Shown here: piece after piece, positions 1 through 64,000 of the stretch
Numbering within the stretch: the first letter of the stretch is position 1
Layout of the letters: every line of letters begins with the position of its first letter
NCBI GenBank assembly: GCA_947095585.1
Contig: OX352761.1
Span: forward strand, 135,190,277-135,254,276
Reading direction: 5' to 3'
Length of the DNA: 64,000 nucleotides
Source: Nephrocerus scutellatus
Lineage: Eukaryota; Arthropoda; Insecta; Diptera; Pipunculidae
Program-made: the position numbers and the translations under genes
Notes under the pieces: generated by a model
Database searches by the model: none
Told to the model about the DNA's origin: nothing
Seen by the model: the letters and a program-made list of their open reading frames with translations, nothing else

Positions 1-713
1 AACGGCATTCAACATTCGCAAAAATTTTGCGTCATTTCTTGTGTAATATAAGGCGCGGTGCGCGGAACTTTACGTCTGTTCGGTAAGCGTGAATCGATAT
101 AGAAGCACAAAAAATAACTGTAAACAATATAATTGTACATATATGCAGATGTATTTCTATTTTTATCTACTTAAAATTTTTTTGGGGGTTGTTGAACCAA
201 TCAGAAAAATGTTTTAAAATATTTTCACTGGGAGTGTAATGATGACTATTATCATGACTATGATTAATAGATTTTCTTCACTTCTTCTCATAAAAACGCA
301 ATCAGTGTTGATATGTCGCTTAAAACTCTGTAGTTGGCCAATTTTAAGCATTTACTAATTATTTGACAGTGTAATTTAAAGATCAATAAAAAGGTAATTT
401 ATTTACTGTACAATTGAGTGGCATACACTCATGCATAGGAAAAACTACTTTTTCTTAAAAAGAAAAATTGCAGTGTTTCTAGTTTCGGGCAGTGCGACAT
501 TATCCAAGAAAAGCTTATTTACTATAGTAAAGTTATATGCTTTTAAACGAAATCCAACATTCTTGAAATCGAGTATCATTTTAAAATAACCACCAGCCTT
601 GTGTTGAATCTGGGATTCTTCAGTATCCAGCTGAGGTAATGGCATCTGTCATCTTTCCTGTGGATCAATTATTTATATTGAATATAAAAGCATATACAAA
701 TAAATTAACAGAT
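1..713. other. No gene recognised
   Basis: AT-rich sequence. The small ORFs here have no recognisable domains. Nothing else was seen. Confidence 0.6.
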
Positions 714-930
714 TGTCGGCGTCGTGGCTCTTCTGGTTAGTGCGTTGGATTTCTCTGCAGGAGGTTCGAGGTGCGAATCCCACAAACACCAAAAGTATTT
801 TAAATGGTCCCACCTCTCTTGAATCTCTGACAAACGGCCGAGAGTAATAACACGCACAACACGAATAGTCGCGATAAGCTATACATTGGACCCAACGGTC
901 TGTCGCATTAAATATTATAATTATTATATT
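714..930 (+). mobile_element. tRNA-derived SINE, copy 1
   Basis: A tRNA-like head has an A-box-like GTGGCTCTTCTGGTTAGTGC and a B-box-like GGTTCGAGGTGCGAATCC. It is followed by a conserved central block (CTGACAAAC...GAGAGTAATAAC) and a 3' end ACGGTCTGTCGC with an AT-rich ATTATT-type tail. The same order of blocks recurs at 4956, 11178 (minus) and 53338. This copy is internally shorter (about 215 bp) than the others. Confidence 0.75.
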
Positions 931-2425
931 GTCCAAAACAACAAGTTCTTGCAAGTTTCTTACCAATGATCGCTAATATAGGCTGTTCCAATTGATTCGT
1001 TGATGTTGTTACTGTTGAGAATGCTCTGCTCACAGCTTTTAAAATCTTCTGGTAAAGATCTAAAACGTTCTCTATATACTGTTCAGCGAAATCTCTTAAG
1101 CTCTTTCATGCAAATCTTCTGGTGGAAAATAGTTATCATCATAGTCTTTCATATCCTTCATTTGATCGGCGCTTGACTCCGATTCTATGTCCAAATGACA
1201 TACTGAGTTCTGTTAGTAACTGTTCTATTTACCCAGCCGATATAATGTAACTGCTACGATTGCGGTGGACAACGTTCAGATCTCTTTTCTCACTTTAGTG
1301 AAAGTAAAAGTTTTCGCATTCTTCTTTGAAACAATTACACTTATGGAATAGATCCAACTTTGCATCATTAGTTTAGAAATTTGTAATAAGAAATATTGAC
1401 AGTTTATCAAAAATGGAAGAATTTAACTCCTGCAGATGTGTTTTTCTGGCGAAAAAATTTAACCTTAATCAGTCCATTATTTACTCTCGCAAAGCGAAAC
1501 GTTTATTCATCATCAAACCTTTCTCCCAATCTACTAGGGGGGCGTATATTCGCAGTATCAGTAAAATTGTCATGTTTGGGCAGTTGCATTTATTTGCAAA
1601 ACTGGAACGCTTCATTAAGCTCTTTATACATACAGGCATATATACAGGCATATATGCACTCTATTCAAAAAGTATAAAAAGCACTTTGTCTTTCTTTGGG
1701 TGCAATTTGTTACCCTTTTATATTTTTCTCGGTTACTTAATGAATTGCTTTTACTATTTACACAAAAAAAGATCACACTCAAAAAAATCCCTGTTGGTTT
1801 TTCTAAAAAATATATTATTACTTTTTAATGCATATACGACATTCAGCAGAATTTTGTATTGTTCTCCAATCCCTTAAAAATATAAAGTCACTTTTAACTG
1901 GGATTGAATGTTGATCTCTAGTGCTTCCTACAGTGATGCAGCATTTTCGGACTCAGACATTAAAATTGCGTTTTGAGTTATAGACAAAAAAGTAAATGAT
2001 TTTGACAAATTAATATTATCTGATTTCTAATCCAATCCCAGGCTATTTTCAACAACGCAAAACGTTTTACGTTTAACTTATTTAAAAAAATTAATAAAAA
2101 AACTGCAAAAAACTAAGTGTTTTGTTCACAACATCGCGGTTTGACAAATAAAACCACTAATTACTTTGAAATTGGTAAAGTTTCTATTCGGGTGTTTTTT
2201 TCCTTATAAACTTGCGATGGATCAATAAAATTGAAAATTGTTAATACAAAATAGACCGCATAATGATATACACTAGTCATAGCTGCACAGGACAATATAA
2301 AGTTGGGGTATTCAAACGAAACTTAGTCGTTTTGAGATTATGTTTCTCCAATAATACTGATATGTTTGATAATAATAAATACACAGTAACAGTAATATAC
2401 AGTAACTTACATCCATACTTTGTAA
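931..2425. other. Intergenic; one unrecognised 154-codon ORF at 1413-1877
   Basis: Apart from the ORF treated in the findings (good CAAAAATGG start context, Lys/Phe/Tyr-rich, no known domain), this stretch holds only AT-rich sequence and a small repeat of ACAGGCATAT near 1635. Confidence 0.5.
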
Positions 2426-2429
2426 AGTC

Positions 2430-3108
2430 ATGGAAACGCTGATTAATCGTGAGCTTATGCAATACCTTGAATCCCAAGAAAATTCCTAGCGACCAGCAGT
2501 ACGGTTTTCAAAGGCAACATTCTACAGGTGATCTGATGGCTTATCTTGCCGGAAAGTGGAACAAGTCTATTCACAAATTTGCCGCCAGAGACTGACGGTA
2601 TTAAATCCAATGTTCACCGCATAAACGCTGGTGTTCCCAAGGCTCTGTTTTGTCTCCGACACTCTTTTTCATTTTCATTAATGATGTCCTATCCGCTACT
2701 TCTAATCCAATGTATTATTTCGCTGATGACAGCACTCTTAGCTTTTCATATGAGTTCGGGCTTTCTGCACGCCCCTCTAAATCCCAAGTGGAACTTGAAC
2801 AAGAACGTTTAATAAGCACGGTAAATTCTGACCTTGACATAACAAGGTGGGGACTACACAATAGGGTAGAATTTAACGCTTTCAAAACCGACTGCTGTCT
2901 TCTGTAGTCTAAGCGTAATTTATACCCCCAACCCTTATCCAATGGTTGTCCGACTCTCTGTTGTATGATTCGTATGATCTACAGTCATTCAAGACACAGT
3001 TGCACAAACATCTCACCTATTCCTCTCCTTAGTTTCCGAACGCCAATGCTGTGCTAAGCATTATAAGTGTTCAAACCCCTTGAGCGTGTGTACATTATAT
3101 AAAAAAAA
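2430..3108 (+). mobile_element. LINE family J fragment (Jockey/CR1-group-like reverse transcriptase), copy 1
   Basis: Degenerate pieces of a non-LTR reverse transcriptase in shifting frames: a SKVMETLINRELMQYLE-like start, RQHSTGDLM-like DNA, then a jump (internal deletion near 2578) to IKSNVHRINAGVPK, the SPTLFFIFINDVLSATSNP stretch, and the catalytic FADDSTLSFSYE region. The 3' end is GAGCGTGTGTACATTATA plus an A-run, shared with the copies ending near 9225 and 36455. Frameshifts and stops make it non-functional. Confidence 0.75.
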
Positions 3109-3114
3109 CAGATT

Positions 3115-4955
3115 TCTTCTAAAGAAATTTAATGTCGATTATTAAAAAACGGAATAATTAATAAAAAGCTAAACAAAAGAGAATAGCACTTTTCTTTTAA
3201 AGCCAAATAAGTTTCTTTAATAAAATTTTTCAGTTTTAAATATGTTTGACTTAAAATTTACCACATCTTCCATCTAAGTATCACATTTTTTAAGTTTATA
3301 CGCAAAAAAAAACTAGTAATAGTATTTTCCATTACTTCAAAGATCGAAAGATCGGCTTAATTTACAATAGACATAATCCAAACGATGTAAGAAGTTAAGA
3401 TTATAGAGTATATGTTAACGATTTTTCAATAAATGCAAATTTATTCACTGTGCGTCGATGGTGTGACCTTACGAAAACATTTTTCGGCAACGCATTAAGC
3501 TATCAAAAAATGCTGTTGCATAATATTTTTTGAAACAGGTTGAAAGCGTTGGGTCTCTTTTATGAAAGACGAAAATAGATGCAATGAAGATAAAAGTTTG
3601 AATTATTAATTTGAAAATTGACTTTTTTAAACATAGGAAGTAACATTTGCTTGATTATAGTCCATAAAATTATAGGCCTAGCCTGCTACAAAAGTAGGTA
3701 TACAGATGTCATCATGTCCGAAATAAGACAAGGATATTTCTTTAACTTTTTATTAAGAACGATAATTTACGACACTTGACTATTGGGTACCAACATAAAT
3801 TCAATTTCACTTTAATTTTCACTTTAAAGTTGAGCAAACGCAAGAAAATGAAGGGAACGTAATTGAAAAATCTCACTTAAAAGCTTTAGAAATATCGCTA
3901 ATAAGCTTATCTGAAAAGTCAAGCCGGTTGTAGAGCCAGAAGCTGACAATTTATTTATCAACCATAAATCTTATTATCTAAGTAAGTAAATTTTTGAAAT
4001 TGTGTCTCTATGAACTTAAACTCGAAAATTTTTTTGACCTGTAACTTTTAAGTTTAATTTATTGTAAATTGAACCAACCAACGAAATGGTATAAATTTAT
4101 ATTTATTTATTTCTATATCTTCCGAGAAAATACTCTTAAAGATTACATTACCATATTAATATAAAAGACTTAGAAAGCGAACTTGATTTTTTTGGGGTAA
4201 AAAATCCAAAGTTGTAATTTCTGTTGGAACTATAAAACTTTAAAAATTAAAACTCTTTTTTTATAAATACATTGCAAGATCCGAAAGTGCACAATTGTAA
4301 AAGAACCGTAACGCCCGGATTAATACACCATTAGTGATCTAATTCATTGCAATGACAATTTAATTTCATGACCGGATTCATGGACACATATTTTTACGCC
4401 AATCTTGACAAGTTTGGTAATTTGTTTGTCTATTAGACAAATTTCTACAAGGTTTCATAATTGTTTTTTGTTTTTGCTTCATAGTCACAAGTTTCGGTTA
4501 CATTAAGTTACTTTTACTGCACAACAGCACCAAAATTAATTGTGTGTGTATTTTCCATGACGGTCAACTCCACATGTGCAAATCGAAAGGAAATAAATAA
4601 TTACATCCAAAATAATGCCCAAGGAAACATGTAAGAGGAAATAATGTGTCAACCAAATGTTCGCGAATCTCACAATAATGTCACATTTTGAGATGCCTCC
4701 GGACAAGAAGAAACTTTTATTTTCATTGTAATTTATTTAATTTACCCTTATGAGAATTTAATTTCCTTTTATGTAACGGTTACAATTACAACATCGACGT
4801 TGATGAGAAATGAATACAATTTCGCGTGAATATAACGGAATAATAATGTTAAATGAAAACATAATTATCTGATAAATAAGAAATGTTGCAATTCCTTAGT
4901 AGGTCGTGCGTTAAAATGGAATTTCTGAATTTTTTTACTGGCATATTTAAATACG
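3115..4955. other. Intergenic, nothing recognised
   Basis: About 1.8 kb of AT-rich DNA without an ORF of note, tRNA or clear repeat. Confidence 0.6.
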
Positions 4956-5243
4956 TCGGCACCGTGGCTCAGTGGGTAAGTGCACGGATATCTGAGTAGG
5001 GGTTTCGTAGTTCGAATCCCAGGAAACTTCAAAAATTATTTTCCTCGCGAATGTCTGACAAACATCTGAGAGTAATAACTATTCACGAAATGCTTCTCAA
5101 TCCGCCGTTCATATACCGCATTAATTTGTAGGTCCCTTTAATTTCTGTGCAAAAATATACATGAACAACATAAAATGGTCGCGAGAAGCCATGCCTTGGA
5201 CCGCAACGGTCTGTCGCGCAGAATATTAATATTATTATATTTA
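4956..5243 (+). mobile_element. tRNA-derived SINE, copy 2 (near full length)
   Basis: The best copy. It starts GTCGGCACCGTGGCTCAGTG, with TGGCTCAGTGG matching the Pol III A box and AGTTCGAATCCC matching the B box. The body carries TCTGACAAAC, GAGAGTAATAAC, a segment on CTTCTCAATCCGCCGTTC, and the 3' stem-loop GACCGCAACGGTC before TGTCGCGC and an AATATTATT tail. Length is about 288 bp. It is non-coding and would depend on a LINE for mobility. Confidence 0.82.
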
Positions 5244-5849
5244 AATCCAAATATCACAGTAAATGTTGAGTTGTCCAAAGATGTGGGGAACGCAAATTTG
5301 GACAACGATTTTTTTATTATACATAAAATGCAAATGCGACAATTGTACAAAAATTCCATGTGTTTTTTAATCAAACTTCTTATATCACGAAATAGCCAAG
5401 CAGTCTAATTTTTAGATAAATTTAAATTAAAATTAAGTCGGTTTTAATTAGAAAAATACTAAGAAACTCACGCAATTTATTAAGCCTTTAAAAAATATAA
5501 AACTTACCTTTTTTAACACAAGTTCTAGTTGTCTTTCTCAAGTCCTTTAATTTTTAATACATATAAGAAACCACTAATCTTTTTCATACAACTCTTTTAG
5601 GTTCCATTTGGTAAAAATTTATTTAAAATTAATTTTTTGTAATTTACGTTTTTCTTTCGGTTTTTGTCAACTTTATTCACGATCCTTTTTTGCCCAAGAA
5701 ATTACCCTCATCCGATTAACGAATTTGAAACACAAAATCTAAACCGTTTTTTCGAATATTTCAACCGCGAGATAGCATGTATCCACTTCGTAATCAGTAG
5801 GTACTTAACGGATTGAATAACTTGCACCGACTAACTTCTAGCTGAGCGG
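5244..5849. other. Intergenic, nothing recognised
   Basis: AT-rich DNA between a SINE and a probable solo LTR. No coding or structural signal was seen. Confidence 0.55.
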
Positions 5850-6119
5850 TGTGTACCGTCTTCTATTCGGTTCGATTCAATCTTGCCAGTTGTCGTAGCT
5901 TCGCCGTCGACGTCGTCACCTGTGCGTCTTTTCGTGTGTGTGGTAGTATCTACACAGCAAAAGCGAACATCGCGCCAGGGTCACCAGTTAATGGACATTA
6001 CTATTAGTTGTCGGGTGGTTTTCACCATCAATTGAGACGATGAAGAAAATAAATAAGTTATTATTATATGTGTATTATTCATTGTTGCGTACACACTTCT
6101 TCTTCGGCGGTGGTACACA
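5850..6119 (+). mobile_element. Probable solo LTR
   Basis: A 270-bp segment begins TGTGTACC and ends GGTACACA, an exact 8-bp inverted terminus with TG...CA ends as in LTRs. It is more GC-rich than its surroundings and contains an AATAAA signal near 6047 with a TTATTATTATATG stretch after it, as expected of the R region. The flanking 4-mers are GCGG and ACGG, an imperfect target duplication. No primer-binding site or internal retroviral-type region is adjacent, hence solo. Strand is assigned from the poly(A) signal. Confidence 0.5.
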
Positions 6120-6595
6120 ACGGTTTAATGGAAATATAAGTATACTTTCTACACTTTAACTGCAAATATAATTCAGCGATTTCTTATCAATGTTGCTCTT
6201 AGCACCCATTCGGAGCTGCAAACCAAGAAGATACAGAAGAATCAACAACATAGGCTACCTGTTCGTTTGATACGGCAATGTCTTGCTGTGGATTATCAAA
6301 TGTATTTCTTGTCTAGCAACTGGTAATGAAATTGAGATGAGTGCACACTTTGAGTTGCTTGGTTCTTCCGGTTTTTGTTCAAATTTCAAGGTCAAAAATA
6401 GATTAATTTTTTTTTCGTATTTCTTGCGATTCTAACTTAAGCTAGATAATTCATTATTTTTCAAATTATTGATTAATTATGCAATTTGGCGTTTACTGTC
6501 TGTGTCTTGTAGAAGATGAAATTTTTTATCGGGTTTTAAATTTTAACATTCATAGTTTGGTTTGACTTTAACACAAAGTTTCATTTATATATATT
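6120..6595. other. Intergenic, nothing recognised
   Basis: AT-rich DNA. A short stretch near 6190-6300 recalls the 3' part of LINE reverse transcriptases (IQKNQQHRLPVRLIRQCLAV-like) but is too short to call. Confidence 0.4.
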
Positions 6596-9225
6596 TATGT
6601 CGGTAGTGATGTTGCGTTTTAGCTTTTGCCTCAATTCAGCCAATGTTCCAATCCGGAATTTTATTTCATATGGCTTAGAGTGCAGTTACATGGGCGTAAC
6701 ATTCACTATCGCTTTTTTTTATATAGAAGCCCCAAATTAGACAGTGTTTCAGCTCAGAGCGAGTTTGAAACACTGTCTGATTTAATTTTAAGAATTGTCA
6801 CAAAATACGAGTATCATAAAATCGTGAAATCGTTATTGCGGGCGATTTCAATGTACAATATTCTGGGCGGATTCGCCATTCTGGCCAGACAACACCCGAA
6901 GGAAGGTGTGCTGAGATATTCGCTGAGTTTAATCAACATACTCTGCTTGTAAATGAGCCTACAAGAATACCTGACATTGCAAATCATTCCGCAAACACCC
7001 TTGACTTGTTCTTTACCTCTCGTCCTGATAATTACTTCATCAATGTATTATCGTCTCTAGGATCGCCAGACCATTGTGTTGTATCAGCTAGAGTTAGAGA
7101 AAAAACTAAAAAAAAAATATTGCAATACAAGATAGCCAATTGGGATAGCCTTAATAACTTCCTTGGTAGCATTAACTGGTCGCTGTTATTTCGCGACAGG
7201 AACGTGGATGCTGCCCCTGATGCAATTACAAACATCATCCTTATTGGCATGAAAGAATTTATCCCTTCAAGGAATAAGTCTGTCAAACCAAATCGCGATT
7301 GATGGTATGACTCGAGCTGTAAAGAGGCTTCTAGGATTAGAGAGGTATGCTTTCGGTTTTACAAAGCAAACCCTACTGAGAAAAACCGAACAAATTTTAA
7401 ACGAGCCAGAAATGATTGCAATGCCCATCTTCGGCTAGTCAAATTCGCCTACGATCAAAAATTGAGGCAAAAAATACTACAATGTCCCAAAGGTAGTAAA
7501 AATTTTTGGTCATTCGTGAAAAGAATCCAAAATACAGCCTCGTCGTCGATTCCAACGCTCATTTATAGTTACATTCCAGTTGTCAACTCTATGGACAAAC
7601 CAAATCTGTTTCTTGCACATTTTGCAGCTAGCTTCACGCTTCCAGATTGTGCATTGCTGCCGCCTGCACCTCTGAGTATTGAACACTCTATGGGACAGAT
7701 CTTCACTGGTACTCTTGCAGTTGCTAGAGCTTTAAATGATCTCAATACTCACAAATCCACAAATCCGATTGGCCAGATGGTGTTTCCCCATTAGCTCTAA
7801 AGAGGTGTTTTTCCAAGCCGACATTACCATTGCGTAAGCTTTTTCAGCTATCCTATTCTTCTGAACTCTTCCGGAGAAGTTGGAAAACAGCCTTTGTCAG
7901 CCCATACCCTCAAAAATGACGAGCCGTCGTCTCCTTCTTTGTACCGACCCATGGCACTTACATTCATTCTTTCCAAGGTCATGGAAATGCTGATCAATTT
8001 TCAGCTCAATGAAATCCTTAGTGACCGACGGTACGGATTTCGTGGGCAACATTCTACTGGTGATTTGATGGTTTATCTCACCGAACAGTGGAACCGATCT
8101 TTGCATCAATTTGGCGAAAGCAAAATGGTTGCACTCAATATTTCCAAGGCAATTGACAGAGTTTGGCATCAAGCTCTTTTCTTCAAAATGCATGCATATG
8201 GTGTCGATGAAAAACGGCTTCATTGGATTAGGAGCTATCTTTTGGACCGCTCAATTCAAGTTGTTTTTGACGGTTTCAACTCTTAAATACATCGGATAAA
8301 TGCTGGGCCCTGTTTTGTTTCCGACGCTCTTTCTCATTTTGTTAATGATCTCATGTCCATAACTTCTAATCCAATTCACTCTTTCGCTGATGACAGCACT
8401 CTTAGCTTCTCATATAAGTCCACTTCTCTTGCGGAACTCAATCAATTACGTATGTTAAGCACGTAAAATTCTGACATGGACAGCATACTAAAATGGGAAG
8501 AAAACAATCGAGTAGAATTTAACGCTTCCAAAATCCAATGCTGTCTCCTGTCATTTAAGCGAATCTTAAATCCAATGCCATTATCTATGAATGGCACTTG
8601 CATCGAGGAAACTGAAAAACTCGCAATTCTCGGTATGTGCGTTAGCGACAAGCTTCGTTGGAAAAGCTGTTGCGAAATCCTTAGGTTTTCTAGCCCGGTG
8701 CAAGAAATATTTCACTCCTTCTGATCCGGCTACTATCTACAAGGCTCTTAACTTGAGTTTAATTGTAATATCTGATCTGGTGCACCTAAGACCACCTTGC
8801 ATCAGCGAGATAGAATACAAAACCGCGCACTAAAACTTATCAGTGATGAAAACATTGCGAAATCAATAGATTCGCTTGGACGTCGCAGGAACGTTTCCTG
8901 CTTGTCACTGTTTTATCGTTTCTTCCACCAGCGATGCTCAAGAGAATTAGCCATGATATCTACCTCACCCTGAATTCAACCGCAATACTCGTGGCGCTCG
9001 AAATGCTCATCAATTAACCTTGAACCCATCTTCGGACAGGTAAATTCATAGATTGGTTCTTCAGCCGTAAAACAAGTATGTGGAATGCTCTGCCAAGCTG
9101 TGTTTTTCCACATCACTATGATCCACAGGTTCAAAACACAATCTCGTAGACATCTCCTCTTTCTCCTCCTTTTCCTTAACGCCCACGCTGTGCCCCTTTA
9201 AGCGTGAGCGAATTATACAAAAAAA
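6596..9225 (+). mobile_element. LINE family J, longest copy (endonuclease C-term plus reverse transcriptase), broken
   Basis: Non-LTR retrotransposon of about 2.6 kb. Endonuclease remains: FETLSDLILRIVTKYEY, then DIANHSANTLDLFFTSRPD and GSPDHCVVSARV, the C-terminal S-x-DH block of AP-type endonucleases. The linker runs 7006-7794 with FWSFVKRIQNTASS. Reverse transcriptase: SPSLYRPMALTFILSKVMEM, RRYGFRGQHSTGDLM, VALNISKAIDRVWH, then FADDSTLSFSYKS (8376 on) and VEFNASKIQCCLLS. The motif A aspartate is Asn (LNISKAID instead of the usual LDISKAFD), so the enzyme would be dead even without the frameshifts and stops. The 3' end is TTTAAGCGTGAGCGAATTATAC plus an A-run. No RNase H was seen. Confidence 0.85.
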
Positions 9226-10881
9226 AACATATAATATATCTTTACTGAATTTTTACTCTTTCTACTGACTCTACTATTTTTTTAATGTTTCTACTGTATC
9301 TGTTGTTTTTTTATTGTTACATATGTATATATGTAACAACGTGCTGTTAAACATTGTAACATCAGCCACCCTTTACTAAATGTAGTTAAATAATTGCAGT
9401 AATACAATAATATTCATCAAACTCCATATTATGTCGATCGATCGACAAAATTTATGCAAAAAAATGTGTCTTTAAAATCAAGATCAAACTACTCAGACGA
9501 AATATCAAAACAACATTGAACTACACCTTCAGAAACTGTATTGGAGAGCACAGTTAAAAAAGCAACAAAATCAATCCGTTTAACAGGAACTGAGCATCAT
9601 CTTTTGCTGTTGCCAATTACCAATCATCATGTTGTTGTCGCTTCGTCAATTTAAACGTCATCAATGAGATCAACGCGACCGGTGTCAAAAAATACCAGCA
9701 ATCTCCTCTGACACAATCCAGGTCATGACTAAATAAATAATTAAGATTAAATTTTGTCCAATTACATCCCTGTGCGAATAAAAAGCGAATCAATATTGTG
9801 ATACATAAGTGAACTTAAGTTGTGCAGTACCTTTAGTGAGTTTAATGGTTTCAATGTGATTATTGTGATAAACGTGCATTTAATTTTTTAAAGGCGTTTT
9901 TTGCAGACAACAAGCTATAAAGTAAACAAGCTATAAATTTGTAAGCGGAGTTGTGAATTTATATTAAATCCTAAAACTAAGACGGAACTATAACGCATAA
10001 ACCTATTTTTAATAAATTTTTAAAAATATTCCTATCTAGAGTAAAATGTTTATTAATAGAACTAGAGGTGATCGTCCAGCATTGTGACAATAGAAATTAG
10101 AATAAAACTTTTCGCCCAGCAGACTCTCAAAATCTAATCAGAGACATTTCATACAAAATCCAAAATTCTACCCATGGACTCATTGACATACGAATAGGTA
10201 CTAAAAGTAAAATTTTATTCACTTTCACAGCTTCACATATACAAAGAAACACAACAAAGAAATCGAAATCAAATTCAAGAGCATCGGTTTGATTGTCCGA
10301 TTTAAGACGAAAAGTGGTTGAACTCAAAAGTCACACATTAATCGCAATGAATTTGAAAGGCACCAAGAAAAACATTACGAGTTTAACCAAATTAAATAAT
10401 CGTTTTGCAATTTCATCACCTGTTAAGTTTGGTTACAGTTTGTATAGCATGATAATATACCGTACACTAACTATCTATAATATCCCTGAGTCTTTTCAGT
10501 ATTTTTTTTATTTATTTTTATTTTTCTCGGTTTTGTGCAATTGCACATGGGCACAGGTTCAAATCTCACCGGATCTCTCTAAAGATCTCAATTTTGTGCT
10601 ATTTCCTAGTTTATGTGAATACTATGTATCAAAAACATCAGTGCTAGGAAAATCACCGGTGTTAGTCTTCATAATACAGGCATTCCATGTGAACTCAAAG
10701 ACAAAACAAAAACAAAAAATTGTTTGTTTCGTTGTTTTGCCAGATATTTAAACTTTAACATTCTTGAATCCTAGGCATTTTGGTCTGAATTCAAGACAAT
10801 TGATGCTTAATTTGAGATGTAAATAAAACATATTGTGCTTATGTTGCAAGTTTGCAATATAACTATCCGTATTAATAAGGT
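9226..10881. other. Intergenic; one unrecognised 152-codon ORF at 10293-10751
   Basis: The ORF reads a Lys-rich start, a hydrophobic FQYFFYLFLFFSVLCNCTWA segment and an unfamiliar tail; see findings. The rest is AT-rich with no recognised feature. Confidence 0.45.
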
Positions 10882-11178
10882 AAATATAAATTATATATTG
10901 CGCGACAGACCGTTGTGGTCCAAGGCCAAGCTTCTCGCAAATATTCGCATCTTTTGCATCTTATATTTTTGCACACAAATGGATGGGACGTACAATTTAA
11001 TGGCGTATCCGAACGGCAAATTGAGAAGCTTTTTGTGACAGTTATTACTCTCGGATAATAGTTCGACATTCGCGAGAAGCAGGACCCTGAAAAGATTTTT
11101 GTTGTTTTTCTGTGATTTAAATATCGAACCTCCCGCTGAAAAGTCTAACGCACTAACCACTAAAGTCACGGTGCCCAC
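10882..11178 (-). mobile_element. tRNA-derived SINE, copy 3 (minus strand)
   Basis: Read on the minus strand it begins GGGCACCGTGACTTTAGTGG and carries GGTTAGTGCG, GGGAGGTTCG, CCGAGAGTAATAACTGTCAC, AGCTTCTCAATTTGCCGTTC and GGACCACAACGGTCTGTCGC in the same order as copy 2, ending in an AT-rich tail. Its B box is damaged (GGTTCGATATTTAAATC). Length is about 297 bp. Confidence 0.8.
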
Positions 11179-11456
11179 ATGTATATATTACTCCTATCAA
11201 TTCCTTTAGGATTTCTTTAGAAGCAACGATATAAAATGTATTTATTACAGTGGTAATGTTACCTACTATCTATTGCCTTAAGATTTCTTCAGGAGGCAAC
11301 AACTTGTTCTTATACTAGCCTTAGCGCACCTTTTACATAATCCCGTGATCTTGGAAATATTGGAGCATAAGAAGGAAGTTAAAGAACGAAGTAGAGTTAC
11401 AATTATTATTACATACATCAACTCTATGTACATGTGAATACAGCAGTAAGATAGTA

Positions 11457-11910
11457 AAGCGAGCTTCTCAGCTCGCCATATGAATAGTTGTAATCCAGTC
11501 TAAACACTGAATTATCTTAAAAGCCCAATAGTGTAATTCAAAAAATGTTTTTCTTATTTTTGGGCAATTTTTTATTTATTAGAAAAAGTTTTTTTTTTAA
11601 TTTTTATTCTTTTTACACGCGCCACACGCGTCACAATTGGTTTAAAACTAGTCCAATTAATTTCTGACTGGTAGAAGCAACTATCTGTCTACTATTATAG
11701 ACACGAGCTAATGTATTCTGCTATGCGAGTGACTGCACACACCCGTGTATGTATATATTTAGTTGTAATTCAGTCTAAAGACTAATTTATCTTAAAAGCC
11801 TAATAGTATGCAACGTAAAATGTAGGTCTTTAATTCATAAGCGATAGGCCATTCAGTCATTTCAGCAATTTCTGAAATAGACTGAAAAATCCATATTTTA
11901 CTTTGCAAAT
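11457..11910 (+). repeat. Dispersed repeat family B, copy 1
   Basis: It contains AGCTTCTCAGCTCGCCATAT at 11462, TAATCCAGTCTAAACACTGA, ACACGCGCCACACGCGTCAC and, at 11760-11907, a block matching 28890-29030 almost base for base (TAATTTATCTTAAAAGCCTA, GATAGGCCATTCAGTCAT, AATTTCTGAAATAGACTGAA). It is non-coding and occurs at six or more places in this window. Confidence 0.65.
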
Positions 11911-11916
11911 CAGTTT

Positions 11917-12400
11917 TTGATTTGTCTCTGGGATGAAGCCACACTGGTATGGACCAATGATGACTTTATCGTATGGGGCTATCCTGTCTTGAAGGATAGA
12001 GGAGAAAATCTTATACGCGGTACTCAACAACGTTATACCACGATAATTGCTGCAGGTTGTAATATCTCCTTTCCTATGTATGGGGCACAGGATGCCTCTT
12101 CGCCAGTCTTCTGGTATCGCTTTTTCCTCCCATACTTGCACTATTAGTTCATGAATTGCTTGGTGTATTGCGAAGCCTCCTGTTTTAATCAGCTCAGCTG
12201 GGATACCATCAGATCCCGGGGCCTTATTATTTTTGGAGCCTCAAATTTCTCACTTAGCTGGTTATTAAGCAATTCATGAAAGTGCTCTTCCCATCGCTCC
12301 AAGATCAGATTACTCTCTTTGTCTTTGCAGTATACGCAACGCGGTATATATTGCGTCATACCGCGAACTCTTTGGTAGAACTTCCGTGCCTGGTGCGGTC
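11917..12400 (-). mobile_element. RTE-clade LINE fragment (N-terminal reverse transcriptase), copy C
   Basis: On the minus strand: NNKAPGSDGIPAELIKTGG, VWEEKAIPEDWRRGILCPIH, RKGDITTCSNYRGITLLSTA, YKIFSSILQDRIAPYDKVI, GPYQCGFIPETNQ. This is the start of an RTE-type reverse transcriptase (motifs 0-2). It matches the copy at 62.2-62.5 kb closely, including the DNA. It is cut off before motif A, and a frame break precedes the NNKAPG block. Confidence 0.85.
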
Positions 12401-12640
12401 CTCACTCCAGGACCTACACACTTAAAGGTTAAAAAGGACCTCAAAGAAGTCAAAAAAAATGTCAACCCATCACACGCGCCACACGCTACACGCGTCATAC
12501 TCGGAAAATAAAAAATGCTATTTTTGACTTACAAAATTTCTCTAGGTCTCTAGGTCGTGTGGAAGGTGATTAAAAAGAACCTCAAAGTGGTCGAAAATAC
12601 AGACAAATTTGACCCCTATTAGAGCCCTATCAAGTTAAAT
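12401..12640 (-). repeat. Dispersed repeat family B, copy 2 (GCGTG-rich module)
   Basis: On the minus strand it reads GAGGTTCTTTTTAATCACC, TTCCACACGACCTAGAGACC, TGACGCGTGTAGCGTGTGGC and GTGATGGGTTGACATTTTTT, the same order as at 42.3 and 56.3 kb. Confidence 0.65.
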
Positions 12641-13626
12641 AAAAGTTTTTAAAAATAGACCTGATACTTGTCTGTTAAAAAAAATGTTGTTACGAACGGG
12701 TTCGTAGGTGGTTTTTACAATTCATTCTCTTATATAATATCGAGTTTTATGGTGTGTTCTATATACAGAAATTGGAATTTTCCCACATAGAAGGGTGTCT
12801 AATATCGTATTGAAAAACTAATTTGGTTCTTGTACGAAACTTCTCGGCACTTGTAGTCAATAGTTTACAATTCATTTTTCCATGATTGTATTACTACTAT
12901 TGAACTTTGTCAAGATTATTATTTGTATTTGCTTATAAAATTGTTTGTAATCAGGCAAATGTAACAAATTGTTCAGTCTCTTGCTTTCTTGAATTCGTTG
13001 AGATATGTTTTCAGATAATTATAATCAGCAAGATAAATATATTTACAATCATATGGCCTGTAATATATTTTTTATACATCTAAGAGAATGTCACAATAAA
13101 CTTTTGTATATAATCTGTCATATATGCTGTACAAATCCACTAATGAGCAGGGAATAACGTAACTTAATCGATGGGTCTTCATCTCCACACATCACGAGTA
13201 TGTACTTACATCAGCTGTTGTCACTTAATGACAAGAGAATATATGTACTTATTAATGTAGCACAATGATATTGCAATATTTCGATATTTGTTCACTCTGA
13301 CCCGTTTGGCCCAGCCGAGCGTTATGTTTTGCCACCCAACAAAATAACTCTTAGTTTGAGTGTAACATTAACGAGCTTTTTGATTATCCGGGTCGACGAT
13401 CATTCCATACTATATAACCATACAACCAATACTTATATGTTTCTATGAATGTGTTCTATTAAAGGAATAAATATAAATATGTATAAAACTAAAGATCTAT
13501 AAGCTTTTTATTTAAATTTTGACTTTGATTATATCACAAAGGAGTATTGCTAAAATTTATTTTGTTGACGTCTTGTTTCGATATGGAGTGTGGCACATAA
13601 TAGTTATCTAGTCTATAAGTTTATAA
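12641..13626. other. Intergenic, nothing recognised
   Basis: AT-rich, with no ORF above background. Confidence 0.55.
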
Positions 13627-14207
13627 GACATTGGAAATCATTTCGCAAATACCCTTGACTTATTCCTTACAGATATGCAGATATTAAAATGCTGCGAGAT
13701 GTTTAGGTTTTCTATCCCGGTGCAAGAAATATTTCACTCCCTCTCATCTGGCTACTATCTATAAGGCTTTTAATCGCCCTAAACTTGAGTATAATTATCA
13801 TATCTGGTCTGGTTCACCTAAGACCACCTTGCATTAGCTAGAATATAAAACCGCGTACTATAACTTATCGGTGACGAAAACATAGCGAAATCAATAGATT
13901 CGCTAGAATGCCGCAGGAACGTTTCCTGTCACTCTTTTATCGTTTCTTCCACCAGTGATGCTCATGACAAATAGCCATTTGAATCCCACCTCTCGTTGAA
14001 TTCAACCACAATACTCGTAGAGCTCGAAATGCTCATCAGTTTACCCTTGAGCCCATCTTCAGCCGTACAACACGTATGTGGAGTGCTTTGCCAAGCTCTG
14101 TCTTTCCACATCACTATGATCCACAGGCATTCAAAACACAAGCTCATAGACATATCCTCTTTTCTCCTCCTTTTCCTTAACGCCCCTTTACGCGTCCGCA
14201 AATTATA
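13627..14207 (+). mobile_element. LINE family J fragment, copy 3 (internal deletion)
   Basis: GACATTGGAAATCATTTCGC (endonuclease end) jumps directly into the reverse-transcriptase C-terminal half at 13690 (TGCTGCGAGATGTTTAGGTT). It continues through the AATCGCCCTAAACTTGAGTA and CGCAGGAACGTTTCCTGTCA blocks to a 3' end CCCCTTTACGCGTCCGC plus A-rich tail. It is a remnant with most of the RT deleted. Confidence 0.75.
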
Positions 14208-15610
14208 AAAAATAAAAATAAAAATAAGTTATATCTTAAACAATACTTGAATATGGATAAAAAAATCAAATCTGATCTTGTCTGTAGTTTTTCATGTTGT
14301 CGTCATGTAGGTAATCACGGAAGCTGATATGATTGCCGCATTAATTACTCATCGACATATCGCTCATGTATTGGAACGAAATAAAAAGTTTGAAAATATT
14401 TGACACCTCTGCTGAGTAAAATAAAAACTGCAAAAATGATTTTTTATGGCAGAGTAGTGCTCAGGCTGCCGCCATTTATATGATGGTATTGAATTTCGAG
14501 TTCACGGTGAATTTTATGAGTTCGGCAAAATCTATTGTATCGAACCATTTCTTAGAGATAAAGATACAGATTGTTTGAAAAAATATATTTATTTGACCAC
14601 GAAAAAAGTCAAGGTTGTCAACATTTCGAACATTGACATCACAATGTTATAAACATGAATGCAACTTATTGTTTGTGTAAATACTAGTATTAAGGAAATA
14701 ATTAAAAAAAAATCAAAGAAGTATAAGTCTTGAGTCGAAACTGGCTTTAACTCGCCAAATTTCGTGTCAAACGTTGTTAAGGCAAGCAAATAACGAAGAA
14801 GATTTAAAAAATAATTGCTTCAAGTATTTTCCAAAAAAAAACTTTTCCATTTTGGGTGCGAAATGCTTCTTTCTAGTCAATTCAGTTGCAAAATATTAAC
14901 ATGTGCTATTATAGCTAAAAAAGCCAAATTTCATAATTAAATTATTCATCTAATCAAGCCAATTAAAAAGTGGCACACTTGGTAACAAAACTACAGCTTA
15001 ATCCGATAGAACCATTAATCAAATTAGCACTTTTCGAACTGGAAGTACATAGAAGAAACTGAAATTCGTAAATAACTTCTAACAACCTAAAATCTATTGC
15101 ATAATACTGCCTTCTTTTATATCACTAACCCCGCCGTGCACTTCTTCAACTCGAGAACAGCGCTGATAGTCAAAGCTATGTTTCTATTATGTAGCCTGAT
15201 TTCCATAAAATCCAGTTTCCGAATTTCCAAGCTGATAATTTGTTATACAACAAAACAGGATTAGGCAATAAACTAACTGAGTTTATTTGCTAGTCATGTT
15301 TTAACTTTTTACTTTAAAAATATCGGGGGAGTTTTTCAATTTGGTAAACATGATATTATTTATATTTCTTATATACTTTAAAGAAATAAGGTACATCGGT
15401 AGTAAATCAATAAGAAAAAGTAACGAAAAGTTTCTTCTTGTCTTGAACTTGATGAGCTTAAGGTTATACGACTTTACGACGATCTTTATTCTTTTCTATT
15501 TAAACTTCCAACGGAATTTGGGTCTTTGTGGATATCTCGAACCCATCGAGTTCTTGTAATCTACCATCCTTTTTTGTGTAAGTCAGTTCAATTGTTCGTT
15601 AATTTGGAGT
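14208..15610. other. Intergenic, nothing recognised
   Basis: AT-rich DNA. Small ORFs (66 and 72 codons) look like noise. Confidence 0.55.
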
Positions 15611-15639
15611 AACATGCCCAACACTAACCACCAAAATAG

Positions 15640-16555
15640 TGAGGGATCTTTTGTTTACGGCTATAACACCCAAAAACAACAAAGGACACCACATCAGATA
15701 TAAAACGTGGAATCAGTCTTGCCCAATGACTTCACGTTTGAGAGTCTTACCGATACTTTTTTTATTGGTGATTAACGATGTGCTTCACGCCTACTGGAAA
15801 CGGAGGAATTTGTTGGACTCTTGCATCTGAACTCAAACTTCTGGACTGCGTTGACGACGTTTGTTTACTCTCTCATACGATTATGAATCTGGACCAAACG
15901 ACCGCACTGAACTGAACTATGAAGGGTGGAAGGTTAGAAAATGATGTAGGATTGAAGATTAACACTTCCAAAGCCAAAATCATCAACCTGGGTACTAACT
16001 CATTAACTTAAGCTGGCATGGCTGGACAACCGGTCGATTGAGTAAAGAGTTTCCAATATCTTCCAATATCTGGAGGTGGAACTGAACAGGATATTGTCAA
16101 CCGAATCGGCAAAGCAAGTTCTGCATTTGGAATGATGTCCATGATATAGCGAAGCAATGCAATTATCTTAAACACCAAGCTATGACAGTTCCGTAGAAAT
16201 CTCGAATCCGTGCTGTTGCATGGGTCCAGCACTTGAAAGGTGACCGCTACTACCGTTCCTGACAGAGCAACCAATAGACACAACCATCCAACGAAGGAAG
16301 TGGCAGTGGATTAACCATAAACTTCGAAAAGGCGACAGTTCCATAGCAAACTATGCGATTCAATGGAATCCGTTATCACAAGATTGTAGAAAAACGTGTC
16401 TATCAAGGAATACATGACGCAAAACAGTTGGGAAGGAGACACGGCAATTGCAATTGGGGAAGAGTTGAAGAGAGCTGAAGATCATGGCCAGGAACCGTAT
16501 ACGATGGTGCTTATGCATAGTAAAGGCCCTAAGACCCACAAGAAGAAGAAGCACA
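15640..16555 (+). mobile_element. LINE fragment, reverse-transcriptase C-terminal half (clade unresolved)
   Basis: Broken frames read LPILFLLVINDVLHAYWKR, DDVCLLSH (motif C), GLKINTSKAKIINLGTN (motif D), GGTEQDIVNRIGKASSAFGM, and RRKWQWIGHTLRKGDSSIAN near 16300, the W-x-GH-x-LRK thumb/C-terminal motif of many LINEs. The 3' end is at a short (AAG)n tail near 16540-16553. Many stops are present. It could be RTE- or L1-like. Confidence 0.65.
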
Positions 16556-16598
16556 TAAGCAGAAAACTAAAGCCCACACTAAACTATAAAGTATTTTT

Positions 16599-17490
16599 TT
16601 TAGGAGGTTGGAAATCTTCTGTATGATTCCCATGTGCACCTTTAGCATTAACATGGGCTTCTGTCAGATTTTTACTGACTTAAACCAACCAACCAACCCC
16701 CATTCTGCTGGCCTCTTTACTCCCTGCGGTACCACCAATTAAGGCATTCCTTCACAGGGCAGGTTTATGTTCTCCTTAGACTAAAAAACCCCTCTCTTTC
16801 TTGCAGCCTGCTCATCTGGGCGAAGTTGTAACATCACGCTCACTATGACCTCGTTAATCACGTTCCAGGCTTCTTCGGTGCTCACCATTGCTTGAATGAG
16901 GCCAGCCGGAGTGACTCGCTCTTCAAGTAGCTGTTCCACCAAGCGCCTCCTGTCAATAAACCTCGAGCACTCTTGCAGTACGTGTTCTGTGGTCACCACA
17001 CTGCTCTTGCAGTGAAGACAGAACGGCTCGTACATGTGCTTGTATTTGTGGAGATACTCACGAAAACATCCATGCCCCGACAAGAACTGTGTCAGGTAAT
17101 AGTTTACCTCTCGATGTTTTCTTGCTAACCACACTGGGATGTCTGGGATCAGCGTATGTGTCCATCGGCCTTTTGTAGATGCGTCCGGTCTACGCCGCCA
17201 CTCAATTTCGCTACGTTTTTGAATGCCTTCTCTTGTACGCTGACCTCCACTGATTTGTTGGTTCGTGAGGTCTCTCACTGCCGCTGCTTCTATTGCCATG
17301 ATGTCAACTGGCATCCTAGCTGCGATGACTCCTGCTGAATTGATGGAGACCGTCCGGAATGCATAGCATATTCTGAGCGACGGCAGTCTGTACGCTGCTA
17401 TGAAGTATGGACTCATCTGTCTGCAAACGACCAGAAAACAAAGGTACCGCTGTAGCATGATCCAAACCCATGTTGGACTCATGACGTGTA
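16599..17490 (-). mobile_element. R1-clade LINE, 3' terminal part with intact C-terminal ORF (5'-truncated)
   Basis: A 233-codon open frame (17482-16781) encodes the C-terminal third of an R1-type ORF2: AYRLPSLRICYAFRTVS, GRWTHTLIPDIPVWLARKH, REVNYYLTQFLSGHGCFREY, then the zinc-knuckle CLHCKSSVVTTEHVLQEC (C-x2-C-x8-H-x4-C) typical of the clade. It ends with a stop, a 3' UTR containing GGTTGGTTGGTTGG, and an A-run near 16598. The ORF has no stop over 700 bp, so this is a younger insertion than its neighbours, truncated at its 5' end as LINEs usually are. Confidence 0.88.
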
Positions 17491-18095
17491 TTTAAATATT
17501 AGGGGAAAAAAACTTCGCTGCAGTTACACCAGCCTATACAGGGCAACAAAATAATTATTATTTTTGACTTTCATATCAAAAATAAAAAAACCTTTTTGAT
17601 ACGGTAATTGTCTGTGTGTTTATTTCCCATGTATATTTTTGATAATAATAACAATTTTAATATAATGTACTCGAAAATTTAAAAATTATTTTCGCACAGC
17701 TACTATTTTATTTTGTTTTTATTTGAAATGTCTTTTATAATTTGGATAAATATATTCGGCCACGGTCGCGATTAAGCTAATAAATAAATACAGCTAAACA
17801 CTACGTAAATTAGGTGAATTGTTTTGCTAAACATCTGGCGGCAAAATTAAGCAGGGTGTCTGTGTGAACTAAAGATACACTTAGCCGGAAATAAAATTGT
17901 TAATATCATTCCACATTTCATAAATAGTTCTGGCTTTATGATAAAAGTTGATAGTTACATACTATGTAATTATACAATTAAATAAATGTATTATGAATGT
18001 AAAAAATCCTGCCATGTAGTAATATTATGTTATAATTGTTGCTTAAGTATATTTTTAATTATTGTGTTATTTGTTTTAGTACATATTTGTATTTG
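17491..18095. other. Intergenic, nothing recognised
   Basis: Strongly AT-rich spacer between the R1 end and a possible promoter. Confidence 0.55.
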
Positions 18096-18099
18096 TGTG

Positions 18100-18132
18100 T
18101 ATAAAAAATGCGGTCTTTTTCATAGTCAGTTG
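18100..18132 (+). promoter_or_regulatory. Possible TATA/Inr core promoter of an unidentified transcript
   Basis: TATAAAA begins at 18100 and a TCAGT initiator has its A at 18128, 28 bases on. An ATG in good context follows at 18264, opening a short hydrophobic frame (MDYKTRVMSVPQLMFVFVFQ...), with a consensus-like donor AAG|GTATTT at 18369/18370. No downstream exon was found, so this is a weak call. Confidence 0.3.
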
Positions 18133-18370
18133 GTTTGTTTGGTGATTTGCGTTTCTTAAGCACTAAACAGCAAGCCTCAAATTTGTTAGTCTTAGTTTTA
18201 AAATCAAAGCACAGGGAGAAGAAGCCAAAAATTATAAAAATAAATTGTATAAAATTTTGTTAAATGGACTACAAGACGCGTGTGATGAGTGTTCCGCAAC
18301 TAATGTTTGTATTTGTATTTCAGTTTTCAATTTATTTTTATACTTTGATTTGTGTTTTTTCTGTACTTAA

Positions 18371-19045
18371 GGTATTTAGATTTAAAAATGACAAAATGTT
18401 TGTATTTATGTACTTTATTACAATAATAATTTGTGAATACAACAATATTTTCTTGATTGGGTGAAATACCATCTCTTCTCAAAACAAGTTTTTAAACTAA
18501 CAATGTTTCATTAACAACACCCGTTATAGGTAACAATACATCTAAATTAACTTCCAAATTAATTTCTTTTTTATACTTGTTATGGAATCATAATCACAAT
18601 TACACAACTGAACATTACAATGCTACTCGGCAGGCAATTTTCTATTCTAAGACGAAAAAGCAGCACCTACGTAATAATTTTATATGATTATATCGTCTGA
18701 ATGGAATTTAAGGAGAAGAATGTTGCTATCGATTTTATTTCTTGGTTTTACGTAGAAGATAATCATACCAAAGTTTTGGTAAAGGGGGAAAACAAATGGA
18801 ATCAACTGCAAATTTACGAAAATTAAAAAGCTGTAAAGAAGGAAACAAAATATGATAATTGGTGTTAAGTGGAAATATATACTGAACAAACACAATGACT
18901 TTAGAATAGCCAAGCCCCCATAATGAATGCCGAAGCAAAGGTATTAGTCGAGTGTGATAACGACTATCAACTTTTTTTTTGCACCCATTTTTGTATAGCC
19001 CCTATGGAAGATCTTAATCTTTGTTCCTCTTGCTCCCATGTTTTC
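18371..19045. other. Intergenic downstream of AdipoR, nothing recognised
   Basis: AT-rich DNA beyond the AdipoR 3' end. No domain-bearing ORF was seen. Confidence 0.5.
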
Positions 19046-19047
19046 AA

Positions 19048-19262
19048 TTAGAAGTGATTTGGATTTTGTTACGATTGGTTTCCTTTTTAGTAATTCTTGT
19101 CCAACAAGAGCCAATACATTGAAGATCTCGTATATCTTGGCGCAAAACAGCCGAAATGAAAGAATTAGCTAGTAAATTGGATCTTGCTACGATCTGATTC
19201 CTGATTAGTAATTCTACCTTTTCGCTTGCCCAACAAGAGCCAATATATTGAAGATCTCGTAT
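19048..19262. repeat. Imperfect tandem duplication (two units, ~125 bp)
   Basis: Two units share GATTTGGATTTTGTTACGAT / AATTGGATCTTGCTACGATC, TTAGTAATTCT and CAACAAGAGCCAATA(C/T)ATTG followed by AAGATCTCGTAT. They start near 19051 and 19174. Confidence 0.75.
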
Positions 19263-19910
19263 GATCATACAGAAACATATATGATTTAAAAAAATGAACT
19301 AGTTGCTCTTGCCACACAAATACACAAACCTTTGAGATAAAACAAAAATGTTTCTTCAAGGTTACAAACAACTGAAGCAGAAGAACAAATAAACAAACTA
19401 AAATAAGGAAAACATTTCTCTTACTTTACAAGAAAAATATATATTTTACATTTTTTGTTTAAATCATTCTCGATTAAATTGTTTCAATGTTCATATAAGA
19501 ATAAATAAATTTTATCAAAGTGATAAATTTGAATTTTGTTACGAAAATCTAGAAAACTAATTGAACTAAAAACTCTCCACTCTGAAAACTGTACGCCCAG
19601 GGGATACCCTTCTCTGCAACGCACCTACTCTCGTAAATACAAAAAATTCCACTCATAAACACATTTATGTCTATTGATATACAACAAAAAAGAAATAATA
19701 AAAACTCATTAACAGAATTTGTAAATATAAGAATGATTTTCTATTTTTCTTGATTTGAATTTAATAAAATAATTTTGCTTTGATAAAAGTTCGTGATGAT
19801 GCACAAAAAATAATTAAGAACCCAACAAGAATATTCTATCACTAAATCCAGACCATCCTGTTGATTTGATTGCAAATCGTATTTGAATGGAATCTTTAGA
19901 ACTAATCTCA
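19263..19910. other. AdipoR 3' flank / 3' UTR
   Basis: Minus-strand sequence after the AdipoR stop is AT-rich and would contain the 3' UTR. Its end cannot be placed with confidence because several A/T-rich poly(A)-like hexamers are present. Confidence 0.45.
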
Positions 19911-22900
19911 TTAGAATATGATTGGTTCATGTGGTACAGTACATTCGCCCACAGTTACACGATACATTGCCATCTCAGAGATGCCATGGTAGTGTACGAA
20001 GGCTGCCGCGATAACAAGAATATGAAAAAGTTGATGCGATTGAAACTGAAATAGAAAGAAATAGAAATCATTGACCGCTTGAGTGTGACAAATAGTATCT
20101 TACCCAAATGTCAAATTTACCGGGGAACCACCTTTCAGGAACGCGCATTGCATACAATATAGCTCCAAGTATATATAGAAGGCCTGCAAATATTACTTGT
20201 TATTCGTATTACTCGCAGATATAATCATCGTACTTACCCATCAGAACTAGCCAACCTAAGCTAGCTTGGCTAATTTTGCTAAACCATCCCTCCATTAAGC
20301 TGTAGTGAATGGCCGGAATAATACCAGACAAGCCAAAGCTCATAAAGACGCCAGCTCGCAGTGGCCTAAGGCCAGGCTCTGAAAATTTGTCCCACAACGA
20401 CACAATAATCGAAAGACATCCCAGCACACAGACCACCGACAAGTAGATGACTTTTGGCTGATAATGACAGTAAAAGCCGTAGTATAGCCAAGGTACAAAG
20501 GAACCCATGATAAGTAGCGCAATTCCACAATAGTCTAATCTGTATTAGTATTAGAGAGATATTTAAATAATTAAATTAAAATCTTATTTTATGATTCACT
20601 CTCACTTTGAGAACAGTCTTCCAATCTCTACGGAATGACAACTGAGAGTATGAAAAGCAAATGAAAATCCCAAACAGATGATAGCTCCCGCAAAGAACGC
20701 TCCGAAAATCATTTTCTCTTGGAATGGAATTTCAGCCGATGGACGCGATAGGAAATACAACGCCACCCCTATGAATGCAACACAGCCGAGCAAATGTGTC
20801 CAAATATTGCCGGTTTCTGTATGCAAACGGAAAATAGATTTGAAGCAAGCGCTAAACGATGGCAATGGTGGACGGTGTCCTCGGTGTAAAAAGTCATTGT
20901 CCTGCAGCCATTTTGGTAGATTCTTGTAATGGCATACTTTCCAACTAGCCTCCCAGACCTATCAATCGATATTATAAAATTATAACATTATTATCTATCC
21001 GACACGAATTAATAGTCACCATTTACCTTGCGGACGAACTCCTCTGCCTGCTCTGCGGCGTTATGAGCAAGTGCGCCCAAATCGATTTCGTCCGATAGTA
21101 CACCGGCTTTTAATACTTCCGTCATCTGGAATAATATTAAAATTAAAGTTATGAATAATAATAATCTAATCTCAGCACATAAATTGTTTTAAAAAAGTAT
21201 TGAAGCTGACGCAATCAATAGTTATCGCAAATTTGAAGATCGCGGGGTCAAGCGTTAATCGTAAATTGACTGTAGTATTAAATTTGAGTCAATTATTGTA
21301 TTAACGTTGAAAAAGACAAGCAGTACTTACTATAGACTGGTCGCAATAGAGATACGATTAAATTTGACAAACGTTGAAACGGACATGGAAATAAAGTAAA
21401 GGTTTGGAGAGCATAGTTTTCTTCTACAATGTTTTGCTTTATTTGTACTTGGCAAGACAGAGTCTGCAGTAGAATTGCTTTCAATTCCCAAGTTTGTTCA
21501 CAACGGCGGTAATGTATTTCGCTCGTAACACAAGCTAGAAAATATTGTTTTTGAGAGAGTATTTTTCGTTTTTTATTAGACGACATAAGTTAGAGCGAGG
21601 CTCGCTTGAACACAAAAGAATAATGCAAATAAATAAATAAAAATATTATTTTTCTGGTTTTGTTTTTCTTAAAAAAGACACACTACCAAAAACAATCATA
21701 TAACTTTTAGGTGAGGGCGAAGAGAAACCCCCATAAATAAAATCTGCTATGAGGTTACTTTTTATTTGCGACATATTCGACACATCACTGATACTTAGAG
21801 GTACTAGTGTTTTTACAACAACATTTTGCCTTAAATGAAACTAAAGATATATTTTGGAAAGTCTTTGATCAAAAGCCTGAAGAGTCTAGTCAGCTGCTTA
21901 TCAGGGGAATTATACATATAACGTTGTTTACGTAAAAGTTCAAGAACGCACTTACTTTCATGTTTTATTTTTATATACTGGGGAATTTCAGATAACAAAC
22001 CATTTGAAGTCAGGTGAAATGAAGGAAATAATTTACAAAACATTGGTCGAGTCTATATAATATGTATCCTACTCGTATGTTTGTTTCTTATAGAAATCCA
22101 CACTGATGTGTGTAAGGAACCGTAGGCATGTTTTGCCAAACAAAAAATTGTGGTTCATTTATAGTCTACACACAAGTCTACACCAAGTATATAAATTGGT
22201 TTGTTTTTTCGTCGATACTAGTATCGATTCTATAGTTTTCGGGGTGGATGTAGAAGTCGATGGCAGAGTAGTCGGTGGGAGGGTGTTCAGTAGTGTGAAG
22301 GTCAGTGGGATGGGGCATCCGGGAAATACTGCGGCGGTTCGCTAAATTAGAAACAGGCAATTTTGAAATGTATTATGTACAATGTTTTGATGTGTACCAA
22401 TGACCCTATTAACCTTGCTTGAGGAGACTGGAACTGCTTGGCGGTCAGCCATCAGCAGAGTAGGGCGAATAACACAGATTGCTTCGAAATGCATGTTGTC
22501 GTAACTATCTCTGACTGGTGGAAGTGCGATCAAACCTCAAAGTGGTGGCCGCTGGTAATTCTCCTCCAGTACAGAAAAAGCGATATGATCGGGCTAGTCC
22601 CCTCAAAGTAAGGTTGGCGCGAGGCCAATTACCTCGCCTGTAAAAAAACCCTTATTACGGAAACCAAAATCAGCCTCGGATACACTGATGACCGACGACG
22701 ACCACGGAAACGAAAACGGCTAAACGATTTAAGAATTTTCTCATGGAACGCACGCTCACTGTATAGAGCTCGAGCTGCACAGCAGCTAGCCGAAACCCTG
22801 TTCAAATATAATGCTGACATAAAAGAATTCAAGAGATGCGGTGGACGGGGAATGGTGTCTTACAAAAATCAGAATAAGACATATATTAAAGCTGGCATGC

Positions 22901-25031
22901 AAAACATCATGTGCTCGGGGTGGGGTTTCTAGTAAGCAAAAGAATGAAACCCACCGTTATCGGCTTTAAAGCAGTAAATGAACGGCTATGCACCCTTCAG
23001 ATTTAAAAACATAAGACTCATAAACGTTCACGTACCTACAGAGGATTCCCCAGATGATGTAAAAGAAGAATTCTATGAATCAGTCGAAAGGGAACTCCAT
23101 GGCTGTCCTCAGTATGACGTGGCGGATATGAATCACAAAATAGGTAGAGTGCCAGCATTAGGCAGTACTTAGGCACCCTTACACGAGAACAATAATGAGA
23201 ATGGACAAAGAGTCATAGAGATGGCAGCAAGCAATAATTTGGTCGTTGGCGAGTACAAGGTTGCGCGTAAAAATATCCACAATGCCACTTAGGTATCTCC
23301 TGATGGAGTCACTCGCAACCAAATAGACCACGTTTTGACAGACCGCCACCACAACCCGAACCTCACGTTGACTCGAACCACTATCTTGTTGGTATGGGAC
23401 TCCGAGCGCGATTGCATCATCAAGAAAGACAGCATCCGCGAATCATTTTGTGAGCTGACGCATTTTTTACTGCTGTCGGTGGTCATTGAATGAGATTGAG
23501 GTTAGGCCCTGAGATTCAGATTTTCCAGGAGGACCTTTGACCGTTGACCAGAGCTTTTTGGATATTAGCGTGCAGTTCTCAAATTGACTGACACACTTGG
23601 TTAGCGGGTGATCGGAAATCAGTTTTTGTATATCCTTGGTTAGCTTAGAAACTCGAGGTTCAGCAGGATCCGTAACTCTTAGTTAGTTGGTAGGTAGAGT
23701 GATGGACCCCGCTGTACTTTTTGACGGCACAAATCTCGAGGGATCTAGCATGGATATTTAAGTGGTTTAAATCCAGGCTGTAGCGTTCAGATACGAGATC
23801 AGCTCGATGATCCTGTAATCAGAGAGTGTGTATTTGTGAGAAGATCCAGGGATTCTGCCGCAAATGCCATCCAGCCACCGTCAGCTTTCTTGATGAAAGT
23901 CGGAAAGGTGCTCTCTTTGGACAGAATATTGCAAATTCCAGCAGAGTACTTGGTAGTTTCAATTGATTGACAGCAGTCAATCTAAGAGCGTAGCTTGGCT
24001 TCTTTAATGGCCTTCTTTTAGCTTCTTAGACAGTCTTTATAGGGCTCTAAGCCTTCCTCAGAAGAGGTCAACTTCGTCTGTGGGCAAATCCAACACCCGT
24101 GGTACCAATCCGACCTTGGATGGGGTGTTTGACATCTATGGCTTTAGTTCGTTCGTTATGAGTGCCTGGGCAAAGCCGAAACAAACCCTGGCAGCACATC
24201 TATTCGGAACTAACTACATCACCTGTCACCAGGATAGCAAGCTATCCCGGGTTCCAACGCGACCTTGGCGGGGTCTGGCATCAATGACCTCAGTCCATTC
24301 GGTATGAATGCCTGGGCAAAGCTGTAGCTAATCCAGGCAGCACATCCAACCAGATCCTCGAACCACATCATCTGCCACTATCACAGACCTGTGTATGGCT
24401 GGGCTACTAAATATGACGACAGTGCCAATTTTTAGACATTCTAAGTACCAGCAGCCTTTCTTATCTACCGTGTTTTTGGAGTATCAAACCAACGCTAATG
24501 TAAGATGCTCGGCTACCACGACCCGCTGAAGGGGGTCAGTGGGAGGGTGGTCAGTGGGCAGGTGTTCAGTGGACGGGTAGTAGGGTTAGGGTAAGTGGGA
24601 TGGGATATCCGAAAAACACCACGTATTTCCAATAGTATATTAAGACTTAAGAGGATAAAATAAAAAACACCAAATCTTTAATTGTCAACACATCAACTTA
24701 CCTCAGCTTCAATTAATTGCGTATCCTCTGGTGTAGAGGGCAATGGACACCCAGCATCATCCTCCTCGACCAGTACATCATCATCGCCAAGTAAATCCAA
24801 ATCATTTGCACTCAAAGAGTCTTCGGGACCCCATCCGCGTCTCTTACGCAAAATCATTTTGACTTCCTCGAAAATGTCATCCTCATCATAGTCGCTACGT
24901 TCGCCATCAAATGAATGAACGGGCGTATCATCATTGTCGCTAGTAGTGCACCGGGCATCAGCATATTCAGCCATTGATGAGACACGCGGAAGCAGGTTGG
25001 ACTCTGACACCTCCGATTTTATCGATGCCAT
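19911..25031 (-). CDS. AdipoR: Adiponectin receptor (PAQR family), complete, 6 coding exons
   Basis: Seven-transmembrane PAQR/HlyIII-family receptor; relatives have zinc-dependent ceramidase-like activity and regulate lipid and insulin physiology at membranes. Coding exons on the minus strand: 25031-24702, 21125-21027, 20958-20606, 20539-20238, 20183-20104 and 20045-19911 (stop TAA). All introns are GT-AG and the phases join without shift, giving 432 residues, close to the Drosophila protein. Residues 1-110 are an acidic cytosolic N terminus. The core runs from about residue 170 to the end. The metal ligands known from human AdipoR1 are all present: His246 in [11 protein letters not shown], Asp263 in KLDYCG, and His392/His396 in FQSHQLFH, with the human spacings of 17 and 4. 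The N-terminal half of exon 2 ([18 protein letters not shown]) is the conserved juxtamembrane block. The start is the first Met of the N-terminal exon, in the context CACCACATGG. Only coding intron 1 (24701-21126) is large; it is full of transposon debris. Recognition is from remembered family sequence, not a search. Confidence 0.97.
22271..22322 (+). repeat. G-rich direct repeat, left copy (AdipoR intron 1)
   Basis: GTCGGTGGGAGGGTGTTCAG ... GTCAGTGGGATGGGGCATCC recurs with changes at 24535-24610, on the other side of the transposon-filled middle of the intron. Confidence 0.6.
22438..23490 (+). mobile_element. RTE-clade LINE, 5' half with AP-endonuclease domain, copy A (antisense in AdipoR intron 1)
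   Basis: It begins at GGCGGTCAGCCATCA, the same start as copy B (63.74 kb, minus). A 5' leader is followed by broken frames reading [53 protein letters not shown], and [27 protein letters not shown]. This is the RTE endonuclease from its N-terminal block to the QIDHVL block. Several stops (for example at 22931 and 23170) break it and the RT is absent. It runs opposite to AdipoR transcription. Confidence 0.85.
23500..24070 (-). mobile_element. LINE family L (RNase H-bearing type), endonuclease-RT linker fragment
   Basis: On the minus strand: [59 protein letters not shown], then [16 protein letters not shown]. The first block matches KDCQRRYKKAIKEV in the 58.8-kb copy. The order fits the linker between endonuclease and RT in this LINE group. 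It is degenerate. Confidence 0.55.
24070..24380. repeat. Two imperfect ~149-bp tandem units in AdipoR intron 1
   Basis: GGTACCAATCCGACCTTGGA (24101) and GGTTCCAACGCGACCTTGGC (24250) begin matching blocks. Each continues with TATGAGTGCCTGGGCAAAG / TATGAATGCCTGGGCAAAG, GGCAGCACATC, AACTAC / ACCACATCA and CACCTGTCAC / CATCTGCCAC. Confidence 0.7.
24531..24604 (+). repeat. G-rich direct repeat, right copy; possible G-quadruplex tract
   Basis: About eight G-runs of three or more within 74 bases, including TAGGGTTAGGGTAAGTGGGA. The plus strand is the template strand for AdipoR. It is related to the sequence at 22271-22322. Confidence 0.6.
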
Positions 25032-25124
25032 GTGGTGCAGTTACTGAAGTTATTCGTGACGTGGAAAACAGGTCAGTCACAGATATATGTGCTGATCTGT
25101 CTGCTTAGTCGTGCAGCTGTAAAA
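25032..25124 (-). other. AdipoR: Probable 5' UTR part of the AdipoR start exon, with upstream intron acceptor
   Basis: On the minus strand a pyrimidine-rich tract (ATATTTTGTTTGTTTTGCAG) ends at 25125, a strong 3' splice acceptor 93 bases upstream of the AdipoR ATG. This suggests the translated exon begins at 25124 and that at least one non-coding exon lies further upstream (higher coordinates), perhaps near 26.0-26.3 kb. That upstream exon could not be identified. The call is inferred from the splice signal only. Confidence 0.5.
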
Positions 25125-25129
25125 CTGCA

Positions 25130-26400
25130 AAACAAACAAAATATTCATGATGTAAGTTAAATAGTGACACCAGCCAAGTTAAGTGCGATATGTGTAAAAA
25201 ATGTTTTGACAAATTATTAGCACCCACAGTAAAAAGGGCTGGCACAATCGTACTTATGATTACTGCAGTCGGTGGTGAGAACAAAGAAAAATCATGAACA
25301 TCGATGTAATTCACACCAACATTATCTCATGAACTTTGAACGACGTGTCAGCAGCAACAACTGTGCTAGAACACCAGTGATATATTATTGTTAACCAAAA
25401 CATAATTAAGAATAAAATGCAGTCAGATAGACGGTCTGCAGTTGGAACTGTAATTGATGACGCTGTGTACCAATTACGAGGTCACTGTAAGAAACACTAG
25501 GCCTTGTACAAATTACAGCTCCTTTATTCATATAATGTTCATTTTCTGATTCTGTTGCACCATTGCATAATATTCAAATGGCGATCATGTAATGAAGAAA
25601 TTTTATGAGAATTGTGTATTTCTATAATTATCCATCAAGCAAATACATCTTCACCGCTGATATTATGTGGCATGGGAAAATTCAATAATTTTCCTTTTTA
25701 TATGCATTTTGATCGAAAGCTTTAAACACTAGATAGTTCCTTTTGCATATTAATTACTTTAATATTTTGTAGTTTTATTTTATGTTCAGCAATTAGCGAA
25801 ATAGAATCCAAATAATCTTCTAAATTCTTAATTAAAATGTAAAGAAAAATGTATCACTGATCCCTGTGATCCCAAATATATTCAAAACACAGCAATAAAA
25901 GGAACATACCGGGTAATAGGTGGACGCGTACAAAAATCTTTAGACAAAATAACTATCACAATCCAATTTTTTACAAAATGGAAAACAGTAATTTTACTTC
26001 TGCCTTAGGAAGCACAATAAAATAATTATGAAAAAAACACTACTTCTGTGTGGCGGTTTGACAAACAACGCACTTGCACTTAAGACTCAACGGCAGCGAC
26101 CAATATGACAACTGTTTTCTTTTACTGAATCAGTTGCTGGAATGCTCGTTGGTCGGTACTCGGTAGTTTGTTCTTGGATGTTGAATGTTTCGAAGATTTG
26201 TTTCGTATTCGAAATTAGAAAAAAAGATGACATTTACACGACTCAAACACAAGTATAATCAATTCTCTATGAGTACTTCATGTAAAAAGCGATAAAAATT
26301 ACAAATTTCACGTTATTGTGAAAAAATTGATTCAGATTTTAAATAAAAAATAGACTGAAATTAAATTTTTTATCTTGAAAAAATAATTAATTTTTATTTT
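25130..26400. other. AdipoR: AdipoR upstream region
   Basis: Should contain the upstream non-coding exon and promoter of AdipoR. No TATA/Inr pair could be fixed and no ORF is recognised. A GC-richer patch at 26040-26180 is the most likely place. Confidence 0.35.
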
Positions 26401-26499
26401 ATTCAACACTCCTCCAGTACAAACAGACCAGTAAACCAGTACAAATGCGATAAAGCGACCCAATTACAAGTGATTTCTTTTCGGACGGAACCGAAATCT

Positions 26500-27200
26500 T
26501 CAGTAAACTTCGCGGGCTGGTGGGTAAAATCTTGCGATAAATTTTTAACCCACTTCCCAAGTCCCGATTTCATTGAAACTTTTTTGGACCATTGGGCCAC
26601 AGGGTGTCCATATATATTTTTACAAAATTTACTCGATTTTCTTCAAAATTTATACACATGTGTATCTCCGATGGACAACACTTTTTGTAAAAAACACGAC
26701 GGCCACCGGGGTCGTGGAGCCTCAACAAATTGAAAATAAAAATTAACCCGACTTTCTTAAAATTTTATACACATGTGTATATCCGATGGACAAAACTTTT
26801 TGGACATTTTTTTTTAGCTAATCGGCCCTGAGGCACGAGGACTGCCCATATAAATTTTTTAAACATTATCCCGATTTCCTTCAAAATTAAAACATTGTGT
26901 ATCTCCGATGAACAAAACTTTTTGTAAAATGTTTGGAGTGATCGGATCTAAAGGTCGAGGGTGGCTAATTTTTTTTAATAGTCAGATTTTCTTCTAACAC
27001 ATGTGTATCTCGACGGACAAAAATTTTTGTAAATTTTTTTGGAGTGATACACAGACGTCTGGGCTGTGTGGACACAGAAACATAGTGAGACAGACAGACT
27101 CACACACAGAGTTTTTTTTGGCTTTTTCTGACTGGAGATACGGAAATTAGTAAATTTGCAAAAATCCCGAGTTTCATGATTACTATTCTTCCTTTTACTA
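26500..27200 (+). repeat. Dispersed repeat family A, copy 1 (four ~120-bp internal units)
   Basis: A head block CGATAAATTTTTAACCCACT (26535) is followed by four units carrying ACACATGTGTATCTCCGATG + GACAAAACTTTTTG near 26652, 26770, 26893 and 27000 (spacing about 110-123). Each is separated by a G/C-richer GAGTGATCGG...GAGG stretch. The tail has GTGAGACAGACAGACTCACA and TTACTATGTAAAGAAAGTAA. It is non-coding. Confidence 0.75.
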
Positions 27201-27337
27201 TGTAAAGAAAGTAAAATCTAGTGCATAACTTTAAACTATAAAATCTATAAAATTTTGTAAAACTCTGAATGTGTGGTGATTTCTACCTGATTTACGTAAA
27301 ACAATTTCTTTTTTTAAAAGAATTTGGTGTTGAGTGC

Positions 27338-27867
27338 TGTCATCAGGTGCCTTATTTCTCGGACAACTTGTCCGCGACAACACAAAATATTGGGTAAAAT
27401 ACTGTGAATTTATTGTTTTTAGTACAAAACTCTGCCTAACTTTAATCCAATGACTTGTCAACCATACTTTGTTTTTTTTTTTTGTTTAAATTAATTTGAT
27501 TTTGTTACGTAAATGTGCTTGAAGATAAAAGTATAATATTAAATATATAAAAAGTAAGTAACAACAAACCAATATTAAAAAATCGTGTTCTAAAAACATC
27601 CCAATTTCAATTTCCCTCATTTGTCCGCTTCAGGCGTAGACTGTCCGCTACAAATATATAATATAGTGAATTGTTGCGATCAGATAAAAAAAATGATTGT
27701 TTAAAACTTAATTTCAGCAAGACGAATAAAAATTCGTGTATTAACCTTGAATGCTTCAAATTTAAACATTAAAAAATTTATTCATTTGGTTTTGGTAGAA
27801 ATTATCGGCAAAAACTTAATCGTTGTCGCGGAAAAGTTGCCCGAGAGAAAATGCACCTATCGTCGTC
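27338..27867. repeat. Inverted-repeat pair ~45 bp, enclosing ~440 bp
   Basis: The left arm (27338-27381) reads TCATCAGGTGCCTTATTTCT + CGGACAACTTGTCCGCGACA. The right arm (27821-27867, reverse complement) reads GATAGGTGCATTTTCTCTCG + GGCAACTTTTCCGCGACAAC. It may be a decayed MITE or an unrelated pair of the same repeat in opposite orientation. Confidence 0.5.
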
Positions 27868-28053
27868 CTACAAATACGACGATGGCGGTACAATAGGTTT
27901 GTGTCCATACTTTTTGTACTACTAAACAGTAAATTGATTTTTATAAGCAATCTGGAAATTTTCGTTATTTTCTTAATATTTGTACTATTACCTGTTTTTT
28001 ATTTGCCGAGGAATAAGGAATTACAACAACAATTGCACTGTCGAACTCCTTTT

Positions 28054-28172
28054 TTGGAATTGGAAAACCTGCTGTTTGGCCACCTAAATGATTTTAGCTG
28101 CATTTTATATGCCGAGCGAGTTCGGAATTCGAATGTCAAAACCAGCCAAACAGCAGGTTTTCACAATTCCAA
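28054..28172. repeat. Short foldback (27/28-bp arms, 64-nt loop) upstream of tRNA-Pro
   Basis: Arm TTGGAATTGGAAAACCTGCT+GTTTGGC (28054-28080) pairs with 28145-28172 with a single 1-nt bulge. It is the right size for a pre-miRNA-like hairpin or a MITE remnant. Confidence 0.7.
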
Positions 28173-28325
28173 ATTTATTTTTTGCCTCAATTTGCATAAA
28201 ATTGTTTTTTGTGATTATATCGTGTTCGCCATAAAAACTTACATTAACACCTAAATGCTTTCTATGGAAATGTATTGTTTGATTTTATTCAATGAAATTG
28301 AAAATTGTCTGTTTACACAACATAT

Positions 28326-28397
28326 GGCTCAATGGTCTAGGGGTATGATTCTCGCTTTGGGTGCGAGAGGTCCCGGGTTCAAATCCCGGTTGAGCCC
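28326..28397 (+). tRNA. tRNA-Pro (anticodon TGG)
   Basis: The 72-nt cloverleaf is complete. The acceptor stem GGCTCAA pairs with TTGAGCC. The anticodon stem CTCGC/GCGAG encloses the loop TTTGGGT with anticodon TGG at 34-36 and G37. The T arm CCCGG/CCGGG encloses TTCAAAT, and the discriminator base is C. The A box (TGGTCTAGGGG) and B box (GGTTCAAATCC) of the internal Pol III promoter are intact and there is no intron. A T-run (TATTTTTTT, then a longer one) begins three bases downstream and serves as the Pol III terminator. A short foldback lies 150 bases upstream. Confidence 0.97.
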
Positions 28398-28425
28398 TAT
28401 TTTTTTAAAAACTTTTTTTTTTTTT
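28398..28425 (+). terminator. Pol III terminator of tRNA-Pro
   Basis: Two runs of T (7 and at least 13) separated by a short A-rich stretch follow the tRNA directly, the normal RNA polymerase III stop signal. Confidence 0.85.
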
Positions 28426-28884
28426 GACTTTTCAGACGCCATAAGTATTTGCACCACATGACTATAATGATTGGCATTGCATTGTCAATATGTTATCAAG
28501 GTAATGTAACACACATTCATGTTGTTCGGCGGCTAAAGAAATAATCTCTGAAGTTGACAGAAAGTATTTACCAAAAACGGCTTAAGGATAAACTGGAGTA
28601 TTTAAAGCGCTACGAGTATTGCGGCTGAATTGATGAAAAGGTGGAATGCAAATATGTACCAAGAAAACAGTGACAACCAGTAGACGCTCATATGATGTTC
28701 AAGAAACTATCAGGACTTTCTTTGCAATGTTTTTTGACGAATATACAGAGAGAAAAAAACCGGAAGTATAGATGCAATGTTGGTTTAGGTGCACCTGACT
28801 AGATAAAACAATAATTGTTTTCAAGTTTGGGATAATTTTGTGGTCATTTTTCAAAAAGAAAACTTTTTTTTTAAAAAAACCTTT

Positions 28885-29320
28885 TTTTTAAATCTAAAGA
28901 CTAATTTATCTTAGATGCCTAATAGTATGAAACGTTAAATGTAGGTCTTTCATTTATAAGCGATAGGTTATTCAGTCATAAGCAATTTCTGAAATAGACT
29001 GAAAAAACCAAATTTTACTTTGCAAACGTTTAGGCTTAAAAAAACTATAGGGATGCGTAGATTGAGTATTTTTTAAGTTTTATCAGGGGTAGTTACCCAT
29101 ATGAATGAAAAAATTACGCCATCGCAAGCCGAGCGCTAACCAATTGTTTTAAAATAAGTCCCATCAAATTTTGACTGGTAGAAGCCGAGATATACGACAC
29201 GACAAGCAAACTTACAAACATAAAACCGTATAAACGTACAAACGTACAAATGTACACACGTTTCTGGAACTTTTATGTCCTCTGAATATAAGCTTCGCGC
29301 TTCGGGCCTAACAAGCTGTA
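28885..29320 (+). repeat. Dispersed repeat family B, copy 3
   Basis: TCTAAAGACTAATTTATCTT, AAATGTAGGTCTTTCATTTA and GAAATAGACTGAAAAAACCA match 11770-11900. It then has AATTACGCCATCGCAAGCCG, AAGTCCCATCAAATTTTGAC and a phased (ACAAACGTAC)n-like stretch near 29225, ending at AAGCTTCGCGCTTCGGGC. Confidence 0.7.
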
Positions 29321-29555
29321 GGTATGCACAATTTGATCCCGATTTCGTAGGCAGGTGGAGATATTGTTACCTATAGTACTCGGCTGGTGGAAGTCCCACC
29401 CTTTGAACATTAAGAAGATTGGTAGCACGAATAAATATAAATCAACTATCCGTTTACATTGAGCCGCTGAATAGAGTATTTTTCAGACATATGCCACATA
29501 TGTGTTATTACAACATCCCCTGTTTTTAAATTCTCTATATTAACTTCACTTGCCC

Positions 29556-29690
29556 GTGGCTGGCTGGCTGGCTGGCTGGCCAAATCTTGTGATCAATTTT
29601 TAACCCAATTCCTACAGCCCGATTTTATTGAAATTTTGCACACATGTATATCTCCCAAGACAACACTTTCTATTAAAATTTGAGGCCCCT
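29556..29690 (+). repeat. Dispersed repeat family A, copy 2 head with (GGCT)n
   Basis: A (GGCT)5-6 microsatellite at 29558-29580 is followed by AAATCTTGTGATCAATTTTT + AACCCAATTCCTACAGCCCG and CACATGTATATCTCCCAAG, the same head seen inverted at 40.86-40.92 kb. It is truncated after one unit. Confidence 0.7.
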
Positions 29691-30480
29691 TTTCATCGTG
29701 TGGTATCCCAAGTGTTTCAGTCTTCTGCTTGCAAGAGCCGGACATGAACACAGGAAGTTGGATATTGTTTCCTCTTCTTCGGCGTCATAGCAGCTTCTAC
29801 AGAAGTTGTTAAACTCACGGCGCATCCTCCTAGCATGTACACCGATGAGACACTGCCCTGTTAAAATACTTATAGTGGTTTTCATATCCCTTCTTTGCAT
29901 GGATATCAGTGCACTAGAGCGATCCATGTCCTTTGCTTTGACAAACCTGTTTCGCTATAGTATATGTGTGGGTGTGCATCCACCTCGCATTTGTTAATAC
30001 TTCTGCCTTTTTCCGAAGGTAAATGCCCTTTCCGGTAGCAGTTGAAGCTTTGTGCCATTTCTAGCCAGTTCGTCCGCCTTGCAGTTACCTACGATATGAG
30101 ATTAACCGGGGACCCAGACTAGGCGGAAGTACTCACCCATCTCCTCGAGAGTTGTGTGGCAGCTTATCGCTACCTTCGACGTCATCAAGAATGAATCTAG
30201 CGATTTAATTGCGGCCTGACTGTCTACATAAATTACAATATCGGTTACCGATATTATATTATGTCTCAGCCAGGTCACTGCCTCCTCAATTGCTATCACC
30301 TTAGCCTGATACACGCTGCAATGATCCGGGAGTCTAACGGAAATGTTTACGTTAGGGTTGTCACAGTAGACTCCGGCGCCAACCTTACCGTCAAGCTTGG
30401 AGCTGTCCGTAAAGAATTTACTGCAAGAATTTCTTGTGGCGAGCCTTCCCTTCATTACTCTCTGGAGGGATAGATGGCCC
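29673..30480 (-). mobile_element. LINE family L (I/Loa-like), RNase H plus C-terminal domain, broken
   Basis: Minus strand. RNase H: FFTDSSKLDGKVGAGVY (first catalytic Asp), QAKVIAIEEAVTWL (Glu), IYVDSQAAIKSLDS (Asp), RLVWVPG followed by a frameshift, then NCKADELARNGTKLQLL. The C-terminal domain is GQCLIGVHARRMRREFNNFC + RSCYDAEEEETISNFLCSC, a Cys/His cluster typical of this group. The RT is missing (5' truncation near 30480). This is an RNase H-bearing LINE of the I/Jockey superfamily; the exact clade is uncertain. Confidence 0.85.
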
Positions 30481-30484
30481 TAAA

Positions 30485-32420
30485 ACCCTTGTTGAATCAT
30501 AATACGTTCGCCAGTTCTGCCTTTAGCGAAGTTGACAGCTCAGCAAACTATACCAAAGATGGTACAAGCTTCTGCTTTTGTCTTTAATGGCTGTGCTATT
30601 TATTTGTGGTTTGAAATATCAAATTTGGAAGGAAAATATGTTGTTTAAATTGAATCTCAAGTGGTAAAAGATCAAAAGACGACAATTACAGCCTTATAAG
30701 AGCGCTACTTTTCATAAGGTTTCTTACAGTTACTACTCTTTCAAAACTTTATCCGGGGAATTTTTTTTACCTTCTAATGCTTTTTATGAATTACACAATG
30801 TGTGAATTTAATATCTAAAGTTTTGGACAGAAGTCTATTTTAATTTTCCGTCATTGCAGCCGCTCAGTCACTGTGGATCCGCAACACGATTTTCCCAAGA
30901 CTGATGATCGCGACCGCAATAAAATATCTTTCGACCTCATATGGGGTCGCGAGCCCTAGTTAAGGTACCACTGTACCAGACTCACACACCTTAAATCTTA
31001 CATAAGCTATGAGATTATTGTATAATCATAATTTGAAAGATATTGAATTTGAATTTGAATAGAAGAATATGCATCCTATCGAGGGTTAAATTGTACTCCT
31101 TCAAAAATCTAGGATGACAGCTCTTCTTTGACCAAAGTGATACATTAATCCGATTTCCAATGATATGTGACGGAACAGAGAAATGGATGACATTTTACCT
31201 CTTTTGAGTACACGTTGGACAAAGGCTACTCAAACTGAGTCTCAAAGTATAACCTACGCAATATTTGAAGAAGAACTATTGTGGAATACCAAAGGAAACA
31301 ACAGATTTGTTTAAATGTAATGGCTACGTCACAGCGATCTGTTTTATTGTTATGCCTTGTAACGAACTGGTCGAGGGTGTAGCTGTCTAACAATCCAATG
31401 TAAGGTGGAATTATATAGTTGGTCTGTGATAGTTCGTCTAGGCGCGATACGTGGGTACGTGTGTCGGTCATTGTCAATTTTGTATTGATGTAGATCAAAG
31501 CAAATGTTATATTGAAATCAATTAGAAATTAATAATTATTTAAATTTATGCCCATCATCATAATCCACTAATTGTTATTTTATTTATAACAAAAAACATA
31601 AATCCAATAGATTTTACGACTTCCTATTTAGAGGTTTCTTTTATGTTTTTTTTTATCTACACTATATAATTAACCCAGTGACGTCCAAGGATGGTCCATA
31701 TGTAGACGGTCGTCTAAGGTCAACGAACTTAGTTTTTGCAGCATTTGGAGCTCACTCGTGTTTTAAATAAAAAGGCAAAACATCAATAACTTATTGGGTT
31801 TCCGAAAAACGCCCGCTAGCATTCGATAAAGACGTAAATAATGAAAACTAGTTTTGGTCGCAATAGTCGCGTTTACTAAAAAAACCAAATGTGGTCAAGG
31901 AGTTAGCAGTTTTAATCGAAAACATTATATTCGAGATGAAGTTCATGGTAACGAAGATTTGATTATATAATTGACCGCAAGAATTTGCAGCACACTTCAA
32001 TTCGAGCCGGAGGTTACATTAAAATAGGCATTCGATATTTTCTCGAGTAAGAAATTGTTAAGAGAGGTATTTTTACTTTGCTAAAAATATGCAGAGTATT
32101 GGTTTGTGAAGGTCACAATGCTTCATGAGTGTACATACTCTGTCCACAACGACATAGATGTGGTTTCTTTACTACAGATGCCATGCCAAATATCATTATT
32201 ATTAATAACTAGATACATTGTTACACAGAAAATAAGGGCGACTTAATACATACTGGTATATAATAACGTTATTGTTGTTACAATTGTGCTCACGTTTATA
32301 TTTTAAGCCAGCAATTCTGGCGATGAGCGAAGCTCAGGTATTTGATAATTCCGATACCTCGGGCTTAAATCTGCCTGGGTATAACTTAGTGCCATTATTT
32401 TTCCCTTGACGCGGACTCAC
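30485..32420. other. Intergenic, nothing firmly recognised
   Basis: A minus-strand 90-codon ORF (31498-31226) has no known domain. A TTAACCCAGTGACGTCC start at 31672 hints at a piggyBac-type end, but no partner was found. Confidence 0.45.
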
Positions 32421-32424
32421 AATT

Positions 32425-33512
32425 TATGTCCCTAGTGATGTTGCGTTCCAACTTTTGGCTTAATTCAGCCAATGTTCCAATCCGGAATTAAATTTCATAT
32501 GGCTGAGAGTGCAGGTATAAGGGCGTAGCATTCACTATTGCTTTTAATATTTATAAGCCCCAACTTGGACAGTGTTTCAACTCAGATAAAGTTTGATGCA
32601 CTATCTGAGTCAATTTTAAGAATTGTTACAAAATACGAGTATATTAAAACTAAAATCGTTATTGCGGGCGATTTTAATGTACAATGGATGGCTTCGCCAT
32701 TCTGGCCAGACAACACCCGAAGGAAGGTGTTTTGAGATATTCGCTGGGTTTAGTTACCTTATTCAGCTTGTAAATGACCCTACAAGTATACCTGACATTG
32801 CAAATCATATCGCAAGGACCCTTGACTCCCAATGGTATGGTAGTACGAGAAAGTCAATTGGGACGGCCTTAACAACTTCTTTGGGAGCAATAACTAGTCG
32901 CTTTTATTTCGCGATAGCAATGTGGATGCCACCTCTTATGCAATCACAAACATCATCCTTATTTGTATGAAGGACTTTATCTCTTCCAGAAATAAGTCTG
33001 TCAAACCAAAGGATGGTATGTCTCGAGCTGTTAAGAGGCTTCTAGGATAAGAGAGGTATTCTTTCGGTTTTACAAAGCAAACAAGGAAACAAGGAAAACC
33101 GAACAAATTTTAAACGAGCCAGAAATGATTGCAATGATATCTTCGGCGAGTCTAATTCGCCTATGCTGCGATATGTTTAGGTTTTCTATCCCGGTGCAAG
33201 AGATATATCACTCCCTTTGATCTGGCTACTATCTATAAGTCTTTTATTCGCCCTAAACTTGAATACAATTGTCATATCTGGTCTGGTGCACCTAAAACTA
33301 CCTTGCATCAGCTAGATAGAATACAAAACCGTGACGAAAGCATTTCGAAATCAATAGATTCGCTTGAACACCGCAGGAACATTTCCTGCTTGTCACTGTG
33401 TTATCGTTTCTTCCACCAGCGGTGCTCAAGAGAAATAGCCAGCCGCATGTCACCTCTCTTTGAATTCAACCGCAATACTCGTGGCACTCTTAATGCTCAT
33501 CAGTTTACCCTA
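32425..33512 (+). mobile_element. LINE family J fragment, copy 4, cut short by a MITE
   Basis: The 5' end TAGTGATGTTGCGTTCCAAC matches the 6.6-kb copy start. Endonuclease remains follow (VSTQIKFDALSESILRIVTK YEY). A large deletion leads at 33170 to the C-terminal RT region LHQLDRIQNRDESISKSIDS, RNISCLSLCYRFFHQRCSRE, IASRMSPLFEFNRNTRGTLN AHQFTL. It ends at the MITE at 33513 without its own 3' end. Confidence 0.75.
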
Positions 33513-33951
33513 GGCCCGTTGCACATTTCAGCCAAGCTAAGCGAGAAAAATAGTTTTCGTTAGCTTAGTTTAGCTCGCCTAGCTCATACCGCCGCACACT
33601 TTAGCTTATAACAACGCTCACACAAACATTCATGTGCAAATAATTAATAAAATGTCTTATTCAAAATCCTCATCAGATGAATCCGACTCAGATTCTATGA
33701 ATTTTAAGTTGTACCGATTTGTCGGATTTGTTTTCCGAGTTGTGGACATTATTACCAGTATCTATTTTTGTTTTTTCGTTGTATTATCTGAGTTCTAATT
33801 GAATTCAATTGTAATGCAATATAACATATCAAAAAAAAAACAATAACATCAATTTATGTGTAAGCGATATAGCTGATATTTGCAATTCAAAAACATCGCT
33901 CAAAACAGAAAAACATAGCTCGCATAGTTAAGCTCAAGTGTGCAACGTTCC
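33513..33951. mobile_element. MITE, 439 bp, GGNNCGTTGCACA inverted termini
   Basis: The left end GGCCCGTTGCACATTTCAGC and the right end (reverse complement) GGAACGTTGCACACTTGAGC match at 15 of 20 positions. Both continue into imperfect copies of AAGCT(A/T)A(G/A)...GCGAG. It is non-coding. The termini resemble PIF/Harbinger-type ends, but a clear 3-bp target duplication was not found. Confidence 0.65.
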
Positions 33952-34689
33952 ATTTAAAACACAAAATATTTGTTGATAAAATTTATTTTTCTATTTCTTT
34001 TAGTTATATATTTTTAAGTTTTCTTTGTTTTTTATTATTATTATTTTGTAGTGGTTCGGATGAGATATAGTGCCCCATCCTTGTTTATCACTTCAAAATA
34101 TTGTTTGTGAACTTGTGGTTAACCGATTGAACTAATTAGCTTGAACTGGTATTAAATTAGCTGCTACACACATCTATCCCTTTCGTGCTGACAAAAAAGT
34201 TTCCTTCAATTTGTTATGGAAATACCCACCAAATCTGTTGCGCTCACAGATTTACAAACATGTGTCCTGTGTTGTTCAGAATATAGTATTTACGTGCTGT
34301 TTTGTCAAAAATACATAATATATTTGTCGTGCTTATTACATTTTGTTATTTTGTATTTATATATACATACGTATTAAATAAAGCTTTGTTACCTATAGCA
34401 AAGTTAAACTCTATAGCCAGTGAGTTTTCGTGAAGGGTACAGTGCAGAAAGGTACAGGGTAAATAATCTTAATTGAGACCAATATATTTAAATCAACATA
34501 CATCAACATACAGTTTTGCAATAGAAAACTGGCTATAAAATATGAAATTATTGAATTCGTCATTTTTTTAAGCTTAAGCCATTGCTTCTGACTAAAACTT
34601 AAAAAAAAAATACAATAAATCACCACTTCGGGTGAGTTCTTCAAACGTTTTTTGGCTCTATGTCTAACAACCATCAACAAAATAAAAGT

Positions 34690-34800
34690 TCAAGACAGAA
34701 AGGAGAAAATACGCTCTCAAAAGACTGGAGTATAGGAATCCTTTATCCCATACATTCAAAAAGCGGATATCACAACAATGATTTATTATTATCGATCTAT
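34690..34800 (+). mobile_element. Short RTE-like reverse transcriptase remnant
   Basis: TLSKDWSIGILYPIHSKSGY parallels MPEDWRRGILCPIHRKGDI of the 62-kb RTE copy. Only about 100 bp is recognisable. Confidence 0.5.
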
Positions 34801-34984
34801 AAGGTTGTTGAGACGGTGCGGTCATCTAGAGAAATAATTTCCTCGCTCTGGTCGCTCGCCTCCACGGTCCGGATTTTGCTCGTTCTCATTCGGTTTTACC
34901 TTTTTTCGTATAATTATTTTTACGGTTTCGATTTTGTATTAATATTCTCATTTCTATCTATTTGCTATTCTCCTCGATTAGACT

Positions 34985-35093
34985 AGTTACTACCTTTCTG
35001 ACCGTTCAATCCAGGTCGTGTTGGCCGGTATCAAATCGAATGTTCACCTCATAAGCGCCGGTGTTACTCAAAGCTCTGTTTTGTCTCCGACTA
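34985..35093 (+). mobile_element. LINE family J fragment, copy 5, left half
   Basis: SYYLSDRSIQVVLAGIKSNV + HLISAGVTQSSVLSPT: RT motif B region. It is interrupted after TTTTGTCTCCGAC by a hAT remnant and resumes at 36028. Confidence 0.75.
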
Positions 35094-36027
35094 GAGGGTA
35101 TTTTTTGTTCCCTGGAATCGGGAATTTAAAATGAATCCCGGGAAAATTCATAATATTACTTTAAGGTGGTTTAATTTATTTAAACATGTAAAATATATAC
35201 ATAAGTACACAAATAATAACATATAATATATTAAAAAATTATCACAAAATTATTTCAGATTGTTCATAATTAATTCTTTGGTTGAATATCTTGTTTATTC
35301 AAGAAATAAGTTTTTAAAAAAGAAATGCAATTAAGCGAGTAATCACTCAATGACAATATTTTTTTGATACAAAAGTTTGACGAAGCTGAGAATGTCTTTT
35401 CGCTTTCAATTGAAGTAACAGCTTATGAAAATTTTTAGTAATGTTTTCAGTATCATATATGGAATGATATCATTCCCAGGTCAGGTGCTTTTCATGCTTT
35501 TTTAAATTACACCAATAATAGCTACATGAATGCCATGATTAAAGCATAGTTGGTGGATTTATCCAGATAATCTTCCAAATTTGACCATGACGGCAGCACC
35601 ATCGGTAGTTGATGCTACTACATCGGATAAAAATGCCAAAATCAAATAGCTTTCGTAAAAAGTTCTACTGTTTTATCAGCAGAGCAACTTTCTTCAATTT
35701 TAACCAGTCCTAAAGTTACGTATTCTTTATTAAAATGAATATTTATGTCGAGGTAGCACCGGTTTCGTAAGCTTGTCCATTCATCTAATGTGAGGTTTAA
35801 TTTTACGCAGGAACTGGTGTCTTTATGCGATTTCAGGAAATTACAATATTTAAAGTATTGCAGCTAAACAATTTTTTTTGTCCTTTGTTATGATACCAAT
35901 TAAAAATACACATAACATTTATATTCTAGTCATCAGACTTTGTTTTAAAATGTAGGCTCATGACCATTTCTTGGTATGTTTTTATGTACTGTCCTTGTTA
36001 GTACGCAATAAATTTATAAAAAACTTA
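35094..36027 (-). mobile_element. hAT-superfamily DNA transposon remnant nested in a LINE
   Basis: The left boundary TAGAGGGTATTTTTTGTTCC, followed by inverted TTCCCTGGAATCGGGAA / AATCCCGGGAA motifs, looks like a hAT terminus with subterminal repeats. On the minus strand, frames read LTLDEWTSLRNRCYLDINIH, FNKEYVTLGLVKIEESCSAD, then near 35640-35560 ATTDGA-like TTDGAAVMVKFG and DYLDKSTNYALIMAF. These are the core of hAT transposases (W-T-S-x-N block and the DGA-x-N region). There are several stops and the 5' end is missing. Confidence 0.75.
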
Positions 36028-36455
36028 TCTTTCTGATTTTCATTAATGATCTCCTATCCGCCACTTCTAATCCAATCAATTCTTTCGCTGACGACAGCAC
36101 TCTTAGCTTTTCATATGATTTCACGCCCTCTTCGTCGCAAGTGGAACTTGGACAACGGCGTATCTTAAGCACGTTAAGTTCTGACATTGACAGCATAAAA
36201 AGGTGGAGACTACATAATAGAGTTGAATTAGACACTTCACGGTTCTACCACACGGCCTATCTTCTAACCAATTCAGAGATTCCTTCTTTAGCCGCACTAG
36301 GGTAAGGTAATATTCTGTATTTCTGCATTTGTATGATCTGCAGTCAGTAAAGACACACGTGCATAACCATCTTTTCCTCTCCCTAATTTCCTTACGCCAA
36401 TGCTTTGCTTAACATTATAAGGGTACAAATCCCTTTAGCATGTGTACATTTAAAA
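36028..36455 (+). mobile_element. LINE family J fragment, copy 5, right half
   Basis: It resumes with TTTTCATTAATGATCTCCTA and SFADDSTLSFSYD (FADD catalytic box) and continues to the conserved 3' end TTTAGCATGTGTACATTT plus A-run. Confidence 0.8.
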
Positions 36456-37093
36456 AAAAACGTATAAGATATTCTCCATCATCACACGTCCCATAAAAAT
36501 CAACATTAGGCGAGTGATGGAAAATGTCTTGAGGAAAATGTTTTGACTTTCAAAACTAATAGAGCGTTGATTAAAAGAATTGGAATATTATGTTAAATTT
36601 GTTGGCATATTTTGGCCTATATAATAAACCATACATCTAGATACACATACTAAAACATGATTTTGATACAGCGAATGTCATTACTTTATACTATGAAGAC
36701 AAGAAATATAAACGACCATTCAAAAAAGTTTGTCACATTTGGTTAGCTAATAGTCCTGTTAACTATAAAGTAGATACACAATAAATTACACAGTAGTTAT
36801 ATTAACCTTATCAAAAATTACACTTAAAAATTTACTTTAGCGAACTTTTTATAGTATTTTAATTTTTAATTCAGTCAAATATAGCGACATAAATAAATTG
36901 TTTAAAAAATCAATCAGAAAAATTATTTTATTTGCCTTTTTTCCTTGATCAGTCCCGCAAGACCGGAATATTGGAATAATTTAAATTATAATTTTTAAAT
37001 ACACACATTGCTACCTAAAGCCAAAAAAGCCTGCATTTCTCTCCGACTATTTAAATCTAAGAAAATAACCATCCAAGCTGCTGGTCTATTATA
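36456..37093. other. Intergenic, nothing recognised
   Basis: AT-rich DNA left of the palindrome. Confidence 0.55.
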
Positions 37094-37708
37094 AAGGGTG
37101 TTTTTTTGGGAGGTTTGTTTTTCCGATAGATGTCGTTTTATTTTATGACAGTTGTTTTGACAGCTCAAAGTGGCATTTCTACTCAGTATTGTTTGGCAAA
37201 TCATTATGAAAAAAAAAAAAAAAAAAAAAAAAAAAATGACATTTGTGAAAAATAGTCGTGGTAGCCATATGCCAGAAATTGTGTTTAAATGTTAAATGCC
37301 AAAAAATTATCTACCAAATAAAAAAAAATTTTGGTCATTTCATAATTTTATATGTGTTTTATTCAAAAAAAAATCGGCAACGTCTTAAAAAAACACGTTA
37401 TATCTAACGGATGTTTTTTTAAGAGGTTGCCGATTTTTTTTTTGAATAAAACACATATAAAATTATGAAATGACCAAAATTTTTTTTTATTTGGTAGATA
37501 ATTTTTTGGCATTTAACATTTAAACACAATTTCTGGCATATGGCTACCACGACTATTTTTCACAAATGTCATTTTTTTTTTTTTTTTTTTTTTCACAATG
37601 ATTTGCCAAACAATACTGAGTAGAAATGCCACTTTGAGCTGTCAAAACAACTGTCATAAAATAAAACGACATCTATCGGAAAAACAAACCTCCCAAAAAA
37701 ACACCCTA
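37094..37708. mobile_element. 615-bp near-perfect palindromic MITE with TA target duplication
   Basis: The two ~305-bp arms are reverse complements down to a 4-nt centre (TATC, 37401-37404, flanked by CGTTA/TAACG). Ends are AGGGTGTTTTTTTGGGAGG and its complement, flanked by TA at 37092-37093 and 37709-37710 as in Tc1/mariner insertions. Differences are few: an A-run of 28 (37209-37236) versus a T-run of 22 (37572-37593), one A/G change beside it, and a small indel near the centre. The arms therefore encode the same peptide frame (MICQTILSRNATLSCQNNCH) on opposite strands. There is no transposase. Confidence 0.9.
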
Positions 37709-37714
37709 TACAAT

Positions 37715-40525
37715 GGTTATACAGCACTTAGCTACGATTCCGAGAGTTTTTTGCTAAGTAAACAACAAAAAATCTTGCGGAAATCAGTGTGAGGAAGTAT
37801 GTAAGGATTTTGAAGATCCTTTCTAACTCTTTAGTTTTGTTGTTGCAGATGTATCACAAAAAACATTTTTTTTTCAATTTTCATATTTCAATCTAAAATT
37901 TAAAAAGTCCGATATTTTCATAAATATGGAAGCTCAACTGTACGTTCTCCTTCTAGATAAATAAACTCGTAATACCAAAATATTATTTTTTCTTTTTCGA
38001 ACGACGACACATTGTCTAGCATTAGAATAAATTAATTGCAATCAAAATTCAAAGATATGCTAATTTGGTAAGCCACTAAAAGATAAGTTAAAATAACGTT
38101 TTATCACAAGGCATAGTTGTGTATTTTTCCACAGAAATATACTTATCAAAGATTTAAGCATTTGCAACAGATCAACAGCATAAAATTTGAATTTCTGAAT
38201 ATTCTAGGTGTAAGAACTTCACACTTAACATATAAAATTTCGGCATCATCAAGCATGTTTATTGACTTATTTACAAAAAAGACGCAATGGCGTTAAGAAG
38301 AGGCAAACATGGAAATGAAGCTAATAACCGGTCTATACAGCCAACACAACATGGAAATAAGCAACCCTGTAATATCTAATATCACTAAATATTAGAAATA
38401 ATGTTTGTATCTATTATTAGTTGCTTAAGCTTTTATTTAATAAATACAGGAAAAAAATAAAAGTGGATTCCTACTTGAGTATTAACGAAATAGCATAATA
38501 CACTTCATATCTATCGCTGCTGTCTGCTTTCGAACCTCTGAAGAAAAAAATGATAAACTTTTTATGTACCTACTATAGATACATATATGATTGCTTGATT
38601 ATTCTAAACTTGACCGCCATGCTATATAAATTTAAAGTTATCAATAGTAAACAGAGAGCAAATCCGTCGATTACCTTGCATTTTATAGGCTTACTACTAG
38701 CTTACTACACTCATCACATACCATAAAAGAAAAAACTGCGTCGTCATATCATCACTAGCCAGCAATGTTGTGATGTTGTCAAATATAATGGCTCTGGTGC
38801 TGGTGCTTTACCAGTTTGAGTAAGAAATCACCTTGACCAAATAATTTCACTTAGGACTGTAGTAAGGACTGCTGGCTGATGGACTTATCGCTTTCTTCAT
38901 TTTGTAAAAGAATCATTGTACATTGATCTATAGTACCAGTCCAGTACAATTTGTATATCAATCAATCCCCATCTGATCTAACTTAATAGCTCTTTCGATT
39001 TGCATGGTACAGTTAAAATTTCTCTCTCGTGGTTTTGGTTTGGCGTTCTATTTTCAAACTGTATTCGGAATACGGTTTGATTTGGCGTTTTATTTGCAAG
39101 GTTTTGTAACCAACACTGTAACTTTGCTACCCATCGGAAATCGATGGGCAAGGTTTCGTTTACTCAGCAATATGGCGAAGAGACATCAAGCAGACTAGTT
39201 TCTCAGTTTATTGTTCTTCTCAAATTTGGTTTCGGTTTGGCGTTCTATTTGCAAAGCATTCACCACGATAACCACGAAAACCATGTCATTTTGGTAGCTT
39301 ACCCGTGGCTAAGGTTTCGGGTACGTTTTTAATCAATTGAAAGAGGCATAATGCTTATTAGACTGTGGTCGACGAATTTCTTTTACGTTCGTTCTTCTTC
39401 TGTTCCAATAAGACAGTCTTTGAAAGTGCGAACAACAAAAATTAAAATACTATGCTCCCTCATCGATCTCACACAAAGTTGAATTGACTTGACTCGGCGA
39501 ACGACATCGTCGGTTAAATCGCTTTGCTTCTCTCAACCAGCGCTGTGTACTTTACTTTCCTACCTGCTTTACCATCAACGTCCTATCCGCCGGGGTACGT
39601 ACCTGTTGCGAGAGGCGCTTTTTGTCGTGCTGCAAAATATTTTTATTAATACAACTGAGTAAAAGAATTCGGTATTAGTGTTTTCTTAGCTGCCGCAACT
39701 GTCGGATTGGTTCGCTTAGTGAGCTTTTTTTGCTATTATCATAAAATTGTGTTGTTTTTTCTTTTGTTTTATGATAATATATTTTTTAATATAAAGTGGT
39801 TATAGAAGCCATTTTGGTAGTTACGAATAAGGTACAATTGCTTTTTATTTTATAGTGTTAAATGTTAAAATAGAAAAAGAAATTTTATCTGTTGTGCTTA
39901 TTGAAAATGAAATATGTAAAAAATGAAAAAAAAAATAATTTAAAAAAAAATATAAAAATACTTTAAATTGTTGAAAATGTCAATATGTGCAATAACGTGA
40001 TATTTTCTATTTTATGTGACTGTTAGTTAATATTTTTCTTATTGCTCGATACCTGGTATACTTAAAATTTAAAAATTAACGCATGGATTTTTTTTTGTTC
40101 TTTCTGAAAAAAATGAGAACAAGTTTATACCACAAGTTATAGAAAATTGCTGCAGAAACTGTGTCTTATTACTCACTAATATTAATAGAAAAATTATGTT
40201 TATTTTTTGTTTTAGTGGCACAAAGTGTGTAATAAATAATAATAATGAGGGGAAGAAGGTTGTAATGTCTGATTTAATACTAAGTGCCTGTGGGTTTAAG
40301 TGAAGTGAAACTACAGACTTTTTTAGAGCGTTCCAGAATCTTTTTACCTATATAACTAAATAAGGTTAAAATTGTTGCTATAGTTAAGTTGAAATTACTG
40401 AAAAATGTAAACTCCCAAAAACCCAAATCTTATCCTACGAATTCCAATATTAGCAAGACTAAGTGAAGAAAAACTAAGTGTAAAGAAAAAACAGATAGAA
40501 AGATGAAAGGATAAAACAGTGACAG
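37715..40525. other. Intergenic; thrice-repeated TTTGGCGTTCTATTTGCAA motif
   Basis: Near 39037, 39081 and 39236 the motif TTTGGCGTT(C/T)TATTT(G/T)CAA recurs within a diffuse ~200-bp duplication. A GC-richer patch at 39480-39720 could be a promoter or 5' exon but shows no ORF. Confidence 0.4.
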
Positions 40526-40529
40526 AGAT

Positions 40530-40935
40530 GGATAGAGCCCCCTCGGGACTCACGGCTCGATCACTCGAAAAATTTTACAAAAAGTTTTGAATATCAGAGA
40601 TACAGGTGTTAAAAATTTTAAGAAAATTGGGTTAATTTTTAAAAAATTATATGGGCACCCCTCGGGCCTCAGGTCCCGCTCACCCAAAAGGTTTTGTACA
40701 TAGGAGTTACACATGCATAAAAAATTTGAAGAAAATCTGGTAAATTTTGTAATTTATTTGTATGGGAGGCCCGAGGAGCTCCGAATTTTAATAGAAAGGG
40801 TTGTCATGGGAAATACACATGTATGCAAGTTTGAATAAAATCGGGCTGTAGGAAGTGGGTTAACAATTAATCACAAGATTTGATGTGTCCGCCAGCCAGC
40901 CAGCCAGCCAGCCAGCCATGGGCACGCGAAGTTAA
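40530..40935 (-). repeat. Dispersed repeat family A, copy 3 (minus strand)
   Basis: Read on the minus strand: (GGCT)n (40891-40918), AAATCTTGTGATTAATTGTT, AACCCACTTCCTACAGCCCG, then three ~120-bp units with CATACATGTGTATTTCCCAT, TGCATGTGTAACTCCTATG and ACACCTGTATCTCTGATATT. Each is followed by a CTTTTTG/CCTTTTG block and a GAGCG(G)GACC...GAGG stretch. Confidence 0.75.
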
Positions 40936-40939
40936 TATA

Positions 40940-41555
40940 GATAATTTCAAAATGAAATTATCCTGTGGTACTATCAGAAGAAAGTACGCTCTTTATTAGC
41001 ATATTAAATAATTATTTATTATTAATTTTTAATATTTATTAGTAAATACATAATTATTCAAATCGATGGAATCAATCTTTCTATCTAACTATATATATAT
41101 ATATATCGGTCGTATGGGACAGTTTTAAATCTAATGTTTACTTCATAATTGGCTGTTTGCTAAGTGATCTGTTCCGATAATAAAAAGTTATACTCAAATT
41201 TTTTTTTTAATTTCATTTTCAGGGAACTCGCGTTGAAGTCAGTTCGCGAAATTAGTGAACTTTGGTGGTCTCAAGTAAGTGAAAGTAGGGCTGTTTTTTT
41301 ATTGAACACAAAATATCATAAACCAAGGTATTTTGTCAAAAGTGCAATGAAGTCCAATTCGAGTTTGACGTTGAATTTTCAATAAAGTCCAAAACTGACT
41401 GGATCAAAAATGTAACAACATTCAAATTACAAATATGTAATTTTATTTCATTCTAAATCTAATCTTTTCTTTTAAACAGTAGAAGACAGTATCGCCTTTT
41501 TGAAAATATATTATAGTCTAATTCTAGTTTCGACTTTTGAAACAGCATTAAAGTA
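40940..41555. other. Intergenic; (AT)n microsatellite at 41089-41107
   Basis: A simple AT repeat of about 9 units. A fragment AGTTTTAAATCTAATGTTTA + CTTCATAAT near 41120 recalls the LINE J motif B DNA. Otherwise nothing was seen. Confidence 0.5.
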
Positions 41556-41559
41556 CAAA

Positions 41560-42240
41560 TCTCAGTTTTTGATCGAACTTAATGCTTCGAAAACCCAATT
41601 CTGTCTTCTGTCGAGAAACCCCCAACCACTGTCCATGAATGGAACTTGCATCGGATAAACCTAAAAACTTCCGGTATATGTTTCAACAACTAGCTTCGTT
41701 GAAACGGCCACATATTTGTTATCGCTTAAAATGCTGCAAATGTTTAAGTTCTAAAAGGATGCTATTTACAAGGCGTATATTCGTCCAAAACTTATTGTTA
41801 AATCAGTTGCTCCTAAGACTAGATTGTATCTCCTAAATAGAATACAGAATCTAGCGGTAGAACTTATTGGTGAGAAAATGTTTCAAGCTTATCACTATTT
41901 TATCGCTTTTTTATCAAGCGGATTTCAAAAAAAATATTCAGGTGTATCCCGTCCGTCCATCTTTATACCAAACCTTAATATTCGTGTATCGAGCTCACCT
42001 GCTTCCCTGCTCGCCATATGGATATTTGTAATTTAGTCTAAATTAGCTCAAACTTTTCTTCCTAAAACTACCGCTATAAATAAAAACAAAACTCAAAATT
42101 ACGCCATAGCAATAATTGGGCACATCTTCGGACCTACTGACAAATACATAGATTCCTTTTTTAACCGTACAATAAGTCAAGTCTTAATTTCCTCATATCC
42201 ATAGAGATATCTTCTTTTAAACATTTTTGATTAAAATCCA
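41560..42240 (+). mobile_element. LINE family J fragment, copy 6 (very degenerate)
   Basis: IELNASKTQFCLLSRNPQPL + SMNGTCIG is followed by YLLNRIQNLAVELIGEKMFQ and the 3' region to CATAGATTCCTTTTTTAACC. At 41998-42117 it is interrupted by a piece of family B. Confidence 0.65.
41998..42117 (+). repeat. Dispersed repeat family B, copy 4, inside a LINE
   Basis: CTGCTCGCCATATGGATATT, ACCGCTATAAATAAAAACAA and ATTACGCCATAGCAATAATT match 49230-49400. The LINE sequence resumes with GGGCACATCTTCGGACCT. Confidence 0.6.
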
Positions 42241-42274
42241 TTTTTAAAACTTTTATTAAACTTCACTTGACTCT

Positions 42275-42570
42275 ATTTTCAACTATTTTGAGGTCCTTTT
42301 TAACCACCTTCCACACGACCAAGAGAGCAGAAAGACTAAGTCCCAAATAGCATTTGTTATATTCCGTGTGTGATGCGTGTCGCGTTTCGCAGTGCCGCGT
42401 GTAATGGTTGGAATTGCCACCATTTTCTCATTTTTGAGGCACCTTTCGCACGATTTTGAGAGCTGAAATTTTGTGAGTAGCTCAGTTTCAAGGGTTAATT
42501 TTGACATCCCGTGTGTGACGCGTGTCGCGAGTCGTGTGATGCGCATGTGAGGCGTGAAAAAATTAAAATA
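42275..42570 (+). repeat. Dispersed repeat family B, copy 5 (GCGTG-rich module, two units)
   Basis: TTTTGAGGTCCTTTTTAACC, TTCCACACGACCAAGAGAGC and GTGTGATGCGTGTCGCGTTT, then a second unit TTTGAGGCACCTTTCGCACG ... GTGTGACGCGTGTCGCGAGT. The period is about 145 bp. Confidence 0.65.
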
Positions 42571-43129
42571 TTTAAAAATAGGCCCGACCTCAAAAACAGA
42601 TATTTTGGCGATTATTACCAAATAATAAAGGACTGTGTGGCATGTGTCTATATACATAAAAAAGTTTGAACCCGAAATAAGTTGTTTTACATGTACTTGT
42701 TTTCTGTTGAAAACATAAGTTTTATGACTTTGTGTACTTTTGTGCTCAGAATGAATTCGATCATACTATAGAACGAATATATTTATTTTTTTAGTACTGA
42801 GTGCTGCTAAAGTAAAATAAGACTGAGTAAAGTCAATTTGTTTAAAGTCCAAAGATCGCCTTGTCTATGTATGAGCGGAACACATCGCACCAACCCCTGG
42901 TATATGTAGACTACACCATTCCAAAACTTAAAAACAACTTCCAGGACACCATCTGGTCCAGATCACTCTGGAAAGAAGGATGTATCTCGGAAAATTAATT
43001 AATCAGTTTTTATTTTTTCTCAAAAAGGCTAAATATAACTCACTCTTTCCGTCTTCCTAATCACTGCAGTGTTTTTCAAGGAGAAATAATAACGATTAAA
43101 GAAGTCCTGTCTTGGTGGAAAATGCACTA

Positions 43130-43770
43130 AGGAGATCCGCATCTTCTCGGATAGTCAAGCAGCTTTGAGATCCCTAGAATCAGTCTCTACAAACTCTATT
43201 GTAGCCCTAGCCTGCCGATCATCTATCAATGAGATGGCGGATCATTTCAACATTCACCTGTATTGGGTGCCGGGGTATAGGGACATTTTTGCAGGACCGT
43301 TGAACTCGCAAAAAATGGTACTACGCTGCCAATTCTACCTGAAAATGGTTCCCTAGGCATACCGATTGCTACATGCAAACTCATGTTAATGCAGGATGCT
43401 ACTGACAAAACCAACCTTAGATGGACAAATGGCATAACTTGTGTAGCGACAAAACAAATCAGGCCAAAGCTGGATCCGAAACGCTCCAAGTATTTGATCT
43501 CTTTAAACATTATGCACATAAGTGGTACGATAGATTTAATAACTAGGCACTGTCTTATAGGCAAGCATGCATCAAGGCTTGGTGTATTTTCCAATGACTT
43601 CTGCAGAAGCTGGATGGACGAGGAAGAGGAAGAGACCATTCTTCACCTTCCCTGCACATGCACAGCTCTTTCTAAATCCTCTCGATCCATGTGGAATCAT
43701 AATGGACCACCTATTGCTCTAGGTGGTTCGGCTTCCTGCCGACAGCCACTCCAACCTTACCTTACCTAAT
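43130..43770 (+). mobile_element. LINE family L (I/Loa-like), RNase H end plus C-terminal domain
   Basis: EIRIFSDSQAALRSLESVST (RNase H Asp) and NIHLYWVPGYRDIFAG lead into MLMQDATDKTNLRWTNGITC, RHCLIGKHASRLGVFSNDFC + RSWMDEEEEETILHLPCTC. The last parallels GQCLIGVHARRMRREFNNFC in the 29.7-kb copy and has lost one Cys (RSW for RSC). The 128-codon frame from 43383 is open. Confidence 0.8.
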
Positions 43771-43794
43771 ATAAAGTCTATTTTTTTGAGATTC

Positions 43795-44010
43795 GAAAAG
43801 TGGGTATAGCTTTGCAGGTTCAAAACGTTGCGCAATAATTATGTGGAATGAATTGCACGATTTAAGACACATATGCATAAATATTTCATCTTTTCCTCTC
43901 CCTAATTTCCTAATGCTCACGCATTTCTAGTGCTAAGCATTTAATCATTCAATGGGTGCAAATTCCTTAAGCGTGTGTACATTGTAAGATAGAAAATGCT
44001 CATGTTATGT
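43795..44010 (+). mobile_element. LINE family J 3' terminus, copy 7
   Basis: TTATGTGGAATGAATTGCAC, CATCTTTTCCTCTCCCTAAT and TTAAGCGTGTGTACATTG are the family 3' end. Confidence 0.75.
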
Positions 44011-44014
44011 TAAG

Positions 44015-47000
44015 TTTAATTACATGCTAGACTCACCATCAGCCCATTACCACAGTCGACTCTTAAATACTCGAAAAATTAAATTTGTAGGGCTGTGTGG
44101 GGAAGTGTGCATTACATTGTTTTGTAACCGACCAAAGCATTTAAAATACTTCTTCTAAATCTTAAATGGCGTTAATTACATATTTCTATACGTATAGCAG
44201 AAAATCAATTTGCCTCTTATAATCTAATACACATTTTTTAAGTGAAATTTTTCATTTGCATGTTGAATGCGACACCATAGAAAAGGCCAATTGCTGTATT
44301 TATTTTCTATTTTTTTATTTTTCTAAACAGAATCAATAAATTCATTGAATATGTTAGCCTCACATTATTGTTATTATTCGAAGGAACTATATAGTTGACG
44401 CAGTGGTTTGCATTGGTATTTGTTGTTTGTTTTCGTCTAAATATGGAAAGTTGACAGGATGTCAGAATGTCATTGACCACAATTATTATTTTAAAAATTT
44501 TTTATTTCCAGTAATTAATTACTTTTTCAAATATTTTATATGATTGTGTAATAACGTATGATGCTTTACTCGTTTGCCTTTAATAGAAGCTTTTCCTTGT
44601 CAACATTTTGTGAATATATGCACGTTATTAAAAAGTGAATTTATAAGAAGGAATGTGAAGAAGTGCAATTCTGAACCTAGCTATTGTAGGTTTTGAGAAG
44701 TTTTTAATGACTGGATTGGATTGAGTTAAAAAATATGAAAAACACTTTCTGACGCTTTATGTTGGTTGTTGCACTCGTCATGAAATGGAGTTTAATTTAA
44801 GCTTTTCAATTCGTTGTAGTCAGGTTAATCTTCGCTCATGCAAACTGCAAGTCCTGCCGAGGACAAGTCCGTAACGTTTATAATATATCTCATTGTTACA
44901 AGTATGTGGAGTGTTCGCAATCGTATTCTACTTCTCTTGTTGTATTGCATTTTTTGTGAAAAAAGTGGCTGATTTAGCAGAGAATCTGCCGAGGTAGAGG
45001 CGCCCATTATTTCCAAGCAAACGATCCTTTCTTTTTGGTGTTTAGTGTTTTTTTAGCCATTTCCTGATCATCCAACTGAAAATGGGTCTGATTAGCATTA
45101 AGTAAAACCAGTGCACAATTTTTACACTCAGAACCGTTAATTTACCAAGTGCTCTTTTACATTGAATAAAGGTAAACTGAGATTTTGATATTCTCGACTG
45201 CAGGTGCATCTTCCACTTGATCTTGCAATCTAGAATTACCTCTAGATATTTGACTTCTATTACAAGAATAAGTACTTGTTGAAGATATCTCTTAAATTAT
45301 GAGCACATATGCACCCGGCTTTTGAAATTTTCAACAGCTTGACAGAAATAGAGAAAGGCAGGCACATTAATTATTTCCACAAATGCGATAGCCTGTATAA
45401 AGAAGAGTGTTGAGAATGGATACTGATAGAAAGCCGGTTTTAAGAATAAACAAAATGTTTTTCTTGTCAGAAAGTACCGCATCAAATTCGTTCACTACCA
45501 AAATCAAATATTTGAGTCAACAGGAATGTACACATCTTTAAAAAAGAAATAACTTGCTAACGCGTTTCACACTTGAATATCTTATAGGAAAGGACTAAAA
45601 CATACGCTACAAGACAACAGCAGATTAATCCACACCAAAAATAACTTCATGCATATTTTAAGACATTACACCTTTTTTTTAAGTCAAATAACAGCAAATT
45701 TATACCTGACACACTAACAAGAGTATTTTAGACGTGTCTTCTGCAAAGAATAATTGATTTTTATCTTTTTAAATATTCCATGTTCGATGCTACATATTGA
45801 CTCGTATATGCATAAATTTTTTGCTAAATTGTAATATAAAGAAAAATACCTAATTCTACTATATACTACTCTGGAACAGCTTTTTTCCATCTCAGAGAGG
45901 ATTAAGTGAGTTAATGAAATGTTGTGTTCATTCCATATACTAGACGTGACTTTAATTTTAATTAAAGTGTAAAAAATTGACTTAACAAAACCGAAGAAAA
46001 CAACGAAAAAAATGTAAAAAATATGCAGCACGTTTCGACTGTAAATGGTAATTTCTCTCTCAGCAGTTGTACTGTATTGATCGAATTATTTTGATGTTTA
46101 GGGCAGCTTTGTCATTATTGTTGAACTTTAAATTTACATCTTATTTCATTCATGTTTATGTAATTTTGTTAGTCTTAATAGCCCTAATTTCCTTAACGAA
46201 ACGAAATTTAATTAGTGCGAAAAATTTACTTGTTTTTATCAAATGCAATTAAATTTTCCTTTATACTCAAATTGTTATGTTAACGAATTGTTTTGTAGAT
46301 TTAAACAAGCAACGAACTAGAAACAACAAATTAACATACATAGATATAATTATTGTTGTTTAATTGCATTGAAAAATGAATAGTAAAAACAGCAGTTTTT
46401 ACCACGGAGTAGTGTAGTGTAGAAGTATTTTTGATACTTCGGTAAAGACAGAGCGACTTCTCCCCTCTCTGACATATAATACATTATAATAAATACATTA
46501 AGCAGATTCCATTTTAATTCTTTTGTAACAAGGTGCCAGTGCAAAGAGCAATTCAGAAATTGATTAACATAGCATTAACCAAAGAATAAGCTGGTTGGTT
46601 ATTTCACAAAGTAACATAAATGAACCTTCTGTTTTACCGCGTTTTTTGTTCAAGTTTGAAAGACAATTTAAGCTATGAAAGTGCAACATATTTCGATTCA
46701 CTTAACATGCAATTATTTTGTGCATTGAAATAATTTATTCGGATCAATATTTCTGTGACATAAGTAAAAATTAGTATTAAATTTTCTTTACATGTATGCG
46801 TAGTGCCTACTTGTTAGTTGATGCAAGTTTTTTGTTTGCTTAGAATTTTAATTTTCATTTGTGACTTAAAGTGTGCGAGGTAATGTGCACGTTGTTATTA
46901 TTACAAGTTATAGAAAGTTTACCAAGATTTGCAAACTGTTAACTGTCACCTATTCCAATTGACTGTTTGTGGGTTTGAGTGTTATGGGTGATAGAACCTT

Positions 47001-47684
47001 TGAAAGCTTTCAAATTAGATGTGTTAATATTTGCGCATTTAGTTCAACAACAACATGATTCTGGAGAAATTTCTATGAAATAAATAGTTTATTATGGGTA
47101 AACATAATTGAAAAATTAGCAACTGTTCGAACAACGTGACATTTGACATAGCGATGGATCATCCACAGTGGCAATTGTTGATTTTGCCTCATTTGCTTGT
47201 GATTTTTACTATTATAGCTTACGTCGTCAAACAATTTTCAGAAGTGCATTAATAAATTTTGGACAAACCTTTCATTGCTTTCGTCAGATTCTGCTGCGTA
47301 ACACAAAGTCAACACATTGATCAAAAATTTTAAATATTTTTCCTAAAATCTAAATTGTTTCTAATTTCAAACGGGTTGCAATTGCAACGAAAATTTTCAT
47401 CAAACAGAAATTTAATTTGGTCACATAAGCGTTCCCTCACAATGAAAAAAATGTATACTTTATGGATTAAGTTTTTATAAAAAAAAATTTCCCTCATAAT
47501 GTTGGAAATCCATACAATCCTGTAAGTCTTAAGTATTAAGTGTTTCTGTTGTGAGAGCTCCCTTATATATCATGTGATAGGGGTTGTTAGTTGCGATCCA
47601 GCCCTAAAAAGCGCGATATAAAACGTTGTTCTACTCTAACTACCGTCGGCTGACCGAAATCAAAAATAGCCTCTCAAAAATTAA
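44015..47684. other. Intergenic, nothing recognised (3.7 kb)
   Basis: Strongly AT-rich. ORFs of 60-105 codons here are low-complexity Phe/Ile/Lys/Tyr reading frames without domains. No tRNA or repeat was seen. Confidence 0.5.
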
Positions 47685-48660
47685 AGGCCCATCCCACAGA
47701 ATCCGTTACGTTTGTTGGAGCGAGTATGCAACTGACAGATCGAATAAATACACGCATTCTTATGGGAAGTGTCCCATAGGCAAAACACGTGACAGAAATG
47801 ACCAAAAAAATTGACCAACTTTCAGCATTTCTCTCTGGAAAATGTTTAGACAGTCACAGCAGTTTGACGTTTATTTTGGCTTTTATTTTTTTTTGCCTGT
47901 CGACGACAATGTATTCATTGGGTCACCTCTTTGCGTTACATACGGCACGTGAACGAATACTTCGGCGTAACTGACACAACGGATTCTATGGGCTGGGCTC
48001 TTTAGTAATGTTTTCTCTCATTACCGAGTAATCGGAACCTCTAGCAAAGTTACAATTTCAATTAAAAAGATTTGCAAACTCAAAATCACACCGAATCCCG
48101 GGTACAGTTTGCAAAAAGAGAAATGAGAGAGAAATCATAACAATAACTTAACTATCTGTATAACTTAAACTGTTAAATATGTCACTGAACTCTCTAAGCG
48201 AGTATGCAACTGACAGATCCATAGGCAAAGCATGTGACGGAAATCACAAAAAAAAGAATTGAACAACTTTCAGCTTTTGTCTGGCAAATGCTTTGACAGC
48301 TCTCTCTCACAGTAGTTTCAAGTTTATTTTGGCATTTGTTTTTCTTTATCTGCACGATGACAACGTATTCATTGGGTCACCTCTTTGCGTTACATATGGC
48401 AACGTCAACGATTACATCGGCGCAACTGACGTTACGGATTCCATGGGATGGGCCCTAAATTTTGTTTGCTCTCATTGCCGAGTAATCGGAACCTCTAGCA
48501 AAGTTACAATTTCAGTTAAGAAGGTTTGCAAGTGTAACTAAAAAATACATCGAAGCCCGAGTACGGTTGGTAAATAGAAACCAGGAGAGAGGAAACAATA
48601 CTATAACTTGACTATCTTGACTCTGTTAAAAAAGTCACTGAACTCTTTAAGGAAATTGAA
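47685..48660. repeat. 478-bp tandem duplication carrying MITE-like inverted termini
   Basis: The unit starting CGAGTATGCAACTGACAGAT at 47721 recurs at 48199 (period 478, clearly diverged). The terminus AGGCCCATCCCACAGAATCC + GTTACG at 47685-47712 is the inverted complement of segments at the end of each body: 47965-48000 and, better preserved, 48419-48456 (ACGTTACGGATTCCATGGGA + TGGGCCCT). So one left terminus faces two right termini. It is non-coding. Confidence 0.8.
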
Positions 48661-48731
48661 CGCTTCTTTATGATAAAAGATTTTTATTTTACAAGGTCAA
48701 CTTGTTTATTCTGAAGAATATTAAAAAAAAA

Positions 48732-48959
48732 TCTATACTAATATTATAAAGAGGTAATGTTAGTTTGTGTGTAGGAGGTAATCTTCGAAAATACTTCACT
48801 GATTTCAAAAATTATTTTACCAATATGTGTGCTATGTGTGTGTGCTATATGTGCTGTGTGCTGCACTGTTCGCTGCGCTGCTTTCTGTGCTGTAAGAACA
48901 TCACGCCATAAAGCGGCAATGACTGTGTGCTATGTGCAGCGCTGCTTTACGTACTATAA
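48732..48959 (+). mobile_element. Non-autonomous Helitron, 5' part
   Basis: A flanking A is followed by TCTATACTAATATTATAAAG, the typical insect Helitron 5' terminus, then GAGGTAATGTTAGTTTGTGT and a CTGTGCTGTG-rich stretch. It is interrupted or abutted by a second Helitron at 48960, so its own 3' end is not visible. Confidence 0.7.
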
Positions 48960-49204
48960 TCTATATATATAAAAATTAATGTCTGTTGGTTTGTAATACG
49001 ACACTAAAACTCTAAAACTAGTCAGTCGATTGAGCTGAAACTTTCACAGAATGCGTCTTAACAAAATCTCGGTAAACCACATAGTGCGAATATGATCGAG
49101 TTTGCGCTTTGTTTGGATTTAGGCAATAGTATCCCCCTCGCGTGGTAGTGATGGCAAGGCGGAGATTTATGTGTGCTAGTGGCGTAGCTCCCGGGAAAAG
49201 CTAG
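48960..49204 (+). mobile_element. Non-autonomous Helitron, complete (245 bp)
   Basis: The 5' end is TCTATATATATAAAAATTAA, with GTCTGTTGGTTTGTAATACG and a GAGCTGAAACTTTCACAGAA block common in insect Helitrons. The 3' end is CTAG (49201-49204) with a CCCGGG-centred hairpin just upstream (GTAGCTCCCGGGAAAAGCTA). It is flanked by A at 48959 and T at 49205, the A^T target rule. Confidence 0.8.
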
Positions 49205-49214
49205 TATTTTATAA

Positions 49215-49545
49215 GATAATATAGCGGAGCTTCTCAGCTTGCCATATGGATAGATGTAATTCAGGTTTAAGGACTGAATTTGCTTAAAAGGTTTATAGTT
49301 TCCAGAAAGTCTCTTCTTTTATACAATTCCTCATACCGCTATGAATAAAAAAACACGCCATCGTTAGCCAAGAGCTAAAAAATTATTTTAAAACAAGTCC
49401 CATCCTTTTCTTACTAGTTTTACGAGTGTACACACTAACAAACAAAAAAACACGCGCACGCTGAAAAAAAATGTATTTGCTCTGATAATTAGCTTCGCCG
49501 TTCGAGCTTACAATAATTCAAGCTTGACAATAAGATTTCTGCGAT
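49215..49545 (+). repeat. Dispersed repeat family B, copy 6
   Basis: GAGCTTCTCAGCTTGCCATA, ACACGCCATCGTTAGCCAAG, ACAAGTCCCATCCTTTTCTT and TAGCTTCGCCGTTCGAGC, in the same order as copy 3. Confidence 0.65.
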
Positions 49546-52030
49546 AGAGAGTAGGTATTATATAAGTTTGGCAATTATCTAAATATGTATCTATAGAATA
49601 ATTTATATAGAGATTCATATTTTAAAGCCATATTGCTAAAAATGTTGTTAGTATTACTTCGATTTGAAGCTCAACATATATTTTAACGTCAGGTCAATAG
49701 GCAGACTTAAACTACAGGTTATGCTAATGTCGATTAAGTTATTTGTTAAAAAAAGTCCAAATTCCCACTTTTTTCATAGTTGTCATCCTTCGGTTTTCCG
49801 GCAATCGTGTGAATATATTTTGTAAATTCCATAGATTAGTAAACTATATATATGGTCTTTAGAATAATAGGGTTAATAAACTACGAACTTACAGATGCTA
49901 CTAAAAATGTTACACAACATTTTACTACACCACTCTTAAGAGGTAGCCTTGAATAACGTGAGCGATCAAGTTTGAAATTTTTGTGGTGATCTGAAACAGG
50001 TATTTGGCTATTTTGAAAGGTATCACTATTTTGTTGGAAAATACTCTGATTCATGCGCGGTGCGTATCGCATATGGAAATCCCACATGACCAACTATGCA
50101 AGCACCGCAACAGCGAGTTGGATGTTCTGAAAAATACAGAGGCGATGGTATTTTACGCTTCCTGAAATAAAGATAAATAAAAGTGGGCAATTTTAGTTAT
50201 TAATTGATGCAAGATTTTTTAAGGAACCAAACGATAGTCGAACCTTATTAGAGAACTAATCATATCAATATATAATCTATACATAAGATCCAGTTCTAAT
50301 TCTTAACCTTTGAAAGATTGATTACTTGATATAAAATGAATGAAATAAATTACAAAGTTGATTATCAGTGTTTAAGTCTCACGTTCCCATTATAATAAAA
50401 AAACATTATTTTTTAAAGGCAATTCGTCCCACTTTGAAATGCGATCGCTTGCAGAATATTTGTTCAACAATGGTTAGCTCAAAATTCACACCGTGCATCT
50501 TTGGAGGAGATACTTATTATGTTGTAATTGCATACTCGACTCGTATTTAAAAAAAAGTGTTTAATACACGCGGAATTTGTTTGTCAAAGGTGCATAATAC
50601 GTTTCTGGCCAAACGATTTATACTTTATTTGTAAAAGTTAAATTGAATGTCGGTGCTAACTCCGATGAAACCGAGGTGAACGTGAACATAACGCATATCT
50701 TATATGAGTTCATGGTCATTCTTATTGCTCAGGTGGTTGTTCGTTTAATTTGTTGGTGGCTTCATTCATAATTTAGACGACCACAAACAACTGTCGTGAT
50801 GATTGTTCGGTCACCTGCCAAATGGAACAAAATACTCGTAATTTGTTAGAAAGATAAGTGTCATATTGAGAATCACACGTGACATCTTCACCCATCTTAT
50901 ACGGTGGACTGTGTAAGTGATTCTTTGTAAGTATATGTGTTTTTGTTTGCATTTGTGATATGGGTATGCCGGCGATCCAGCGAGAAACAATCACAATTGC
51001 TCGTAAAATGTACTTAGTAAATATTACTTTTTTAAATATCCGTCAATTGTGTGGTGATGATGCCGCCGACAAGTGAGAAAAATATATACATATATATATA
51101 TGTATATAAAAATTAACAAATCATTTGGAACATTTGATAAAATGAGGTATTGTTTTTTGTATGCAAAACGTAAGTTAAGGCATCCGGACGAATGTGAAGT
51201 GCACCTAAATATTACAGTATTTAAATTTTTAATATTTTTATTGATGAGAAATATATAAACTTTCTTCTCTGCACGTTCCATATTGGACAAATTGTTTCGA
51301 TTAATATCTTCATTAGAAAAAAAGCAAAAAAACTAAGAAAGATCATTTCTTGCTTGTTTAATAATTAGTTTCTTCCTCTAAGTAATTTATTTCCAGTCTT
51401 TTCCTTTTAAACTGATTTCCTAAACTTACATACTAATGATAATGTTTGCATCTTGAGAGCTTACTCGACACAGTCTGTGATTTTTGCCATCCAAATTTTT
51501 TCTCTCGGGAAAAGTTTTCAGGACATGCCTTCTGTTTAAAATTATTTATTTACCAAAGAAGAATCTTGGGAACTATTGTTAGTTATAAATAAATAACTTA
51601 CTGACTATATATTAGAACCCAGACATGCATCACGTAAGACTAAAACGTCTCAACGAAAACGACTTGATGATATTTTATCCCACGTAACTTCATTTGTTCC
51701 TTTGCTTAGTCACACACTTGAGTCTCAAGAAAGCAATCAATCGTCCAGCCGAGTACCGTAGTGTTAACCGTTAATATTTTCAATTATTGTGTCTTTATTT
51801 AATTATTTTACTCTAGACCATCTCACTATCTTTGACTTGTCTGCTCCACCATGCATCTTTGTTTAAATATGACCTCTTACTACATATCATCCTCTTCTGG
51901 GTATTAACTAAGTTAAACGGAACTGATTTTTTTCCATGTAGACCCTAGCTGACACTGCGACCTTAAAGATCTATTGTATCATAGGGTGTGACTAATATTA
52001 GAGACGAGCTACCTTTCTAATGAAGAATAG
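49546..52030. other. Intergenic, nothing recognised (2.5 kb)
   Basis: AT-rich, with an alternating AT/GTAT stretch at 51085-51110. No coding signal was seen. Confidence 0.5.
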
Positions 52031-52037
52031 TATATCC

Positions 52038-53245
52038 TTAGTGGCGGAGTTTTTTAAATCTGCTGCCGAACATATACGTCGGATGGTTCGTCATTTTTTG
52101 AGCAGAACCCACATTTGTTTCTGAGCCTAGCTTAATTTTGTTAAGGTGATACCGCAAGCCAGAGAGACCTGTGAGAAAACTCACCAGCTTTCTAATGATA
52201 TCATTGTCTAGGTAAAAGATTTCCTTATAGGAGTGCGGCCTATTTAATCGTTTGGATTGTCTCAGCCCTGAGACATTTTTCCAATGGCCCACGGTGAAGT
52301 TTATGCTATCAATTATTACTCAGCGCTATGGCGGAAGCCCAGTTGACACTACAGTGGGGTTCAGGTACTATTAACGCAGATTCTGAGCAAGCCATAGCTA
52401 GTTCATCTGCAGATTCGTTGACTAGGGACCCAACCGAATTTCACTCTGTTTTATCTGGCAAGAGATTTAAGTGCCTCGTAGCAGCTTTTAACTGATAAAA
52501 AATCCTTTAAGTTGGACGACAGTGCTTTAATATTTCTACCTCAAATAACTTGCCGCAACAGTACACCTTGATTATAATGTCGTGGATAGTGCAAAACATG
52601 TTTCTGTCGGGAATTGAGTAAAGTATTTTTAGGTGTTCCTCATGGTCACCTGGTTTCTACCATGCAGCTTAAAAGCGCATGAAGTGGCCATCTTCATAAG
52701 ATTTTTAAGGGTGGAAGCCCAATAACAGCTACTAATGCCCCCGTAGGGCACCCGTGATTTAGACCCCTAGCTCTGCCGTAAAAGCGTCTGCAGGCCCACA
52801 TGTCGCGTTCGATGGCGGACTTGTTGTAAGAATTCCAGCTTAGCCATTTATCAAGGATAACTTCGAGATATTTAATCTCACTGGAATAAACTACAGTGTT
52901 GCCTTTGACAGTGATAGGTCCTAGATTGACCAATCTTATTTTTGTGAAAGGCACTAGAACGGTTTTGCAAGGATAAATGGATAGTCCTTCACTGCTGCAC
53001 CGTTCAAAAACTTGCTCCTTGCATAATGTAATGGTCGTGCTGTGTTTACCACTAACAAGAATCGCTAAATCGTCCGCATAAACAATGGCGATGTACCCAT
53101 ATTCCTGTAGATTGGCTAGAAGGTTGTCGATGACTAGTGACCAAAGAAGGGGGGACAAGACTCCTCCTTGGGTACAACCTTTAACTGCGTTCGCAGACAC
53201 AGACACTCCTTCTTGACTTCTTTCGAGCATGACCTTATCCATTAT
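52038..53245 (-). mobile_element. LINE family L (R1/I/Loa-like), RT palm-thumb, RNase H end and C-terminal region
   Basis: The first open frame (53242-52694, 182 codons) carries MDKVMLERSQEGVSVSANAV, KGCTQGGVLSPLLWSLVIDN (motif B) and IAIVYADDLAILVSGK (catalytic YADD intact), then motif D/E and the thumb (EIKYLEVILDKWLSWNSY). Downstream, frames broken by stops read NSVGSLVNESADELAMACSE, the end of an RNase H domain, followed by a C-terminal 84-codon frame (52292-52038: MGHWKNVSGLRQSKRLNRPH...). The 5' truncation is just before motif B. Confidence 0.85.
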
Positions 53246-53337
53246 TGATCAATTGGATCAACTTATTATCTATCGGTATTCCTCAAAATCATTCATTAAC
53301 TTACGTCAATTTATAATGCGGCTATGTTGTACTTATT

Positions 53338-53465
53338 GGGAACCGTGGCTCAGCGGATAAGAGCATGCTTTCTGAGCAGGAGGTTGTCGAATCCTAGTAA
53401 CACCAAAAGTATTTTTCACGGTGTCCCACCTCTCGCGAAAGTCTGACAAACGTCCGAGATTCAAA
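53338..53465 (+). mobile_element. tRNA-derived SINE, copy 4 (3'-truncated)
   Basis: GGGAACCGTGGCTCAGCGGA (A box) and AGGAGGTTGTCGAATCC (B box) are followed by the family blocks CCCACCTCTCGCGAAAG, TCTGACAAAC and GTCCGAGA. Similarity then stops, so the 3' half with the stem-loop is missing. Confidence 0.75.
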
Positions 53466-53579
53466 CTTCTACAAAAGGTATGACATGACGGATCATTGCC
53501 CTAATTAGAGTTTTCATTTTTAAGGCAAAATTTTATGTGACTATTGTTATATTCGTATCCGGTCGACACAAGGATCATC

Positions 53580-53792
53580 AAGAACGACAACATAACATAA
53601 ACGGTCACCAGGGATTGAATTCAACGAGACTGCCGACAAGCTAGTCGAGCTTAGCTACTTCAAGCGACAAGCCAGGTTTAACCCGTTTATAAGTATTAAT
53701 CGTAGAAGTTTTTAGCCGCTTAATATGAATGTGGTATGATTTGCCGGATTCTGTATTTTGCATCTATATGATACGCAGTCATTTAACACGGA
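53580..53792 (+). mobile_element. LINE debris: RNase H scrap and family J 3' scrap
   Basis: GHQGIEFNETADKLVELSY (53604 on) is an RNase H C-terminal motif. AATGTGGTATGATTTGCCGG and ATATGATACGCAGTCATTTA (53735 on) match the LINE J 3' region. Confidence 0.55.
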
Positions 53793-54001
53793 GAATTTAA
53801 AAAAAAGCTTATGGGTTCTCTGGCAGATAGTCAGTACTTAAGATAACGTTACTATAAGCTAAAGTAGCAGTAGCAGTAGCAGAGTGTGAACTATTGCTTA
53901 TAGGCAGACTCATTACTGTATTTTAAGTGCGTGAGTGCTCTGCTTCCTTTTCACAGCAACACTCAATTAATGGCCTTAAGAAACTCAAAACTTTGGACTA
54001 C
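53793..54001. repeat. Short (AGCAGT)n tract, otherwise unremarkable
   Basis: TAGCAGTAGCAGTAGCAG at 53863-53881. Confidence 0.6.
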
Positions 54002-54153
54002 CTATGGTACGAACCACAGGTTAATTATTATTTTCCTTGTGACAATAGTCCTCATATCAATAGGCAGGGTAATAAACCTTTGGTACGAACCACAGGTTAA
54101 TTATTATTTTCCTTGAGACAATAGACCTGATATCACTGGGCAGGGTGATATAA
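54002..54153. repeat. 76-bp tandem duplication (2 units)
   Basis: TGGTACGAACCACAGGTTAA at 54005 and 54081. The units differ at a handful of positions (TGTGACAATAGTCCTC vs TGAGACAATAGACCTG). The reading frame continues through the first unit but ends in the second. Confidence 0.85.
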
Positions 54154-56210
54154 CAAAAAAAAAATACTTTTTTGCACACTACTACTACTCAGAAGTACTG
54201 CGTACACTGATCAATTAGCACAAATAAAAAAGGGAAACACTCAGTTTCGAAACATTGCGTTTCAATTCGAAGTAATATGATAGTCTTCCACGATTCATTA
54301 TCATAAAACTAGGAGCGTTTTAGTTATATATGTAGAATATTTAGTTAAAAAATTAACATATTGTAAACTTGTTTATATAGGTCTGTGAAGGTTAAGGTTA
54401 AACAATACACGTGCGCTATGTGCCTGCCAAAAGACCACTTTCCAAAAACTATTAATTAATTCTTAAACTAAACTTATGTCTTAACTTTTGTACGTATTTA
54501 TTCAACTGGAAAACCAGTTTAAAAATCGACTACTTCTTAATAGAATTCTCTTTTTTTTTTTCAATACTGGTATATCTTAAAATATGGCGATGAATATTAA
54601 CTATTTACATATATGTATATGTTGTTTAATAGGAATAAATACCTAGTGCAATATCATGTAAGAATCCTGTAATTGGCTCACTAAAACTTAAAGCACCAAA
54701 GAGAACAATTTTTTGCCCAACGACAAATTCTCAATTGTTGCATAAATATAGAGAAGTGTTGATGATTTGAATTTAGATAGGATTTCATATTGTGCGTATA
54801 TTTATCTGGACGTATACATTGCTTCTATAATACGTCGCAGCATATGCGAATAGTCCGGAAGATTAAACCGCTTAAAAAAGATATCGCATTATTCATTGCA
54901 CGTTTCTTAAGTTTAAAAACTCTGTATCGGTTTATAAACAAATAAATAATAATAATTATTATAATAATAATTGCGCCTTTCCTATCACCCCAAATAGAAA
55001 TAGCAACATCAGAAGTTAGCAATATGGCAGACTCTACCGGCGTACTACATACTCTAAGTTGACAGGGAGATGCCTCGCCACACATATGCATAATACAAAG
55101 CCTGTCAGGCAGCACCTTATTTGTATTAACGAAACTTAAAGTTTCTTTTTTTCCGTAGTTCGTCAGACATGAAAGGTATGTTTTATGGCGCGCGGAGCAC
55201 ACTCATATCAACGTATACGCACTCTCATTTAAAATCTGACGCATAGGCATTGGGGTTAAATGCTTATTTTATTTATTTTTTTAGCAGTTTTGTATGTATA
55301 GAAAAAGAATTAAGGCACATGGGCAATATATTGACAAATAGCATATTGAAATGGGAAAATTTATATGAGAAGTTTTATTCATAATTATAATTTTTTCTCT
55401 AACGATTATAATTTTTAGTATTGTCTTTCGACTTTGGTTTTTGAATTTTAATTGACGAATTATTTTATACAGCGTATTTTTTTATGATATCAATGATGTG
55501 ATTTGAACATTTTCAGTCATTAAGTCAAATCAGACTTTGTTTAACTATTGTTGATAGAGATTTTTTTAAGAAATCAGCTTTTATGAATGAATTTTTTGAC
55601 CGCTACAGTGGAATGTTAATTTTTTCTTTATTTTTTCATTCTTTCTTTTATTAAGAAGACGGGCTTAAAACTTTGCGTTGGTGTTAGATCGCTTCATTAG
55701 CACAGATATCATGAGTTTTATTCCGCTAAGGAGATACAACTTCGCTTGACAACTGAAGGATGTTTCATTTAATTATAAAAAATAGCATTTTTATTATTAA
55801 ACATAATAATATAAGAAAACAAATTATTGATAATAGTTATGCAACACAAAAAATTATTAAAACGATATTAAGATGTAGTTTTACATTGCGCAGTTTAGCA
55901 GAAAAATTGTTTTGTTCGTGTGAAAAATAGCGTACATCACTCCCTGAAAAGTTGTTCTCGTGCTCGTTAGATTGCTGCACTTGGCTATGCCATTTGTAGC
56001 TATTAATAAATACTTAAATCGAGGAAGCATGCCTAATAGTATACGATTTATCCCATTATAGATAACCAGACACTGAATCAGCTTAACCCTAAGCTGGATA
56101 TGCAGAAGTGTACACAAAGCCAATGAGATGCGGAATCGGATTTAGAACGGCGCTAACTTTAAGTTTGCAAAAAGCAGCCGACTACTATGCTTTCCGTGGC
56201 TTACGAATCT
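54154..56210. other. Intergenic, nothing recognised
   Basis: AT-rich. An ATTATTATAATAATAATT stretch lies near 54950. Confidence 0.5.
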
Positions 56211-56214
56211 GTCT

Positions 56215-56530
56215 TGAGTTTTTTAAAAACTTTTACTTAACTTGGCTTGGTTCCTTTTTGTGTGTATTTTCGACAAATTTGAGGTCCTTTTTAACCACTT
56301 TCCATACGACCTAGAGAGCTGAAATTTTGTAAGTGTCTAAGACCAAAAAACATTTTTTATATTCCGAGTATGACGCATGTCGCTTGTGGTGCATGTGCGT
56401 GCGTGCGTGTTTATATTCCGACTATGACGCGTGTCAAGTATCGCGTGTGGCGCGTGTGATGGGTTGAATTTTTTTTTCGACTTCTTTGAGTGTGTGAGTG
56501 TCTAAGTCCAAAATATTTTTTATCAAAAGT
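56215..56530 (+). repeat. Dispersed repeat family B, copy 7 (GCGTG-rich module)
   Basis: TTTGAGGTCCTTTTTAACCA, TTTCCATACGACCTAGAGAG, TATGACGCGTGTCAAGTATC and GTGTGGCGCGTGTGATGGG. It has a second TATATTCCGA(G/C)TATGACGC block about 55 bp on. Confidence 0.65.
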
Positions 56531-56673
56531 CTGGCGAAAATATTGATTCAAGAAAGAAATGTGCTCTTTAAACTTTATAAGGCTGATGTTTCTATTCTAT
56601 GCTGGGTAGAAACATGGCTATCAATGTTTATAAATAGTCCAGTGACATTGTAGCTAGAAGCCTTCAGGAGTTA

Positions 56674-56842
56674 CAGGGTGTAAAGTGATGTAAGGTCAAA
56701 AGTATGCATCTCTGTTTTAAAACTCTACGTACACCACAGGGGGTGAAAATAGACCCCCCCCCCATCCCATACAATTTTTTTTCACGAAATTAACCAAGGA
56801 ATCACCCCTTTGAGTATTTTCCACCTTAACGGATACACCCTG
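56674..56842. mobile_element. Small MITE (169 bp) with CAGGGTGT termini and TA duplication
   Basis: CAGGGTGT at 56674 and ACACCCTG ending at 56842, each bounded by TA (56672-56673, 56843-56844). It contains an 11-C run and GGGGGTGAAAATAGACCC. It is a Tc1/mariner-like MITE by its target and termini, whose GGGTGT core resembles the ends of the 37-kb palindrome. Confidence 0.6.
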
Positions 56843-56844
56843 TA

Positions 56845-58215
56845 TATATACATCAAATGTTTTTGTCCTTCATACGTATATTATAAAATACCCCAAAAGC
56901 TACATAATGGCAAGCTCATAAATAAAAATAATAATTAATTCAATATCGTAAAATTATCGTCTGATTGACCGCATTGTTTAGCAATTTTTCTGTGGACTAC
57001 AATGTTGAATACGATCGTTTAAAATTCCATTTCCAAGATCATTTAATTGAAAATCTCTTAAAAGCATTTGTGACTTATCAAACGTATTACCCTGACAGGC
57101 ATAAGTCTAAGGTACATTGAAACTAGACAAGTCTTTACGATCGGTGTCGATAATAACTAAGAAGGTACTCTTTTAGGTGCCTATTTAAGTCTAACCGCAA
57201 AATACCCACATGGTGGTGTAGCTACTTTAAAGGGTAAAAACAAAAATACGTATAACATACGTTTAGCAAACAAAAATGTTAAAACCTTGAAATAGTCTTC
57301 CATGAACTGCGACAAGGCAAAGTAAATGCTAACTAGAATAAAACATGTTTGAGTGGATTAACTGGCGGCGCAGAGATGAACACCTTGACTTCTACATGCA
57401 TACGTATTACATTATTGTCAGAGTCTAATCGTACGTGATGTGGCACTGAGCGTGCATTAGATTTTTATTTGTGGAAGAATTTTTCTAACCAAACACTCGT
57501 CCATAAGCTTTTCCATTTAGTAAAAGGTGAACGAATGATTGGTCATAGTGTGTTGACAGTATACAAGTGTCACAGCAATAGTAAAATTTTAGGGAGTGTC
57601 GAAAAATATTTTTGTGCTAAAAAAATTGGCCCAGAGATAAAGGCTTGGTTGGCTTAACGTTCTTTTCAATTAACAATGTTAATTTTGCCAACTGTTAGAT
57701 ATTCAACTGATTAGAAATTCTAGAAGTTGTTTATGTTTTTGCTTGATCCAAACACTGAACTCACAGATCGTGTAACGTCGCTTTTTCAAATGGTATTTGA
57801 ATGTGCGATAAAGAAAGATTTAGATAGTGTGTTACTGTTTTTTAGTGAACAATGTTACGTTTGAGGTTAAAAGCTGACTATGAAAGAGGCATAATCTGAC
57901 GGTCTATTTGCGTGTAATTGAATGTTGTCTTTCGTGAATAAGAAGGCGGGATTAACGAAAATGCATAAATCTAAATATAATACTTAATTAAAAGCAGGAA
58001 ATAACTTATGGCGGTTTGATAGAAAGTAAGAAATATTATTAAGAATTCTGATATCACAGTGCCTAATAGTCTAGTAACAAACCACCCAGATTCTCTGAGT
58101 CCAACTGCACTGCACGTCGCAACATACTTGATAAATATGCAGGAGGTAATAGGTGTAAGATGGTGTTAAGGGCCTCGCTCAGACAAGACGTAGAGATCCT
58201 GTGATGCCTATTGCT
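56845..58215. other. Intergenic, nothing recognised
   Basis: A 62-codon plus-strand ORF at 57469 (WKNFSNQTLVHKLFHLVK...) resembles nothing that can be named. Confidence 0.45.
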
Positions 58216-58217
58216 TC

Positions 58218-59050
58218 TTATCGCTGTAACCGGCTGAGTTTGGTAGCGTTACACTTCTTCTTCATTGCTGGGTACCAGACCATAGGTATGAATTGGCCAT
58301 ACGACAGATGTGTACAGCCAAAGAGCCAACTGCCAAGGTTTGCATGAATAACCCTGCTACCGAGCATGGATATGATCCATTGCGTAAGGAAGGATTCCAC
58401 TCCTGACAAGGTCTGAGCTTCCTTAATGTCCTAAATGTGAACATTGTCGAAGGCCCCTTCTATATCTAAAAAGGTGGCTAGCGTAAACTGCATACAGCTA
58501 ATCGTGTCCTCAATCGTTCGCACAACCTCATGGAGAGCGGTTTCCGTGGAGCTGCCCTTGAGATATGCGTGTTGAGATTTTGATGCTTGTGTGACTTCAA
58601 ATCGTTGCCTGATATGATGAACTAGAATTCGCTCCATAGCCTTTAGCCTAAAATCCTTTGCTGATTCATGGCCTATTATGACTGCTTTGGGTATGAAAAC
58701 TACCCGAACTCCTCTCCAACTTCAGGGATATAATTGAGTAGGAGACAATTTCTGAAAATGTTCATTAGCCAGGAAGTCGACAGCTCCAGTGACCTGTGTA
58801 GCTTACTTCTTTGATTGCCTTTTTGTACCTTCTTTGGCAGTCTTTATAATGGTGCCAGTATTTTTTACTATAGCAGATATTGAAGATCGACCTGGTCATA
58901 CTCATAAGTTTACTAAGGCCTTCACTCCACCATGGAGGGTGAACTTTTATGCTCCGACTTATTGGGCAAGAGGCCTTCAGAGCCACGTTCAATGATTTCT
59001 CGAACGTTCCAATATTCGTGTCCAATTCCTCAGTCGAAGTTCTCTAAATA
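58218..59050 (-). mobile_element. LINE family L fragment: endonuclease/RT linker and RT N-terminal part
   Basis: Minus strand: DTNIGTFEKSLNVALKASCP, IKVHPPWWSEGLSKLMSMTR, YKDCQRRYKKAIKEV (linker), then after a break MERILVHHIRQRFEVTQASK, SQHAYLKGSSTETALHEVVR and TLATFLDIEGAFDNV (motifs 1, 2 and A, with the motif A aspartates intact), then ESFLTQWIISMLGSRVIHA. Frameshifts separate the blocks. It ends 3' near 58218. Confidence 0.85.
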
Positions 59051-59667
59051 TAGGGTAATTTGCCTAATTTTAACTGGATGATACTGCCGAATTTCATCCA
59101 GTCAGTTCTTTTTATATTCTGATAAGTTTTGATCGGAGGTTCAGATCAAAACTTATACACTTATGGTCAGAGTAGGAATTTACATCGGACACTGTCCAGT
59201 TATCAACCCTGAATCAACCCTTTATCATTAGAAATCAAGGTAATATCGATTAACTCTTCCCAAACATTGAACCATTGAATATGAGTGAAAATTCTGTACA
59301 CGATCTGAAAAGTCATAAAAACTAAAGCTTACTCCATGCATAGCCGAGAAACCCTTTTGGAAAAATGGGAACGCCCAATTAACTTTCGACTTCAGTTGAA
59401 AAAAACTAAATCAGGCCAAATACAATTGCAAAGCAAAATCAAGGTGCAACACGCTCACCTAGAACACAGAACTCATAACATACGCATAAAGTCAAATCGC
59501 AAAGGCATTTTTCAAAACAAAAACAACAATTTAGTTGCAATCTTGCACTTTTTCTTTTTTATTTATTGCTAGTGGCCAATACGCTAATGTGTAACAATCA
59601 ATGGTACACACAAAAAGAAAACACAAACACATATAAAAGTTTCCAATAAACAACACAATCATAGTAC
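59051..59667. other. Region upstream of the ELOVL promoter
   Basis: It contains a 78-codon ORF without recognisable domain and an inverted GATCAAAACTTAT / ATAAGTTTTGATC pair near 59125-59160. It may hold upstream regulatory sequence. Confidence 0.4.
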
Positions 59668-59700
59668 TATATAAAAGCGGAAGCGCAGATTATTCAGTAG
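59668..59700 (+). promoter_or_regulatory. Core promoter of the ELOVL gene: TATA box plus initiator
   Basis: TATATAAAAG begins at 59668 and an arthropod-type initiator TTCAGT has its A at 59696, exactly 28 bases downstream, the usual spacing for a focused TATA/Inr promoter. It lies 0.7 kb upstream of the elongase ATG on the same strand. No clear downstream promoter element was seen. Inferred from sequence only. Confidence 0.65.
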
Positions 59701-59888
59701 ACGACCAAAAGAAAGAAGCTTTTGTTTTACTTATTCGATTTGAGTGCACTTTTTCCCACATTTCTTCATTATCAGTGTCATGTTCCACTTGCCATTTTTA
59801 ATTATTATTCTGTGACTGGTGACTGTGAATGGCAAAGTGGAAATATTAACGGAAAATAAGTGCATGTGCAATGCGTGACGAATCGTGC
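59696..59888 (+). other. Predicted non-coding first exon (5' UTR) of the ELOVL gene with three short uORFs
   Basis: From the initiator at 59696 the transcript would run to a consensus donor GC|GTATGT at 59889. It would join an acceptor (ATCATTTTAG) ending at 60368, leaving 15 bases before the ATG at 60384. Inside the exon are short upstream ORFs at 59780-59815 (11 codons), 59829-59849 (6 codons) and 59864-59878 (4 codons), which could damp translation. The exon is a proposal from splice signals and promoter spacing. Confidence 0.45.
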
Positions 59889-60383
59889 GTATGTAAATAT
59901 CACCAGTAGCTATTCAACGCCTTCCAAATAAAATCATCTAGAATCGCGTTCCAATGTATTGGATTTCGGTTGAAAATCTTCATCATTCTACGCCAATGAT
60001 TGACGCACATTTTACAGTCGAACCACCAAATTCATCATCAATCATATTATGCGTTCGTTGTCGGTCTGTATTGAATTCCAATTAGAATTTCGCTGTTTTG
60101 TTAAAGTGCGGCGATGCCGGTGGCAAAACTACGTGATTTGTTTAACAAAAAGAAAATAAAATAATCAAAATTAATTTTGCTTACTCAATTCATTTTGTTG
60201 AGTGTTGGCCCCCTCAACTAAACTCCGAATTGAATGACAGTGACATTGTTCCGCAGTACCAATTTTGAATGAAACGAAATTAAACGCACAAACGCAGCAA
60301 AATCCCCCAACAAAATCACAATCACAATCCGATAATAATCAAACGAATTAATTTACTTATCATTTTAGACGAAATTTCACACA

Positions 60384-63300
60384 ATGACGTCCATTATTAG
60401 GATAGTTAATGACAAGATAGCTGATCTTTCGAATGGCATTGGTACGTAATATGATTATATATTAGTTTGCATTTAATTTAATTTATTTTGTTTCTCCTCA
60501 CTTTCCCAAAGATCAAACTGTCGATCAGTGGTTTCTTATGAGGTCTCCACTGCCATTGCTTTCCATAGTCGCTGTTTACCTACTATTTGTTTTAAAAATT
60601 GGACCTACGTTGATGGCAAATCGCAAGCCCTTTGATCTTAAGAACATCATGGTCGTTTACAACGCATTCCAGGTGGCTTTCTCAACATGGCTGTGTTATA
60701 CGGTGGGTTTATTTTTTATTTTTGTGATATTTTAGGATGTTGTGACTACGTGGACAGACAAATTGTTTGCCATCTTTTTTTAAATGCACATTTACAAGCT
60801 GCAGTTTCATTGGGAGCAAATTCGCTACATTATTCAAAATCACCAATTTCCTTTGATTTTTGTGAAAAATATTACATCTGTATCTGTATTTAAGCGTATT
60901 CTCCCGAATACAAAAGCGACATAACTTCATAACTTACTCGCGCGAATCGAATAGATTTCTGAACATATACAGAGTTCAGGTGTAGTAGTCACCGGAAATC
61001 TTTAACTAATAGACACGACAATCAACTACATTAAACTACAAAAGCTACTCGTATATAAATAGAAAATAATTTTGCATAAAATAGCTTCAAAAACGGCAAT
61101 CGATGTATGGAACCATAAAGAATAGTGGAATTCTTATTGTTCTAGTAAGCTCATAAGAAGTTACCTCAAACCACAACATCATCATCATATTTGGCTCTAC
61201 AACCAGGGTCCGGTCCTGGCTTCCCGCAAAAAATCTCCACCGGTCCCGATTTTGAGCCGATGTCATCCAGTTTTGCATCTGGGCATCCTGGTCTACGCCA
61301 TCCCTCCAGCGTAGTCTTTGCCGGCCTCGCTGCCGTGTTCAATAAATCCTATCGCAAAGGACTTTCCGAGCACGATCCTCTTCGCTCATGCGAGCTAGGT
61401 GTTCTGTCTACCGAAGCCTACCGAGCTTAATTTTCTTCACGATGTCGACATCGCGTTAACGCTCGTAGATCTCATCATTATAGAGTCTCCAGAATCGTCC
61501 TTCCTCACATACGGGGCCGTAAGACTTTTCTCTCGAACGCGGCTAAGAGGTCAGAATGCTTTTTGCTATACACCCAAGTCTCGGATCCATATGTAAGTAC
61601 TGGTATGACCATTGTCTTATATACCAGCAGCTTGGATGTTATGGTTTCTGGTTTCTGATTCCATGCTGGTATCGGCTGCTACAGTTTATTTAAATTGAGG
61701 GACTAATGTTGGATATTCTACTCGCAGACGTGGCCACCATGTACTTTGCTTTGCTCTCATTTATGTGCAGCCCCAGATTTCGTGCCTTCTGTTCGATCTG
61801 GATGAAAGCTTTCTCTGTACAGCTCTTGGGTTGCTACCAACGATGTTAATATTGTTTGCGTAAGCCAGTATCTGAATGGACTTATAAAGGATTGGTCCTC
61901 TCGCCGTTACGTGAGAGTCTCGGATCAAATTCTCCAAGGCCATGTTGAAGAGCACGCAGGCCAGCCTATCCCCTTGCCGAAGCTCGTTGTAGATGTTGAA
62001 TGGGCTTGATAGTGAACCGGATATTTCTACTCATAGCTTTATAGAGTGCTATAATAGGCGGCTTTGAAGTCTATAAAAGATGGTGTAGTGAGTTTTAAAA
62101 TCCTAGAAAATTTTCCATCACCTGACTATGTGTGTATATCTAATAAACTGTGATATGCCTGGGACGAAGCCACACTGGTACGGACCAATGATGTCTTTAG
62201 CGAATGGAGCTATCCTGTCTTGTATGATAGAGGAGAAATCTTATACGCGGTACTCAACAAAGTTATACCACGATAATTGCTGCATGTTGTGATATCTCCT
62301 TTCCTATGTATCGGGCACAGGATGCCTCTTCGCCAGTCTTCTGGCATCACTTCTTCCTCCCATACTTCCACTATTATTTCATGAATTCCTTGGTGCATCG
62401 CGGGACCTCCTGCTTTAATTAGCTCCGCTGGGATACCAAATGATCCCGGGGTCTTATTATTTTTGAGCCGATTTATCGCTCTGTTAACTTCGTCTATGCT
62501 TGATGGCGGTAGCATAGTGTGGTCATCGGTCATTGGTAGAGCCTACAATTCCTCATTTAGCCGGCCATTAAGCAACTCATGAAAGTGCTCTTCCCGCGGT
62601 GTACATTGCATCATACCGGGGACTTTTTGGTAGAACTTCAGCGCCTGGTGCGGTCCTCGCTATCTGTACTGTTCTAGTTCACGGAAGAAATTCTTCTCCC
62701 AGATTGCTTTCATTCGCCAGTGAACTGTTTTTTCATATTTCCTAAGCTATGAGATTGTTGCATTGCTCGATATGCAACATTCTTATGTTCAGTCGCTAGG
62801 TTACATTCGTCATCGAACCAGTCGTTCCGATTTCTACAACGACTGCCTAAGATGGAGTCCGCAGTACTAATGACAGATTCTTAAGGCGTATCCATTTCTC
62901 TTCTACGTCCGACATCTCAGCCCCAGGACTTACTCTACCTGCATTTAGGGCGAGTCCTATCGCTTGATCAGGTTCGGGTTGTGGCGGCGGTCTATCAACA
63001 CGTGGTCTATCTAGTTGGGAGTGGCTCCATCAGGAGATACCCAGGTTACTTTGTGGATATTTTTACACGCAAACCTTGTACTCGCAACTACAAAATTCAT
63101 TGCCCATTGTCATTAGTGTTCTCGTGTAAGCTGTGGGTGCCAATGTACTGCCTGAACGCTGACTCCCTACCTATTTCGGCATTCATATCCCCCAGTATGA
63201 TTTTTACATTATAGTGAGGGAAGGCATGGAGTTCTCATTCGACTGATTCAAAGAATTCTTCTTTTTCATCATCTGGAGAATCCTCTGTAGGTGCGTGAAC

Positions 63301-64000
63301 GTTTATGAGGCTTATTTTTTTAAATCTGCCCCGCACGCGAAGGGTGCATAACCGTTGATTTACTTCGGTGAGTTCCATTCTTTTGCTGACTAGAAACCCC
63401 TCCCCGAGCACATGATATCTTGCATGACAGCTGTAATGTATGTCATATGCTGATTTTTGTAAGACACCATTCCCCCTTAACCGCAAATTCTGGATTGCTG
63501 TTATGTCAGCAAACTATTTTGACAGTGTGTCGGCTAGCTGCTGTGCAGCTCGATCTCTATACAGTCAGAGTACGTTCCATAAGAAAATTCAATTCAATTA
63601 GCTTTTCCTGTATTGGAGGAAAATTATCGGGGGCCACCACGGGGAGGCTTGATCGCACTTCCACCAGTCAAAGATAGTTGCAATTCAGATACATTTTATG
63701 TTATTCCCCCTATTCTGGTGATGGCTGACCGCCCAAACCACAATATACATAGTTATAGTTATTTTAAAATATTACTTTTGCTAAATTAAAGTTATTTACT
63801 CAAACTCTTATTTGCTAATTCTATTATGTTTCTACACTCACAGTCAATTCAAGAGAGCAGTATCCTTTCACATTTGATGTCGAAGAAGTGCGAAGTCTCT
63901 CGAAGCCGCGAACAAATGTTAGCGCTCTACTCGGGAGCGTGGTTCTATTTCTTTTCTAAAGTCGTCGATCTTCTGGATACGATATTTTTCGTTTTGCGTA
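60384..64000 (+). CDS. ELOVL very-long-chain fatty acid elongase, 5' part (truncated by window edge)
   Basis: Condensing enzyme of microsomal fatty-acid elongation (3-ketoacyl-CoA synthase, ELO/GNS1 family), an ER multi-pass membrane protein. Coding exons: 60384-60441, 60512-60702 and 63844 to beyond 64000. Junctions are phase 1 (Gly-Ile-Asp, Asp split) and phase 0, with good GT-AG sites (gtacgt/ccaaag; gtgggt/ctcacag). The 135 readable residues start MTSIIRIVNDKIADLSN. Then come a first hydrophobic span (about 32-53), the family motif GPTLMANRKPFDLK at 50-63, VVYNAFQV at 67-74, a second hydrophobic span (about 67-83), and YFFSKVVDLLDTIFFVLR at 118-135. The last holds the first half of the ELO signature, K122-x2-D125-x2-D128-T129. 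The catalytic HxxHH box would lie beyond the window. The style resembles the ELOVL1/7-type fly elongases, but the ortholog cannot be named. Intron 2 is 3141 bp and contains an antisense RTE retrotransposon. Confidence 0.93.
61171..63740 (-). mobile_element. RTE-clade LINE, copy B: near full-length layout, antisense in ELOVL intron 2
   Basis: Starts at GGGCGGTCAGCCATC (63735 down), as copy A. Minus-strand order: 5' leader; endonuclease ([60 protein letters not shown]) at 63486-63235 and the degraded QIDHV block near 63000; linker; RT (DDHTMLPPSSIDEVNRAINR, NNKTPGSFGIPAELIKAGG, PEDWRRGILCPIHRKGDITT) at 62533-62210; a deletion; LFNMALENLIRDS and ILAYANNINIVG (motif C) near 61850; 3' UTR ending GGTTGTAGAGCCAAAT + (ATG)n at about 61171, the simple-repeat tail usual for RTE. 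The catalytic YADD has become YANN. About 2.57 kb against roughly 3.2 kb for a whole RTE. Confidence 0.88.

Follow-up and report, generated by a model that had tools for sequence, protein, structure and literature searches.

The window, a stretch of 64,000 nucleotides from the genome of Nephrocerus scutellatus, contains a 615-bp palindrome that we interpret as a non-autonomous composite transposon. We propose that two copies of a DD41D element carrying the same deletion were joined tail to tail, leaving two 5'-type outer ends, and that the product was spread in trans by the transposase of its parent. On the comparisons set out below, all of them made at the level of sequence, we put the probability of this reading at about 75%.

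Anatomy and copy number of the palindrome

The element spans positions 37094–37708. Aligned with its own reverse complement it is 96.1% identical over 622 columns, and TA lies directly beyond both ends (37092–37093 and 37709–37710). A sequence-only reading had described a near-perfect 615-bp palindrome flanked by TA, with arms joined at a 4-nt centre and differing mainly in the length of one run (28 versus 22), and the self-alignment confirmed that description. The main arm blocks comprise 159 nt with 100% and 143 nt with 98% complementarity. What distinguishes the arms is chiefly the A/T run, together with one base adjoining it and a few more at the axis. The predicted fold of the element as single-stranded DNA has an energy of −339.6 kcal/mol, compared with a mean of −65.1 (sd 4.4) for 20 shuffled sequences. 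The sequence-only reading further suggested that such a structure would extrude a cruciform and, when transcribed, could give rise to dsRNA/siRNA. Chance or a simple repeat was rejected because of the complementarity of the arm blocks and because the fold is far outside the range of the 20 shuffles. A phage origin of an arm was rejected as well, since no match was found at E 1e-5.

Read from the left, arm 1 begins with a 2-nt tip, AA (37094–37095, + strand). A 5'-type end and leader follow, matching approximately the first 115 bp of the parent up to its former start codon ATG (37096–37208, +), and a run of 28 A residues (37209–37236, +) then replaces the transposase frame. The rest of the arm matches the last part of the parent, with its last codons and 3' end (37237–37396, +), and is 2 bases short at the axis. 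The axis (37397–37408) consists of a tip GT, TA, the centre TATC (37401–37404), TA and a tip AC. With its neighbors it reads CAC, GT, TA, TATC, TA, AC, GGATG in the window copy, and the position of GGATG is GGGTG in most other copies. Arm complementarity and the self-alignment place arm 2 on the − strand: the parent's last part, inverted, with its 3' end at the axis (37409–37571), a run of 22 that reads T on the + strand (37572–37593), the inverted leader and 5'-type end (37594–37706), and a tip TA (37707–37708). Base 15 of the element, with the tip counted, corresponds to 37108 and 37694. Each outer end can be written as TA, a variable 2-nt tip and GGGTG. The ends had earlier been given as AGGGTGT; the GGGTG core is indeed shared, but a constant AGGGTGT is not, the first 2 nt being the variable tip (AA left, TA right).

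Other features of the window lie apart from the element. An RNA-family search of the window returned only a tRNA, located away from the element, and a tRNA-Pro gene with anticodon TGG occupies 28326–28397. Fragments of non-LTR retrotransposons with endonuclease and reverse transcriptase domains are present at 6820–8286 and 52694–53248, the endonuclease match being just under Pfam's cut-off.

We searched the window's own genome (613 Mb, 9 contigs). The homologue search, limited to the best 40 of 721 candidates, yielded 40 places including the window's own, and 39 were full length. Within that set the full-length homologues, the window itself aside, were 94–99% identical to the window copy. All 40 places were read with 400-bp flanks. 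Genome-wide, the axis junction occurred at 719 places (354 + 365) with up to two mismatches, while a reversed control gave 0. The ATG/A-run junction of the arms had 2,859 exact matches (1432 + 1427), and since an element has at most two arms, there are at least about 1,430 elements. The outer-end pattern had 4,543 matches (2265 + 2278) with up to two mismatches, a count that includes parent ends, which are one base off the pattern. In the first 25.9 Mb of contig C1, 100 listed A-run arms formed 39 inverted pairs and 22 unpaired arms, and scaling up from this stretch we infer approximately 1,700 elements genome-wide. Twenty of the 36 unpaired listed outer ends were fetched: 16 had an inverted second arm, two were half-elements (L062 and L066), and two had no second arm (L063 and L067). 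The two half-elements have unlike flanks and both end at the identical base just beyond the axis, as if copying or cutting halts at the palindrome centre.

By these counts, the window palindrome belongs to a family with well over a thousand near-identical copies and is a non-autonomous member of it. It has the features of a MITE: it is 615 bp long, its transposase frame is replaced by an A-run, and its ends match a co-resident autonomous element. Few variants are common to several palindromes. Palindromes are only modestly commoner than parents, since 61 A-run elements and 47 exact transposase starts were found in the first 25.9 Mb of C1. The element had also been taken for a foldback. It was probably not made at this locus, as the same junction at 719 places points to a tail-to-tail composite that spread as a unit.

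The parent transposon and its insertion sites

Three loci link the palindrome to a coding element. In L063, transposase sequence is found in place of the A-run. L056 is a composite with the same axis, in which one arm carries the A-run and the other is full length with an intact 361-aa frame, and in L119 one arm carries 610 bp of the parent's 5' part. The parent protein has a DUF4817 helix-turn-helix (PF16087, E 6e-16) and matches the catalytic domain of Sleeping Beauty (5cr4, E 1e-9). Alignment with Sleeping Beauty places the catalytic triad at D159, D252 and D294, the last two being separated by 41 residues, i.e., DD41D. On the basis of this triad, the TA, and ends and protein length compared with PMC5490172, the parent can be assigned to the DD41D (rosa/VS) group of Tc1/mariner elements; VS is given as another name of the DD41D rosa group in PMC8472432. 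According to PMC5490172, rosa elements such as aphid Apismar4.1 share with the parent the DD41D triad, a 361-aa transposase, a length of approximately 1.3 kb, the TA duplication and ends starting AAGGGTGT; past those first bases, the aphid end sequence is unlike that of the element here. Aphid rosa also has deletion MITEs, of 349–548 bp and with one arm's worth of each end. Those are described there as internal deletions of one element, whereas ours is a tail-to-tail palindrome.

Exact transposase starts numbered 1,316 genome-wide (649 + 667), and 3' ends without an adjoining axis numbered 1,044 as exact matches. We fetched 40 of those 3' ends, 37 in list order (skipping L063, which was already in hand) and three chosen for odd tips. 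In 34 of them the match covered the 1,300-base reference completely or except for 3 bases; the others comprised three internal deletions, two truncated copies and one A-run monomer (L106). Both ends were readable in 33 parents, among which the 361-aa frame was intact in 22 and broken in 11. The mean pairwise difference among these 33 parents and the full-length arm of L056 was 0.37%, with five variants common to two or three copies and 75 private to one. Judged from its variants, this is the pattern of a star-like burst.

Two other forms of the parent were seen. L076 and L087, in different places, have the same internal deletion (approximately 225–575 of the reference) and represent a second, non-palindromic deletion derivative that spread. 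At C1:46717684–46752110, 11 parent 3'-type ends among the matches listed lie within 35 kb, spaced approximately 2.4–5 kb apart and in two orientations; this is a local array that includes the parent element.

TA was present on both sides in 33 of 33 parents. For the full-length parent L101, a paralogous empty site in L002 has a single TA and no tip bases, which argues that TA is duplicated on insertion and that the tips are part of the element. The window copy has a paralogue of its own flanks at 61576–61649 (− strand), found as a match to the joined flanks and 80% identical. It does not carry the 615 bp, and has GA where an intact TA would be expected. Other paralogues were less clean at the junction (L069, L086, L088, L096 and L108). 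The TA flanks, the paralogue at 61576–61649, the 719 junctions and a co-resident DD41D element able to supply both arms all support the earlier suggestion that the palindrome was mobilized by a Tc1/mariner transposase. P- or Mutator-type foldback elements have a target duplication longer than 2 bp; the duplication here is TA, and we rejected that assignment. Galileo and Tm1, listed as foldbacks of the P superfamily and of Mutator type, respectively (PMC4168063 and PMC3169594), resemble our element in having long inverted arms with little between them but differ from it, with its TA duplication and Tc1/mariner parent.

Abundance and origin of the composite

Each arm joins approximately the first 115 bp of the parent to its last 165 bp through an A-run, 12–39 long in the copies measured. 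At the axis, two 3' ends, each with a tip AC and TA, face one another across 4 bp, which leaves ends of the 5' type on both outer sides. The proposed sequence of events is that two same-deletion copies of the parent were joined tail to tail, 4 bp apart, after which the parent transposase would bind the two outer ends, excise the composite and paste it into TA.

That the palindrome and not the single-arm form is abundant might be explained, with less certainty, if the transposase acts better on two 5'-type ends than on a 5'–3' pair. In vitro, both Mos1 and Mboumar-9 performed best with two copies of the preferred end, exceeding the natural pair 26-fold and 2-fold, respectively (PMC4505599). The Mos1 3T3 and two-IRR constructs likewise have two copies of one end and outjumped the natural pair (PMC3419177 and PMC4505599). 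Those constructs were hand-built, and the end preferred by Mos1 is the 3' (right) one, whereas the form here is natural, 5'–5' and putatively active. By analogy, a natural composite with two 5'-type ends fits the laboratory rule of two preferred ends.

The chief rival on the question of abundance is founder luck, in which the composite became common only through chance early amplification and its two 5'-type ends gave no advantage. We rate this only a little below even odds. It would account for the star-like burst among the parents and the scant shared variants among the palindromes. In addition, the 5' and 3' ends of the parent are identical at all but 2 of their outer 22 positions, and the sequence therefore gives no clear sign of a strong preference for one end. 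What speaks against founder luck is that single-end preference is documented for two mariners (PMC4505599) and that the single-arm form, although shorter still, is so scarce. The sequence-only reading had singled out the numbers of copies with and without a second arm as informative: there were 719 axis junctions, compared with no A-run monomer among the 37 unselected 3' ends, a sample drawn with a pattern that missed ends followed by TAG, as in L067. The monomers known are L067 and L106, the latter chosen for its odd tip.

As for how the founder arose, linked differences between arms suggest, though less certainly, that it joined two different insertions and was not one copy folded back on itself. 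At base 15 the parent has A, whereas most palindrome ends have G; there are 1,400 exact ends with A. In the listed C1 stretch, ends with A at base 15 in palindromic arms had the tip AC in 18 of 19 cases. The other 40 such ends had AA (30), AC (5) or AT (5), 34 of them adjoining an exact transposase start and six not; the enrichment of AC in the palindromic arms is significant (Fisher 9e-10). Given this linkage, the simplest founder combined an AC-and-A arm with an AA-and-G arm and would thus have come from two different insertions. Like tips within one copy were scarce (6 of 32 pairs, P 0.02 under random pairing), which is expected if the founder arms had different tips. Among 20 further composites from the axis listing, AA/AC was the commonest tip pair; AA/TA, TA/TA and one TA/TC occurred as well. 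Inspection by eye of the listed transposase starts revealed no two lying inverted to each other within 3 kb; L056 and L119 have a single transposase-bearing arm.

A single copy could also have produced the second arm by snap-back, with a break just outside the 3' end of a deleted monomer, foldback on GTTA-TATC-TAAC, self-primed copying and later mobilization of the dimer by the parent transposase. The axis does form a 4-bp stem and 4-nt loop, and one copying step would directly give both arms the same A-run deletion. We nevertheless consider this origin unlikely, though plausible. Two separate insertions would leave a tip and TA of its own at each inner end, and this is what is seen: the inner ends are complete with the parent 3' tip and TA, except that the left one of the window copy is 2 bases short inside the tip. 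The linked differences at the tip and base 15 are a further difficulty for snap-back, although they could stem from mutation after it.

Similarity of the arms and variability of the tips

The palindrome had been described as having arms that were either young or homogenized by gene conversion. The data show both, with youth the dominant cause. Across 137 arm-segment pairs, 63 variants were present in one arm only, and six, in four copies, were present in both arms of a copy. The rate of variant sharing per comparison was 0.044 within copies versus 0.0004 between copies, so that some copying from arm to arm does exist. The axis is inverted relative to the best-match orientation in at least three copies (L026, L035 and L036), which could be a product of recombination between arms. 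An old element whose arms are kept identical mainly by gene conversion would explain the six shared variants and the excess of sharing within copies, but it is improbable given the 63 variants restricted to one arm, the A-run lengths of paired arms, which were not significantly correlated (rho 0.27, P 0.10, 37 copies), and the parents, which have no second arm and yet depart from their consensus at only 0.18% per base. We therefore rejected homogenization as the main cause of identity and attribute the likeness of the arms mainly to the youth of the burst, with a contribution from occasional arm-to-arm copying.

An assembly or library fold-back artefact is scarcely credible and, for the family, is ruled out by copy number, with the same junction at 719 places and unlike flanks on the two sides in 39 of 40 copies checked, although L046 sits in an artefact-like perfect inverted duplication of its own flanks. 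For the single window copy, which has unlike flanks and a paralogue without the element, an artefact is very improbable. L046, with L134 and L135 (C4:39526300–39532977; tips AC/AC), is the one copy of the 40 in which the palindrome extends into the flanks. These are inverted copies of each other over 398 of 398 bases and then 2,639 of 2,643, to the limit fetched. Either the assembly folded back or switched haplotypes in error here, or the palindrome lies at the centre of a real inverted duplication.

Unexpectedly, the terminal dinucleotides are far less conserved than the element body. All 100 listed ends of the palindrome type had the tip AA (58), AC (26) or TA (16). In the 33 parents, 5' tips were AA (25), AC (5), AT (2) and TC (1), and 3' tips, by eye among the matches listed, were AC in all but four. 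Per base, 5' tips departed from the commonest in 9 of 66 positions (13.6%), or 6 of 62 (9.7%) without L107 and L108, copies chosen for odd 3' tips. With 77 of 42,756 (0.18%) in the element body, the terminal dinucleotides are roughly 50–75 times more variable. The 5' tip was changed in four of four copies with a changed 3' tip, versus 5 of 30 others (Fisher 0.003), and in L071 the two tips are exactly exchanged. Seven palindromes with one common substitution at the axis (L017, L018, L023, L024, L030, L037 and L045) have six different ordered tip pairs; L023 and L024 have the same flanks.

The tips would correspond to the 2 nt left single-stranded by Tc1-type transposases; ISY100 transposase cuts 2 nt inside the 5' end (PMC2170065), which equals the tip length here. 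Such tips may be lost, recaptured from the old TA, or swapped between ends. Recapture of the old TA would give the tip TA and put A at the reactive 3' end, the best base there for both Mos1 and Mboumar-9 (PMC4505599). An exchange could perhaps occur if an excised element were put back into its donor site in reverse and repair then resolved the mismatched tips in either direction. Loss of tips can only be a rare event, and was rejected as a common step, because only eight tip-less ends of the searched type were found. Five tip-less loci were fetched; four are apparently tip-less at one end with TA beyond the other, and L132 has no readable second end. A circle-junction model in which both tips come from one shared spacer was worked by hand and rejected because it predicts tips that are unseen. 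We offer only tentatively a joint reading, in which a tail-to-tail landing gave a two-5'-end composite better than its parent as a substrate and the tips were not faithfully kept.

The closest counterpart in form is MADE1, the human MITE of Hsmar1, which is likewise a near-perfect Tc1/mariner-derived palindrome of the TA type, high in copy number and capable of forming a hairpin if transcribed (PMC1784062). MADE1 is 80 bp long and consists of two 37-bp terminal repeats plus 6 bp; in the element here, by contrast, an entire deleted element running 5' to 3' over approximately 305 bp makes up each arm, and both outer ends are of one type. In a search of open-access papers, we recognised no description of a palindromic DD41D element whose outer ends are both 5'-type. 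Should those ends be the reason for its success, a rule established with laboratory constructs would here have shaped a genome. The burst is very young, parent and derivative reside together, and two thirds of the parents analysed retain a coding frame, so that the emergence of a MITE can be followed in this fly almost step by step.
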